Positions 1 through 64,000 of a DNA stretch of 64,000 nt are shown in pieces. The notes beneath the pieces were generated by a model that worked only from the letters and a program-made list of their open reading frames with translations, was not told where the DNA came from and searched no databases. Both the position numbers and the translations under genes were made by a program. Within the stretch, counting starts at the first letter, position 1; every line of letters begins with the position of its first letter. The DNA is from Bacteroidota bacterium (lineage in GTDB: Bacteria > Bacteroidota > Bacteroidia > Chitinophagales > Chitinophagaceae). Where the stretch lies: NCBI GenBank assembly GCA_024640255.1, contig JAHEFI010000001.1, positions 372,001 to 436,000 of the forward strand. Reading direction: 5' to 3'.

Positions 1-2
1 TA

Positions 3-80
3 AAAGACGGAATCATACACGATTTAGGCACAACTATTACTTGTACCAAAGACCTGCATAAAGTGTATCATTTAGATTAA
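3..80 (+). CDS. C-terminal fragment of an unidentified CDS (truncated by window start)
   Basis: Open frame from pos 3: KDGIIHDLGTTITCTKDLHKVYHLD*, followed about 25 bp later by a hairpin plus T-tract. Confidence 0.5.
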   Translation, partial: KDGIIHDLGTTITCTKDLHKVYHLD

Positions 81-106
81 AATCTATCATAAATGTATTA
101 ATTAAA

Positions 107-131
107 AGCACCCAAATGGGTGCTTTTTTTA
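107..131 (+). terminator. Rho-independent terminator
   Basis: AGCACCC-AAAT-GGGTGCT stem followed by TTTTTTT. Confidence 0.8.
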
Positions 132-189
132 TTTTATAAAATATTCTAATTCAATTGTTTATACAAATTCACGCCATATAATCTGTTTG

Positions 190-228
190 TTAACACTAAG
201 TTCATCTTGGCTTAACAATTAGGTAACA
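190..228 (+). promoter_or_regulatory. Pho-box-like direct repeats upstream of the TonB receptor
   Basis: TTAACA-N5-TTCATC-N5-TTAACA-N5-GTAACA at exact 11-bp periodicity (190, 201, 212, 223); a TAATATTTG -7-like element follows at 237-245. Confidence 0.45.
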
Positions 229-265
229 TTAGAGTCTAATATTTGCATACAAATAAAAATATACC

Positions 266-3019
266 GTGAAAAGGATATCATTAGTTATACTTATTATTTT
301 CTCTACAGTTTTAGCAAATGCTCAAAGAGCAAAAGTTACAGGTAAAGTAACAAACAATAAAAACGAGGCTTTAATTGCTGTAACTGTTACTTTAAAATCA
401 GATAAAACACAAACTACAAAAACTGATGTGGAAGGTAGATATAGTTTTAGTATTGATCTAAACAAAACATATACAATTGGGTTTAACTATATTGGGTACA
501 AAGAAAAATCTATTACTGTAAATGCAATTACAACTGAGGAATTAATATCAGATGTTTTATTAGAGGAAGCGGGTAAAAAATTAACTGATGTTGTTGTGAA
601 TGCATCTAGAGGTACTAATAAAGGAGCAACTGATAATGCTTTAATTGCGTATCAAAAAAATACAAATACAGTTTCATCTGTCATATCAGCTGAATCAATT
701 AGAAGAAGCCCAGATAGAAACACTGCAGAGATTTTAAAAAGAACTCCTGGTGCGTCTATTCAAGAAGGAAAATATATTATTGTCAGAGGTTTAGCTGATA
801 GATATAACCAAGCCATGTTAAATGGTATTTTATTAACTAGTACTGAGCCTGATCGTAAAACATTTTCCTTTGATTTATTCCCTTCTCAAATTATTGATAA
901 CATTATTATCAATAAAGCCTTTGTTCCTGAATTGCCAGGAGAGTGGGCAGGTGGATTGATTCAAGTAAATACAAAAGATGTACCTACAAAAAACTTTTTT
1001 AATATTCAATTAGGTACAAGTGCAAATAGCATGGTAACTGGTAAAGATTTCTTTAAAGATAAAGGTGGAAAGACTGACTGGTATGGTATTGATGATGGTA
1101 CAAGATCTTTGCCAATGGGGTATACCACTAAGTCGAGCTTTGATACTACAAGTATTGCTGGTAAAACAGCAATGGGTAAAACCATGTCAAGTAATTGGGC
1201 TCCAATTATGACTACTGCTAAGCCTAATATGAGTGCTCAAATGAATGGAGGGTTTGCAGGTACATTATTTGGTAAAAAAATTGGAGGAATTTTAGGTATT
1301 AGTTACGCTAATTCATATAGATTCCAAGATAATATTAATAATCAAAATCAATTATCTAATTCTGGATTAACTCCTTACATTGAATTAAAGGATAATAAAT
1401 ATATAAATGATATCAACATGGGTGCTATTGCAGGAGTATCTATGTTTATTAATCCATTAAATAAAATTAGCTATAAGGCTATTGTAAATGTAAAGACAGC
1501 TAATTCTTATAATAGTAGAACAGGTACCATTTATGATAGACAAGAATTAGTAAAAGGCAATGCTTTTACTTTTGCTCAAAACGTATTTTTCACAAATCAA
1601 TTAAATGGAGAACATAGTATCACTAAAGATTTAAAATTTAATTGGTACGGCGCTTTTAATATCTTAGATAGTTATGCTCCAGATCAAAGAAAGATTGCTT
1701 ACACAAAAAGTATTACTGGAAATGATCCTTATGTATTAAATATTTCTAATACCTTATCTCAGCAATCAGGTAGCCGAGTATTCCAATCATTATCTGATTA
1801 TATCTATACAGGTGGTGGTGATTTAACATATAAAATAAATCAGCAAACTATCAAGGCTGGTTATATGATTCAAATTAAAGATCGTTTATATGACGCTCAA
1901 TTATTTGCTATTACAATGCCAATTGATAATCCAGCGTTAAGACTATTGCCTGCTGAAGCTGCTTTTGTTCCTTCAAATTTTGGTAATGGAACTGACAACA
2001 AATTTGCATTTAACTCCATTCAAAATAAAAATTTCAGATACTTAGCGAATACTATTTTAAACGCAGGATACTTACAATTTGATAATAAATTATCAAATGA
2101 CCTTAGAGTAGTTTGGGGATTAAGGGTTGAAGATTTTGACCAATTAGTAGGTTCTGTAAAGAAATGGGATCCAAGACATACTTATTCAAGAGTTACAGAC
2201 TTTTTACCAGGCGTGAATGCTTCTTTAAAGATCACACAAAAAGCTAATTTAAGATTAACAGCTTCTCAAACAGTTATTAGACCTGAATTAAGAGAGTTAT
2301 CTGCTTTAAATATTTACGATTTTGAATTAAATGCTTCTGTATCTGGTAATCCTAGTTTAAAAAGAACAAAAATTACCAACTTTGATATTCGTTACGAATT
2401 ATATCCACAAGCAGGAGAATTATTCACTGTGGGTTTATTCTATAAGAATTTTGAAAATCCTATTGAAAGCATCTATCAAGAAGCTGGTGGCGGATCTAGT
2501 TTGTTTTCGTTCCAAAATGCAGCAAAAGCTACAGCATTTGGATTCGAACTAGAAGGAAGAAAAAAGTTAAATAAGCGTTTTACTTTACAAGCGAATGGGT
2601 CTTATATTAATTCAGAAGTTAAAGATGAAAAGTTAGGTGTTTCAAGAACCTTACAAGGTCAATCTCCATATTTAATTAATGCAGGATTATTGTATGACAT
2701 AGTTGAGAAAGGATTTAATATGACTGCTTTAGTGAATCAGGTAGGAAAGCGTATTTATTTAGTGGGTGATATACAAGCAGGTGCTGGTTCCCCAGATGTA
2801 TACGAAAATCCAAGAGCATTGGTTGATTTTCAAATGAGCAAAAAATTTGCAAATAACAAAGCAGAAGTAAAATTTACAATTGCTGATATTCTAAATCAAA
2901 GACAAATATTCTATCAAAATAGTAATAGTAATTCAAATTACGATAAAACGACTGATGGCGTTCGTTTCTCAAGACAATATGGTACAACATTTGGTGTAAC
3001 AATCAATTACTCTTTATAA
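266..3019 (+). CDS. TonB-dependent outer-membrane receptor with N-terminal carboxypeptidase-regulatory-like domain
   Basis: Signal peptide; VTGKVTNNKNEALIAVTVTLKS CarboxypepD_reg-like domain; plug region (ILKRTPGASIQEGKYIIVRGLADRYNQ); beta-barrel C-terminus. Confidence 0.92.
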   Translation: MKRISLVILIIFSTVLANAQRAKVTGKVTNNKNEALIAVTVTLKSDKTQTTKTDVEGRYSFSIDLNKTYTIGFNYIGYKEKSITVNAITTEELISDVLLEEAGKKLTDVVVNASRGTNKGATDNALIAYQKNTNTVSSVISAESIRRSPDRNTAEILKRTPGASIQEGKYIIVRGLADRYNQAMLNGILLTSTEPDRKTFSFDLFPSQIIDNIIINKAFVPELPGEWAGGLIQVNTKDVPTKNFFNIQLGTSANSMVTGKDFFKDKGGKTDWYGIDDGTRSLPMGYTTKSSFDTTSIAGKTAMGKTMSSNWAPIMTTAKPNMSAQMNGGFAGTLFGKKIGGILGISYANSYRFQDNINNQNQLSNSGLTPYIELKDNKYINDINMGAIAGVSMFINPLNKISYKAIVNVKTANSYNSRTGTIYDRQELVKGNAFTFAQNVFFTNQLNGEHSITKDLKFNWYGAFNILDSYAPDQRKIAYTKSITGNDPYVLNISNTLSQQSGSRVFQSLSDYIYTGGGDLTYKINQQTIKAGYMIQIKDRLYDAQLFAITMPIDNPALRLLPAEAAFVPSNFGNGTDNKFAFNSIQNKNFRYLANTILNAGYLQFDNKLSNDLRVVWGLRVEDFDQLVGSVKKWDPRHTYSRVTDFLPGVNASLKITQKANLRLTASQTVIRPELRELSALNIYDFELNASVSGNPSLKRTKITNFDIRYELYPQAGELFTVGLFYKNFENPIESIYQEAGGGSSLFSFQNAAKATAFGFELEGRKKLNKRFTLQANGSYINSEVKDEKLGVSRTLQGQSPYLINAGLLYDIVEKGFNMTALVNQVGKRIYLVGDIQAGAGSPDVYENPRALVDFQMSKKFANNKAEVKFTIADILNQRQIFYQNSNSNSNYDKTTDGVRFSRQYGTTFGVTINYSL

Positions 3020-3054
3020 AAACAAATCAAAAACTTTTTTTAAATACAAAAACA

Positions 3055-4584
3055 ATGAAACAATTATTTTATTTATCTCTTGCTTTTTTAGCCATCACAG
3101 GTTGTAGAAAGATTGAAACAGATGGCGAAAAAGAAATCTTCGTAGTAACGAAGGAAGTAGCTCCTGTAGGTGTTGTATCTAACACGATCACTTTAACTGG
3201 AAAGATTACAAAAGACACTACTTTATATGCTAAAGATGTGAATTATCTTTCTGGAATCGTTTATGTTACTAAAGGTGTTACTTTAACGGTAGAAGCGGGC
3301 GCTAAAGTACAAGGAAAATCTGGTGCTGATGTTGCTGCTTTGGTAATTTGTCGTGGTGCAAAAATTGTAGCAAAAGGTACAGCTGATGCTCCAATCGTGT
3401 TTACTTCAGCTTCTTTAAATCCTCAATCTGGTGACTGGGGAGGTATCGTATTATTAGGAACTGCTACAGTAAACCAATCATTAACATGGAAAGGTGTTGC
3501 TGTCAAAGGTTTAACATCTGTTGAAGGTGGAATTAATGATACTGAAGTAGGTTATGGTTTAGCTGGATCTGGAGATGCTACTTTTCCAACTGGAAACGAT
3601 GCAGACAATTCAGGTATTTTACAGTATGTAAGAATTGAATATGCAGGTTATGCATACCAACCAGACAATGAGTTAAATAGTTTAACAATGGCCGCAGTAG
3701 GCAGTGGCACTACAATTGACCATATTCAAGTTACATATGCAAAAGATGATGCTTACGAGTGGTTTGGTGGTACAGTAAATTGTAAGTATTTGATTGCTTA
3801 TAAGACTCAAGATGATGATTTTGATACTGACTTCGGTTATTCAGGAAAAGTACAATTTGGTATTGCTTTAAGAGATTCAGCTATTGCGGATATTTCAAAA
3901 TCTGAAGCATTCGAATCTGATAATGATGGTAATGGATCTGATTTTACACCAAAAACAACTGCTGTATTCTCTAATATGACTGTAATTGGTCCAAGAATCA
4001 ATGGAACTTACGGCAAGGGTAATACTTTGTTCTTAGCAGCTGCACAAATTAGAAGAAACTCTGGTATCTCTATTCAAAATACAGTAATTGCTGGATGGCC
4101 TTTAGGTATTTTGATTGACGAAACGAAAGTAACAACTAATGGTTCTACTTATAAGAACTTAGTGGATAGTGTTATTAGATTAAAAAATATCACTTTGGCT
4201 GGTAATACAGTTGATTTAAGATACGATGGTAAAACTGGAACAACTACTACAACTCAAAATGTATTAGATTATTTTAGCACTGCTTCTTATAATAATACTA
4301 TTTTAAGTTCTTCTTCTTCAGATATCTTAAAATTAATTCAACCGTTTAATTACACTAACCCTGACTTTACTCCATATGCAAGTGCTGGTCCAGCAACATC
4401 TGGTAATTTAAGTTCAACATATGGTACATTAGGTTTGAATACTTCTTTAGATTATAAGGCTAATGGTAGCTTTACAGATTCTAAATTACAAGATGCTTTC
4501 TTTGAGAAAGTTACATTTAGAGGTGCGGTAGCTACTTCAGGTGTAAATCAAACTTGGTGGAAAGGTTGGACAGTTTGGAAATAA
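3055..4584 (+). CDS. Secreted lipoprotein, predicted right-handed beta-helix-like, paired with the TonB receptor
   Basis: Lipobox AITGC; repetitive GVTLTVEAGAKVQGKSGA / IVFTSAS / DWGGIVLLG pattern typical of Bacteroidetes TBDR-associated lipoproteins. Confidence 0.7.
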   Translation: MKQLFYLSLAFLAITGCRKIETDGEKEIFVVTKEVAPVGVVSNTITLTGKITKDTTLYAKDVNYLSGIVYVTKGVTLTVEAGAKVQGKSGADVAALVICRGAKIVAKGTADAPIVFTSASLNPQSGDWGGIVLLGTATVNQSLTWKGVAVKGLTSVEGGINDTEVGYGLAGSGDATFPTGNDADNSGILQYVRIEYAGYAYQPDNELNSLTMAAVGSGTTIDHIQVTYAKDDAYEWFGGTVNCKYLIAYKTQDDDFDTDFGYSGKVQFGIALRDSAIADISKSEAFESDNDGNGSDFTPKTTAVFSNMTVIGPRINGTYGKGNTLFLAAAQIRRNSGISIQNTVIAGWPLGILIDETKVTTNGSTYKNLVDSVIRLKNITLAGNTVDLRYDGKTGTTTTTQNVLDYFSTASYNNTILSSSSSDILKLIQPFNYTNPDFTPYASAGPATSGNLSSTYGTLGLNTSLDYKANGSFTDSKLQDAFFEKVTFRGAVATSGVNQTWWKGWTVWK

Positions 4585-4612
4585 AATAAATTGTGAATTG
4601 TATTCAATATAT

Positions 4613-4645
4613 AAAGCGTCCCGTTATTCGGGACGCTTTTTTATA
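4613..4645 (+). terminator. Rho-independent terminator
   Basis: AAAGCGTCCCG-TTATT-CGGGACGCTTT plus T-tract. Confidence 0.85.
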
Positions 4646-4658
4646 AAATAATGTTTTT

Positions 4659-5009
4659 ATGAAAAAATTACATCTTGGATTATTATTTTTCGCTATTGCT
4701 GCATCAATAATCATTGTTTCTTGTTCAAAATCGAGTGATACAGCTACCACTGCAGTGAGCGCTACTTGTAATCCAAATACAAGTTTTTCACAAACAGTTT
4801 TACCTATTTTAAATTCTACTTGTAATTTGAGTGGATGCCACGATCCTAATAATGCTGCTGAATTAAATAATTATCAAGTTGTTCACGATAATGCTGCACA
4901 AATTAAGGCTTCAGTAGTGAGTGGTAGAATGCCAAAGGGTAAAACGTTTAATGCAACAGATAAAAATGCACTTCTTTGCTGGATTGATAATGGTGCAAAA
5001 AATAATTAG
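4659..5009 (+). CDS. Small lipoprotein with c-type-cytochrome-like CX4CH motif
   Basis: Lipobox IIVSC; CNLSGCH motif and downstream GRMPKG possible axial Met. Confidence 0.6.
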   Translation: MKKLHLGLLFFAIAASIIIVSCSKSSDTATTAVSATCNPNTSFSQTVLPILNSTCNLSGCHDPNNAAELNNYQVVHDNAAQIKASVVSGRMPKGKTFNATDKNALLCWIDNGAKNN

Positions 5010-5013
5010 TATT

Positions 5014-5904
5014 TTATTTAAGTTCCTCTGCTAATACTTGGTCATATAAATGGTGAATAAGTCCATCTGCTAAACCAATTTTAGGTACAAATACCTCCTC
5101 TATATTAGCCCATTTCAAAATACTGTTATATATAGTTAAGGCAGGGACTAATACTTCTGCTCTATCCTGTCTAATATTATAATGATGCATTCTTTCTTCA
5201 ACATCTAATGCCTGCATCTCTTCATATATTTCTTTTATAGTGCTGCTATTTAATGGATGACCATTTTTAGTACCACTTATAGAGAATAGCTTATTGATAT
5301 TTCCGCCAGATCCAATACCAATTAAATTATCATATTCTTTAGATAAATCCTTTAGGGTTTCTTTTAATTCATCCCAGGTGGCATCTTTCACCTTCTTTGT
5401 TAAAATTCTTACGGTGCCCACATTGAAAGACTTCTGTAATACTACTTTAGATTTATGATAAAGAGTAAGCTCTGTACTACCACCTCCTACGTCTATATAC
5501 AAGTAACTTTTTTTATCGTCAAGTAATTCTGCAAAGTGGTTTTCGTAAATAATTTCTGCTTCCAATTCTCCTGAAATTACTTCAATTTCTATAGAAGTTT
5601 CTGCTTCGATTTCTTTGATTATTTCTTTGGCATTTTCTGCATCTCTCATGGCACTTGTTGCACAGGCCATATAGTGTTCTACTTCGTATACTTTCATGAG
5701 CTGCTTGAAAGTTTTAATAGTGTCCATGAGCATTTTACGCTTTCTGCTACCAATAAAACCTTTCTCAAACACGTCAAAACCCAGCCTTAAAGGGATTCTA
5801 AGCAGGTTTAATCTATTAAAATTCACCTCTTTGCCCCTCTTTTCTACCTCGCAAACTAAAATTCTAGCTGCATTACTTCCTATATCAATTGCTGCAAGTA
5901 TCAA
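5014..5904 (-). CDS. Ppx/GppA-family exopolyphosphatase (short form)
   Basis: AAIDIGSNAARILV, CATSAMRDAENA, YIDVGGGSTELT, GIGSGGNINKL motifs. Confidence 0.9.
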   Translation of the reverse strand: MILAAIDIGSNAARILVCEVEKRGKEVNFNRLNLLRIPLRLGFDVFEKGFIGSRKRKMLMDTIKTFKQLMKVYEVEHYMACATSAMRDAENAKEIIKEIEAETSIEIEVISGELEAEIIYENHFAELLDDKKSYLYIDVGGGSTELTLYHKSKVVLQKSFNVGTVRILTKKVKDATWDELKETLKDLSKEYDNLIGIGSGGNINKLFSISGTKNGHPLNSSTIKEIYEEMQALDVEERMHHYNIRQDRAEVLVPALTIYNSILKWANIEEVFVPKIGLADGLIHHLYDQVLAEELK

Positions 5905-5909
5905 TTTGC

Positions 5910-7967
5910 TTATTTTTTCCCTTTTAGATAATTATAAGTCTGCTCTTGAGATTTATATTTAATACGGCCCGAAGTTACATATTTATTCAGTAATTCAGCA
6001 TCCAATACTCTTGCTTTCTGATTGTCTTTTAATTGAATATTGATGATATCAATTAGCTCTTTTTTGATTCTTGTATCAAATATTGGCGCAGCTACTTCAA
6101 TTCGATGATCCAAATTTCTTACCATCCAGTCTGCACTAGAAATATAGACTTTCTCTTTTCCATTATTATGAAAAATCATTACCCTGGCATGCTCTAAATA
6201 CTGGTCTACAATACTAATAGCGTTTAGTTTTTGATTTAATTTTTCTTCTTTTTTATCTAAAGTCAATATGCCTCTTATAATTAAATGAACCTCAACATTA
6301 GCCTTCACTGCCTTGTATAAATAACTAATTAAAATTGGATCTGTAAGAGAATTTAATTTGATAATTATTTTAGCTGGCTTCTTTTTATTAGCGTGTTTAA
6401 TTTCATTTTCTATTAATTGAATGATAGCCGAACGCATATTGGTTGGTGTCAATAATAAATTACTCATTTTGGTAATTGGTTTATCACCTAATTCCCAATT
6501 GGTTAAATAATCAAAGACTCTATTGGCCTCATTCATTAAAGTTTTATTGGCTGTCAATAAGCAATGATCTGCATATATTTTAGCTGTTTTTTCATTTAAG
6601 TTACCTGTGCTAATAAACCCATACTTCACTAATTTATTGCTGATGCGTTTTTGAATGACACATAGTTTAGCATGTACTTTTTTATTGGGTACACCTACTA
6701 ATACCTGGATTCCTTCTTCCTCCATGATCGATTTCCATTCTAAATTGGCTTCTTCATCAAATCTTGCTTTTAGTTCTAAAAATACAATCACCTCCTTGCC
6801 ATTTCTTGCGGCATTAATTAAGGCATTAATTACTTTAGAATTGGAAGCTAATCTATAAGCAGTTATCTTAATACTCATTACCGTATCATCCATCGCAGCC
6901 TCTCTCAACAAGTCAATTACTGGATCGTAAGAATGGTAAGGGAAATGTAGCATGATATCTTGTTTCAATACAAGATCAGATACCAAGTCTTTTTTTCTTA
7001 AAGTAGGGTGTATAAAGGGTCCTGGTCTATTGGTTTTTTCTTGAACTACTTTAGGAAAGTCCATAAAATGTCTAAAATTATGGATATGCCCACCTGGAAT
7101 GATGCTACTTTTTCTTGTAAGCTTTAATTTTTTGATTAAAAACTCCAGCATTTCTGCATTCATTTCCTTTTCATATACAAACCTTACAGGCTTGCCCTTT
7201 CTACGGTTTTTAATTCCTTTAGAGATTTTTTCAATAAAATTTATTCCTACTTCTTGGTCTAAATCAATTTCCGCATCCTTAGTTATTTTAAATATGTGAG
7301 CATCAAATTGATTGAATTTAAAATGAGAGAAAATAATGGGCAAGTTGAACTTGATCACATCTTCTAATAAAATAATATTAGTAGTTCCTGGGGCTGAGGG
7401 TAATACAATAAATCTTCCGATAGATTTTGATGGGATTTCTATCAATGAAAATTTTTGATTGTAGGCATTATTTTTATTTCCCATCACTATTGCCAAATAA
7501 AGACTCTTATCTCTTAAGTAAGGCAATTCCGGCACATTTTCGATCATTAATGGAATAATATAATGTCGAATTTCTTCATCAAAATAGTTTTTTACAAATT
7601 CCTTTTGTTTTGCATTCAATTTTTTCTCATCAATCAAGAATATTTTTTTGGACTTTAATTCCTTATTGATGTTATCCCAAATTCTATTGAATTCATTTTG
7701 TTGTCTTAATACGGTTCTTTGTATATCATCAAGTATCAATCCAGGGGAGCCGATGATTTCTATAGATTTTAATCTTTTGTCTGATAACTCAGCCATTCTT
7801 TTTAAAGTAGCTACTCTTACTCTAAAAAATTCATCTAAATTATTGGAGAAAATGCCTAAAAATCGAATTCTCTCTTGTAATGGAACAGTTGGATCATTGG
7901 CTTCTTGCAATACCCTGGCGTTAAAGCTTAGCCAGCTAATATCTCTTGGAATGAAATGGTTCTTCAT
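5910..7967 (-). CDS. ppk1: Polyphosphate kinase 1
   Basis: PPK1 family: RDISWLSFNARVLQEA, FPYHSYDPVIDLLREAA, FISTGNLNEKTAKIYADH, SSADWMVRNLDHRIEV. Confidence 0.95.
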   Translation of the reverse strand: MKNHFIPRDISWLSFNARVLQEANDPTVPLQERIRFLGIFSNNLDEFFRVRVATLKRMAELSDKRLKSIEIIGSPGLILDDIQRTVLRQQNEFNRIWDNINKELKSKKIFLIDEKKLNAKQKEFVKNYFDEEIRHYIIPLMIENVPELPYLRDKSLYLAIVMGNKNNAYNQKFSLIEIPSKSIGRFIVLPSAPGTTNIILLEDVIKFNLPIIFSHFKFNQFDAHIFKITKDAEIDLDQEVGINFIEKISKGIKNRRKGKPVRFVYEKEMNAEMLEFLIKKLKLTRKSSIIPGGHIHNFRHFMDFPKVVQEKTNRPGPFIHPTLRKKDLVSDLVLKQDIMLHFPYHSYDPVIDLLREAAMDDTVMSIKITAYRLASNSKVINALINAARNGKEVIVFLELKARFDEEANLEWKSIMEEEGIQVLVGVPNKKVHAKLCVIQKRISNKLVKYGFISTGNLNEKTAKIYADHCLLTANKTLMNEANRVFDYLTNWELGDKPITKMSNLLLTPTNMRSAIIQLIENEIKHANKKKPAKIIIKLNSLTDPILISYLYKAVKANVEVHLIIRGILTLDKKEEKLNQKLNAISIVDQYLEHARVMIFHNNGKEKVYISSADWMVRNLDHRIEVAAPIFDTRIKKELIDIINIQLKDNQKARVLDAELLNKYVTSGRIKYKSQEQTYNYLKGKK

Positions 7968-8104
7968 ATTGTATGTAAATCTCAGCGATATAATCCAAAT
8001 TAAAAAGCCTAACCGAGTATTGAATTGTTAAATTAATAATTTCTTAATAATCCGGTAATACCCTATTAATATGGATTTGCGTTTTTTACATAAAACTAAC
8101 CCCA

Positions 8105-8947
8105 ATGAACAAAAGGTCAATGGAAATATGCGTTTTGAGTGATATACACTTAGGCACTTTTGGATGTCACGCTAAAGAAGTGCTTAATTATTTAAGGAGT
8201 GTTGAACCAAAAACACTAATTCTAAATGGAGACATTATAGATATTTGGCAGTTTAGTAAGCGTTTTTTTCCTGCAAGTCATATGGCTGTAATTAAAGAGA
8301 TTTTCAATATGGCAAGTAAGGGCACTAAAGTGATATACATTACTGGAAATCATGATGAAGCTTTAAGAAAATATGCTGATTTTGAAATGGGTAATATTTT
8401 ATTGACAGATAAGATTGTTTTTGAAATTAATGGAGAGAAGAACTGGGTGTTTCATGGAGATGTATTTGATAGAACAACCAAGGGTAGTGCAAAAATTTTA
8501 GCAAAATTAGGTGGCTATGGATACGATTTATTGATTTTAATAAATAGTGTATCTAATTGGGTTAGAAAGTTAATGGGTAAAGACAAAATGAGTTTTAGTA
8601 AGAAAGTGAAGAATAGTGTTAAGAAAGCTGTTTCTTGGATTGGTAATTTTGAACAAACTGCTGCAGAATTAGCTATTGAAAACAACTATCAATATGTGAT
8701 CTGTGGTCATATTCATCAACCACAACAAAGATTAGTAACTACTGAAAAAGGTTCAGTAACTTATTTAAATAGTGGAGATTGGATTGAAAATTTAACATCA
8801 TTAGAATATTACGATAAGGCTTGGCAATTATATCATTATGATCCAAAGCAATTTGAACATGTTTCTTCAGAGAAGATAAAAGTGGTTCATTTGAGCAATG
8901 AGTTAAATGTATTAACTGATGCTGTTGCTTTTCAAGTTTCATTTTAA
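8105..8947 (+). CDS. UDP-2,3-diacylglucosamine diphosphatase (LpxH)-like metallophosphoesterase
   Basis: LSDIHLGTFG, NGDIIDIW, TGNHDE, GHIHQPQ metallophosphoesterase motifs. Confidence 0.85.
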   Translation: MNKRSMEICVLSDIHLGTFGCHAKEVLNYLRSVEPKTLILNGDIIDIWQFSKRFFPASHMAVIKEIFNMASKGTKVIYITGNHDEALRKYADFEMGNILLTDKIVFEINGEKNWVFHGDVFDRTTKGSAKILAKLGGYGYDLLILINSVSNWVRKLMGKDKMSFSKKVKNSVKKAVSWIGNFEQTAAELAIENNYQYVICGHIHQPQQRLVTTEKGSVTYLNSGDWIENLTSLEYYDKAWQLYHYDPKQFEHVSSEKIKVVHLSNELNVLTDAVAFQVSF

Positions 8948-9933
8948 TGAAAATTTTATACGCCATACAAGGCACTGGTAACGGGCATTTAAGCAGGGCT
9001 ATACAGCTTCATCCTTATTTAAAAAAATATGGTGAAGTAGATTATTTCTTGAGCGGTTCTAATGCTCAATTAAATACGAGTTTGCCAATTAAATATAGAA
9101 GTAAAGGCGTGAGTTTATTTTATAAAAACACAGGAGGTTTGGATTATTTTAAAATGCTTCAATCTTTTTCTTTTAACATTTTTAAAGAAGCAAAAAAATT
9201 ACCTGTTGAAGAATATGATATGGTGATCAACGATTTTGAATTTGTTACTTCATTGGCTTGTAGGTTAAAAAAAGTTAAATCAATTCACTTTGGACATCAA
9301 GCAAGTTTTCAAAGCAAGAAAACGCCAAGATCAAAAACTTTTAATCCTATTGGAAATTTAATCCTCAATAGCTTTGTTACAGCAGACAAATACCTTGGCT
9401 TGCATTTCGAAAAGTTTGATGAAAATGTTTACAATCCTGTAATTAAAGATGAAATTATCAATGCAGTGCCTATTAATGATGGGCATATTACTGTTTATTT
9501 ACCACAGTATTCAATAGAATTCCTAGAGCCTTACTTCTTAGCTTTTCCAAATTTTCATTTTGAAATTTTTACCAAAGAAGTTGGCCAAATTACTTGTAAG
9601 AAAAATATCTGCTATTTCCCTATCAATAATAATGCCTTTACACAAAGTATGATTAGGTGTTATGGTATAATTACTGCTGGAGGCTTTGAAACCCCTGCAG
9701 AAGCTATGTATTTGAATAAAAAAGTAATGAGTATTCCTATATTAAACCACTTTGAACAAGAATCCAATTCGGTAGCTTTAAAAAATATGGGGGTAAAGGT
9801 TTTAGAAAAAATAGATGAAAAATTTAATCAACATTTCCAACATTGGGTGAATGAAATGAATCCTATAAAATTAGACTTGCAATATTCTACAGAAGAGCTA
9901 GTAGACATATTATTTAAAAAAGCTTTAAACTAA
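8947..9933 (+). CDS. Glycosyltransferase family protein (GT-B/MurG-like)
   Basis: MKILYAIQGTGNGHLSRA N-terminal motif; GGFETPAEAMYLNKKVMSIPILNHFEQ C-terminal nucleotide-sugar motif; TAATG overlap with the upstream gene. Confidence 0.75.
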   Translation: MKILYAIQGTGNGHLSRAIQLHPYLKKYGEVDYFLSGSNAQLNTSLPIKYRSKGVSLFYKNTGGLDYFKMLQSFSFNIFKEAKKLPVEEYDMVINDFEFVTSLACRLKKVKSIHFGHQASFQSKKTPRSKTFNPIGNLILNSFVTADKYLGLHFEKFDENVYNPVIKDEIINAVPINDGHITVYLPQYSIEFLEPYFLAFPNFHFEIFTKEVGQITCKKNICYFPINNNAFTQSMIRCYGIITAGGFETPAEAMYLNKKVMSIPILNHFEQESNSVALKNMGVKVLEKIDEKFNQHFQHWVNEMNPIKLDLQYSTEELVDILFKKALN

Positions 9934-9937
9934 AAAC

Positions 9938-10282
9938 ATGTATATTATTTTAAATCAAGAGGGAGAGAAGATTGCTCATATTAACAATATGATAATTCTT
10001 GACGGATCAAATGAGAAAGTATTGGGAATTTTGATTGGAGATTGTTTTTTTGGTAAGAGTACTAAGGTAGTAGGCAAAATATTTAATTCAACAGCTTATT
10101 TAGTGAATGGAGAAATTGTAGGTAAGGTTGAACGAAATAAGGAACAAAAAGCAAGTAGCATAAAAAAGGCTCAGTTATTGGAAGCATGGGACTTGTTGTC
10201 AAATGTAAAAGAACATACCTGTGAGTGGATTAAAGAATCAAAGAGGTGGTCAAAAAAATCCTTAGAAAACCATTTAGGATAA
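9938..10282 (+). CDS. Small protein, probable 4-fold beta-flower-like domain
   Basis: Repetitive short beta motifs (MYIILNQEGEKIAHINN.. VVGKIFNSTAYLVNGEIVGKV); tentative family recognition. Confidence 0.5.
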   Translation: MYIILNQEGEKIAHINNMIILDGSNEKVLGILIGDCFFGKSTKVVGKIFNSTAYLVNGEIVGKVERNKEQKASSIKKAQLLEAWDLLSNVKEHTCEWIKESKRWSKKSLENHLG

Positions 10283-10285
10283 AAC

Positions 10286-10318
10286 AAAAAAGCCTCTGAA
10301 TTTTCAGAGGCTTTTTTT
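10286..10318. terminator. Bidirectional terminator between convergent genes
   Basis: AAAAAAGCCTCTGAA-TT-TTCAGAGGCTTTTTT perfect inverted repeat with A- and T-flanks. Confidence 0.9.
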
Positions 10319-10336
10319 AATAATTCAATTAGTTGC

Positions 10337-11422
10337 TTATGCATTGAAAGCATCTGCAACTCCTTTGTGTAAAATTTTACCCGCTCTAATATTTAAACCC
10401 TTTGCTAATGCAGGATTCTCTGCTGTAGCCATTTCCCATCCTTTGTTCGCAATAGAAATAGCATAAGGCAAAGTTGCTTGCGTTAAAGCTCTGGTACTTG
10501 TTTGAGGCACAGCGCCTGGCATATTGGCAACGCAATAATGAATAATATTATCGATGGTAAATACTGGGTTCTCGTGTGTTGTTGGTTTACAAGTTTCGAT
10601 ACATCCACCTTGGTCAACTGCAACATCCACAATTACTGATCCTGCTTCCATTAATTTTAAATCTTCTTTCTTCACTAAATGTGGTGCTTTAGCTCCGTGT
10701 AATAATACTGCACCAATTAATAAATCGGTAGTAGGTAATTTATCTTTGATGGCTAATAAAGTTGAATATTGTGTTACCACATTCGCTGGCATTACATCAG
10801 ACAAATATCTTAGTCTAGTTAAATTAGTATCCATTAAAGTTACATTAGCACCTAAACCTGCAGCCATCTTTGCAGCTTGTGTTCCTACAATACCACCTCC
10901 AATTACCAATACTTCTGCTGGCTTCACTCCTGGAACGCCACCTAATAATTTTCCTTTTCCTCCAAATGGTTTACCTAAATAATAAGCACCCACATTAATT
11001 GCCATTCTGCCAGCTACTTCAGACATAGGCACTAATAATGGTAAAGAACCATCTGCTAATTCTACTGTTTCATAAGCAATACATACTGCATGCGTTTTCA
11101 TCATTGCTTCTGTTAATTCCTTAGATGCAGCAAAGTGGAAATAAGTAAATAAAATTTGACCAGATTTAATCAAACCATATTCTGCAGCCAATGGCTCTTT
11201 TACTTTCACAATCATTTCGGCAATATCATAAACTTCTTTAGCAGTTGCTAAGATTTGAGCACCTACTGCTTTGTATGCCTCGTCTGAAAATCCAGAGCCA
11301 GCACCCGCTTGTGTCTCCATATATACTGTATGTCCATTTCTCACTAAAGCATCTACACCTTCTGGTGTTAAGCCTACTCTATACTCTTGAATCTTAATCT
11401 CTTTTGGGCAACCTATAATCAT
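10337..11422 (-). CDS. ald: Alanine dehydrogenase
   Basis: MIIGCPKEIKIQEYRVGLTPEGVDALVRNGH; VLVIGGGIVGTQAAKMAAGLGANVTLMD. Start trimmed to the internal Met that fits the family. Confidence 0.95.
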   Translation of the reverse strand: MIIGCPKEIKIQEYRVGLTPEGVDALVRNGHTVYMETQAGAGSGFSDEAYKAVGAQILATAKEVYDIAEMIVKVKEPLAAEYGLIKSGQILFTYFHFAASKELTEAMMKTHAVCIAYETVELADGSLPLLVPMSEVAGRMAINVGAYYLGKPFGGKGKLLGGVPGVKPAEVLVIGGGIVGTQAAKMAAGLGANVTLMDTNLTRLRYLSDVMPANVVTQYSTLLAIKDKLPTTDLLIGAVLLHGAKAPHLVKKEDLKLMEAGSVIVDVAVDQGGCIETCKPTTHENPVFTIDNIIHYCVANMPGAVPQTSTRALTQATLPYAISIANKGWEMATAENPALAKGLNIRAGKILHKGVADAFNA

Positions 11423-11473
11423 AATATTGGGTTTTATTTCTGTACAAATTTGGTTCAAAAGAAAATATTTTTA

Positions 11474-11536
11474 TCAAATGATAAATAATCAGTAAAATAT
11501 TCTATTAAAATGTCAAATAATGGAAATTATCAGTAA
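11474..11536. promoter_or_regulatory. Duplicated ~22-24 bp element in the ald/Lrp divergent promoter
   Basis: TCAAATGATAAATAATCAGTAA (11474-11495) and TCAAATAATGGAAATTATCAGTAA (11513-11536). Confidence 0.4.
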
Positions 11537-11592
11537 TTTAGAGTGTAAATACCTGCAATAACAGAAAATATTCCTTCCCATAACAATACTAT

Positions 11593-12051
11593 ATGCAACT
11601 AGATTCTACCGATAAGTCTATTTTGCGCATCTTACAAAAAGACGCTTTAGCCAAATTAAAAGACATTAGTACGAGTGTTAACCTTTCTGTGAGTCCAACC
11701 CATGATCGTATTAAAAGAATGGAAACAGATGGGGTGATTCAAAAATATGTGGCATTGATAGATCGAAAAAAAATGGATCTTGGAATGGTAGTTTTTTGCC
11801 ATGTTACTTTAGATAAACAAACTAAAAATAATTTCGCCGAATTTGAGCAAACCATTTTACAATTTGATGAAGTAGTTTCTTGTAGTTTGGTTTCTGGTAG
11901 TTTTGATTATTATTTAAAAGTGGTTTCAAAAGATGTAGAGAGCTACAATAAATTTTACCAAGAAAAACTAGCAGTACTTCCAATGGTGGCACATATTAAT
12001 AGTTTATTTGTGATGGATGAAATTAAAACTACCACTAGCTTACCTATTTAA
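11593..12051 (+). CDS. Lrp/AsnC-family transcriptional regulator
   Basis: LDSTDKSILRILQKDALAKLKDISTSVNLSVSPTHDRIKRMETDGVI wHTH plus RAM domain. Confidence 0.93.
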   Translation: MQLDSTDKSILRILQKDALAKLKDISTSVNLSVSPTHDRIKRMETDGVIQKYVALIDRKKMDLGMVVFCHVTLDKQTKNNFAEFEQTILQFDEVVSCSLVSGSFDYYLKVVSKDVESYNKFYQEKLAVLPMVAHINSLFVMDEIKTTTSLPI

Positions 12052-12063
12052 ATAAAATTTTTT

Positions 12064-12705
12064 ATGTACGATATTTCTTATTTCAAAGCGAATAATCAAG
12101 AAGAAGTGCTGGCATTTATGCAAGCCAATCCTTTTGTAACTATTTGTGGTGTGGATGCTAATGGATTGCCAATTGCAGCGCAAATACCTATTCTAATAAA
12201 ACAAACAGCAGATAAATTATTTATTACTGGCCATTTAATGCGTAAGCAAGATCATACTAATGCTTTTGAGAAAAACAATAATGTATTGGTTATTTTTTCT
12301 GCACCATCTGCATTTGTTAGTGCAAGTTGGTATACTCAAAAAGGTGTAGCCAGTACTTGGAATTATCAAACCGTTCATGCTGTTGGTAAGATGGAAATGA
12401 AAGATGAAGCTCACTTATATCAGCTGCTAACAGACTTGACTTTGCATTTTGAAAAAGATGCTAATGCGCCTACTCAGGTTAAAAATTTAGATCCTCATTA
12501 TGTGCAGCAAAACATGAAAGCCATTGTCTCTTTTGATATTGAAGTGACTGACTTAAAACATGTTTTTAAATTAAGTCAGAACAGAGATGAACAGTCTCAT
12601 CATAATATTCAAAGCGAATTAAACAAAGGAGATGCTGCTTGTAAGTATATGGCAGCGGCTATGCAGGCTCAATCAAATCCCAAAGATTCCCATATAAATC
12701 TTTAA
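12064..12705 (+). CDS. PaiB-like FMN-binding negative transcriptional regulator family protein
   Basis: MYDISYFKANNQEEVLAFMQANPFVTICG; HLMRKQDHTNAFEKNNNVLVIFSAPSAFVSASWY; STWNYQTVHAVG. Confidence 0.85.
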   Translation: MYDISYFKANNQEEVLAFMQANPFVTICGVDANGLPIAAQIPILIKQTADKLFITGHLMRKQDHTNAFEKNNNVLVIFSAPSAFVSASWYTQKGVASTWNYQTVHAVGKMEMKDEAHLYQLLTDLTLHFEKDANAPTQVKNLDPHYVQQNMKAIVSFDIEVTDLKHVFKLSQNRDEQSHHNIQSELNKGDAACKYMAAAMQAQSNPKDSHINL

Positions 12706-13051
12706 ATACTGCAACGGTTCCATATTCTTCTATATGAGGAGCAATGGTAAACTCTACGCCTTTAGAAGTATAGTTATTAAAATCTCTATAAAAATCGTCG
12801 GTGTATAAAAATAAAAACACTCTTCCTCCTGTTTGGTATCCAATACTTTTTTCTTGTTCTGGGGTAGCGGCTTTGGCTAATAATAAATGACAACCATTTT
12901 CTGCACCAGTGGGTTGAACCATCACCCATCTTTTGGTTTCAGATAAAACAGTGTCTTCTATTAATTTAAATCCAAGGGTATTGGTATAATAAGCAATGGC
13001 CTCATCATAGTCTCTAACTACCACTGCAATATGTGCTAAATGTTGTTTCAT
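12659..13051 (-). CDS. VOC (glyoxalase/bleomycin resistance) family protein
   Basis: HIAVVVRDYDEAIAYYTNTLGFKLIED; VFKDLYGNLWDLIEP. Confidence 0.85.
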   Translation of the reverse strand: MKQHLAHIAVVVRDYDEAIAYYTNTLGFKLIEDTVLSETKRWVMVQPTGAENGCHLLLAKAATPEQEKSIGYQTGGRVFLFLYTDDFYRDFNNYTSKGVEFTIAPHIEEYGTVAVFKDLYGNLWDLIEPA

Positions 13052-13113
13052 GTTTCAAATGTACAAATATTTGAAAGCTTTGAATTATCTTCATCAAAGT
13101 TTAAATTCACTAT

Positions 13114-13731
13114 ATGGCTACTACAAAAAATTTGATTTTTGATTTAGGCAATGTTTTGTATGATATTGATTTCACAAAAATGTATCATGCTTTTGAGCAA
13201 TTGGGGATACCTAATTTTGAAAACCATTTTACCTTGAATAAATCAGATCAAATATTTTTTGATTTAGAAAAAGGCTTTATTAATGAAGTCGAATTTTGTA
13301 ATGGCTTTAATGCTTTGTATAATTTGACACTTAATCATCAGCAAATTATTGATGCATGGAATGCCTTATTAGTAGGTTATAGAAAAGAGAGTATCGATTG
13401 GGTAAAAGCGCATAATAGTCAATTTGCCACTTTTTTATACTCCAATACCAATCAAATTCATTACGATCAGTTTATCCCACAATTTGAACGTGAAATAGGT
13501 GGAAAATTCGAAAATCTCTTCAAAACGCCCTATTATTCTCATAAAATGGGTCAAAGAAAGCCCGATCCAGCCTCTTTTCAGTTTATTTTGGACAAAGAAG
13601 GGCTAATTGCTGCCGAAACCCTATTTATAGACGATAACGAACCCAATATTAAAGCTGCTGCTTCTATAGGCCTACAAGTATTGTTTTTGAAACCTGGAAT
13701 GAGGGTAGAAAAAGATCTAGTAATTAGCTAA
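13114..13731 (+). CDS. HAD-superfamily phosphatase
   Basis: LIFDLGNVLYDID, YSNTNQIH, FIDDNEPNIKAAASIGLQ motifs. Confidence 0.88.
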   Translation: MATTKNLIFDLGNVLYDIDFTKMYHAFEQLGIPNFENHFTLNKSDQIFFDLEKGFINEVEFCNGFNALYNLTLNHQQIIDAWNALLVGYRKESIDWVKAHNSQFATFLYSNTNQIHYDQFIPQFEREIGGKFENLFKTPYYSHKMGQRKPDPASFQFILDKEGLIAAETLFIDDNEPNIKAAASIGLQVLFLKPGMRVEKDLVIS

Positions 13732-13980
13732 CTACTTTTTCTTAACTTCCTCAAAATCAATGTATTCTGCCTCTTCAGCCTCTACTTTTGGTTTATTTGC
13801 CTGGGTTTGTTGTTGCTGATAATGCGCATTTTGTTGCTCCTGGGCTTTTTTAGCCGCCGCCTGCATTTTTTCCATATTTTGACGTACCGATTTCACGCCA
13901 TTGCTTACTGGTACTACTATTTCAAAGATTACTTTGTACAAGAAATAGATTAACAAGCCGTATAATAACATCTTCATCAT
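13732..13980 (-). CDS. Short membrane-anchored protein (DUF4834-like)
   Basis: N-terminal TM helix, KQ-rich coil, acidic tail; tentative family. Confidence 0.5.
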   Translation of the reverse strand: MMKMLLYGLLIYFLYKVIFEIVVPVSNGVKSVRQNMEKMQAAAKKAQEQQNAHYQQQQTQANKPKVEAEEAEYIDFEEVKKK

Positions 13981-14100
13981 GGCACAAAAATACGTCTATA
14001 GGCAATATTATTGGGTTATTTCATCCCGTTTTATTACCTTTGTTCCAGAATAAGCAGAGAATTGAAGGGAACGAAGTCGTTCCCTTCTTCTTTTTTAAAC

Positions 14101-14571
14101 ATGGAAGTAAACGACTTAAAAGCAAGGGTACTAGAAATTTTGGAACCTCTATTAGCAGAGGAGCCTGATTATTTCTTAGTATACATTAAGGTAAAGCCAG
14201 GACATATTATTAAAGTATTCTTGGATGGTGATAATGGATTGCCTATTGAAAAATGCATCTATTTTAACCGAAAATTATACAAGGCTATTGAAGAAGCAGC
14301 TTGGTTTCCTGAAGGTGATTTTGCTTTAGAAATTTCTTCTCCTGGTGTAGACGAACCATTATTGTTTAAAAGACAATACACCAAAAACATCGGCAGAAAA
14401 GTAGCCGTTACTTTAAATGACGATACCATTAAAGAAGGATTGTTGACCACAGTTGCTGAAGAAGATATTATTATCGAGTTTACAGAAGGGAAAGGTAAGA
14501 AAGCAGTGACACAACAATTATTAATACCATTTGAGAATATTAAATCAACTATAGTTCAAATTCAATTTTAA
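14101..14571 (+). CDS. rimP: Ribosome maturation factor RimP
   Basis: LEISSPGVDEPLLFKRQYTKNIGRKV; immediately upstream of nusA; start trimmed to MEVNDLKARV. Confidence 0.88.
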   Translation: MEVNDLKARVLEILEPLLAEEPDYFLVYIKVKPGHIIKVFLDGDNGLPIEKCIYFNRKLYKAIEEAAWFPEGDFALEISSPGVDEPLLFKRQYTKNIGRKVAVTLNDDTIKEGLLTTVAEEDIIIEFTEGKGKKAVTQQLLIPFENIKSTIVQIQF

Positions 14572-14609
14572 CAAATCATCAAGCAAATAGCTTGAAAAAA
14601 AATTATGTT

Positions 14610-15860
14610 ATGGCAAGTATAAATTTGATAGAAGCGTTCCAAGAGTTTAAAGACGCAGAAAGCATAGATCGTCCTACGATGATGAAAGTTGTAGAAGATG
14701 TATTTAAAACTTTATTAAGAAAAAAATATGGTAGCGACGAAAACTTTGACGTTATCGTAAACGCAGAAAAAGGTGACTTGGAAATTATCCGTCGTCGTGA
14801 AATCAGACCTGATGACGATGTAGATAATCCATTAGCTGAAGTTTCCTACTCTGACGCAATCAAGATAGAGCCTGACTTTGAGATTGGCGAAGAATTGTTA
14901 GAAGAAGTAAATATCTATGATTTTGGTCGTCGTGCTATTTTAGCTGCAAAGCAAACTTTAGCATCTCGTATCAATGATTTAAAGAAAAACGCTTTAGTGA
15001 AAAAATATTCTGATAGAATCGGCGAAATTATTAACGCAGAGATTTATCAAGTATGGAAGAAAGAAGTGTTATTGTTGGATGAAGAAGGTAATGAATTGAT
15101 TTTACCTAAGACAGAACAAATCCCACAAGACTTTTTCAAAAAAGGTGAAAATATTAGAGCGGTTATTGCTAGAGTAGATATGAAAAATAATACTCCAGTA
15201 ATTATCTTGTCTAGAACAAATCCATTGTTCTTAGCTAAATTATTAGAAATAGAAGTACCAGAAATTTTTGATGGTTTAATTACTATTAAGAAAATTGTTC
15301 GTGAACCAGGTGAGCGTGCTAAAGTAGCTGTGGAATCTTTCGATGACCGTATCGATCCAGTAGGTGCTTGTGTGGGTATGAAAGGTTCTCGTATTCATGG
15401 TATTGTTAGAGAATTAAAAAATGAAAATATTGATGTAATTAATTTTACAACCAATACTCAATTATTAATTCAACGTTCTTTAACACCTGCAAAAATTAGC
15501 TTCATGAATATCAATTCAGACACTAAGCGTGCTGAAGTGTATTTACAAGCTGATCAAGTTTCTTTAGCCATTGGCCGTAGAGGGGTGAATATCAAATTAG
15601 CTTCTGAATTAACAGGATACGAATTAGATGTTTATAGAGAAGATCAAGAAGTATTAGAAGAATTTGATATCGATATGGACGAGTTCACAGACGAAATCGA
15701 ACCATGGGTAATTGACGAGTTCAAGCGTGTAGGTTGTGATACAGGAAGAAGTGTATTAAAGTTAAGCGCTGAAGAATTAGAAAGAAGAACAGACTTAGAA
15801 AAAGAAACGATTGAAGAAGTTCGTCGAATCTTACAAGAAGAGTTTGACAAAGGTGAATAG
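14610..15860 (+). CDS. nusA: Transcription termination/antitermination factor NusA
   Basis: S1/KH architecture: GACVGMKGSRIHGIVRELKNENIDVINF, SLAIGRRGVNIKLASELTGYELDV; start set at MASINLIEAF. Confidence 0.95.
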   Translation: MASINLIEAFQEFKDAESIDRPTMMKVVEDVFKTLLRKKYGSDENFDVIVNAEKGDLEIIRRREIRPDDDVDNPLAEVSYSDAIKIEPDFEIGEELLEEVNIYDFGRRAILAAKQTLASRINDLKKNALVKKYSDRIGEIINAEIYQVWKKEVLLLDEEGNELILPKTEQIPQDFFKKGENIRAVIARVDMKNNTPVIILSRTNPLFLAKLLEIEVPEIFDGLITIKKIVREPGERAKVAVESFDDRIDPVGACVGMKGSRIHGIVRELKNENIDVINFTTNTQLLIQRSLTPAKISFMNINSDTKRAEVYLQADQVSLAIGRRGVNIKLASELTGYELDVYREDQEVLEEFDIDMDEFTDEIEPWVIDEFKRVGCDTGRSVLKLSAEELERRTDLEKETIEEVRRILQEEFDKGE

Positions 15861-15927
15861 CCTTTGAAATAAAAGTATATTTGTATTAGGTTACTAGTTC
15901 CGTCAAATCGGGACAAAAAACAATAGA

Positions 15928-18762
15928 ATGTCAGAATTGAAACTACCAAGACTGTTAGCAGCTGCTAAAGAATTCAATATCGGTCAAGATACCTTGATTG
16001 AGTTCTTGAGTAAGAAAGGTTTTCCTAAGGATGATCTTAAGCCTACGGCTAAATTAACGGAAGACCAGTATTACGCTTTGCAAGCAGAATTTCAAAGTGA
16101 TAAAGTTGCAAAGAACAAAGCAGACCATGTTGAGTTACCTAAGGGTGCAGTGGCTGCAGATAAGAAAGCAACTGCTGCAGAAACAGCTAAGCCTGCTAAA
16201 GAAGTAAAGGCAGCTGTAAGTGAAGAAAAGCCAAAAGCAAAGAAGACAGAAGAAGCACCTGCTGCTCCAGTGGAAGCGGTGAAGATTGAAGCTCCTGAAG
16301 TAGAAGCACCTAAAGTGGTGAATAAAATTGATTTATCATTAATTGATTCATCTACCAGACCTAAGAAATCTGCTAAGAAAGCTACTGAGCCAAGTCCAGA
16401 AGCACCAAAAGCTGAGGAAGCTCCAAAAGCTACTAAGAAAGCAAAAGCAGAAGCGCCTAAAGTAGAGCCAACGCCTCCAGTGGATCATTCTATTGCACCA
16501 GAAAATGTGCATGGAGAGATTACTAATATTCAAGCAGATAAATTAACAGGTCCAAAAATTTTAGGAAAGATTGATTTACCTATTAATAGTGATACAAGAC
16601 CAAAACCATTAAGCCAAGAAGAAAAGCGTGTTCGTAAGCGTATTCCAGTGCAAGGTGGAGGAAACCGTCCTCAAGGTGGAGGTGCACAACAGCAACAAGC
16701 TGGAGGCAATCGCCCTCAAGGTGGTGGTGGGTATCAAGGCAATCGTCCACAAGGTGGAGGATACCAAGGTAATCGTCCAAACAATCGTCCTGGTCAAGCA
16801 GGTGGTGGAAGAAGAAATGCTCCTCAAACTGCTGAGCAAAAAGAAATCGATCAAAAAGCTATTCAAGATAAGATCAAAGAAACCCAAGCTAAACTATCTG
16901 GACAAGGTGGTAGAGGCAAGAGTTTAAAATCAAAATATAGAAGAGCAAAAAGAGAAGAAGCTGCAGAGAACGAGCAAAATGAAATCACAGATAGTAAGTT
17001 ACAAGTAACAGAATTTGTAACCGTGAGTGAGTTAGCAAGTTTGATGGATGTGAGCTTCGCTGATATTATTAGCAAGTGTATGAACTTAGGTATAATGGTA
17101 TCCATTAACCAACGTTTAGATGCGGAAGTAATAGAATTAGTGGCAAGTGAATTTGGTTTTGAAGTAGAGTTTGTTGGATTAGAAGAAGCAGAAGAAATGG
17201 ACGAGGAAGAAGAAGCAGATGATTTAGCTAATTTAACTGAGCGTCCTCCAATCGTAACTATCATGGGTCACGTTGACCATGGTAAAACATCTTTATTGGA
17301 TTATATCCGTAATGCTAATGTAGTTGCAGGTGAGGCCGGTGGTATCACTCAGCATATTGGTGCTTACGAGGTAACATTACCTAATGGAAAAGCAATCACT
17401 TTCTTAGATACTCCAGGTCACGAAGCCTTTACAGCGATGCGTGCTCGTGGTGCTAAGATTACTGATATTTCTATTATTGTTGTGGCTGCGGATGATGCCG
17501 TGATGCCTCAAACAAAAGAAGCCATCAGTCACTCTCAAGCTGCAAACGTTCCTATGATTTTTGCGGTGAATAAGATTGATAAAGATGGAGCTAATCCTCA
17601 AAAGATTTATGAGCAATTATCTCAAATGAATATTTTAGTAGAAGCTTGGGGTGGTAAATTCCAAAACCAAGAATTATCTGCTAAACAAGGTTTGAATGTG
17701 GACTCTCTTTTAGAAAAAGTTTTATTAGAAGCTGAATTATTAGACCTTAAAGCAAATCCAAACAGAGAAGCTACAGGTAGTGTAATTGAAGCCTCTTTAG
17801 ATAAGGGTCGTGGATATGTAGCAACCATCTTAGTACAGAACGGAACTTTACGTCAAGGAGATTTAATTTTATCTGGTCAGTTTTATGGCCGTGTTAAAGC
17901 GATGTTCAATGAGCGTAATCAAAGAATAGATGTAGCTCCTCCTTCTACACCAGTAGTGATATTAGGTTTGAATGGTGCACCACAAGCGGGTGAGAAGTTC
18001 AAAGTATATGAAGATGAATCTGAAGCAAAAGAATTAGCAACCAAGCGTTCTCAATTATTAAGAGAGCAAGGCTTGAGAACTAGAAAGCATATTACATTAG
18101 ATGAAATTGGTCGTCGTTTAGCTTTAGGAAACTTCAAAGAATTAAATATTATCATCAAAGGTGATGTGGATGGTTCTGTTGAAGCCTTGAGCGACTCTTT
18201 ACAAAAATTATCTACTGAAGAAATTGCTGTAAGAGTGGTATTAAAAGGTGTGGGACAAATTTCTGAATCGGATGTATTGTTATCGGCAGCTTCTGATGCG
18301 ATCATTATTGGTTTTAACGTAAGACCAAGTATGCAAGCGAATAGATTGGCTGAAGCAGAAGGTGTTGAAATTAAAATGTACTCAATTATCTATAACGCTA
18401 TTGACGAAATCAAGAGCGCGATGGAGGGTATGTTGGAGCCAAAAATTCAAGAGAAGATTGTTGCGAACGTAGAAGTAAGAGAAGTTTACAAATTTGACAA
18501 AGCAACTGTTGCAGGTTGTTATGTATTAGATGGTAAAATTTCTAGAAATAGTAAAATACGTATTATTAGAGACGGTATTGTGGAGTATCCAAAAGGTGAA
18601 GGTCAAGCAGCTGAATTAGGTAGCTTGAAACGCTTTAAAGATGATGTGAAAGAAGTTTCTTCTAATATGGAATGTGGTTTGACTATTAAAAACTTCTCGG
18701 ACTTGAAACCAGGAGATATCGTTGAAGCCTTCGAAGAAGAAGAAGTTAAACGTACTTTATAA
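15928..18762 (+). CDS. infB: Translation initiation factor IF-2
   Basis: [53 protein letters not shown]. Confidence 0.97.
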
Positions 18763-18776
18763 TAAAATTAAGAATT

Positions 18777-18808
18777 AGCACTTGGGTTAAACGCCCAGGT
18801 GCTTTTAC
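18777..18808 (+). terminator. Hairpin, probable terminator of the infB unit
   Basis: AGCACTTGGG-TTAAACG-CCCAGGTGCT (one G-T wobble) followed by TTT. Confidence 0.65.
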
Positions 18809-18830
18809 TTTGTATACTAATTTAAATTGA

Positions 18831-20216
18831 ATGAAACTATATAGAGTTGTTTTAAGTATTTTGTTTGTAACTGCAACAGTTATAGCACAAGCGCAGGTGA
18901 AAAAAGTAATCGCAGACAAAATTGTGGGTGCAGTAGGAGATAAATACATTCTTAAGTCAGATATTGATAATGCAATTGCAGATTATAAAAGACAAGCACA
19001 AGGTCAGGAAGGTGCTATTGTGCCTTCTAGTTGTCAGGTCTTAGAAGGACAATTAATTAGAAAAGCATTGGTACTTCAATCAGAAAAAGATTCTCTTGTA
19101 GTAACGGACGAAGAAGTAGAAAACATGATTGATTCTAAAATCAGAAGATTCATTGCCGAGTTTGGATCTAAAGAAGCTTTAGAAGAAATTGCTGGAAAAT
19201 CTATTTTTCAATTAAAAGAAGATTTCCGTACGCCTATTAAAGAGCAGAAGTTAGCTCAGGATATGCAAGAAAAAATTGTAGAGAAAATCAAAATCACTCC
19301 AAACGAAGTAAGAGCTTTCTATAATAAGATTCCATTAGACAGTTTGCCATTATATGAAAGCGAGGTTTCTATTGCTCAAATTATAGTACACCCTAAAGCA
19401 AATCGCGATATTGAAGAATATGTGATTAGTCAATTATTGGGATACAGAAAACAAGTTGAAGCAGGTATCAATACTTTTGATCAATTAATTAAATTGTATT
19501 CTGAAGATCCAGCAGCAAAAGAAAATTTGGGACAATATAATTTAAATAGAAATGAAAGATCTTTTGATCCAGCTTTTATGGCAGGTTCTTTTAGATTAAA
19601 AGATGGACAAATTTCCGCTCCAATTAAATCTAAATTTGGATATCATTTAATTCAATTAATTTCTAGATCTGGCGATGATGCAGTGGTAAAGCATATCTTA
19701 AGAATTCCGCCTATCACAAACGACGAAATTAATGAGACTAAGCATTTATTAGATAGCATTAAAAAAGAAGTTTTAGCTGGTAAGCTAATCTTTGGTGAAG
19801 CAGTGAATGAGTATAGTGATGATGAAGGCAGTAAATTTAGTGGCGGTTCCATTACAGGTAATGATGGATCTGCTTATGTAAATTTAGATCAGTTAGACAA
19901 GGATATGATCATGGTGGTAAAAGGAATGAAGCCAGGTGAAATTTCTGATCCACAAGTATATGTTGATGAGCGTGGCAGAAAAACAGTTCGTTTAATTTAT
20001 TTTAAAGAGCGTTCTGTTCCGCATAAAGAAAACCTTAAAGAAGATTATAATAGAGTATCTGTTCGTGCTTTAGAAGAAAAGAAAGCAAAAGCAATGGAAA
20101 CATGGTTCAAAGAACATATTCATAACTATTATATTTATATAGATCCAGAATACAATGCTTGTAAAGAATTGACAGACTGGAATAAGGTAGCCAATAATAT
20201 TATCAAGGTTAATTAA
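18831..20216 (+). CDS. SurA-like periplasmic peptidylprolyl isomerase
   Basis: Signal peptide; IADKIVGAVGDKYILKSDIDNAI SurA_N-like; two parvulin-like segments (YHLIQLISR, EYSDDEGSKFSGGSI). Confidence 0.88.
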   Translation: MKLYRVVLSILFVTATVIAQAQVKKVIADKIVGAVGDKYILKSDIDNAIADYKRQAQGQEGAIVPSSCQVLEGQLIRKALVLQSEKDSLVVTDEEVENMIDSKIRRFIAEFGSKEALEEIAGKSIFQLKEDFRTPIKEQKLAQDMQEKIVEKIKITPNEVRAFYNKIPLDSLPLYESEVSIAQIIVHPKANRDIEEYVISQLLGYRKQVEAGINTFDQLIKLYSEDPAAKENLGQYNLNRNERSFDPAFMAGSFRLKDGQISAPIKSKFGYHLIQLISRSGDDAVVKHILRIPPITNDEINETKHLLDSIKKEVLAGKLIFGEAVNEYSDDEGSKFSGGSITGNDGSAYVNLDQLDKDMIMVVKGMKPGEISDPQVYVDERGRKTVRLIYFKERSVPHKENLKEDYNRVSVRALEEKKAKAMETWFKEHIHNYYIYIDPEYNACKELTDWNKVANNIIKVN

Positions 20217-20227
20217 GATATACTTCA

Positions 20228-22075
20228 ATGAGTGATGAGATTAAACACGAATGTGGACTAGCTTTTATCCGACTTCGCAAACCGCTTTCTTATTATTTAC
20301 AAACTAAGGGATCGGTAACTTATGGGCTAAATAAATTGTACTTGCTAATGGAAAAGCAGCACAATCGTGGTCAGGATGGAGCAGGTTTAGCAACACTCAA
20401 ATTAAATACCGAAGCAGGTAATCCATTCTTATACCGTCAAAGAAGTAATGCACCACAACCTATTGCAGATCTATTTTACAAAATTGGTTTAGAGATCCAA
20501 GAATTAGAAAAATTTCAACCAGATATTGCCAAACATCCAGGATTAATGAAAGGTCATCTACCTTTTATGGGTGAGATTTTATTGGGACATTTAAGATACG
20601 GTACACAGGGTAAAAACAATGTAGAGTTTTGTCATCCTTTTATAAAGAAGAATTTAGTTCCAGGTAAGAATCTTGCCTTAGCAGGTAACTTTAACCTAGT
20701 AAATACAGATGAGTTATTCCAAAAAATAAATTTTGAACCAGGTCCATTTGAAAAACAAAGTGATTTGGCTGCAATGATGGAAGTGATCCATCATTTCTTA
20801 GTAGAAGAAGAAGGATTGCATCCCAATGAACCTAATTTAGTGAATGTGCTTAAAAAGGCAGCTCCATTATTTGATGGTGGATATACTATAGGTGGTTTAA
20901 TTGGTAATGGATACAGCTTTATTATGCGTGATGCGAATGGTATACGTCCAGCTTACTATTATATTGATGGAGAAGTAATTGTTGCAGCAAGCGAAAGAGC
21001 ATCCATTAGAACTACTTTTAATGTAGGCGAAAATGAAGTATTGGAATTAATGCCAGGATCTGCTTTGATTGTAGATGACGCAGGAAATTATACCATTGAA
21101 CAAATTTTAGAACCCAAAGAGCGTCGTGCTTGTTCTTTTGAAAGAATTTATTTCTCCAGAGGTAGTGATGAAAAAATTTATAGAGAGAGAATCGCTTTAG
21201 GAAATCATTTGAGTAAAATTGTTTTAGATAGAATTGAAAAAGATTTAAAGAACACCATATTCTCTTATATACCCAATACTGCCGAAGTGGCTTTCTATGG
21301 TTTAGTAAAAGGAATGGAGTCTTACTTGAATAAAATCAAAGTTGAAAGAATTTTAAGTTGGGGTAAGGATATTGATGAGGAGAAATTGGAGCAAATGGTG
21401 AATCGAAAAATTAGACAAGAGAAGATTGCCATTAAAGATGTTAAATTAAGAACCTTTATTACAGAAGATGCCAATAGAAATGAAATGGTACAGCACGTGT
21501 ACGATATTACTTATGGTACTGTAAGAAAAGATGAAGATACATTGGTAGTAATAGATGATAGTATTGTGAGGGGCACTACTTTAAAAGAGAGTATTATCAG
21601 AATGTTATCAAGATTAGGTCCAAAGAAGATTATTGTGGTTTCCTCAGCTCCACAAATCAGATACCCTGATTGTTATGGTATTGATATGAGTAAGATGGGA
21701 GATTTTATTGCCTTCAAAGCTGCTATTGCATTATTAGAAGAAAGAGGCATGAAAAATGTAATTGACGAGACCTACCAAAAAATTAAAACTTTGGATGCTG
21801 CCGGACAATTACATACTGAAAATGTGGTGAGACAATTATACAAACCATTTACTCCAGAAGAAATTTCAGACAAGATTGCTCAATTGATTACGCCTAGCAA
21901 TGTTAACATACCAGTTGAGGTTATTTATCAAACCATAGAAGACTTACACGAATGTTGTCCAACCAATACTGGAGATTGGTATTTTACAGGCAATTATCCA
22001 ACGCCAGGTGGAAACAGAGTATGTAACAAAGCATTCCTTAATTATATAGAAGGAGCTAATGTTCGCGGATATTAA
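20228..22075 (+). CDS. Divergent long amidophosphoribosyltransferase (PurF-like)
   Basis: N-terminal CGLAFIR nucleophile context, NRGQDGAGL, LGHLRYGTQGKNN; PRPP motif VVIDDSIVRGTTLKESI; 615 aa. Confidence 0.85.
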   Translation: MSDEIKHECGLAFIRLRKPLSYYLQTKGSVTYGLNKLYLLMEKQHNRGQDGAGLATLKLNTEAGNPFLYRQRSNAPQPIADLFYKIGLEIQELEKFQPDIAKHPGLMKGHLPFMGEILLGHLRYGTQGKNNVEFCHPFIKKNLVPGKNLALAGNFNLVNTDELFQKINFEPGPFEKQSDLAAMMEVIHHFLVEEEGLHPNEPNLVNVLKKAAPLFDGGYTIGGLIGNGYSFIMRDANGIRPAYYYIDGEVIVAASERASIRTTFNVGENEVLELMPGSALIVDDAGNYTIEQILEPKERRACSFERIYFSRGSDEKIYRERIALGNHLSKIVLDRIEKDLKNTIFSYIPNTAEVAFYGLVKGMESYLNKIKVERILSWGKDIDEEKLEQMVNRKIRQEKIAIKDVKLRTFITEDANRNEMVQHVYDITYGTVRKDEDTLVVIDDSIVRGTTLKESIIRMLSRLGPKKIIVVSSAPQIRYPDCYGIDMSKMGDFIAFKAAIALLEERGMKNVIDETYQKIKTLDAAGQLHTENVVRQLYKPFTPEEISDKIAQLITPSNVNIPVEVIYQTIEDLHECCPTNTGDWYFTGNYPTPGGNRVCNKAFLNYIEGANVRGY

Positions 22076-22086
22076 TAAATAAGGAC

Positions 22087-23151
22087 TTAGATCTTATAAC
22101 AAATAGCATTGATATTCATGCCTGCACCTACAGATGCAAAGATGACAATATCGCCTTTGTGTAATTGGTGTTCATTGTAAAAGCCATGCTTTACTCTATC
22201 GTATAAAGTGGGAATAGTGGCTACCGAGCTATTGCCTAATTCATGAATACTCATTGGCATAATATTCGCAGGAATTTCTCTGATGCCATACAATTTGAAT
22301 AAGGCTTTAATAAATCCTTCATCCATTTTTTCATTGGCTTGGTGTAAGAAGAATTTTTTTACATCATGAATATCCACGCCTGCCTTTTCAATACATTCCT
22401 TCATGGCAATAGGAACATTTTTTATAGCGTACTCGTATACTTTTCTGCCTTTCATTTTAATATACCTAATTGCTTCTTCTCCTTCTGGATGATAGGATTT
22501 GCCTAGGTATAAAAAATAAGTTTCGTCTTCGCAATGACTTTGCACGCTACTTGCTAATATACCAGTATTAGGTTCATCAGAGTGTTCAACTATACAAGCA
22601 CCTGCGCCATCACTAAATATCATGCTATCTCTATCATGCACATCTACCACTCTACTTAATGTTTCAGCGCCTATGACTAAACATTTTTTTGCCATGCCTG
22701 ATTTAATAAAAGCATCGGCTTGAATTACACCTTGAATCCATCCTGGACAACCAAATAATATATCATATGCTACACATGCAGGATTCTTGATGCCTAATTG
22801 ATGTTTTACCCTGGAAGCAATGGCAGGAATAGCATCTGTTTGAATGGTTCCGGCAAGTACATTGCCGAAATTATGTGCTACAATAATTTGATCGATGGTT
22901 TCAGGATCAATACCTGCATCTTTGATAGCCAATACAGCTGCTTTTGTAGCCATTTCAGAAGTATTCTCATTGGAATCAGCATATCTTCTTTCTGCAATAC
23001 CAGTAATGTCTTTAAATTTCTCTACAATCTCTTCGTTAGGTGTAGTAATTAACTCACCATTTTCAGCGTAAAAACTATTGTTTACAAATGATTGATTAGT
23101 CTTAACAACTGAAGGTATATAACTACCTGTACCGGTAATGATGGTGGCCAT
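22087..23151 (-). CDS. 3-oxoacyl-ACP synthase III (FabH)-family ketoacyl synthase
   Basis: YDILFGCPGWIQG (Cys), FFLHQANEKM (His), ELGNSSVATIPT (Asn). Confidence 0.9.
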   Translation of the reverse strand: MATIITGTGSYIPSVVKTNQSFVNNSFYAENGELITTPNEEIVEKFKDITGIAERRYADSNENTSEMATKAAVLAIKDAGIDPETIDQIIVAHNFGNVLAGTIQTDAIPAIASRVKHQLGIKNPACVAYDILFGCPGWIQGVIQADAFIKSGMAKKCLVIGAETLSRVVDVHDRDSMIFSDGAGACIVEHSDEPNTGILASSVQSHCEDETYFLYLGKSYHPEGEEAIRYIKMKGRKVYEYAIKNVPIAMKECIEKAGVDIHDVKKFFLHQANEKMDEGFIKALFKLYGIREIPANIMPMSIHELGNSSVATIPTLYDRVKHGFYNEHQLHKGDIVIFASVGAGMNINAICYKI

Positions 23152-23162
23152 TCGCTTGGGGG

Positions 23163-24248
23163 TTAAATGTATTGATCGCCTTTGTTTCTTTTTACTTCGG
23201 CAACATATTCTTTTATAGATTGTTCTTTTTCTTTGCTACAAATTAATAATACATCCTTAGTGTCTACCACAATAAAATCATCTAAACCCTGCACTACTAC
23301 TAATTTATCTTTAGGAGCATTGATCATACATTTTGTTGCATCTATTACTACTACATTATCTGATGCTACTGCATTACCTAAATAATCCTTATCAATATTT
23401 TCATAAGCACTATTCCATGTACCTAAATCGCTCCATCCAAAACTAGAAGGAATCACATATACATTATCTGCTTTTTCCATGATGGCAATATCAATGGAGA
23501 TATTAACGCATTGAGGATATATTTTAGCAATTGCTTGTTGTTCTTCTGGAGTATTGAATGTAGCTTTTTGCTGATCAAATAATTCAAACATTTCTGGCTG
23601 ATGCTTTTCAAAAGCTGTAAGTATAGTGCTTGCTTTCCATGCAAAAATACCGGCGTTCCATAAAAAATCTCCACTTGCTATAAATGATTTAGCAATTTCT
23701 AAATCTGGTTTTTCTGTAAAGGTCTTTACTTTGTAAACGCCATTAGCCACTTCATGTCCCTCATATTGAATATAACCATACCCTGTATTTGGGTGTGTTG
23801 GCTTAATACCTAATGTTACCAAAGACTTTATGTTTTCTACAAAATCCAAAGCTTGTAAAGCAGTTTGTTGAAATGCTTCTTCTTCTAAAATTAAATGATC
23901 ACTGGGAGCTACTACAAATACTGCATCAGGATCTAATTGTGCTAATTTAAAAGAAATATAAGCAATACAAGGTGCTGTATTTTTTCTACTAGGCTCTGCT
24001 AAAATATTTTTAACAGGAAGCTTAGGTAATTGTTCTTTTACAATATCTACATATTCTTCACTAGTTACAATAAAGATATTTTCTTCTGGAATAAATTTTG
24101 CATATCGCTCATAAGTCCATTGAACCAATGTTTTTCCAGTATTTAATACGTCTAAAAATTGCTTTGGATAAGCTGTTCTACTCATTGGCCAAAATCTACT
24201 CCCAATTCCACCGGCCATAATGGCTACATAATGATGCTTATTACTCAT
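23163..24248 (-). CDS. Mannose-1-phosphate guanylyltransferase
   Basis: AIMAGGIGSRFWPMSRTAYPKQFLDV, VAPSDHLI, FTEKPDLEIA, SSFGWSDLGTWNS. Confidence 0.93.
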   Translation of the reverse strand: MSNKHHYVAIMAGGIGSRFWPMSRTAYPKQFLDVLNTGKTLVQWTYERYAKFIPEENIFIVTSEEYVDIVKEQLPKLPVKNILAEPSRKNTAPCIAYISFKLAQLDPDAVFVVAPSDHLILEEEAFQQTALQALDFVENIKSLVTLGIKPTHPNTGYGYIQYEGHEVANGVYKVKTFTEKPDLEIAKSFIASGDFLWNAGIFAWKASTILTAFEKHQPEMFELFDQQKATFNTPEEQQAIAKIYPQCVNISIDIAIMEKADNVYVIPSSFGWSDLGTWNSAYENIDKDYLGNAVASDNVVVIDATKCMINAPKDKLVVVQGLDDFIVVDTKDVLLICSKEKEQSIKEYVAEVKRNKGDQYI

Positions 24249-24259
24249 GTACTTTCTAT

Positions 24260-25222
24260 TTATATAATCCCTTCTTTCATTAAGTCGTGAATATGTATAA
24301 TCCCTTTATAGTTGTCTTGATCTGCTACAATAATTTGACTGATATCTTTTTGTTCCATCAATTTCGCAGCTTCAATGGCTAAAATATTAGATGCTATGGT
24401 AACCGGACCATTATGATAAATATCTTTAGCTATTAGTTCTTGAAATTGGTTATGTGTTTCTAACATTCTTCTTATATCACCATCTGTAATAATACCTAAC
24501 ACTTTATTGTTATCATCAACCACCGCTGTGGCACCTAATCTATTTTTTGAAATAGTGGTAATCACTTCCTTTAAACTAGTATTTATTTTAACAGAAGGTT
24601 TTTGATTAGCTTCTGCAATCATTCCAGCAGTTAAGGTTAATTGTTTTCCTAAATTTCCACCTGGATGATATCTAGCAAAATCTTTGGCTTCAAAACCCCT
24701 TAGTTGCATCAATGCTACCGCAATTAAATCTCCCATCACCATTTGTGCAGTGGTAGAAGAAGTAGGTGCTAAATTATTGATACATGCTTCTTGATCTACA
24801 GTGGTGTTAATGATGAATTGCCCCATCTTGGCTAAATAACTATTCATATTACCCACCATAGAAACTATGGGATTACCAAATTGCTGAACCAGCTGCACTA
24901 AATTTTTTATTTCTGGACTTTCGCCACTCTTGCTAATAATCAATACAATATCATCTGAGCTTATCATGCCAGAATCTCCGTGAATGGCATCTGCCGCATG
25001 TAAATAAATAGCTGGAGTACCTGTTGAATTACAAGTGGCTACTATTTTTTGAGCGATGATGGCGCTTTTTCCAATTCCAGTAACAATCAATTTACCCTTG
25101 GTTTGATAGATGGCTTCAACCGCCTTCGCAAATAGAGGGTCTAAATAAGATTCTAGGGTTTGCACAGCTTCAGTTTCTATGGCTAAAGCCTTTCTTGCAA
25201 TGGATAAGATAGTTTCTTTCAT
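24260..25222 (-). CDS. KpsF/GutQ-family arabinose-5-phosphate isomerase (SIS + CBS domains)
   Basis: VTGIGKSAIIAQKIVATCNSTGTPAIYLHAADAIHGDSGMI; C-terminal CBS pair GIITDGDIRRML. Confidence 0.92.
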   Translation of the reverse strand: MKETILSIARKALAIETEAVQTLESYLDPLFAKAVEAIYQTKGKLIVTGIGKSAIIAQKIVATCNSTGTPAIYLHAADAIHGDSGMISSDDIVLIISKSGESPEIKNLVQLVQQFGNPIVSMVGNMNSYLAKMGQFIINTTVDQEACINNLAPTSSTTAQMVMGDLIAVALMQLRGFEAKDFARYHPGGNLGKQLTLTAGMIAEANQKPSVKINTSLKEVITTISKNRLGATAVVDDNNKVLGIITDGDIRRMLETHNQFQELIAKDIYHNGPVTIASNILAIEAAKLMEQKDISQIIVADQDNYKGIIHIHDLMKEGII

Positions 25223-25396
25223 AGTTGCCTTGCAAAGTTAACGTTTCATGTACTTTTTAGCCTCTTTTTATGAATTCCTTGAAAAAATAGGCTTTTCATA
25301 AAAAATATTCCTAAAGATTAAACAAAGTCCGCTATTTTATGTTATCTTAATATACTCAATCATTTTACAAGACATTGATTATAAGTTATTTAGATA

Positions 25397-27598
25397 ATGG
25401 CATTCACTAAGAAAGACATAAAAGCAGCATTACAGACTCATTTTGGTTTTACGGAGTTCAAGGGTACCCAAGAAAAGGCCATCCTCTCTTTATTGGGGGG
25501 AAGGGACACTTTTGTAATTATGCCAACCGGTGGCGGTAAGAGTTTATGCTATCAATTGCCTGCAATGATGTTGCCTGGTTGTGCAATTGTTGTGTCTCCT
25601 TTGATTGCATTAATGAAAAACCAAGTTGATTTGGTAAGAGGATATAGTGAGAAAGACGATGTTGCCCATTTTTTAAATTCAAGTTTAAACAAGGGACAAA
25701 TCAAAGAAGTGAAAGATGATTTATTAAGTGGTAAGACTAAATTATTATATGTTGCTCCTGAAACATTAACTAAGCAAGAGAACCTTGATTTCTTTAGTGA
25801 TCTTCAAATTTCTTTTTTTGCAGTGGATGAAGCACACTGTATTTCTGAGTGGGGACATGATTTCAGACCAGAGTACAGAAGATTAAAAGAAATGATGGAA
25901 GAAATTAATAGTGAAGTGCCCATCATTGCTTTAACAGCTACTGCAACGCCTAAAGTGCAAAGTGATATTGTTAAGAATTTATCTTTGAGAGATCCGGAAG
26001 TATTGATCTCTTCTTTTAATAGAGCCAATTTGTATTATGAGGTACAACCTAAAATCAAAAAAGATTTAACGGTAAAAAGTATTGTAAAATATATTACAGG
26101 ACATAAAAGTAAGAGCGGTATTATTTATACTTTAAACAGAAAAACCACTGAAGAGTTAGCGGATTTATTAAAAGCCAATAATATTAAAGCTGTAGCTTAT
26201 CATGCAGGGTTGGATCAAAAATTGAGAGCCGAAAGACAGGATCAATTTTTGAATGAAGATGTGCAGGTAATCGTTGCTACTATTGCTTTTGGTATGGGTA
26301 TTGATAAACCAGATATTCGTTTTGTTATTCATTATAATATTCCAAAATCTATTGAGAATTATTATCAAGAAACGGGTAGAGCAGGTAGAGATGGTTTAGA
26401 AGGTAACTGTATTTTATATTACGCCCACCAAGATGTTACTAAGCTGGAACACTTCTTAAGGGACAAGCCATTGAGTGAAAGAGAAGTGGGCGCACAATTA
26501 ATTAATGAAACAGTTGCATTTGCGGAAAGCGGTGTTTGTAGAAGAAAAAGTTTACTACATTATTTTGGAGAAAAATGGGAAGACAAAAATTGTGGCAAGT
26601 GCGATAACTGTTTACATCCAAAAGAACTAATAGAAGCAAAATCAGAATTAGTACAATTGCTTAAAGTGATTACTGCTTTGAACGAACAATTTGTTGCAGA
26701 CTATGTGGTTCAAATAATTACCGGAAGTTTTACTCCTCAAATTGGTTTATATAGACATGAAAAATTATCGGTATTTGGTTTAGGTAAAGAAAAAGACAGT
26801 TTGTTCTGGAATAGTTTAATTAGACAGGCTATGTTGGAAGGGGTCATTGAAAAAGATATTGAAGAATATGGTTTATTAAAATTAACCAAGAAAGGCAATC
26901 AGTTTATTAAAAAACCTACTAGCTTCAAAATTGTATTAAATACCGTATTTGAAGAAACCAACACAGAAGAAGATGATGATGGTGCGAGCGAATCTGCAGG
27001 TTCAACTGATGAGGCTTTATTTGAGATGTTAAAAGAACTAAGACAAAAAGAAGCCAAGAAAATTGGCTTACCTCCTTTTGTTATTTTCTTGGAAACCTCT
27101 TTACAAGATATGGCCACTTTGTACCCAACTAATTTAGCTGAGTTGGAGCGTTGTCAAGGGGTAAGCAAGGGTAAAGCCTTGAAATATGGTAAACCTTTTG
27201 TGAGTTTAATTGAAGCTTATGTAGAGGAAAATAATATTGAGAAACCAGATGATTTTGTAATGAAATCTGTTGCCAATAAAGCAAGCAATAAGATTTATAT
27301 TATTCAAAATGTAGACAAGAAAATTCCTTTAGAAACCATTGCAAAAAATAAAGATTTAAGATTGGATGCTTTGTTAGAGGAAATGGAAACCATTGCCGCG
27401 AGTGGAACCAAGCTTAATTTAGATTATGCAATTGATGAATGGTTAGACGAATATGATCAAGAAGATATACTTGAATATTTCAAAAACTGTGAAACTTCTT
27501 CCTTAGCCATTGCGCAAGAAGAATTATCAGAAAATAATTATACCTGGGAGCAATTAAAAATTATGCGAATTAAATTTTTAAGTGTTGTAGGAAATTAA
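25397..27598 (+). CDS. recQ: ATP-dependent DNA helicase RecQ
   Basis: FVIMPTGGGKSLCYQLPA, VDEAHCISEWGHDFRPEYRRL, YYQETGRAGRDG, RQC Zn-Cys motif and HRDC-like region. Confidence 0.96.
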   Translation: MAFTKKDIKAALQTHFGFTEFKGTQEKAILSLLGGRDTFVIMPTGGGKSLCYQLPAMMLPGCAIVVSPLIALMKNQVDLVRGYSEKDDVAHFLNSSLNKGQIKEVKDDLLSGKTKLLYVAPETLTKQENLDFFSDLQISFFAVDEAHCISEWGHDFRPEYRRLKEMMEEINSEVPIIALTATATPKVQSDIVKNLSLRDPEVLISSFNRANLYYEVQPKIKKDLTVKSIVKYITGHKSKSGIIYTLNRKTTEELADLLKANNIKAVAYHAGLDQKLRAERQDQFLNEDVQVIVATIAFGMGIDKPDIRFVIHYNIPKSIENYYQETGRAGRDGLEGNCILYYAHQDVTKLEHFLRDKPLSEREVGAQLINETVAFAESGVCRRKSLLHYFGEKWEDKNCGKCDNCLHPKELIEAKSELVQLLKVITALNEQFVADYVVQIITGSFTPQIGLYRHEKLSVFGLGKEKDSLFWNSLIRQAMLEGVIEKDIEEYGLLKLTKKGNQFIKKPTSFKIVLNTVFEETNTEEDDDGASESAGSTDEALFEMLKELRQKEAKKIGLPPFVIFLETSLQDMATLYPTNLAELERCQGVSKGKALKYGKPFVSLIEAYVEENNIEKPDDFVMKSVANKASNKIYIIQNVDKKIPLETIAKNKDLRLDALLEEMETIAASGTKLNLDYAIDEWLDEYDQEDILEYFKNCETSSLAIAQEELSENNYTWEQLKIMRIKFLSVVGN

Positions 27599-28641
27599 TT
27601 AGTGCTATTGGATTTAAAGTAACTGTTCACTCTATCCACTGCGTTTTGTCTTACACTTAAATAGTAAAAATTATAATCTGCAATATGATAGTTGCTTGTT
27701 CTATACAAAAAGCTTCCTAAAAAATGAGGTTTCTTTGTCCATAAAATACCTTCGTGATTAATTGCGTCAGCCACATGAGGAATAATTTTATCAAAATTAT
27801 ATAAGACAGAACCTTCGTTCATTTTTCTATCAACTATCGGGTCGCTTTTGCTCCATGAAAGTGGATTAGTTACGATGGAATTAAATTTTTCTCTCACAAC
27901 AAAATCTGGGATATAACCTTCTTGATAGGTTCTCCAAGCACAAATACATCCTGTTGAAGTAGGTGTTTCGCAGGCTTTTAATTGAGCATAGTCGCCTGGA
28001 TCTATGGCCATACCTACTACATAAGCAGCAATTAATTTTTTAGCCAAAGGTTTATTGTCAAAAAATTCTTTTAATAATCTCTTTGTATGCGTACTACCCT
28101 GACTATGCGAAGCAATAATGATTGGTCTTCCATTGTTGTAATGCGCCAAATAATATTCAAAAGCAGTTTTTACATCATGGTAAGCCAATTCAAAAGCAGC
28201 CAATGCTTTTAATGTATCAGCACTATTTTTTGGGGAATAAGAATTGATATGGGCTTGACGATATCTTGGCGCATAAATTTTTCCAGCTTGATTAAAAATA
28301 CTTGCCTGATTTAAAATGCTTGTGTAGTCTGTGTATAAATTTAATTTAGCATCACTTAAAGATGCGTTCCAGCCAGTTGGCTTATTGGTATCTAAATAAC
28401 TTGTAGGATAAACAAAAAATACATCAGCCTTATCAGAAGATGATGCATCTTTTTTTAATGGCTTGGGTAAACTATCACTTGGGTCTTTTTTATCTGGATG
28501 AGCTGCCCAATATTGCATTTGGCTATAATCAGGAACTAATCCCAATTTTTCCTGCTCATATTGCGGCTGTAATTTCATATACCCATTACTGGTACATTGA
28601 CTAAAAGATACAATTAACAATAAGTAAAATAGTTTGCGCAT
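27595..28641 (-). CDS. DUF3089 alpha/beta-hydrolase-like lipoprotein
   Basis: Lipobox SFSQC; VFFVYPTSYL, IIASHSQGSTHTKRLL nucleophile elbow; start trimmed to MRKLFY. Confidence 0.8.
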   Translation of the reverse strand: MRKLFYLLLIVSFSQCTSNGYMKLQPQYEQEKLGLVPDYSQMQYWAAHPDKKDPSDSLPKPLKKDASSSDKADVFFVYPTSYLDTNKPTGWNASLSDAKLNLYTDYTSILNQASIFNQAGKIYAPRYRQAHINSYSPKNSADTLKALAAFELAYHDVKTAFEYYLAHYNNGRPIIIASHSQGSTHTKRLLKEFFDNKPLAKKLIAAYVVGMAIDPGDYAQLKACETPTSTGCICAWRTYQEGYIPDFVVREKFNSIVTNPLSWSKSDPIVDRKMNEGSVLYNFDKIIPHVADAINHEGILWTKKPHFLGSFLYRTSNYHIADYNFYYLSVRQNAVDRVNSYFKSNSTN

Positions 28642-28693
28642 AGGATGCAAAGTTATTACTATTAATGATTTATTTTTAGGATAGATTTATATT

Positions 28694-29959
28694 TTGAAAT
28701 ATTTAAGACATATATCATTTTTAAAAGCTGTGTTAATGCATAGCATCACTGCCTTTGGAGGGCCTCAGGTGGCTGTAGCACTTATGCAATATAGGTTTGT
28801 TGAAAAACGAAGAGACCTTACCCAAGAAGAATTACTTGAATACAATGCTTTTTGCCAATTATTACCTGGCGCTTCTTCTACACAAACTATTGTATTAGTG
28901 GGATTTAAGAGAGGTGGGGTGGTATTGGCCTTATTAACCTTGCTTGTTTGGATGTTGCCTGCAGTTATAATAATGACCGGCTTAGCTTTATTAGTCAGTT
29001 ATTTTTCTTGGTCCGGAGGAATAAAGTCCTTGTCTTTATTGCAGCCCATGTCTATCGGTTTTATTATAAGTGCAGCTATTTTATTATTTCAAAAATCAGT
29101 GAATAATATAATTACCAGATGGATATTTGTACTAAGTGTCCTAATTACTTTTTTTGGCTTTAATACACCATGGACCATTCCTCTTATTATTATTCTTTCA
29201 GGCTTGGTAACTAATTTTAGCGATAAAAGAATTCCTTCCGATGGAACAGCTCCTAAGTCTATTCAATGGAGAGCATTGATTATTTTTATTGGATTATTTA
29301 TTGCTGCAGGTTTTCTCTCTGAGCGTGCCACTAAACAAAACTGGGAATCCAAAAAATTATTCAATTTGTTTGAAACCAATTATCGTTTTGGAAGCATGGT
29401 GTTTGGCGGTGGAGATGTGTTGATGCCCATCATGTATGAACAATATGTAACGCGTCCGGTTTCAAAACATATTCAAGAAACTAAAAGAGACGTCATTAAA
29501 ATTGATAGAACCAATTTTTTAACAGGAACTGGTTTAGTTAGAGCAGTGCCTGGTCCTATATTTTCTATTGCCAGTTATATGGGGGCAACTGCATTAAAAG
29601 ACAAGCCAGTGGATATTCAAATTTATGGAGCCATTGTTGCGAGTGTGGGCATATTTTTACCTAGCTTTTTAATTGTATTATTTTTCTTTCCTATTTGGCA
29701 GCATCTAAAGAAGTTTGCTATTTTTTATAGGTCTTTGGAAGGTGTATATGCAGCAATAGTAGGTATTATGATTGGGGCGTCTTTGTTTCTAATAAAGGAT
29801 ATTTCTGTTGCCATGCAATCTGCTAATTTGTTTTCTATAATAATGTATTTAGTGGTTTTTGTTTCCAGTACTTACTTACTATACAAACAAAAATTAGGTC
29901 CTCAATGGATTGCTTTTACTTGTATTGTTATGGGCTTGTTAATGTCCCACTGGTTTTAA
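28694..29959 (+). CDS. chrA: Chromate transporter (ChrA/CHR family)
   Basis: SITAFGGPQVAVALM, FCQLLPGASSTQTIVLVGFKRGG, second CHR half FGGGDVLMPIM; TTG start. Confidence 0.85.
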   Translation: MKYLRHISFLKAVLMHSITAFGGPQVAVALMQYRFVEKRRDLTQEELLEYNAFCQLLPGASSTQTIVLVGFKRGGVVLALLTLLVWMLPAVIIMTGLALLVSYFSWSGGIKSLSLLQPMSIGFIISAAILLFQKSVNNIITRWIFVLSVLITFFGFNTPWTIPLIIILSGLVTNFSDKRIPSDGTAPKSIQWRALIIFIGLFIAAGFLSERATKQNWESKKLFNLFETNYRFGSMVFGGGDVLMPIMYEQYVTRPVSKHIQETKRDVIKIDRTNFLTGTGLVRAVPGPIFSIASYMGATALKDKPVDIQIYGAIVASVGIFLPSFLIVLFFFPIWQHLKKFAIFYRSLEGVYAAIVGIMIGASLFLIKDISVAMQSANLFSIIMYLVVFVSSTYLLYKQKLGPQWIAFTCIVMGLLMSHWF

Positions 29960-29986
29960 GAACAATTTCATAATATTGCATCACAC

Positions 29987-30724
29987 ATGATGCAGCGCTT
30001 TATTTTTTTTATTCTTCTTTTTTTGTTGCTCCATTCAACTGTACAAGCGCAATCTGTATTGGTAAGCGGAACCGTATATGATATATCTGGAAGAAGACCA
30101 GTGGAGGCAGTGATTGTTCATACGAATAATAATATGTCCACTACAGATTCTTTAGGTAGATATATTATTAATGTTAAAGCAAAAGACTCTATTTGGTTTT
30201 CATTATTTGGAAAGAACACGCAGAAGTATACTTTAGACACCATCGAAGACAAACGTAATTTCAATATTATGATCCATGTGAATGGAATTGATTTACCAGA
30301 AGTAAGGGTTAGGAATAATAATTACAGATTGGACTCCATGCAAAACAGGTATGATTATGCAAAATATTTTAATTACCAGCCGCCTGGTTTAAAATTGGCT
30401 AATAATTCCACTTTAATCAATCCAAGTGGAGGTTTGTCAATTGGCTTCGATTTAGTGGAAATGATCAATATGTTTAGGTTCAAAAGAAACCGAAACCTGG
30501 GCTTTTTGCAAAAAAGGCTTATTTCTCAAGAGCAAGAGAAATACATCAACTATCGTTTTACCAAGCGATTTGTTCAAAAAATCACTCATTTAGAAGGAGA
30601 TAACTTGGTGCAGTTTATGGATTATTGCAAGCCATCTTATGAGGTTTTGGGTTTATTAAACGACCTAGAATTGGGTTATTATATCCAACAGAAGTATTTG
30701 GCCTTCAAAACCAGTCACCCATAG
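29987..30724 (+). CDS. Secreted protein with carboxypeptidase-like regulatory domain
   Basis: Signal peptide; SVLVSGTVYDISGRRPVEAVIVHTNNN..TTDSLGRYIINV. Confidence 0.7.
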   Translation: MMQRFIFFILLFLLLHSTVQAQSVLVSGTVYDISGRRPVEAVIVHTNNNMSTTDSLGRYIINVKAKDSIWFSLFGKNTQKYTLDTIEDKRNFNIMIHVNGIDLPEVRVRNNNYRLDSMQNRYDYAKYFNYQPPGLKLANNSTLINPSGGLSIGFDLVEMINMFRFKRNRNLGFLQKRLISQEQEKYINYRFTKRFVQKITHLEGDNLVQFMDYCKPSYEVLGLLNDLELGYYIQQKYLAFKTSHP

Positions 30725-30794
30725 CCTCCATTCATCTATTTTATTTCTCCAAAAGGGCAGGTTTTTATATCTTTATTGACTAAAATTCAGTCAT

Positions 30795-31844
30795 TTGAGA
30801 AAGATACAGTTAATCTTAGCGGCAGCTGTTTTATTGCTTGCTAGTTGTAAAGAAAAGGCAAAGCCTACAGACAAGTTTAATCCTAATATGCCCGTTTCGG
30901 TGGATATCACTGTTGCAGAACTACAAAAAGTGGATAAGCAAATAGAAGTGAATGGAACCGTTTTGGCAAATGATTTTGTGGAATTACATCCTGAAGCCAA
31001 TGGAAGAGTTACATTTTTACAAATTCCAGAAGGCAAAATGGTGACTGCTGGAACTGTTTTAGCTAAATTAAATGATGCTGATTTACAGGCTCAATTAGAA
31101 AAATTAAAAGTACTATTAGAATTAGCCAATATCAACGAACAAAGAAATAAGCAATTATTAAGTGCAAGAGGCATTAATCAAAGTGATTATGATTTGTCTT
31201 TGCAACAAGTTAAAAGTTTGAAAGCAGATATGGCGTATACGCAATCATTGATTGACAAAACAGTGATTAAGGCACCCTTCAATGGTCAAATGGGTTTAAG
31301 ACAAATTAGCGTTGGGGCTTATATCAATACTGCGACAACTGTTGCAACTATTCAAAAGGTAGATCAATTAAAAATGGATTTTACTTTACCAGAAATTTAT
31401 GGTGATTATGTTAAAGTAGGTAAGACTATTAAAATGACTACTATTGGAAATGAGCAAAAGCCAATTGTTGCTACTATTACAGCCATTGAGCCTCAAATTA
31501 TTGCCACTACTAGAAATATTAAAGTGAGAGCTAGCTTTAAAGGAAAAGTTTTACCGGGAGCATACGCAAAAGTATTCTTAGGGGAGAATTCTACTAAGCC
31601 AACGATCATGGTTCCATCTAATATTATTATACCAGATTCAAAAGCTAAACAAATTGTTGTTGTTAGAAATGGCGAAGCAAAATTTGTAAGTGTTGAAACT
31701 GGTTACAGAACTGTGACTGCAGTTGAAATCACAAAAGGCTTACAAGCAGGCGACAGTGTAATTGTTGCGGGTATGCTTTTTGTTAAAGATGGTGCCAAAT
31801 TGAAAATTGGCAAAACACTTCCTAATCTCGATATTACCAAATAG
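30795..31844 (+). CDS. RND efflux periplasmic adaptor (membrane fusion) lipoprotein
   Basis: TTG start, lipobox LLASC; VNGTVLANDFVELHPEANGRV, IKAPFNGQMGLRQISVGAYI. Confidence 0.9.
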   Translation: MRKIQLILAAAVLLLASCKEKAKPTDKFNPNMPVSVDITVAELQKVDKQIEVNGTVLANDFVELHPEANGRVTFLQIPEGKMVTAGTVLAKLNDADLQAQLEKLKVLLELANINEQRNKQLLSARGINQSDYDLSLQQVKSLKADMAYTQSLIDKTVIKAPFNGQMGLRQISVGAYINTATTVATIQKVDQLKMDFTLPEIYGDYVKVGKTIKMTTIGNEQKPIVATITAIEPQIIATTRNIKVRASFKGKVLPGAYAKVFLGENSTKPTIMVPSNIIIPDSKAKQIVVVRNGEAKFVSVETGYRTVTAVEITKGLQAGDSVIVAGMLFVKDGAKLKIGKTLPNLDITK

Positions 31845-31868
31845 GGTTTTAAAAACTTATTTATTTAG

Positions 31869-34800
31869 ATGAATATATCTGAACTTTCATTGAAGCGACC
31901 GGTACTAGCTACCGTGATGAATATTGCCATTATCATTTTTGGTTTGGTAGGTTTTTCTTTTTTAGCATTAAGAGAATATCCAGCAATTGATCCTCCTATT
32001 ATTAACGTACAAACTACTTATACAGGAGCGAATGCAGAAGTTATCCAAAGCCAGATTACTGAACCATTAGAAAAAGCGATTAATGGTATACCGGGTATTA
32101 GAACTATTAACTCTTCAAGTTCTGTTGGTAATTCAAATATTACTGTTGAGTTTAACTTAGGAGTGAACTTAGAAACTGCGGCGAACGATGTTAGAGATAA
32201 AGTGTCTCAAGCACAAAGATCTTTGCCTCAAGATATTTCTAGCCCACCAGTTGTTTCTAAAGCAGATGGGGGTGATTTTATTTTGATGTTAACCATCAGA
32301 AGTAAGACAAAGGGTTTGTTAGAATTAACAGAGTATGCTGAGAATGTTTTGTTACAAAGATTCCAAACCATTGATGAAGTAAGTAATGTAGGTGTTAGAG
32401 GTAAGCGACAAGCAATGCGTATCTTTCCTAATACAGATTTATTGAGTGCTTACGGAATTGCCTTCAATGATATTCAAACTGCACTGAATAAAGAAAACGT
32501 AGAATTGCCTGCAGGTTCTATTTATGGCAATAAGTCAGAATTTATTATTAGAGCATTAGGAAGATTAACCACAGAATCAGATTTTAGAAATGTTATTTTA
32601 AAAGAAGACGCAACTGGTATTGTTCGTTTGGGTGATGTTGCAAAAGTAGAATTAGGTCCAGAACAAGAAGATCAAGGAACTTATTTTAATGGGGTTCCGG
32701 TGGTTATGTTAACGGTATCGCCACAACCAGGCGCTAACCAAATTAAAATTGCTGATGAGTTTTATAAAAGATTAGAAGAAGTTAAAAAGCAAAACAAATC
32801 TGATATTGAATTTGCTATTCCTATTGACAATACTTTAAATATTCGTAGAGCATTATCAGAAGTAAAAGAAACAATTGTGATTTCTTTTGCCTTAGTGGTA
32901 TTGGTTATTTTCTTCTTCTTTAGAAACTGGTTAATTGCAATTCGTCCATTAATTGATATTCCTATTTCTTTGATTGCCACATTCTTTATTATGTATTTGG
33001 CAGGCTTCTCTATTAATGTATTAACCTTATTAGCGATTGTATTGGCCACGGGATTAGTAGTGGATGATGGAATTGTGGTGACCGAAAATATATTTAGAAA
33101 ACTAGAAGAAGGATTGTCTTTAAAAGATGCAGCTAGAGAAGGCAGTAAAGAAATTTTCTTTGCAGTCATTTCTACTTCAATCACATTGGCTGTGGTATTT
33201 ATGCCAGTTATCTTCTTGCAAGGTTTTGTGGGTTCTTTATTCAAAGAGTTTGGAGTAGTTGTAGCGGGTGCTGTATTGGTATCTGCTTTTGTATCTTTAA
33301 CTATCACGCCAGTATTGAATGTATACCTAAATAGAAAAGATGGGAAGCAAGGCGCTTTCTATGAGCGCACTGAGCCTTTCTTTAAAGGAATAGAAAATGG
33401 CTATAAAAATTTATTACAAAAATTCTTACAAGTTAGATGGTTAGCTTGGGTAATTGTTGCAGCATGTTTTGCCTTAATTATATTAATTGGAAAAACAATT
33501 CAAAGTGAATTGGCTCCATTAGAAGATAAAGGCTCTGTAAGAATTACCTTATCTGGTGCGGAAGGGATGAGTTATGATGATATGAGATCAGATTTATTGA
33601 AGGCAGTAAGAATTATGCAGGATTCTTTTCCTGAACAAGCTTTTACTTGGGGTAGCGTTCCTGGTTATGGAGGTAGTAGTGGTAATAGTTCTGCCTCTGG
33701 AAGATTGGGTTTGGTGAGAAAAGACGAAAGAACAAGAACTCAATCAGAGATAGCTGCAGATTTAAATAAAAAAATGAAGCGTTTTAAAAACGTAAGAATT
33801 TTTGCTATTGAAGAACAAACTATTTCTGTGGGTATGATGTCTAGAGGTTCTTTACCTGTACAATTCATCATCCAAAATTTAGACTTCCAAAAAATTAGAA
33901 ATGTGATACCTGAATTTTTGGATGCGGCAAGAAAAGACAAGACTTTCCAAAACGTGGATGTGAATTTAAAGTTCAACAAACCTGAATACGATTTATCCAT
34001 AGATAGAATGCGTGTAAGAGATTTGGGCTTAAATACAGCAGATGTAGCGCAGGCTTTACAAGCTGCATTTAGTGGTGCGCGTTCTGCTTATTTTATTATG
34101 AATGATCGTCAATACCAAGTAATTACTCAGGTGCCTAGAGTAGATAGAAATACACCTACTGATATTGATAAAATTTATGTAAGAAATAACAGAGGTGAGC
34201 AAATACCTATTTCTAGCGTATTAACTGTTGAAGAGAATAGTAATCCTCCGAATTTATATCACTACAATCGTTTTAATTCAGCGACTATTTCTGCATCATT
34301 GGCAGAAGGTAAAACTATTGGAGATGGTGTAAATGCAATGGAAAGAATTGCTAAGGAAAAATTAGACGAGAGTTTCCAAACAGCTTTAAGCGGTCCGTCT
34401 AGAGACTTTAAAGAAAGTTCTTCTAATACTTCTCAAGCTTTAATATTGGCACTTATATTAATCTATTTAGTGTTGGCTGCTCAATTTGAAAGCTTCACAG
34501 ATCCATTCATTATTATGATTACTGTACCATTAGCATTAGCTGGTGCATTATTATGTTTATGGACTTTTGATCAAACATTAAATATCTTCTCTCAAATTGG
34601 AATTATCATGTTGATTGGTTTGGTTACCAAGAATGGTATCTTAATTGTAGAGTTTGCAAATAAGAAAAGAGAAACAGGCTTAGCTATTAGAGAAGCGGTA
34701 TTAGAAGCAGCTACTCAAAGATTAAGACCTATTTTAATGACAAGTTTAGCAACTGCATTAGGCGCATTGCCAATTGCTATTAGTTTAGGCGCTGCTGCAA

Positions 34801-34925
34801 CCAGTAGAAAACCTTTGGGAACAGTGATTGTGGGTGGTTTGATGTTTTCATTAATACTTACCTTATTTGTAATTCCATCGGTGTATACTTATTTATCTAG
34901 TAAGCATAAGAAACAAGTAGATTAA
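31869..34925 (+). CDS. RND efflux transporter permease (AcrB/HAE1-like)
   Basis: RPVLATVMNIAIIIFGLVGF..YPAIDPPIINVQTTYTGANAEVIQSQITEPLEKAINGIPG; 1018 aa. Confidence 0.95.
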   Translation: MNISELSLKRPVLATVMNIAIIIFGLVGFSFLALREYPAIDPPIINVQTTYTGANAEVIQSQITEPLEKAINGIPGIRTINSSSSVGNSNITVEFNLGVNLETAANDVRDKVSQAQRSLPQDISSPPVVSKADGGDFILMLTIRSKTKGLLELTEYAENVLLQRFQTIDEVSNVGVRGKRQAMRIFPNTDLLSAYGIAFNDIQTALNKENVELPAGSIYGNKSEFIIRALGRLTTESDFRNVILKEDATGIVRLGDVAKVELGPEQEDQGTYFNGVPVVMLTVSPQPGANQIKIADEFYKRLEEVKKQNKSDIEFAIPIDNTLNIRRALSEVKETIVISFALVVLVIFFFFRNWLIAIRPLIDIPISLIATFFIMYLAGFSINVLTLLAIVLATGLVVDDGIVVTENIFRKLEEGLSLKDAAREGSKEIFFAVISTSITLAVVFMPVIFLQGFVGSLFKEFGVVVAGAVLVSAFVSLTITPVLNVYLNRKDGKQGAFYERTEPFFKGIENGYKNLLQKFLQVRWLAWVIVAACFALIILIGKTIQSELAPLEDKGSVRITLSGAEGMSYDDMRSDLLKAVRIMQDSFPEQAFTWGSVPGYGGSSGNSSASGRLGLVRKDERTRTQSEIAADLNKKMKRFKNVRIFAIEEQTISVGMMSRGSLPVQFIIQNLDFQKIRNVIPEFLDAARKDKTFQNVDVNLKFNKPEYDLSIDRMRVRDLGLNTADVAQALQAAFSGARSAYFIMNDRQYQVITQVPRVDRNTPTDIDKIYVRNNRGEQIPISSVLTVEENSNPPNLYHYNRFNSATISASLAEGKTIGDGVNAMERIAKEKLDESFQTALSGPSRDFKESSSNTSQALILALILIYLVLAAQFESFTDPFIIMITVPLALAGALLCLWTFDQTLNIFSQIGIIMLIGLVTKNGILIVEFANKKRETGLAIREAVLEAATQRLRPILMTSLATALGALPIAISLGAAATSRKPLGTVIVGGLMFSLILTLFVIPSVYTYLSSKHKKQVD

Positions 34926-34949
34926 TTCTGTTTAATATAAATACAAGCC

Positions 34950-36029
34950 ATGAAATACTTTATTACTTTTTGTTCTTTAGTATTCATGGCTTGTAATTTT
35001 TCCCAAACTTCTCCCACTCAACAAGATTGGACTTTTTCCAATTTTGTAAAACAAGATTCAGTTAATCCTATTTTATTTCCTGATACGAATTATCGTTTTA
35101 ATTGTCCTGTATCCAATAAGCAAGTACTGTGGCAATCTAAAAATGTCCTAAATCCAACCGCCTTTATCAAAGAGGGTAAAGTGTATTTATTGTATCGTGC
35201 ACAGGATAGTGCAATGACGTCAAGACTAGGATTAGCAATAAGTGAGGATGGGGTTCATTTTACCAAACAAGCCAATCCTATATTTTATCCAGCAAATGAT
35301 AGTTTACAAAAATATGAATGGCATGGTGGTGTAGAAGATCCAAGAATGGTCTCCACAGAAGATGGGGGTTATTTTCTTACTTATACTTCTTATGATGGTA
35401 AAACTGCAAGACTATGTTTTGCAACTTCAAAAGATTTAATGAAATGGGAAAAACATGGCCCATTACTAAAGAATGAAAAATATATTAACGCCTGGTCAAA
35501 GTCTGGAGCATTGGTAGTGGAACAAAAAGCAGATCAGATGGTAGCTAAAAAAATCAATGGTAAGTATTGGATGTATTTTGGAGATACGCAATTATTTATG
35601 GCTTATTCTGAAGACTTAATTCATTGGGAAGCATTAGAGAATAAAGAATCACAAAAACTAGTACCCGTTTTACATCCTAGAGCTGGATACTTTGATAGTA
35701 GACTGGTAGAGCCAGGTCCTTTTGCCTTGTACACAAAAAAAGGAATTGTACTTATTTATAATAGTAGCAATGCGGCTAATAATAATGATCCTGATTTGCC
35801 TATCTATACTTATGCTGCTGGGCAAGCTTTATTTGATACTATCCAGCCATTTAAATTAGTAGACAGAACGGAACATTATTTTATTCACCCTGATAAGCCT
35901 TATGAAAAATCAGGCGAGGTAAACGAAGTATGTTTCGTAGAAGGATTGGTATACTTCAAGAATAAATGGTTCTTGTATTACGGCACTGCAGATTCAAAAA
36001 TTGCAGTGGCTATTGCTAATCCTCGCTAA
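34950..36029 (+). CDS. GH130/GH43-like glycoside hydrolase/phosphorylase-fold lipoprotein
   Basis: Lipobox FMAC; NPTAFIKEGKVYLLYRAQD, WHGGVEDPRMV beta-propeller motifs. Confidence 0.75.
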   Translation: MKYFITFCSLVFMACNFSQTSPTQQDWTFSNFVKQDSVNPILFPDTNYRFNCPVSNKQVLWQSKNVLNPTAFIKEGKVYLLYRAQDSAMTSRLGLAISEDGVHFTKQANPIFYPANDSLQKYEWHGGVEDPRMVSTEDGGYFLTYTSYDGKTARLCFATSKDLMKWEKHGPLLKNEKYINAWSKSGALVVEQKADQMVAKKINGKYWMYFGDTQLFMAYSEDLIHWEALENKESQKLVPVLHPRAGYFDSRLVEPGPFALYTKKGIVLIYNSSNAANNNDPDLPIYTYAAGQALFDTIQPFKLVDRTEHYFIHPDKPYEKSGEVNEVCFVEGLVYFKNKWFLYYGTADSKIAVAIANPR

Positions 36030-37010
36030 TTATTTTTTAATTATTTTATTAGCAATAAACTCAACAGTTAATTTTTCAACAGTTGCAACATCCTTGGACA
36101 CTAAGGGAGATGCTAATACATGGTTTCCTGTATTCACTGCCACAGCAGATTTTAATTCAGCTGGAGTAGCAATTTCTTCCATCATTTTTTTAGTAGCTTC
36201 TACATTCACAACATGGTCTTGATTTTCTTTGTCTTTATAATAATATAAAGCCAAAGTAGGTTGATTAACTTTAGAGAAAGTAACTTTATTCATAGTGGCT
36301 TCTAATAAATTTTGAAGAGCTACTGTTGCCTCTAATCTATAATGGGTGTTCCAATATTTTGGATAATCTCGATGTTGGTATTTGATAGTATTATAATTTC
36401 CTTTCATCACCATTCTGCCAATTTGTAATCCCCATGGCTTATTTAATAAAGGTGCCGTAGGATTGTAAATTTGAATATTGGGTGAAAATAAAATTTGACC
36501 TGCAATCTCAGGATATGCTGCTGCTAATTGCAAAGACAAGGTACCTCCCGTAGAAGTACTCATTAGAATTACTTTCTTTCCTAATTTCTTTCCGATGATA
36601 TATGCTTCCTTAGCAGACTCCCAATATTTCTCTGCTGTTAAATTTTGTAAATCATCTGTGGTATCAATACCATGTTCTGCTAATCTTGCTAAATATAAAT
36701 TACAATGAAACTGCTTGGCAATATTTCTATGAACAGGATCTCCTTCCATTTGACTGGCGCTAAATCCATGCAAGTATACAATAGCGTAATCTGTTTGTTG
36801 GTGATTGCTATCTGCCCAAATTATTTTTGCTTCATTATTAGGTTTAATATGGTGCTTTGATTCATTGGCATTTACTAGACTATCTAAGTTGGTGCCATCT
36901 GCAATATCATGTAGGGTATAGTCAAAAACAGGTTTCTCTGGATGTGGTCCTACAAAATAGACTACTGCCATTAATGCTATAATACCTAATAACGCTTTTA
37001 ACCATTTCAT
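36030..37010 (-). CDS. Alpha/beta hydrolase
   Basis: YAIVYLHGFSASQMEGDPVHRNIAKQF, ILMSTSTGGTLSLQLA, NTGNHVLASPLVS. Confidence 0.85.
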   Translation of the reverse strand: MKWLKALLGIIALMAVVYFVGPHPEKPVFDYTLHDIADGTNLDSLVNANESKHHIKPNNEAKIIWADSNHQQTDYAIVYLHGFSASQMEGDPVHRNIAKQFHCNLYLARLAEHGIDTTDDLQNLTAEKYWESAKEAYIIGKKLGKKVILMSTSTGGTLSLQLAAAYPEIAGQILFSPNIQIYNPTAPLLNKPWGLQIGRMVMKGNYNTIKYQHRDYPKYWNTHYRLEATVALQNLLEATMNKVTFSKVNQPTLALYYYKDKENQDHVVNVEATKKMMEEIATPAELKSAVAVNTGNHVLASPLVSKDVATVEKLTVEFIANKIIKK

Positions 37011-37095
37011 ACCTAATAGATTTATATATTAAAGCTAGCGAATTCAAAATGCTTTAAAAATATTTTTTCGTACCTTAAGCTTTCAAAACGATGCT

Positions 37096-38184
37096 ATGAA
37101 CAATCAAAGATTCTTGTCTTTAGATGTATTTAGAGGTATGACCATATGTTTAATGATCATTGTGAACACGCCTGGTGATGGCTCTATGACATTTGCACCT
37201 TTTAATCATGCTGCTTGGCATGGTTTTACACCAACTGATTTGGTTTTTCCTTCTTTTTTATTCGCAGTAGGAAATGCTATGAGTTTTGTTTTACCCAAGT
37301 GGGAGAAATTATCTAATGCAACAGTTTTATTTAAAATATTAAAAAGAACTGCGCTAATATTTTTATTAGGCTATTTAATGTACTGGTTCCCATTTACAGG
37401 ACCCGTTGCTGAAACCCGCATTCTGGGTGTGTTACAGAGAATTGCCTTATGTTATGGATTGGCTTCTTTGATTGCACATTTTATGCATGAGCGAGTAGTA
37501 ATGATTGTCTCTGCTATATTATTATTAGTGTATTGGTATTTAAGTATGCATTTTGGAGTACCTGGTCAGGAACTAACTATGTTGGGTAATGCTGGTATTG
37601 AATTAGATAAACTGGTATTAGGGGAGTCTCATATGTATCATGGAGAAGGAGTGGCTTTTGATCCGGAAGGAATATTAAGCACTTTGCCTGCCATCGTGAA
37701 TGTCTTAATTGGCTTTAGAGTGGGTAAATTTATTCAAGAAAAGGGCAAAACCTATGAAGGTTTGATGTTATTGATGATGTGGGGTGCCGGCTTTATATTT
37801 TTAGGTTTTATGTGGAATTATCAATTTCCTATCAATAAAAAGCTTTGGACCAGCTCTTTTGTGATGTTAACCGTTGGCCTGGACATGGTTATTTTAGGCA
37901 CCATTATTTACAGAATTGAGATGCACCGACAATTGCAATTTTCGAGCTTTTTTGAGGTTTTTGGCAAGAATCCGCTCGTTATTTACCTATTTTCAGAGAT
38001 TTTAGCCACTATTTTATACATTACCAAAGTGGGGGATCAGTCTACTTTTAAGTGGATATTCAATAATGGCTTCTCTTATTTTGCCCCTTATTGGGCTTCC
38101 CTGGCTTTCGCCTTATCCTTTATGTTGGTTTGCTGGCTATTGGGTTATATATTAGATAAATATAAAATATATATTAGAGTGTAA
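37096..38184 (+). CDS. Heparan-alpha-glucosaminide N-acetyltransferase-like membrane protein (DUF5009/DUF1624)
   Basis: RFLSLDVFRGMTICLMIIVNTPG, GVLQRIALCYGLASL, KNPLVIYLFSEI; multiple TM helices. Confidence 0.85.
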   Translation: MNNQRFLSLDVFRGMTICLMIIVNTPGDGSMTFAPFNHAAWHGFTPTDLVFPSFLFAVGNAMSFVLPKWEKLSNATVLFKILKRTALIFLLGYLMYWFPFTGPVAETRILGVLQRIALCYGLASLIAHFMHERVVMIVSAILLLVYWYLSMHFGVPGQELTMLGNAGIELDKLVLGESHMYHGEGVAFDPEGILSTLPAIVNVLIGFRVGKFIQEKGKTYEGLMLLMMWGAGFIFLGFMWNYQFPINKKLWTSSFVMLTVGLDMVILGTIIYRIEMHRQLQFSSFFEVFGKNPLVIYLFSEILATILYITKVGDQSTFKWIFNNGFSYFAPYWASLAFALSFMLVCWLLGYILDKYKIYIRV

Positions 38185-38235
38185 ATCTTAATAATCCTTT
38201 TATCTGTTTTGTTTTTTTTAGGAGTATAAACGGCG

Positions 38236-38243
38236 TACCTTTG
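38236..38243 (+). promoter_or_regulatory. Bacteroidetes-type -7 promoter element upstream of typA
   Basis: TACCTTTG matches TAnnTTTG, 18 bp before the typA ATG; upstream TTTTG (38207-38211) is more distant than consensus. Confidence 0.5.
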
Positions 38244-38260
38244 CAGCCTCAAAACAGTAC

Positions 38261-40063
38261 ATGGAAATAAGAAACATCGCGATTATTGCGCACGTTGACC
38301 ACGGTAAGACAACATTGGTTGACAAAATTTTACACGCCACTAAGGTATTCAGAGATAACCAGGAGACTGGTGAATTGATCATGGATAGCAACGAATTAGA
38401 GCGTGAAAGAGGTATTACTATCTTAAGTAAGAATGCTTCAGTAACTTATAAAGACGTTAAGATTAACGTAATTGACACGCCAGGTCACTCTGACTTTGGA
38501 GGTGAAGTGGAGCGTGTGTTAAAAATGGCAGATGGTGTTTGCTTATTAGTAGATGCTTTTGAAGGACCAATGCCTCAAACTCGTTTCGTATTACAAAAAG
38601 CTTTGCAATTAAATTTAAAGCCAATTGTAATCATCAATAAAGTAGATAAAGAAAACTGTCGTCCTGACGAAGTGCATGATGCAGTATTTGAATTATTTTT
38701 CAATTTAGATGCAACAGAGGATCAATTAAACTTCCCTACTTTTTATGGTAGTGGTAAGAATGGTTGGTTCAATGATAGCTTAACTCCATGTGAAGACATC
38801 ACTCCATTAATGGATGGTATCTTGAAATATGTTCCAGGTCCAGATGTGAAAGAAGGTCCTACACAAATGCAAATTACTTCTTTAGACTATTCTACTTTCT
38901 TAGGTAGAATTGCGATTGGTAAAGTAGAAAGAGGTGTGATCAAAGAAGGTCAAAACGTTGTATTAGTGCAAGCAGATGGTAGCATCAAGAAAAACAAAGT
39001 AAAAGAATTATACGTATTTGAGGGAATGGGTAAGCGTAAAGTAACAGAAGTTGTTTCTGGTGACTTATGTGCTGTGGTTGGTTTAGAAGAATTCAATATC
39101 GGTGATACTATTGCTGATCCTGAAACTCCTGAAGCATTACCTATTATCAGTGTAGACGAACCTACGATGAGTATGACTTTCAGTATTAACAACTCTCCTT
39201 TCTTTGGTAAGGAAGGTAAGTTTGTTACTTCAAGACATATCCGTGATCGTTTAATGAAAGAAACAGAAAAGAACTTAGCATTGCGTGTTGAAGAAACAGA
39301 TAGTGCAGATAGTTTCTTGGTATATGGTCGTGGTATTTTACACTTGGGTGTATTGGTTGAAACAATGCGTCGTGAAGGTTATGAATTAACAGTGGGTAAT
39401 CCTCAAGTATTGGTAAAAGAGATTGATGGTAAAAAACATGAACCATTTGAAATTTTAGTGGTAGATGTTCCAAGTGAATTTAGTGGTAAAGTAATTGACT
39501 TAGTAACTCAAAAGAAGGGTGAAATGTTAATTATGGAATCTAAAGGAACTATGCAACACTTGGAATTTGATATTCCTTCTAGAGGTTTGATTGGTTTACG
39601 TTCTCAAATGTTAACTCAAACTGCTGGTGAAGCAGTAATGGCGCATAGATTCAATGAATACAAGCCTTGGAAAGGACCAATTCCTGGAAGAAACAATGGT
39701 GTATTGGTAGCTAAGTTTGCCGGTACAACAACTGCTTACTCCATTGATAAATTACAAGATAGAGGTAGATTCTTTATCGAACCAGGTGAAGAAGTATATG
39801 CTGGTCAAGTATTAGCAGAACATATTAAGCCAGGTGATTTGAATATTAACGCTGTGGAGATGAAAAAATTAACTAACCACCGTGCGAGTGGTAGTGATGA
39901 TAGCGTTCGTATCACACCAAAATTACAATTCACTTTAGAAGAGTGTATGGAATATATTCAGTTTGATGAGTGTATTGAAGTAACTCCTAAATCTGTTCGT
40001 ATGCGTAAGACCTTGTTAGATGAAAACGATCGAAACAAAGCATCGAAGCAATCAGGCCAGTAA
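38261..40063 (+). CDS. typA: GTP-binding translation factor TypA/BipA
   Basis: RNIAIIAHVDHGKTTLVDKIL, NELERERGITILSKNAS, DTPGHSDFGGEVERVL. Confidence 0.97.
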   Translation: MEIRNIAIIAHVDHGKTTLVDKILHATKVFRDNQETGELIMDSNELERERGITILSKNASVTYKDVKINVIDTPGHSDFGGEVERVLKMADGVCLLVDAFEGPMPQTRFVLQKALQLNLKPIVIINKVDKENCRPDEVHDAVFELFFNLDATEDQLNFPTFYGSGKNGWFNDSLTPCEDITPLMDGILKYVPGPDVKEGPTQMQITSLDYSTFLGRIAIGKVERGVIKEGQNVVLVQADGSIKKNKVKELYVFEGMGKRKVTEVVSGDLCAVVGLEEFNIGDTIADPETPEALPIISVDEPTMSMTFSINNSPFFGKEGKFVTSRHIRDRLMKETEKNLALRVEETDSADSFLVYGRGILHLGVLVETMRREGYELTVGNPQVLVKEIDGKKHEPFEILVVDVPSEFSGKVIDLVTQKKGEMLIMESKGTMQHLEFDIPSRGLIGLRSQMLTQTAGEAVMAHRFNEYKPWKGPIPGRNNGVLVAKFAGTTTAYSIDKLQDRGRFFIEPGEEVYAGQVLAEHIKPGDLNINAVEMKKLTNHRASGSDDSVRITPKLQFTLEECMEYIQFDECIEVTPKSVRMRKTLLDENDRNKASKQSGQ

Positions 40064-40071
40064 AAAACTGA

Positions 40072-40099
40072 CAACAAAAATGATTCATCATTTTTGTTG
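40072..40099. terminator. Palindrome downstream of typA (possible terminator)
   Basis: CAACAAAAATGA-TTCA-TCATTTTTGTTG perfect 12-bp arms; no T-tract. Confidence 0.4.
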
Positions 40100-40133
40100 A
40101 TGGGGAAATTTAAAAAAATCAAAAAGATAAGAA

Positions 40134-40170
40134 TTCAAAAATTAGTTATTTTCTTTAACTAATTTTTGAA
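40134..40170 (-). terminator. Hairpin directly after the obgE stop
   Basis: TTCAAAAATTAGTTA-TTTTCTT-TAACTAATTTTTGAA perfect 15-bp arms abutting the obgE stop codon. Confidence 0.55.
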
Positions 40171-41163
40171 TCAATCGTTTAATGCTTTCCAAAGCATGTC
40201 TTTTAACTCCGTCAAATTACTTTGAATAGCAGAAGAGATAAAAATATGCGGAATGTTTTCTGGCAATTCTTTTTCGATTGCTTCTTTTAATTCATCATCC
40301 AATAAATCTGATTTACTAATTGCAATGATAAATTCTTTTTGTAAAAGTTCTGGATTGAATGCAGCTAATTCGCTTTTTAAAATTTCAAATTCTTTTTTAT
40401 GATCATTAGAATCTGCAGGGATTAAAAATAATAATACTGCGTTTCTTTCGATATGTCTTAAGAATCTATGTCCTAATCCTTTTCCTTCTGCTGCACCTTC
40501 AATAATTCCTGGTAAATCTGCAATACAGAAAGATCTATTGTCTCTATACGCTACCATACCCAACTGTGGAGTAAGTGTAGTAAATGCGTAGTTGGCAATT
40601 TTTGGTTTTGCTGCAGTGATGGTAGATAATAAAGTAGATTTTCCGGCATTGGGAAAACCAACCAATCCTACATCTGCTAATACTTTTAATTCAATTTGTT
40701 TCCAACCCTCAGTTCCATCTTCTCCTGGTTGAGCATATTCAGGAACTTGTTGAGTAGCAGTGGCAAAATTACTATTACCTAATCCGCCTCTTCCGCCTTT
40801 AAGCCAAACTATTTCTTGTCCATCATGTAATATCTCAGCTTCTACAATACCTGTTTCTTCATCTTTAGCAATTGTTCCTAATGGCACTTCAATAATTATA
40901 TCTTTTCCGTCTTTGCCGGTGCAATTATTTTTACTTCCATTCTCTCCATTATCTGCAATTACATTTTTATAATAACGCAAATGCAATAAAGTCCACAATT
41001 GAGCATTACCTCTTAGAATGATATGACCACCACGGCCACCATCACCTCCATCGGGTCCACCCTTTGCAGTTAATTTATTTCTTAGGAAATGTCTACATCC
41101 AGCACCGCCATGCCCACTATGTGCAAATATGCGGATGTAATCAATAAAATTCTTTTCAGACAC
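40171..41163 (-). CDS. obgE: GTPase ObgE/CgtA
   Basis: [59 protein letters not shown]. Confidence 0.97.
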
Positions 41164-41200
41164 TATTTATATATTAATGCACAAAGTTAGTGCAAAAGGC

Positions 41201-41797
41201 TTACTTAGTTGCCTTTAATCCGTCAATCAAAATAGTCACCATGTTTTGCTCTAACTCTTCGGCGCTAATTTTTTTGGTAGATCTGTGCCAGCTTTCAATG
41301 CCACTTACTGCATGTAAGAATATTAATACAACAGTTGGAGCATCAATTGCTTTGATTTCTTTATTACGGATACCTTCTTCAATGATCGCTGCTAAACGCT
41401 TACGATATACTCTTCTTTGATTTTGGTAATTAGATAAATAAGGATCAGATAAATGTTTCCATTCTGTATCATTTACATATACTTCTTCGTAATGATTAAT
41501 CATCTCGTCGATATGAAAGCGAAGAATTTTCTCCATTTTCTGAAGTGAGCTAATATTTTCAGATTCTATTTCGTCTAATTTTACCATAAAACGGTTAGCT
41601 ACATTAAATACTAATTCATGTAATAACTCGCTTTTTGATTTAATATGATTGTATAAACTAGCTGCTTCTACACCCACTGCTTCTGCTAAATCACGCATAC
41701 TAGCTGCTTTATATCCCTTTTCTCTAAATAAGGTGGCTGCTTTACTAACTATAACATCTTTCCTAGATATGTTCTTTTCGGTCTTAATTCTAGCCAT
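41201..41797 (-). CDS. TetR/AcrR-family transcriptional regulator
   Basis: VIVSKAATLFREKGYKAASMRDLAEAVGVEAASLYNHIKSKSELL HTH. Confidence 0.93.
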   Translation of the reverse strand: MARIKTEKNISRKDVIVSKAATLFREKGYKAASMRDLAEAVGVEAASLYNHIKSKSELLHELVFNVANRFMVKLDEIESENISSLQKMEKILRFHIDEMINHYEEVYVNDTEWKHLSDPYLSNYQNQRRVYRKRLAAIIEEGIRNKEIKAIDAPTVVLIFLHAVSGIESWHRSTKKISAEELEQNMVTILIDGLKATK

Positions 41798-41851
41798 AAA
41801 ACTAATTTTTCGGGTTATTTGTTAGTACAAAATTATAGAATTAAACCCATG

Positions 41852-41884
41852 AAATGGACAATTTTTTTAAATAAATTGCCATTT
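41852..41884. promoter_or_regulatory. Inverted repeat in the TetR/PfkB divergent intergenic region
   Basis: AAATGGACAATT / AATTGCCATTT; 11-bp arms with a one-base bulge. Confidence 0.35.
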
Positions 41885-41950
41885 TTGTTAGTTTCTGATT
41901 ATCAAGCAGTTAAAAATTCGTAGTTTCGCAGCTGAAAAAAAACAATAAAC

Positions 41951-42871
41951 ATGTCTTTAGTAGTTGTTGGATCAATGGCATTTGATGCTATAGAAACTCC
42001 CTTCGGGAAAAGTGATAAAATTATTGGCGGTGCAGCAACTTATATTGCTTGGTGTGCGTCCAATTTTACCCCTGTAAAACAAATCTCTGTAGTGGGTGGT
42101 GATTTCCCACAATCAGAATTAGACGCATTGACTAATAGAGGAGTGACTTTAGAAGGTGTTCAAATTAAAAAAGAGGAGAAAACATTTTTCTGGAGCGGTA
42201 AGTATCATTTAGATATGAATACACGTGATACATTAGATACACAGTTAAATGTATTGGAAAATTTCCAACCAGTTGTTCCAGATAGTTACCAAGACTGTGA
42301 AATTTTAATGTTAGGAAATTTAGTTCCTGGTGTTCAAAGCAGTGTGATTAAGCAAATGAAAAATCGTCCAAAACTAATCGTAATGGATACGATGAATTTC
42401 TGGATGGAAATTATGATGGACGATTTAAAACATACAATAAGTTTAGTAGATGTTTTATTAGTAAATGATAGTGAGGCGCGTCAATTAAGTGGTGAGTATA
42501 GTTTAGTGAAAGCGGCTAAGAAGATTATGACTATGGGCCCTAAATATTTAATTATTAAGAAAGGGGAACATGGTGCATTGTTATTCCATAAAGATGAAGT
42601 GTTCTTTGCCCCAGCATTACCATTGGAAGAAGTATTTGATCCAACTGGTGCTGGTGATACTTTCGCTGGTGGCTTTGTCGCTCACTTAGCAAGAACAAAA
42701 GATATTTCTTTTGAAAACATGAAGTCTGCTATTATTTTAGGAAGTGCAATGGCAAGTTTCTGTGTAGAGAAATTTGGAACACAAAGATTAACTGAAATTA
42801 ATGTGAATGATATTAAAGAGCGTGTTCAATCTTTTGTTCAATTAGTAAATTTTGATATTGAATTAGTTTAA
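41951..42871 (+). CDS. PfkB-family carbohydrate kinase
   Basis: GGAATYIAWCASNF, VDVLLVNDSEARQLSG, FDPTGAGDTFAGGFVAHL. Confidence 0.92.
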   Translation: MSLVVVGSMAFDAIETPFGKSDKIIGGAATYIAWCASNFTPVKQISVVGGDFPQSELDALTNRGVTLEGVQIKKEEKTFFWSGKYHLDMNTRDTLDTQLNVLENFQPVVPDSYQDCEILMLGNLVPGVQSSVIKQMKNRPKLIVMDTMNFWMEIMMDDLKHTISLVDVLLVNDSEARQLSGEYSLVKAAKKIMTMGPKYLIIKKGEHGALLFHKDEVFFAPALPLEEVFDPTGAGDTFAGGFVAHLARTKDISFENMKSAIILGSAMASFCVEKFGTQRLTEINVNDIKERVQSFVQLVNFDIELV

Positions 42872-42897
42872 TTTTTTAAAGAATAATAATAAATACA

Positions 42898-43896
42898 ATG
42901 CGTGTTGCAGTAGTTGGTGCCACAGGGCTAGTAGGCACAAAAATGTTACAAGTACTAGCTGAAAGAAATTTTCCAGTAACTGAATTAATTCCAGTAGCAT
43001 CTGCTAGATCTGCTGGTAAGGAAGTAATGTTTAAAGGAAAAGCTTATAAAGTAGTTGGTATGGAAGAAGGTATTGCTGCCAAACCTGCTGTTGCAATTTT
43101 TTCAGCGGGTGGTGGTACTTCAACTGAGTGGGCGCCTAAGTTTGCCGCTGCAGGCATTCGTGTAATTGATAATTCTTCTGCTTGGAGAATGGATCCTACA
43201 AAAAAATTAGTAGTTCCTGAAGTAAATGCTTCTGTTTTAACTGCAGAAGATATGATTATTGCTAATCCAAACTGTTCTACAATTCAAATGGTAGTGGCTT
43301 TACAACCATTGCATGCTAAATATAAAATTAAAAGAGTAGTAGTGAGCACTTATCAAAGTGTAACTGGTACTGGTAAGAAAGCAGTAGATCAATTAATGGA
43401 AGAGCGTGCAGGTAAAAAATTAGCTGCAGAAGATATGGCCTATAAATACCAGATTGATTTAAACGCTATTCCTCAGATTGATGTATTCTTAGAAAACGGA
43501 TATACTAAAGAAGAAATGAAAATGGTAAAAGAGACTTGCAAAATTATGCAAGACGATTCTATCAAAGTAACTGCTACCACAGTTAGAATTCCAGTAATGG
43601 GTGGACATAGTGAGAGTGTGAATGTGGAATTTGAAAACGAATTTGATTTGAAAGAAGTAATTGCAGAATTAGCTGCTGCTCCAGGAGTTGTGGTTCAACA
43701 AGATGACGCAGCGCAATTTTATCCAATGCCATTATGGGCGCATGAAAAAGACGAAGTGTTTGTAGGTCGTTTGAGAAGAGACGAAACACAAGTGAAGACT
43801 TTAAACATGTGGATTGTAAGCGACAATTTACGCAAGGGTGCTGCAACCAACGCAGTTCAAATTGCCGAATATTTGGCCGCTAAGAATATTATTTAG
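42898..43896 (+). CDS. asd: Aspartate-semialdehyde dehydrogenase
   Basis: MRVAVVGATGLVGTKMLQVL, FSAGGGTSTEWAPKFAAAGIRVIDNSSAWRM, NPNCSTIQMVVAL. Confidence 0.95.
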   Translation: MRVAVVGATGLVGTKMLQVLAERNFPVTELIPVASARSAGKEVMFKGKAYKVVGMEEGIAAKPAVAIFSAGGGTSTEWAPKFAAAGIRVIDNSSAWRMDPTKKLVVPEVNASVLTAEDMIIANPNCSTIQMVVALQPLHAKYKIKRVVVSTYQSVTGTGKKAVDQLMEERAGKKLAAEDMAYKYQIDLNAIPQIDVFLENGYTKEEMKMVKETCKIMQDDSIKVTATTVRIPVMGGHSESVNVEFENEFDLKEVIAELAAAPGVVVQQDDAAQFYPMPLWAHEKDEVFVGRLRRDETQVKTLNMWIVSDNLRKGAATNAVQIAEYLAAKNII

Positions 43897-43906
43897 TAAA
43901 AATAAA

Positions 43907-43935
43907 TCGAGGACCTCGTTTATGGGGGTCCTCGA
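43907..43935 (-). terminator. Hairpin terminator in the asd/ligA convergent region, U-tract on minus strand
   Basis: TCGAGGACC-...-GGTCCTCGA; minus-strand 3' flank TTTATTTTT. Confidence 0.65.
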
Positions 43936-43953
43936 AAAAATCATTAGATAAAA

Positions 43954-46070
<2,117 letters not shown>

Positions 46071-46072
46071 CT

Positions 46073-46109
46073 AAAATACAAATTGTTTTATTCTTTTATT
46101 TCGTATTTT
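46073..46109. promoter_or_regulatory. Imperfect palindrome between ligA and the NUDIX regulator
   Basis: AAAATACAAATT ... ATTTCGTATTTT (10/12 arm identity). Confidence 0.35.
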
Positions 46110-46141
46110 GGCAACTAGAACGATTATTTTCTTGATTGCTT

Positions 46142-46882
46142 ATGCTTGAATACAACAAATCTGTTACAGGGACACCTGTTACTACTAATAAAGATGCAGC
46201 CATTTTAGTAAATGGATATCCAAAAGTGCCATTAACGGTTGACTGTGTTATTTTTGGATTTACCGACAATATGTTGAAAGTCCTTTTAATTAAGAGTGAT
46301 TTGGAGCTGTATAAAGACAAATTATCTCTTTTAGGTGATATGGTACAATCCAATGAGGATTTAGACAATGCGGCCCATAGAGTGCTATTAGAAAGAACGG
46401 GTATGCAAAATGTATATTTAGAGCAAGTGCATACTTTTAGTAAGGTGGACAGACATCCAGGAGGCAGGGTAATTACTACTGTGTATGCTTCCTTACTTGA
46501 TTTTAAAAATCAAGAATTAAGAATTCATGAAAACGAGCTTAAATGGCATGCTGTTAATCAAATCACTGAAATGGCATTTGACCATAAACAAATTTTAGAT
46601 GTTTGCTATGCTTGGTTGCAAAAGCGTATTCAAGAACATCCACTGGCTTTTAGCCTATTACCCGAAAAATTCTCATTAAGACAGGTACAAAATGTATATG
46701 AAGCTATTTTGGGTACTCAATTGGATAGAAGAAATTTCAGAAAAAAATTCGCAAGTATGGGCTTGTTGATTGATACCAATGAAATGGAAGTAAATGTTAC
46801 CCATCGTCCAGGTAAATTATACAAGTTTGATTATGCTCAATATGAGCAAAGCAAGCGAAATTGGGTGGGTATAGATTTTTAA
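46142..46882 (+). CDS. NrtR-like NUDIX-domain transcriptional regulator (degenerate Nudix box + wHTH)
   Basis: NUDIX-like N-domain with GDMVQSNEDLDNAAHRVLLERTGM; C-terminal FSLRQVQNVYEAILGTQLDRRNFRKKFASMGLL winged helix. Confidence 0.8.
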   Translation: MLEYNKSVTGTPVTTNKDAAILVNGYPKVPLTVDCVIFGFTDNMLKVLLIKSDLELYKDKLSLLGDMVQSNEDLDNAAHRVLLERTGMQNVYLEQVHTFSKVDRHPGGRVITTVYASLLDFKNQELRIHENELKWHAVNQITEMAFDHKQILDVCYAWLQKRIQEHPLAFSLLPEKFSLRQVQNVYEAILGTQLDRRNFRKKFASMGLLIDTNEMEVNVTHRPGKLYKFDYAQYEQSKRNWVGIDF

Positions 46883-46916
46883 ATACCTTTAGGCTCTTTT
46901 ACAAATAGGTATTACT

Positions 46917-47792
46917 ATGTTATATTCAATGACCGGTTACGGTAGGGCGGAAAGCAATTTTAATGAAAAGACTTTTATAGTGGAAGTAAAGTCTTTGAAT
47001 GGAAAGCAATTTGACCTTCGCTTAAATATCCCTTCTCCATTAAAACCATACGAGGTTGAGATTAGAAATAAACTGAATGAAGTTATTTTAAGAGGAAGTG
47101 TGGAATGTACTATTCAGATTAAATCTAATGGAGTGACTAAGCCTATTAGTATTAATAAAGAATTAGCAAAATCCTATTATCAGCCTATCATGGAATTGGC
47201 AGATGAATTAGGCATCACCAAAGAAAATATCTTAAGCACTTTATTAAAAATGCCAGATGTAGTGGCTTCAACCAATGAAGTTTTTACGGATGAAGAATGG
47301 AAAGCATTGGCAGGGGTTTTACATCAAGCTATTGATTTATTGATGAAGCATAGAGCAGAGGAAGGAAAATCAATTGAAAAGGATTTAGTTGAAAGAGTTT
47401 CGGCTATTTCTGCACAACAAGCAGTTATCGAAAAAATAGAACCAATAAGAAGGGCTAAAGTAAAAGAAAATTTAATCAAACAATTAGAGCAACATATTGG
47501 TGCAGACAAATATGATGCAAATAGATTAGAACAAGAATTGATTTACTATATCGAAAAAATTGATATCTCAGAAGAGCGTGTAAGATTGACTAATCATTGC
47601 GCTTATTTTAATACTATCTTATCTGAGAAAGATCCTTCTAAGGGTAAGAAGCTTTCTTTTATTCTTCAAGAAATGGGAAGAGAAATTAATACTACTGGTT
47701 CAAAAGCAAATGATGTAGATATTCAAAAAGCGGTTATTTTAATGAAGGATGAATTAGAAAAAGCCAAAGAGCAAATTTTAAATGTTTTATAA
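46917..47792 (+). CDS. YicC-family protein
   Basis: MTGYGRAESNF N-terminus; SFILQEMGREINTTGSKANDVDIQKAVILMKDELEKAKEQILNV C-terminus. Confidence 0.93.
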   Translation: MLYSMTGYGRAESNFNEKTFIVEVKSLNGKQFDLRLNIPSPLKPYEVEIRNKLNEVILRGSVECTIQIKSNGVTKPISINKELAKSYYQPIMELADELGITKENILSTLLKMPDVVASTNEVFTDEEWKALAGVLHQAIDLLMKHRAEEGKSIEKDLVERVSAISAQQAVIEKIEPIRRAKVKENLIKQLEQHIGADKYDANRLEQELIYYIEKIDISEERVRLTNHCAYFNTILSEKDPSKGKKLSFILQEMGREINTTGSKANDVDIQKAVILMKDELEKAKEQILNVL

Positions 47793-47793
47793 G

Positions 47794-48267
47794 ATGAGGA
47801 ATTGGAGTAAGATATATTATATACTTCTTGTTCTTGTATGCTTGGGGGCTTGTCAGTCTATAGATTTATATGAACAAGCCACTACTTATCCTGATCACCA
47901 ATGGTCTAGTAAGCAGGTGAATCAATACCAGTTTACTATTGCAGATTCGAATGCATTATATAATATGTATTTTGTTATAAGGCATCATAACGCATATCAC
48001 TATAAAAATATTTGGTTACAAGTGAATACTAAAGCCGCTGGCGATAGTTTACAAAAACAAACTATCAATATTAATTTGGCAGATGATATGAATGGCTGGT
48101 TAGGATCTGGCATGGATGATATTTATGATCATAGAGTTTTAATTAACTCAAAACCAATAAAACTTCCTAAGGGTATTTTTACCATTAGCACGCAACAAAT
48201 TATGCGTGAAGATCCTTTACAAAATATATTAACGACTGGCATTAGAGTGGAAAAAGCGAAGCCATGA
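47794..48267 (+). CDS. gldH: Gliding motility lipoprotein GldH
   Basis: Lipobox CLGAC; W-rich GldH-like domain (IADSNALYNMYFVIRHHNAYHYKNIWLQV.. GWLGSGMDDIYDHRVLI). Confidence 0.8.
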   Translation: MRNWSKIYYILLVLVCLGACQSIDLYEQATTYPDHQWSSKQVNQYQFTIADSNALYNMYFVIRHHNAYHYKNIWLQVNTKAAGDSLQKQTININLADDMNGWLGSGMDDIYDHRVLINSKPIKLPKGIFTISTQQIMREDPLQNILTTGIRVEKAKP

Positions 48268-49220
48268 AATTGAAATTAGTCAATGTAATTTATTGGATTT
48301 TTTTAACCTATATGGTAGCTGCATTTGTATGGTGGTATGTGTCTTTGGAAAAACAAAATGACCAAATCACGAAAATCAAAATAGAAAAATTACAAGCGAC
48401 TAATGGGACTAATGCTACCAGTTACCAAGAATTGTTAAATTATCAAGAAAGAAAAAGAAAACAATTTTTAGGAGAGGGCATTACATTTTTATTCTTGTTT
48501 TTATTAGGCGCTATTTATGTATATAGGTCCTTGGTGAAACAACTTAAGTATTCCAATCAGCAACAAAATTTTATGATGGCGGTAACGCATGAATTAAAAA
48601 CGCCCATTGCTGTAACTCAATTAAATATTGAAACGCTTTTAAAAAGAGATCTACAGTCTGATCAACAAAAACAATTGTTGAATAATTCTTTGAAAGAGAC
48701 CCAACGCTTAGATGCTTTATGTAATAATATTTTACTAGCTTCTCAGCTTGACTTAGCGGACTACCAACAAAACAAACAATCTATCAATTTGTCTGAAGTA
48801 GTTACTGGAGTAATAAAGTCATTTGAAGAAAGATATCCTACTAGAAAAATTATAAGCCATATTCAAGAAACAGTGACCATGTTTGCAGAGCCTTTATTAA
48901 TGCAAATGCTTTTACAGAATTTAGTAGACAATGCACATAAATATGCTCCCATCGACACACCCATTGAAGTAGTATTGGAACAAAATGAGCATCATACCTT
49001 ATTACAAGTAAAAGACCAAGGAATTGGTATTCCTTTAGAAGAAAGAGAACGCGTATTTAATAAATTTTATAGAGTGGGCAATGAATTTACCAGATCGGCC
49101 AAAGGAACTGGTTTGGGACTCTATTTATGTAAGAAAATAGCTCAATTCCATCAATCACAGCTATTGATTAGCGAAAATCAACCACAGGGTACTATTTTTA
49201 GTTTTAAGGCAATCTTTTAG
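48264..49220 (+). CDS. Membrane sensor histidine kinase
   Basis: AVTHELKTPIAVTQLNIETLL H-box; NLVDNAHKYAP N-box; GTGLGLYLCKKIA G-box; ATGA overlap with gldH. Confidence 0.9.
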   Translation: MKLKLVNVIYWIFLTYMVAAFVWWYVSLEKQNDQITKIKIEKLQATNGTNATSYQELLNYQERKRKQFLGEGITFLFLFLLGAIYVYRSLVKQLKYSNQQQNFMMAVTHELKTPIAVTQLNIETLLKRDLQSDQQKQLLNNSLKETQRLDALCNNILLASQLDLADYQQNKQSINLSEVVTGVIKSFEERYPTRKIISHIQETVTMFAEPLLMQMLLQNLVDNAHKYAPIDTPIEVVLEQNEHHTLLQVKDQGIGIPLEERERVFNKFYRVGNEFTRSAKGTGLGLYLCKKIAQFHQSQLLISENQPQGTIFSFKAIF

Positions 49221-49255
49221 CTTTTTAATCGTTATTAAAGGGTTAATTGTACATC

Positions 49256-50389
49256 ATGTCTTTGAGCTCTATTGCCGATTTTTTACAACCCGTTAATTTA
49301 GACCTACTTTCTAAGGATGAAGGCTATAGGGATACCCAATTAGGGAAGCATATTAAAGTATATGAAACTCAGTTGCCGGATATCACGGATGCCGATATGG
49401 TCATTATTGGTGCTGGAGAATGTAGAGGAGCTGGTTATGCTTTAAGCGAACATGCATCGGCAGATGGCATACGCTCTGCTTTATATGCATTATACTATTG
49501 GCATTCACAAGTAACTATTGCCGATTTAGGTAACGTAAAAATTGGACAAACCATACAAGATAGTTATGCTGCATTAAGAACCGTTATTGCAGAGTTAATT
49601 TTACAAAACAAAAAAGTGGTAGTGATTGGAGGATCTCATGATTTAACCTTGCCTCAATACCATTCTTATACAAGTATCCCAACCTTGGTAAATGCTGTGG
49701 TAACAGATGCTAAAATTGATTTGGATTTGGAAGCAAGATTACCAGCAGATCATTTCTTAGAAGAATTATTTACTGGGCTTCCTAATCATTTAAATCACTA
49801 TGCACATATAGCTTTCCAAAGTTATTTTATGCATCCTCATATGTTGGAAACAATTGACAAATTAAGGTTTGATTGTTTTAGACTAGGAATAGTAAGAGAA
49901 GATATTGAAGAAATGGAACCTGTGATTAGAGATAGTCATATGATGAGTTTTGATATTAGTGCTATTCAAAATGCACAAGCTCCTGCGAATATTATTACAC
50001 CAAATGGGTTAAATGGGGAAGAAGCATGTGTATTAATGCAATACGCTGGAATGAGCTGGAAGACTAGTAGTATTGGCTTATATGGTTATCAAGCAGAACT
50101 AGATCGCAATGGTTTGACTGCCATTCAAATGGCACAAATGATTTGGTATATCATTGATGGTATACAAAAAGGTAAAAAAGAATCGCCTTTATCTGCTACA
50201 GAAAGATTTAAAGAATTTCATATTGCCTTTTCTGATATAGATACACAATTTTTACAAAGCAAGAGTACTGGAAGATGGTGGATGCAACTTCATAATAAGG
50301 AGTGGGCTCCTTGTAGTTATAAAGATTATTTAGTAGCTTCAAAAAACGAAATTCCAGAAAGATGGCTAAGAGCACTAGAAAGAGAGTAA
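49256..50389 (+). CDS. Arginase/formimidoylglutamase-family protein with degenerate metal motifs
   Basis: Ureohydrolase-like fold motifs VVVIGGSHDLTLPQY; VTDAKID; SFDISAIQNAQAP; GLYGYQAELDRNGLTAIQMAQMIWYIIDG. Confidence 0.75.
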   Translation: MSLSSIADFLQPVNLDLLSKDEGYRDTQLGKHIKVYETQLPDITDADMVIIGAGECRGAGYALSEHASADGIRSALYALYYWHSQVTIADLGNVKIGQTIQDSYAALRTVIAELILQNKKVVVIGGSHDLTLPQYHSYTSIPTLVNAVVTDAKIDLDLEARLPADHFLEELFTGLPNHLNHYAHIAFQSYFMHPHMLETIDKLRFDCFRLGIVREDIEEMEPVIRDSHMMSFDISAIQNAQAPANIITPNGLNGEEACVLMQYAGMSWKTSSIGLYGYQAELDRNGLTAIQMAQMIWYIIDGIQKGKKESPLSATERFKEFHIAFSDIDTQFLQSKSTGRWWMQLHNKEWAPCSYKDYLVASKNEIPERWLRALERE

Positions 50390-51684
50390 ACGGTTTACAA
50401 CAAATTTCCCTATTATTATTGATTGTATTTTTTGCATCATCTTGTGCGGTACAAAAAGCGCAACATGCACTGTTGCATACTCCTGCATTAAAAGGAGCAC
50501 ATGTGGGTATTGCAGTATATAATGATACCAAGGGTTCTTGGATTGATCAATATCAGAGCGATCATTATTATACACCTGCTAGTAATACTAAAATTTTAGC
50601 CACTTATGTAGGTTTACAATTTTTAGGGGATTCTATACCAGGATGGAAGATGGCAGAAAATGCAGATACTTTATTTTTATTTCCTCAAGGGGATCCTAGT
50701 TTTTTTCATCCAGAATTTACCTACCAACCAATCATTGATATCATCAAAAAGACCAATAAGCAAGTGGTTATTGCAACTACTCAAACCAATGATCAATTTG
50801 AAAGTATGGGAGATGGTTGGGCTTGGAATGATTATGCAGAAGATTATCAACCAGAGCGTTCTAGAATGCCCGTATATGGCAATGTGGTGCACTTTTATGA
50901 TAATGGGAAAGAATTGAATATCAAGCCTTTTCATTTTTTCAGAAATCAAAGTATTGATTATAGTGTTGTAAAATCTAAACAATGGTCAAGAAAAAAAACG
51001 ACCAATCAGTTTTTTATAACTAATCAAAAAAACAATGCAAGCTATTTTCAGGTTCCATTTATCAATGATCCAGAAAACGCCATTGATTTATTGAATGATA
51101 GTTTACACTTAGCTAAACCCATTCAAGCACTTCATTATACTCCTCAACTTACTCAAACAACCATTAAAACAGTACCTACTGATTCATTGTTAAAAATTAT
51201 GATGAGCAGAAGTGATAATTTTTATGCGGAGCAAGTGTTGTTAATGGGAAGTGCGCATTTATTAGGCCGAATAGATGATGCTGCTTTTATTGATAGTTTG
51301 ATCAAAGTAGAATTTAGTTTTTTACCTCAACCAATGCGTTGGGCAGATGGTAGTGGTTTAAGCAGGTATAATTTAAATACCCCTGAAAACTATATAGCTA
51401 TTTTAAAACAAATGCAAGCAAAGTATGGTGAGTCTAGGGTTAGAAATATTTTTGAAAAAGGAGGGGAGGGAACCCTTTCTGCATACTATAAAAATTTTCC
51501 AGGAAGTATTTATGCTAAAACAGGTACCCTAGGTGGTCAAATTGCTTTAAGTGGATTTATATACACTCAGCATGATCAAAAATTGTACTTCTCTGTTTTA
51601 GTGGCTAACCACATGAGTAAAACTACAAGTGCAGTGAGGAAAGCGGTGGAAGCTTATTTAGTGAAATTGGCTAGTAAAAATTAA
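50362..51684 (+). CDS. dacB: D-alanyl-D-alanine carboxypeptidase/endopeptidase (DacB/PBP4 family)
   Basis: Lipobox FASSC; SNTKI (SxxK), SRSDN (SxN), AKTGTL (KTG). Confidence 0.88.
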   Translation: MAKSTRKRVNGLQQISLLLLIVFFASSCAVQKAQHALLHTPALKGAHVGIAVYNDTKGSWIDQYQSDHYYTPASNTKILATYVGLQFLGDSIPGWKMAENADTLFLFPQGDPSFFHPEFTYQPIIDIIKKTNKQVVIATTQTNDQFESMGDGWAWNDYAEDYQPERSRMPVYGNVVHFYDNGKELNIKPFHFFRNQSIDYSVVKSKQWSRKKTTNQFFITNQKNNASYFQVPFINDPENAIDLLNDSLHLAKPIQALHYTPQLTQTTIKTVPTDSLLKIMMSRSDNFYAEQVLLMGSAHLLGRIDDAAFIDSLIKVEFSFLPQPMRWADGSGLSRYNLNTPENYIAILKQMQAKYGESRVRNIFEKGGEGTLSAYYKNFPGSIYAKTGTLGGQIALSGFIYTQHDQKLYFSVLVANHMSKTTSAVRKAVEAYLVKLASKN

Positions 51685-53526
51685 TTATTGGGTAAACAAG
51701 CCATCAATATAGGCTTCGTTTAAAGAAATATAAGTAGGAGCACCTGTAGCAGTCACTTGTGGTGTTTCGCATTCACACAAAGCATCTATCAGTGTTCGCA
51801 TTTCCAATGTGGTTAATTCTTTTCCTGCTTTAATAGCCATTTGTCTACTCATGCAACGAATCAATTTCTCTCTTTTGCTAAAGTTTAGGTTGTTGCTAAA
51901 ATGTTTGAATTGTTCTAACAATAGTTCAATTGCATTTTTTTCATTTCCAGAATCTACGTCTGCAGGAATACCTTGTATCACAAAACTATTGGGCCCAAAG
52001 CTTTCTAACTCATAACCAATTAAGGCAAGGTCAGGAATAATTTCTTCTAATAACACTGCATCCGATGCGCTTAGTTCTAAAACCACAGGGAATAAACTTT
52101 TTTGAGTGGCATGCGCTTGCATGCTTGCTCTCTGGTATTTCTCATACAAGATACGCTCATGTGCTAATTGCTGATGTATCATCAAAAAGCCAGAATTAGC
52201 AGGGGCTATAATATAAGTATTATGTATTTGAACAAGGGTGGCATCTTCCAAAATGGATAATTTATTATCCTTTTCTTCAAATCCCATGGAAGAAGGCTTT
52301 ACAATATATTCGTTATTGGGCTCTGCGCTTGGTATAGTTGAAAAATAATCTTTCCACTGAGCATTCTCTTTATTACCACTAGATTTTGGAATAAAGTGTG
52401 CTTGGTTTTTTTGTGTAAAGCCAGCGTATAAACTATTACTTGTAGTTGCGTTTTGTTTTTCTTCTGTAAAAGGTTTCTGAACGGCATCCAAACTTTGAAT
52501 AGAAGCGTCCAATGAAAAATCCAATGAAGGAGCAATACTAAATTGCGCTAATGCATGTTTAACAGCTGCTTGAACAAATGCATAAATAATTTTATCGTCC
52601 TCGAATTTAATTTCCTGTTTGGTTGGATGTACATTAATATCCACTTGTGCAGGATCTACATCAATGTATAAAATATAACTTGGAAAGTTCTCTTTGGGTA
52701 TAAGTCCTTCAAAAGCGTTCGCTACTGCATGATGCAAATAGGCGCTTTTAATAAATCTGCGATTCACAAAAAAGTACTGATCACTTCTTGTTTTTTTAGC
52801 AGTCTCTGGTTTGCCCACAAAACCTGCAATATTTAAATAGTCTGTGTGTTCGCCTACGGCAACTAATTTGGCATTATAACTATTGCCTAATACCTGAATA
52901 GCTCTTTGTTTAAAACTTCCTCCTTCCCAATGAAATACTTCTTGTCCATTATTGTTTAAACTAAAAAATATTTCAGGAAAGGCCAAAGCCACTCTGGTAA
53001 ATTCGTCAATGATATGTTTTAATTCTGCAGCATTGCTTTTTAAAAAATTTCTTCTAGCAGGTACATTGAAAAATAAATTTTTCATGCTTATGCTAGTTCC
53101 CACTGGACAAGCTGTTGCAGAACTTTCAACTATCTTGCTATTTTCTACAATAACTTCTGTACCTGTTTCATCTTCTTCTCTTCTGGTTTTTAAATGTACT
53201 TGAGCAACGGCAGCAATAGAGGCTAGTGCTTCTCCTCTAAAACCCATGGTTCTAATTTGAAATAAATCTTCAATAGTGCTTATCTTACTGGTAGCATGTC
53301 TTCCAAAAGCGTTTTGAGCATCTTTGGGACTCATTCCCTTGCCATTGTCAATTACTTGGATTAAAGCCTTTCCAGCGTCATTGATGATTAATTGAATTTT
53401 AGTGGCACCAGCATCTACCGCATTTTCCAACAATTCCTTTACGGCACTTGCTGGTCTTTGTATCACTTCACCCGCCGCAATTTGGTTGGCTATATGATCT
53501 GGTAATAAATGTATTGTTTCGGCCAC
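51685..53526 (-). CDS. mutL: DNA mismatch repair protein MutL
   Basis: ETIHLLPDHIANQIAAGEVIQRPASAVKELLENAVDAGATKI; likely GTG start (MAETIHLL) instead of the upstream ATG at 53568. Confidence 0.95.
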   Translation of the reverse strand: MAETIHLLPDHIANQIAAGEVIQRPASAVKELLENAVDAGATKIQLIINDAGKALIQVIDNGKGMSPKDAQNAFGRHATSKISTIEDLFQIRTMGFRGEALASIAAVAQVHLKTRREEDETGTEVIVENSKIVESSATACPVGTSISMKNLFFNVPARRNFLKSNAAELKHIIDEFTRVALAFPEIFFSLNNNGQEVFHWEGGSFKQRAIQVLGNSYNAKLVAVGEHTDYLNIAGFVGKPETAKKTRSDQYFFVNRRFIKSAYLHHAVANAFEGLIPKENFPSYILYIDVDPAQVDINVHPTKQEIKFEDDKIIYAFVQAAVKHALAQFSIAPSLDFSLDASIQSLDAVQKPFTEEKQNATTSNSLYAGFTQKNQAHFIPKSSGNKENAQWKDYFSTIPSAEPNNEYIVKPSSMGFEEKDNKLSILEDATLVQIHNTYIIAPANSGFLMIHQQLAHERILYEKYQRASMQAHATQKSLFPVVLELSASDAVLLEEIIPDLALIGYELESFGPNSFVIQGIPADVDSGNEKNAIELLLEQFKHFSNNLNFSKREKLIRCMSRQMAIKAGKELTTLEMRTLIDALCECETPQVTATGAPTYISLNEAYIDGLFTQ

Positions 53527-53583
53527 TTTTAATCTTTTTGAAGTGTGTAAAAGTAGTAAATTTGCCACTTAAAATTTCATCTT

Positions 53584-55308
53584 ATGCTCAGAACGGCAGA
53601 CATTCAAAAATTAGCCCATCATTACCTACCCAAAGACTTTATTTTAACCGATTGGGCAAGCCTAGAGCCCTTTTTTATAGAATTATCCGATAGGCCAATT
53701 GATGATGCTGCGGGACTTGAAAAATGGCTAAAAGACCTAAGTGAATTAGAAGCTTTTATTAGTGAAGACGCTTGTTGGAGACAGATTAAAATGACTTGTG
53801 ATACAACCGATAAAAGTTTAGAAGAAGCATTTAACTTTTTTTGCATGGAGATTCAACCCAAAATGCAACCTTATGCAGATGCTTTGAATAAAAAATTGAT
53901 AGCTTGTCCATTTACTAAAACCTTGGACAAGGATACTTATTTTACTTATTTAAGAGCTGTTCAAAAAAGTATTGATTTATTTAGAACAGAAAATATTTCT
54001 ATACAGGCAGAATTAAGCGTTTTACAACAACAATATGGATCGATCGCCGGCAAAATGACAATCACTCATGAAGGACAGGAATATACTTTGCAACAAGCCG
54101 CTCAATTTTTAGAGAGTGAGGATAGAGCTATCAGAGAATCTGTTTATAGAAAAATACAAGAAAGAAGATTGGAAGACAAAAAAGCCATGCATGATTTATT
54201 TTCTAGTTTAATTGAAAAAAGAAATCAGGTAGCCATAAATGCAGGCTTTGCCAATTATAGAGATTATAAGTTTGTTGAGTTAGGCAGGTTTGATTATACC
54301 AAAGAAGATTGCTTTCAATTTCATGAAGCAGTGAAATTACATGTGCTTCCTTTGATTGATAAAATATATGCTAGAAAAAAACAAAAGCTAGGCTTAGACG
54401 TTTTAAAACCTTGGGATACAGAAGCAGAGCCAGCAGGAACAAAACCATTAAGACCTTTTACCGATGGGAAAGATTTATATGAAAAATCTGTGGCTTGCTT
54501 TGAACAATTGCATCCCTTTTTTGCAGATTGTTTAAAGAAGATGAACTCTTTAAAGCATTTTGATTTAGAGAGTAGAAAAGGGAAAGCGCCAGGCGGATAC
54601 AATTGTCCATTAGCTGAATCAGGTGCCCCTTTTATTTTTATGAACGCCGCTGGCCAAATGAGCGATGTGACTACCATGGTGCATGAAGGTGGACATGCAG
54701 TTCATAGTTTTTTATCACATAATTTAAGTTTAAGTGCTTTTAAAGAATACCCCATGGAAATTGCCGAAGTGGCAAGCATGTCCATGGAATTATTTACTAT
54801 GGATCATTGGCAATCTTTCTTTGACAATGAATCGGATTTGAGCCGAGCTAAAGAACATCAGTTAGAGCGCACCATTACCATCTTCCCTTGGATTGCTATT
54901 ATTGATAAGTTTCAACATTGGGTATACGAACATCCAATACATAGCATTGAAGAGCGCACTGCTACTTGGACAAGTATATTAAAAGAATTCTCTACAAATA
55001 GCATTGATTACACAGGATTAGATGAATTTAGAGCAATAGGATGGCAAAGACAATTGCATTTATTTGAAGTGCCTTTCTACTATATTGAATATGGTATTGC
55101 TCAATTAGGGGCTATTGGTATGTGGATGCAGTATCAACAAAATCCAACTACAGCATTAGAGAATTACATGAATGCATTGGCTTTAGGTGGAACAAAGACT
55201 TTGCCTGAGTTATACAAAACTGCTGGTATTGAATTTAATTTCTCTCCTGACTACGTTAAAAAATTAATGGACTTCACCAATACACAATTAGAAAAACTAT
55301 ATGTATAA
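53584..55308 (+). CDS. M3-family oligoendopeptidase F-like
   Basis: TTMVHEGGHAVHSFLS zinc motif HExxH-type; full M3 architecture. Confidence 0.93.
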   Translation: MLRTADIQKLAHHYLPKDFILTDWASLEPFFIELSDRPIDDAAGLEKWLKDLSELEAFISEDACWRQIKMTCDTTDKSLEEAFNFFCMEIQPKMQPYADALNKKLIACPFTKTLDKDTYFTYLRAVQKSIDLFRTENISIQAELSVLQQQYGSIAGKMTITHEGQEYTLQQAAQFLESEDRAIRESVYRKIQERRLEDKKAMHDLFSSLIEKRNQVAINAGFANYRDYKFVELGRFDYTKEDCFQFHEAVKLHVLPLIDKIYARKKQKLGLDVLKPWDTEAEPAGTKPLRPFTDGKDLYEKSVACFEQLHPFFADCLKKMNSLKHFDLESRKGKAPGGYNCPLAESGAPFIFMNAAGQMSDVTTMVHEGGHAVHSFLSHNLSLSAFKEYPMEIAEVASMSMELFTMDHWQSFFDNESDLSRAKEHQLERTITIFPWIAIIDKFQHWVYEHPIHSIEERTATWTSILKEFSTNSIDYTGLDEFRAIGWQRQLHLFEVPFYYIEYGIAQLGAIGMWMQYQQNPTTALENYMNALALGGTKTLPELYKTAGIEFNFSPDYVKKLMDFTNTQLEKLYV

Positions 55309-55324
55309 AATTAAAACCAAGAGT

Positions 55325-55606
55325 ATGAAAAAATTAATCATTTGCTTTGGATGGATGCTTATTCATTTTAGTGTTTTCGCACAACATCAAGCCCCAGCGA
55401 ATGTGAGCGCCGGAAAGAATGGAGATCCTGCTATGCCAACTTATTTTGTGAATGGGGTTGAAACACCTTATGAAAAAGTGGTTAAAATAAATTCTACCAC
55501 AATTGAGAGTATGAATGTATACAAGGGTCCTGATGCTATTGCTAAATTTGGTGCAAAGTATAAGCACGGAGTAGTGATGGTTAAACTCAAAAAAACTAAA
55601 AAGTAA
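55325..55606 (+). CDS. Small secreted protein resembling an isolated TonB-receptor plug segment
   Basis: Signal peptide MKKLIICFGWMLIHFSVFAQ; PTYFVNGVETPYEKVVKINSTTIESMNVYKGPDAIAKFGAKYKHGVVMVKLKK. Confidence 0.6.
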   Translation: MKKLIICFGWMLIHFSVFAQHQAPANVSAGKNGDPAMPTYFVNGVETPYEKVVKINSTTIESMNVYKGPDAIAKFGAKYKHGVVMVKLKKTKK

Positions 55607-55613
55607 TTTCAAA

Positions 55614-55645
55614 AAATAACCCTCGAATTTCGAGGGTTATTTTTT
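55614..55645. terminator. Bidirectional terminator
   Basis: ATAACCCTCG-AATTT-CGAGGGTTAT with A-rich 5' and T-rich 3' flanks. Confidence 0.85.
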
Positions 55646-56937
55646 TATGCGTTGTTATTGTTATTATTATTTTGGGGAGGTCGATTGTTTGGACGAGGTC
55701 CGTTATTATTTGGTCTTGGACCATTATTGTTAGGGCGAGGACCATTATTGTTTGGACGAGGTCCGTTGTTGTTTGGTCTTGGACCGTTATTTCTTGGACC
55801 ATTATTGTTTGGACGATCATTTCTGTTTTGATCTCTTCTTCTGCGATCGTTTTTCTCTAGGCTCTTTAAACTAATTTGACCTACTAATTCAACAAAGCTA
55901 TTTTCTACTTCTTTTACTTTATTGCTGGTTAACTCTACCGCTTGTAATTCATCAACAATTACTCCTTGTTGATTTAAGCGTTTTATTTCTTTAACTCTTT
56001 GAATAGTTAAAGGATAATGCTTGGTATTATTAGGTAGGGTATACCACATTAAATTTTTGAAAATATCTTTCTTAATTAAGAAGGCTTGACCCATTGCAGT
56101 TTGTAAAGTATCTGCATAGTCTGGGAAATCTTGCAAAGCATCCAAGTAGGTATCTAATTCAAAATTCAAACAACATTTTAAACGACCACATTGTCCGCTT
56201 AATTTAGTTTGATTGATAGAAAGGTTTTGGTATCTAGCAGCAGTGGTATTCACACTCTTGAAATCGTGTAACCAAGTGCTACAACATAATTCTCTACCAC
56301 AACTTCCAATGCCACCCAATTTAGCCGCTTCTTGTCTAATACCAATTTGACGCATTTCCACTTTCACTTTGAACTCGCCTGCGAAAATTCTGATTAATTC
56401 TCTAAAGTCAATTCTATCATCTGCAGTATAAAAGAAAGTAGCTTTTTTGCCATCTGCCTGTAATTCTACTTCACTTAGCTTCATCGCTAATTTCAAGTTA
56501 CTTGCATGCGTGCGGCTTCTCGCTAAAATATCTGCTTCCCTGCTCTTGCTTATTTTAAATGCTTCAATATCTCTTTCGTTACTAGCTCTAACTATCTTCT
56601 TCATCTCCGCGCTAAACTCGTCTACGCCGCGTTTTTTCATTTGAATTCGCACAAGCTCTCCAGTAATGGAAACCTCGCCCACGTCAAAACCATTCACCCC
56701 TTCTACAGTGACATAGTCTCCTTTTTCAAAATGTTGTAAAGTAAGATTTCTGAAAAATTCTTTTCGGCTGCCTTGTTTAAAGCTCACTTCCAATACCTTA
56801 CATTGACTTTCCGAATCGTCAATAGGCAGGTCGCGCAACCAATCGTGTACATTCAATCTATTACATCCTCCTGTGCTACAGCCACCATTACTTTGGCAAC
56901 CTCCTGGTTTCCCAGTTCCGCAAGATCCACATCCCAT
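55645..56937 (-). CDS. ricT: RicT/YaaT-like PSP1-domain protein
   Basis: GGIGSCGRELCCSTWLHDF, SGQCGRLKCCLNFELDTY PSP1/YaaT signatures; directly downstream of holB. Confidence 0.88.
   Translation of the reverse strand: MGCGSCGTGKPGGCQSNGGCSTGGCNRLNVHDWLRDLPIDDSESQCKVLEVSFKQGSRKEFFRNLTLQHFEKGDYVTVEGVNGFDVGEVSITGELVRIQMKKRGVDEFSAEMKKIVRASNERDIEAFKISKSREADILARSRTHASNLKLAMKLSEVELQADGKKATFFYTADDRIDFRELIRIFAGEFKVKVEMRQIGIRQEAAKLGGIGSCGRELCCSTWLHDFKSVNTTAARYQNLSINQTKLSGQCGRLKCCLNFELDTYLDALQDFPDYADTLQTAMGQAFLIKKDIFKNLMWYTLPNNTKHYPLTIQRVKEIKRLNQQGVIVDELQAVELTSNKVKEVENSFVELVGQISLKSLEKNDRRRRDQNRNDRPNNNGPRNNGPRPNNNGPRPNNNGPRPNNNGPRPNNNGPRPNNRPPQNNNNNNNA
55672..55811. repeat. In-frame 21-bp tandem repeats coding NNGPRPN in the RicT tail
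   Basis: About five units of a GGACCnTTnTTnTTTGG..-type repeat; protein NNGPRPNNNGPRPNNNGPRPN... Confidence 0.85.
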
Positions 56938-57009
56938 ATATAGTAAGTTCAGACTGTTAAAAATAATAAATACCTTAGGCTAGTTCAACTCTTCTCTTCA
57001 CCTTTAAGC

Positions 57010-58209
57010 CTAGCCTTCTGTCAAAATTAAGGTTTTGTTCTGAATGATATGATAGAACTTGATACCCAAGGCCATAAATAGCATTTTAGGGTTGGCATTA
57101 CGCTCAATATAATAGACTGCTTTGTCTAGCTCTTGGATCATGGCTTCTAACTGGCCCACACCCGCAATTTTATTAATTCTTAAGGCAAAATCCTTCAAAT
57201 CTGGGTCTAAATGAAGGTCTTTACCCAATACTTTTAGTCGGATACTTTGCTCCAATAAGTGGTTAAAGTACTTCAAAAATTGCTTTTGAGGCTCTCTTCC
57301 CATTTTACTGGTTTCGTCCACCCATTTGGCTTGTGCTACTGGTCCATTTTTTAAAATGGCATTTAACCATTCTCTTATCTGGGCTAAAAAATCGGCATCG
57401 CTATGTTGGAGAAGATGAAGTGCTTCTCTATAATTACCATCTGCCATCAAAGCCACTTGTGCAGCTTTTTCAGGAGCAATATTAGCTCTTTCAATTAATG
57501 CTTTCTCAATAGAGCTAGCGCTTAATCTTGGAACTCTTATTAATTGACATCTACTTAAAATAGTGGGTAAAATATTTTCTTCTGAGGCAGCTACTAAAAT
57601 AAATATAGTGTTAGCAGGAGGCTCTTCAATTAGTTTTAATAATTTATTTCCTTCTTTACCTAAATACTCAGGCATCCACATTACTAAAACCTTATAATTA
57701 CTTTCAAAACTTTTGAAAGATAATTTTTTGATAATCTCATTGCATTCGTCTGCACTAATATTTCCTTGCTTATTCTCTGCTTTAATTAATTGTAACCAAT
57801 CAAATACATTTCCGTAAGGATAACCATTGATAAAATCTCTCCATGCTTCAATATGATTGGAGCTAAGGTTTTTTTGTCCAGGTTTTTCTGTAATGGATGG
57901 AAAGGAGAAATGCAAATCAGGATGCATTAAAGAATTGGCTCTTTGATAAGACGCTAATTGTTCTATTTCGTCAGGTCCTGGAATTGCTTTTGATGTATTA
58001 TTTTCTGCAGGAGCTCCAAATAAATCTTCTACCGCTTCAGTCTCTCTTGGAATACTTACAATGTATTGTGCGAAGGCAATAGCTAATGGTAATGCTCCTG
58101 AACCTTCAGGGCCTATCATTAACATGGCATGGCTCAGCCTATGATGCTGAACCATTTCCACCAACTGTTGTTGTAATTTTTCTTGACCGATTACTTCACG
58201 CAATAACAT
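57010..58209 (-). CDS. holB: DNA polymerase III delta' subunit
   Basis: VIGQEKLQQQLVEMVQHHRLSHAMLMIGPEGSGALPLAIAFAQYI; LLKLIEEPPANTIFILVA. Confidence 0.9.
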   Translation of the reverse strand: MLLREVIGQEKLQQQLVEMVQHHRLSHAMLMIGPEGSGALPLAIAFAQYIVSIPRETEAVEDLFGAPAENNTSKAIPGPDEIEQLASYQRANSLMHPDLHFSFPSITEKPGQKNLSSNHIEAWRDFINGYPYGNVFDWLQLIKAENKQGNISADECNEIIKKLSFKSFESNYKVLVMWMPEYLGKEGNKLLKLIEEPPANTIFILVAASEENILPTILSRCQLIRVPRLSASSIEKALIERANIAPEKAAQVALMADGNYREALHLLQHSDADFLAQIREWLNAILKNGPVAQAKWVDETSKMGREPQKQFLKYFNHLLEQSIRLKVLGKDLHLDPDLKDFALRINKIAGVGQLEAMIQELDKAVYYIERNANPKMLFMALGIKFYHIIQNKTLILTEG

Positions 58210-58242
58210 GCAGCGAAGATAAAGGATAGTTATGTAAGCGCC

Positions 58243-58764
58243 TTATTTTAACTGGCTCAAAATAGCTTGATTATCTGGGGTAATATTACTTGGATAATAA
58301 GCAATCATTTTTCCATTCTCGTCTAATAAGAACTTATTGAAATTCCAGCTAATGCTAGCGTCTAAAACGCCGTTCTTAGATTTTTGTGTTAACCATTGAT
58401 AAATAGCTGCTGTATTGGTTCCTTTAACATCAATCTTATCGGCTAATGGGAAGGTTACGCCGTAATTCTTTTTACAGAATTCAACAATTTCTTCATTAGA
58501 TCCTGGCTCTTGACCACCAAATTGATTACAAGGGAAACCGATAATCACTAATTTATCTTTGTATTGCTCATAAACTTTTTCCAATGCTTCATATTGTGGT
58601 GTGTAACCACATTTGCTTGCAGTATTTACCACTAATATTTTCTTACCCTTAAAACTAGCTAATTTAATGTCTTTACCATCAATTCCTTTAACGGTAAAAC
58701 TATGTATACTTTGTGCGCTTAATGTTGTTGCTGCTAATAACATAATGCTTAATAAAAATTTCAT
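58243..58764 (-). CDS. Glutathione peroxidase (secreted)
   Basis: LVVNTASKCGYTPQYEALEKVYEQYKDKLVIIGFPCNQFGGQEPGSNEEI. Confidence 0.95.
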   Translation of the reverse strand: MKFLLSIMLLAATTLSAQSIHSFTVKGIDGKDIKLASFKGKKILVVNTASKCGYTPQYEALEKVYEQYKDKLVIIGFPCNQFGGQEPGSNEEIVEFCKKNYGVTFPLADKIDVKGTNTAAIYQWLTQKSKNGVLDASISWNFNKFLLDENGKMIAYYPSNITPDNQAILSQLK

Positions 58765-58817
58765 AATGATTCGATTTATTGTACACTAATGTAACATCAA
58801 AAAGGCAGAAAAGTTGA

Positions 58818-59516
58818 CTAAATGGTATAAGTGGCAGTAAAAACACTTAATTTTTTTATTTCTACTGTTTGTAATAAATGGGCCGCGGCTTCAATAGTGG
58901 CTCCTGTGGTTAATACATCATCCACCAATAGTAGATGCTTGTTTAATATAGGATGGGGGTCTTCCAAAATAAAACTTTGCCCAATGGCCTCCATTCTTTT
59001 AATACGATCTTTATGGGTTTGACTAGCAGATTCAAAAGGTTTTCTTAATACTTTATCCATAATTGGCCATCCAGTTATGGATTGTATTCCTTCACAAAGA
59101 ATCATGGACTGATTGTACAATCTTTTATGGTATTTAACATTACTTATTGGAATAGGAATTAAAATGTCTATTGGATTTTCTTTTACTTGTTCCATTAAAA
59201 ATTGCCCCATCCATCTTCCCAACATCCAGCCTGCTTTTTTATTATGATGGTATTTTAATTGAGTGATGAGTAATTGTATAATACTGTCTTTGGTGAAAAA
59301 CAATAATGCATTGGCATATTCAAATGAAATTCTACCCCAAAATATTTTATGAATAGGATTATTGATTTCGTTTTCGAAATCTGTATAGGGTAATGCATGT
59401 ATGCAATTTTTGCACAAAACATCTTGCTTTTCTAACTGATCAGTTCCGCAGCACAAACAAATATGAGGATACCATAGATGCAAAAAAGCATCTAAGTATT
59501 GCTGTAAAAAATGCAT
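58818..59516 (-). CDS. ComF-family amidophosphoribosyltransferase-like protein
   Basis: CLCCGTDQLEKQDVLCKNC zinc ribbon; LLVDDVLTTGATIEAAAHLL PRPP loop. Confidence 0.92.
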   Translation of the reverse strand: MHFLQQYLDAFLHLWYPHICLCCGTDQLEKQDVLCKNCIHALPYTDFENEINNPIHKIFWGRISFEYANALLFFTKDSIIQLLITQLKYHHNKKAGWMLGRWMGQFLMEQVKENPIDILIPIPISNVKYHKRLYNQSMILCEGIQSITGWPIMDKVLRKPFESASQTHKDRIKRMEAIGQSFILEDPHPILNKHLLLVDDVLTTGATIEAAAHLLQTVEIKKLSVFTATYTI

Positions 59517-59526
59517 TGCATTTTAT

Positions 59527-60897
59527 TTAGAAAAATAACTGATAAGCCTGGTCCACTCTTTCGATGGCAATAATTTCAATGGCATGCTTTTTAATATCAA
59601 TGCCTTTTAAATTAAAAGAAGAAATAAATATTTTTTCAAAACCTAATTTCTCTGCTTCAGCAATTCTTTGTTGAATTCTATTCACTGCTCTAATCTCTCC
59701 ATTTAATCCAACTTCGCCTGCAAAACAAATGCCTTGTGGCAATGGTACATCTTCATAAGAAGAAAGTAATGCAAGAATTACTGCAAGGTCTAAAGAAGGG
59801 TCTTCAATTTTTAATCCACCTGCAATATTTACAAACACATCTTTCATTCCAAAAGCAAATCCACCGCGCTTTTCTAGAACGGCCAATAATAATTGTAATC
59901 TTCTTAAATCAAAGCCAGTCACAGTTCTTTGAGGGGTTCCATAAACACTTTGTGTCACCAATGCTTGTACTTCAATCAATAATGGGCGCATGCCTTCCAT
60001 GCTTGCAGCAATCGCACTTCCACTAAGTGAATCATTTCTTTGTGCTATTAAAAATGCAGAAGGATTGGTTACTACTTTCATTCCTTCTCCAGTCATTTCG
60101 TAAATACCTAATTCACTTGTTCCGCCAAATCTATTTTTTAAAGTACGCAACATTCTGTAGGCATAATGTCTATCACCTTCAAATTGTAAAACAGTATCCA
60201 CCATATGTTCTAAAATTTTTGGACCAGCAATAGAACCTTCTTTAGTGATATGTCCAATTAAGAAAACAGGCGTACCTGTTTCTTTAGCGAATCTTTGAAA
60301 CTCTGCAGCACATTGTTTGATTTGTGAAACAGATCCAGCACCTGCTTCAATTAAATTTGATTCAATGGTTTGAATGGAATCAACAATCAATACTGTAGGC
60401 TTTAATTTTTTGATGGCTTTGAAAATAGCATTGGTGCGTGTTTCAGCGAGTAAATAAAAATGTTCATTTTTTAAATTCAATCTATCTGCACGCATTTTAA
60501 TTTGCTGAATACTTTCTTCACCACTGATATATAAAACAGTTTGATTTTTCATCATCAAACCTTGTTGTAAAAACAATGTACTTTTTCCAATACCTGGTTC
60601 ACCTGCTACTAATACAATGGATCCTAAAACAATACCACCACCTAATACTCTATTTAATTCTGTGTCTGAGCTATCAATTCTTTTTTCTGAAGTACTATTT
60701 ACTTGATCAATCGCAATTAACTCAGAACCTTTTTGTTGGTTACTATATCCATCCCATCCTGCTTCTTTTTCTTTTCCTGCATCAATGAGTTCTTCCGTGA
60801 ATGTATTCCATTCATTACAAGCTGGACATTTACCTACCCATTTGGTAGACTCATAACCACAATTATTACAAAAAAAGGCAGATTTCGTTTTGCTCAT
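59527..60897 (-). CDS. radA: DNA repair protein RadA/Sms
   Basis: CNNCGYESTKWVGKCPACNEWNTF, AGEPGIGKSTLFLQ, LKNRFGGTSELGIYEM. Confidence 0.97.
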   Translation of the reverse strand: MSKTKSAFFCNNCGYESTKWVGKCPACNEWNTFTEELIDAGKEKEAGWDGYSNQQKGSELIAIDQVNSTSEKRIDSSDTELNRVLGGGIVLGSIVLVAGEPGIGKSTLFLQQGLMMKNQTVLYISGEESIQQIKMRADRLNLKNEHFYLLAETRTNAIFKAIKKLKPTVLIVDSIQTIESNLIEAGAGSVSQIKQCAAEFQRFAKETGTPVFLIGHITKEGSIAGPKILEHMVDTVLQFEGDRHYAYRMLRTLKNRFGGTSELGIYEMTGEGMKVVTNPSAFLIAQRNDSLSGSAIAASMEGMRPLLIEVQALVTQSVYGTPQRTVTGFDLRRLQLLLAVLEKRGGFAFGMKDVFVNIAGGLKIEDPSLDLAVILALLSSYEDVPLPQGICFAGEVGLNGEIRAVNRIQQRIAEAEKLGFEKIFISSFNLKGIDIKKHAIEIIAIERVDQAYQLFF

Positions 60898-61183
60898 GCA
60901 GTAAAGATAATAGGATATCTTTTTTAATATAGGGTAATTACCGAAATCGCGTTTTTTTGGACAATTTCTTCATATTATTTAAAAATATATGTGACTAAAT
61001 CCAATTCTTACTTCTCATAAGTAACTGAAAATCAATCAATATGTACAAATATGATTATTTTAATATGTATTTTTTACACTTTAAGATCACAAAAAGTTAA
61101 AGAAATCAAAAAATTTGTTTAATTTTAAGAGCATGTTCTTTCTATTTAGGGAGAACTTTTTTAACAAAAATTTTGACAACAAC

Positions 61184-64000
61184 ATGAGAAAAAAACTTTT
61201 AGGGTGTTTGTTTGTTGCATTTTTCTCTTTCACAGCGGCAATCGCACAGAACAATACTGTAACAGGTAAGGTTTCTGATGACAAAGGTGCTCCAGTGGAG
61301 GGCGCTCTTGTAACAGAGAAAGGATCAACTAAAAACAAAACACTTACAGACGCATCTGGTGCGTACAAGATCAGTGTTAAAACTGGTGCAGTTTTACAAG
61401 TATCAAGCGTAGGCTTTGAGAAAAAAGAAGCTGCTGCTCAATCAGTAACTAATTTCACTTTAAAAGCGTTAAGCTCTGATTTAGGTGAAGTGGTTGTAAC
61501 TGCCTTGGGTATCAAACGCGAAAAGAAAGCATTAGGTTATGCAGTATCTTCTGTAGGTAAAGAAGAACTTGAAATGAGACCTGAAGCGGACGTAGCTAGA
61601 ATCTTAAGTGGTAAAGCACCTGGTTTGAATATCTTAAACACAAGTGGTTTGAGTGGATCTGGTACGAATATCAACATTAGAGGTATCAGTACTATTACTG
61701 GTGGATCTCAACCATTATTCATTGTGGATGGTGTTCCATTTGATGCGAGCACAAATACACAATCTGACTTTACTTATGGTACACAAACTCCTAGCCGTTT
61801 CTTGGATATCGATCCTAACACGATTGAAAACTTGAACGTATTAAAAGGATTGAGTGCGACAACATTATATGGTGAGGCTGGTCGTAATGGTGTAATCTTG
61901 ATTACAACTAAGAACGGTGCTCAACAAAAATTAAAAAAGAAAACAGAAGTAACTGTTTCTCAATCTTATTTCCAAACAGAAGCTATCCTACCTGAATACA
62001 ACAAAGAGTGGGGTGGTGGTTTTGACTTGAGTGTGGGTATCGCTTTCTTCTCTAACTGGGGAGGTAGAATGACTGGTCAATTAGTAAATCATCCTTATAA
62101 TAGAACTTCAGCTGCTCAACCATGGGCAATTGAATATCCTCAATTCAAGGGTGCTACTTACGAATACAAGTATTATAATAGTGTTCCTGAATTCTTCAGA
62201 AAAGGATCTATGAAAAATACTTCAGTAAACTTTGCTGGTGTTTCAGGCGATGGTAAATCAAGTTATAACATGAGTTATAGCTATACTGATGACCAAGGTT
62301 TTGTAATCAACAACGGTTTAACTAAGAATGTATTTGGTATGGGTGGTACTTCTAAATTGACTAATAAAATCACTATTAGCGGTACAATGAACTTGGCTTT
62401 AACAGACCAAATGTCTCCTCCAACTTCTGATAGTTATGGTAACAACGCATCTAACTCTTCTGTATTTGGTAACGTAATGTTTACTCCTACAGCGGTTGAT
62501 TTGATGGGCTTACCTTATGAATTACCTTCTAACCACTCTTCTATTTACTATAGAAATGGTAATGATATTCAAAACCCTCGTTGGACTTTATACAATGCAT
62601 TCACTGGCGATAAAACTCAAAGAGCTTATGGTCAAGTATCTGCTAAGTATGAAATCATGAAAGGTTTGAACTTAACATACAGAACAGGTTTTGATACTTA
62701 TGCGGAGAATAACTACTACAACCAAAACAAAGGCGGTACTTATCAAGCATTAGGTTTAATGAGAACTACTACTTCTAATAGCATGATTTGGGATCACTCT
62801 GTGATCTTAAACTATGACAAGCGTATCAACGAAGACTTCACTTTGAATGTGGACGCGGGTGCGAACTCTAGAAGAAGATCTTTTGATCAAACTGGTATGA
62901 GAAGTACAGAGCAATTAGTGTATGGTTTATTCACACACGGAAACTTTGTATCTCACTTAACAACTTCTGAGAGTGGTGGTGAAATGAACTTCAAATCACA
63001 AAACTTAAGTTTGGGTGTATTTACTCAAGCAGCTTTAGGCTATAGAGACTATGCTTACTTAACAGTGGGTGGTCGAAATAGCTGGGCTTCTACAGTTGAG
63101 AGTGCAAATAGAAGTATCTTCTATCCTTCTGTAAGTTTATCTTATATTCCAACTCAAGCAATCGAAGCTTTAAAGAATAACAAATATATCAACTACTTAA
63201 AAGTGAGAGTTGGTTATTCTACTTCTGCGAACTTCCCTGATCCTTATTCTACTCGTAATGCATTGTTAATTGGAACAAAAGCATACGTAACAAATACAGG
63301 TACTAACATTAACTTAAACCGTTTATCTAGTTTCTTACCAAATCCAAACTTGAAGCCAGAGTTATTAAACGAGAAAGAAGTTGGTATCGAGGGTAAATTC
63401 TTCCAAAGCAGATTAAGCGCTGATATCACTTTCTACGACAAGATTGCAAACGATCAAATCTTAAGACGTGACTTGGATCCTTCTACTGGTTACTCTGCAA
63501 CAAATATCAACGCAGGTAATGTAGAGAACAAGGGTATTGAAGTTGCTTTAGGATATGATGTAATCAAATCTAAAAACTGGAGATGGCATACAGATGTATT
63601 ATACACTTTGAATAAGAGTATGGTATCTGGTATCCCTTCTGATATTGCTCAAGTGAATGTATCTGGTTATTCTAACTTAGGTACTTTTGCTAAGAATGGT
63701 TATCCTTATGGTGTAATCATCGGTTCTTACTTTAAGAGAGCTGCTGATGGACAAAGAATCGTAGGTCCAGATGGTAACTATATCGCTGCAAATGATATTA
63801 AAGTAATTGGTGATCCAAACGCATTATATAAATTAACAAGCATTAACTCATTATCTTATAAAGCGTTTAGCTTTAAGATGCAATGGGATTATAGCGTAGG
63901 TGGTGAAATGTTCTCTGGTACTGCTGGTGGTTTGTTAGGTAGAGGTGTAACAGCAGATACTCAGTTTGACCGTTTCTTACCTTTAGTAATGCCTGGTGTA
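61184..64000 (+). CDS. SusC/RagA-family TonB-linked outer-membrane protein (3'-truncated by window end; absent from the ORF track)
   Basis: ATG 61184: MRKKLLGCLFVAFFSFTAAIAQNNTVTGKVSDDKGAPVEGALV..; plug ..GSQPLFIVDGVPFD..IENLNVLKGLSATTLYGEAGRNGVILITTKNG; no stop seen to 64000. Confidence 0.93.
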   Translation, partial: MRKKLLGCLFVAFFSFTAAIAQNNTVTGKVSDDKGAPVEGALVTEKGSTKNKTLTDASGAYKISVKTGAVLQVSSVGFEKKEAAAQSVTNFTLKALSSDLGEVVVTALGIKREKKALGYAVSSVGKEELEMRPEADVARILSGKAPGLNILNTSGLSGSGTNINIRGISTITGGSQPLFIVDGVPFDASTNTQSDFTYGTQTPSRFLDIDPNTIENLNVLKGLSATTLYGEAGRNGVILITTKNGAQQKLKKKTEVTVSQSYFQTEAILPEYNKEWGGGFDLSVGIAFFSNWGGRMTGQLVNHPYNRTSAAQPWAIEYPQFKGATYEYKYYNSVPEFFRKGSMKNTSVNFAGVSGDGKSSYNMSYSYTDDQGFVINNGLTKNVFGMGGTSKLTNKITISGTMNLALTDQMSPPTSDSYGNNASNSSVFGNVMFTPTAVDLMGLPYELPSNHSSIYYRNGNDIQNPRWTLYNAFTGDKTQRAYGQVSAKYEIMKGLNLTYRTGFDTYAENNYYNQNKGGTYQALGLMRTTTSNSMIWDHSVILNYDKRINEDFTLNVDAGANSRRRSFDQTGMRSTEQLVYGLFTHGNFVSHLTTSESGGEMNFKSQNLSLGVFTQAALGYRDYAYLTVGGRNSWASTVESANRSIFYPSVSLSYIPTQAIEALKNNKYINYLKVRVGYSTSANFPDPYSTRNALLIGTKAYVTNTGTNINLNRLSSFLPNPNLKPELLNEKEVGIEGKFFQSRLSADITFYDKIANDQILRRDLDPSTGYSATNINAGNVENKGIEVALGYDVIKSKNWRWHTDVLYTLNKSMVSGIPSDIAQVNVSGYSNLGTFAKNGYPYGVIIGSYFKRAADGQRIVGPDGNYIAANDIKVIGDPNALYKLTSINSLSYKAFSFKMQWDYSVGGEMFSGTAGGLLGRGVTADTQFDRFLPLVMPGV

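Follow-up and report, generated by a model that had tools for sequence, protein, structure and literature searches.

A conserved array of 11-bp repeats at a TonB-receptor promoter as a very likely Pho box of Bacteroidota

Introduction

What is the function of a short run of TTAACA-like hexamers that recurs every 11 bp upstream of a TonB-dependent receptor gene and, should it be an operator, which regulator would read it and to what effect? The question is raised by the left end of a 64,000-nucleotide stretch of DNA (hereafter the window, by which the whole stretch is meant), where a preliminary description had proposed a Pho-box-like element and a PhoB-type regulator acting on the receptor and the lipoprotein encoded behind it. 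In Bacillus subtilis, the PhoP box is built from TTAACA-type hexamers with spacers of about 5 bp.

The receptor-promoter array: units, position and rarity

Direct reading of the sequence bore out the architecture given in the preliminary description, namely four hexamers with a period of exactly 11 bp and, downstream of them, a -7-like element. All units lie on the forward strand: TTAACA at 190..195 (TTAATA in most relatives), TTCATC at 201..206, TTAACA at 212..217 ([GT]TAACA in relatives) and the promoter-proximal GTAACA at 223..228, whose start stands 19 bp before the TTTG (242-245) of the -7 element TAATATTTG (237..245, forward strand). The sigma-A consensus of Bacteroidota is TAnnTTTG (PMC9723704). 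The array as a whole is confined between an intrinsic-terminator-like hairpin with a T run (GCACCCAAATGGGTGC, 107..129, forward strand, read directly), which marks the end of the upstream gene, and the GTG start of the receptor at 266. Its half-sites follow the consensus [GT]TAA[CT]A with a 5-bp spacer, arranged head-to-tail every 11 bp.

Such an arrangement is rare. The pair KTAACA-N16-KTAACA was found once against 0.10 expected per 64 kb, and KTAACA at units 1, 3 and 4 jointly was never recovered in 400 dinucleotide shuffles of the window (0/400). When the window was scanned at periods 7-15 with a wider unit (KTAAYA, four units, up to 2 mismatches), period 11 yielded two arrays only (190-228 and 8033-8071), and periods 7-10 and 12-15 together yielded one (at period 15). 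Within the genome to which the window belongs (2.19 Mb in 48 contigs, 86.6% complete), two consecutive exact KTAACA units occur in the receptor array and in one further match on contig C6, and nowhere else; the latter lies inside an unrelated ORF and was rejected as an operator, being attributable to chance. Further KTAACA-N16-KTAACA matches are found on contigs C10 and C43. A strict search of the same genome for three KTAACA units returned no match because unit 2 of the receptor array is a variant (TTCATC has three mismatches to the KTAACA consensus) and the units before the plcP-like gene described below are of the KTAATA type.

Conservation in Sediminibacterium

The lipoprotein of Sediminibacterium sp. 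C3 (a named genome) is 93% identical to that of G017, a genome of the same genus as the window, and judging by this one protein we take the genus to be Sediminibacterium (Chitinophagaceae). The receptor/lipoprotein pair is present in relatives, and the array is kept at all 18 Sediminibacterium loci whose promoter could be read, with 3-6 units spaced by exactly 11 bp; in every one of the 18, the start of the proximal unit lies exactly 19 bp from TTTG or TTTA. Loss of the repeats in close relatives, which the preliminary description had named as a finding that would speak against it, was thus not encountered at any of these loci. Among the 13 closest loci, mean column conservation reaches 0.87 over the 44-bp array, as compared to 0.51 just upstream, and unit 2 reads TTCA[CT] in 13/13, and is therefore a kept variant rather than a product of decay. 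At one related locus (G011) the array is absent and the gene order is different. Across 101 genomes of the genus, most of the exact three-unit arrays precede this receptor and some precede other TonB receptors. In one member (G076) the gene behind the array encodes a phosphate-selective porin (PF07396), and a PhoU_div/DUF47 gene lies in divergent orientation.

The receptor, its lipoprotein partner and their neighbours

The receptor (266..3019, forward strand, GTG start) carries CarbopepD_reg_2, Plug and OMP_b-brl_3 domains, together with a sub-threshold match to TIGR01782, and adjoins a lipoprotein gene (3055..4584, forward strand), the architecture of the pair seen in relatives, where this lipoprotein is the receptor's partner. 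The lipoprotein is predicted to fold as a right-handed beta-helix (model pLDDT 78.5, pTM 0.84). Beta-helix proteins or enzymes predominate among its 50 best PDB matches, none of them at E <= 0.001 and all with low TM-scores, and a search of its sequence against solved structures gave no match; the predicted fold would agree with that of FII lipoproteins, for which a pectin-lyase fold is listed. Further downstream, two genes lie on the reverse strand, encoding an exopolyphosphatase-like Ppx/GppA protein (5014..5904) and polyphosphate kinase 1 (5910..7967). Between the predicted beta-helix lipoprotein and ppx we observed a further, small lipoprotein (window 4659-5009) that bears the CxxxCH-like motif CNLSGCH and was detected in some relatives only.

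A second array before a plcP-like gene

The second array, overlooked in the preliminary description, lies divergent from the polyphosphate kinase gene and consists of TTAATA (8033), TTAATA (8044), GTAATA (8055) and TTAATA (8066) on the forward strand (8033..8071), and its last unit again begins 19 bp before a TTTA (8085-8088). It precedes a putative PlcP-like metallophosphoesterase (8105..8947, forward strand), which may act in phospholipid recycling, directly followed by a glycosyltransferase with a likely role in glycolipid synthesis (8947..9933, forward strand). The phosphoesterase belongs to an LpxH-like family, and another LpxH-like gene is present elsewhere in the same genome. A related array precedes the plcP-like gene across most of the genus and in nearly all the relatives compared, often at the same 19-bp distance. 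PlcP/glycosyltransferase lipid-remodelling pairs respond to phosphorus deficiency (PMC4796936), and plcP of Flavobacterium johnsoniae is induced at low phosphate (PMC8115612); the two genes of the window fit such a pair and are probably to be read as one.

Arrays at pst operons and across the phylum

PhoU was searched for in G000 and 19 other genomes of the genus and was found in none of them (0/20), and pst loci were therefore sampled from the order and the phylum. Scanning the non-coding DNA of each locus for its best-matching run of three [GT]TAA[CT]A units (up to 2 mismatches), we found period-11 arrays upstream of the pst operon at 18 of 39 loci from the order and 18 of 40 from the phylum, as against 0-2 loci at each of the control periods (8-10 and 12-14). 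The enrichment at known Pho genes that would be expected of the Pho-box reading is therefore present, and about half of the sampled pst loci have no array within 2 mismatches. The distance from a pst array to the ORF that follows, in most cases PstS or an outer-membrane porin, has a median of 88 bp, and of 26 TTTG occurrences 16 stand in the phase of the receptor promoter (19 modulo 11). Two of the operons are complete (gene names from translations): porin-PstS-PstC-PstA-PstB-PhoU (L137) and PstS-PstC-PstA-PstB-PhoU (L138). A pst promoter from the same family (L147) reads TTAACA-TTCATC-TTAACA, with the very unit-2 variant of the window.

In a set of 80 named lipoprotein loci spread over many genera of Bacteroidota, period 11 gave 30 three-unit arrays (up to 1 mismatch) and each of the periods 7-10 and 12-15 gave none; over 60 distinct arrays, TTTG stands at exactly +19 in 30. 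One family of the order (f13, loci L115-L120) has 11-bp TTAACA arrays in which TTTG stands at +31, and these precede genes for secreted proteins (T9SS-tail, PDZ, VWA). We set them aside as not Pho-like; either a different regulator reads them as a similar operator, or the same regulator is put to a divergent use. Given such arrays, the motif alone is no proof, and weight falls on the 19-bp phase and on the genes around it. We also observed an array of four units in the 19-bp phase in a MAG of Melioribacter roseus (L215; Ignavibacteria, outside the Bacteroidota core), where it precedes a 932-aa TonB receptor at a locus that contains pst genes.

The candidate regulator

Three OmpR-type regulators are encoded in the own genome of the window (on contigs C41, C7 and C6). 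The C41 regulator is followed by a PhoR-like kinase (the pair lies at 4357-6125 of L059) and has PhoB as its best model, at 212.8 bits, below the curated cut-off of 296.2; the C6 regulator falls into a different named subfamily, RprY. Among the 80 named loci, the neighbours of the receptor include phoB (12), phoR (14), DUF47 (14), plcP (6) and ppk (5), several loci have pst genes beside the receptor, and three control genes are found at none (0/80). Identity to the receptor-linked PhoBs is 51-67% for the C41 regulator and mostly 28-37% for the other two, of which the RprY-like one is 46.5% identical to a separate regulator in L225. By sequence identity, the C41 regulator is the orthologue of the PhoB encoded beside the receptor/lipoprotein genes in other genera, so that the PhoB-type regulator proposed in the preliminary description gains support and is narrowed to the C41 PhoB/PhoR pair. 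A full array is absent from the promoter of phoB; conserved there is a weaker site of two units (TTAACAATTT...TAAT, upstream of 4357 in L059 and before linked phoB loci), which suggests weak autoregulation.

Which regulator, and in which direction

The best-placed competitor holds that a different OmpR-family regulator (that of C7 or C6) uses the array as its operator and that the signal is not phosphate. Tandem 10-11-bp repeats are common targets of this family, three of whose members are encoded in the genome; the PhoP motif of Riemerella anatipestifer resembles that of Escherichia coli ArcA (PMC9603813); and the arrays of L115-L120 precede non-Pho genes. We nevertheless consider this explanation improbable, since arrays of this kind mark pst promoters across the phylum and the C41 regulator alone is orthologous to the receptor-linked PhoB, that of C6 being of the RprY subfamily. 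Still less probable is that PhoB binds mainly to repress or tune the promoter: some Pho boxes of other bacteria do repress, but the proximal unit at -33 with its fixed 19-bp spacing has the geometry of an activator site, and the counterparts in F. johnsoniae rise strongly at low phosphate (PMC8115612). A chance or low-complexity coincidence, for which one could cite the TTAA-like words favoured in AT-rich intergenic DNA, is already refuted by the dinucleotide shuffles, the period-specific enrichment and the retention at all 18 Sediminibacterium loci, and deserves practically no weight.

Taken together, these observations make it highly likely that the array is a multi-unit Pho box through which phosphorylated PhoB activates the receptor/lipoprotein operon at low phosphate. 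The features of a Pho box found here are 11-bp direct repeats, an activator position, the same motif at pst promoters (in relatives) and an encoded PhoB/PhoR pair (its PhoB below the cut-off). The corresponding reading of the preliminary description gains support from the arrays at pst promoters, the 18/18 retention and the linkage to phoBR, and the TTAACA repeats, which are genuine and conserved, very probably serve PhoB as docking sites. When phosphate is scarce, PhoR would phosphorylate PhoB, whose subunits (by analogy with E. coli PhoB) would line up along a single helical face, one on each of the four half-sites; the proximal PhoB, at the -33 position 19 bp before TTTG, would contact or recruit sigma-A RNA polymerase, and the receptor/lipoprotein operon would be switched on for phosphorus scavenging. 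The second array would likewise switch on the plcP-like gene and the glycosyltransferase, leading to lipid remodelling.

Phosphate sensing in a genus with no PhoU match

Phosphate sensing in this genus departs from the usual scheme, as phoBR-like genes are present in G000 in spite of there being no match to PhoU, which places it outside the standard Pst/PhoU model. No array lies within 300 bases upstream of an orphan PstS-like gene (on C43), and Sediminibacterium probably lacks Pst. As a wider proposal, to which we give somewhat less than even credence, a single Pho operator grammar would hold across the Bacteroidota, the phosphate threshold of a gene would depend on how many 11-bp units precede it and on their quality (the count being about 2 for phoB, 4 for plcP and for the receptor, and as high as 6 in some species), and in Sediminibacterium PhoR, sensing phosphate by a Pst-independent route, would govern a regulon that has shrunk to little beyond the receptor and lipid-remodelling promoters (the scarcity of array-bearing promoters being a count within the incomplete own assembly, 86.6%).

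Significance and comparison with known systems

The array supplies a searchable Pho-box pattern for Bacteroidota, [GT]TAA[CT]A every 11 bp with the last unit 19 bp before TTTG, by which phosphate regulons may be predicted across a phylum that is important in water, soil and gut; many of these would include TonB receptors and lipoproteins of unknown function. Moreover, it brings to light a genus with phoBR-like genes and no detectable PhoU. In the literature searched, the Riemerella motif was the one Pho box for Bacteroidota to come up, and no paper gave such a box with a repeat period and promoter spacing. In Bacteroides fragilis, PhoB binds the pstC promoter, with no box given in the part of the report drawn on here (PMC3547664).

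The nearest relative of the array within the phylum is the site bound by R. anatipestifer PhoP, a regulator that is upregulated in phosphate starvation and binds the promoter of a TonB-dependent receptor as well as its own, with TTTAACA as the most conserved bases of the bound sites (DAP-seq and EMSA; PMC9603813). The likeness to the window lies in this TTTAACA core and in the TonB-receptor target; in the sections of the report used here, however, no multi-unit 11-bp array or distance to a -7 element is described, and the authors liken the motif to that of ArcA (PMC9603813). As regards the receptor and its partner, the PUSIII and PUSIV systems of F. johnsoniae comprise a low-phosphate-induced TBDT with FI/FII lipoproteins, PUSIV being next to phoBR (PMC8115612), and Caulobacter ElpS (ElpS/cc0171) is a lipoprotein beside a TonB receptor that is made under phosphate starvation (PMC2996285). 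Compared by description, both systems share with the window a TonB receptor and a lipoprotein, that of the window being a predicted beta-helix, the two being adjacent and phosphate-starvation induced in PUSIII/PUSIV, and the lipoprotein alone being starvation-induced in Caulobacter.

Outside the phylum, the Pho box of E. coli PhoB consists of two 11-nt direct repeats with a CTGTCAT core, bound head-to-tail, and the PhoP box of B. subtilis likewise has a direct-repeat form (PMC4415409). With the former, the array has in common tandem 11-bp direct repeats that lie upstream of the -10 and replace the -35, but it differs in its core, in its typical 4 (and up to 6) units and in the Bacteroidota -7 box. 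With the latter it shares nearly the same hexamer and period, although the phyla are unrelated and the first base is here G as often as T.
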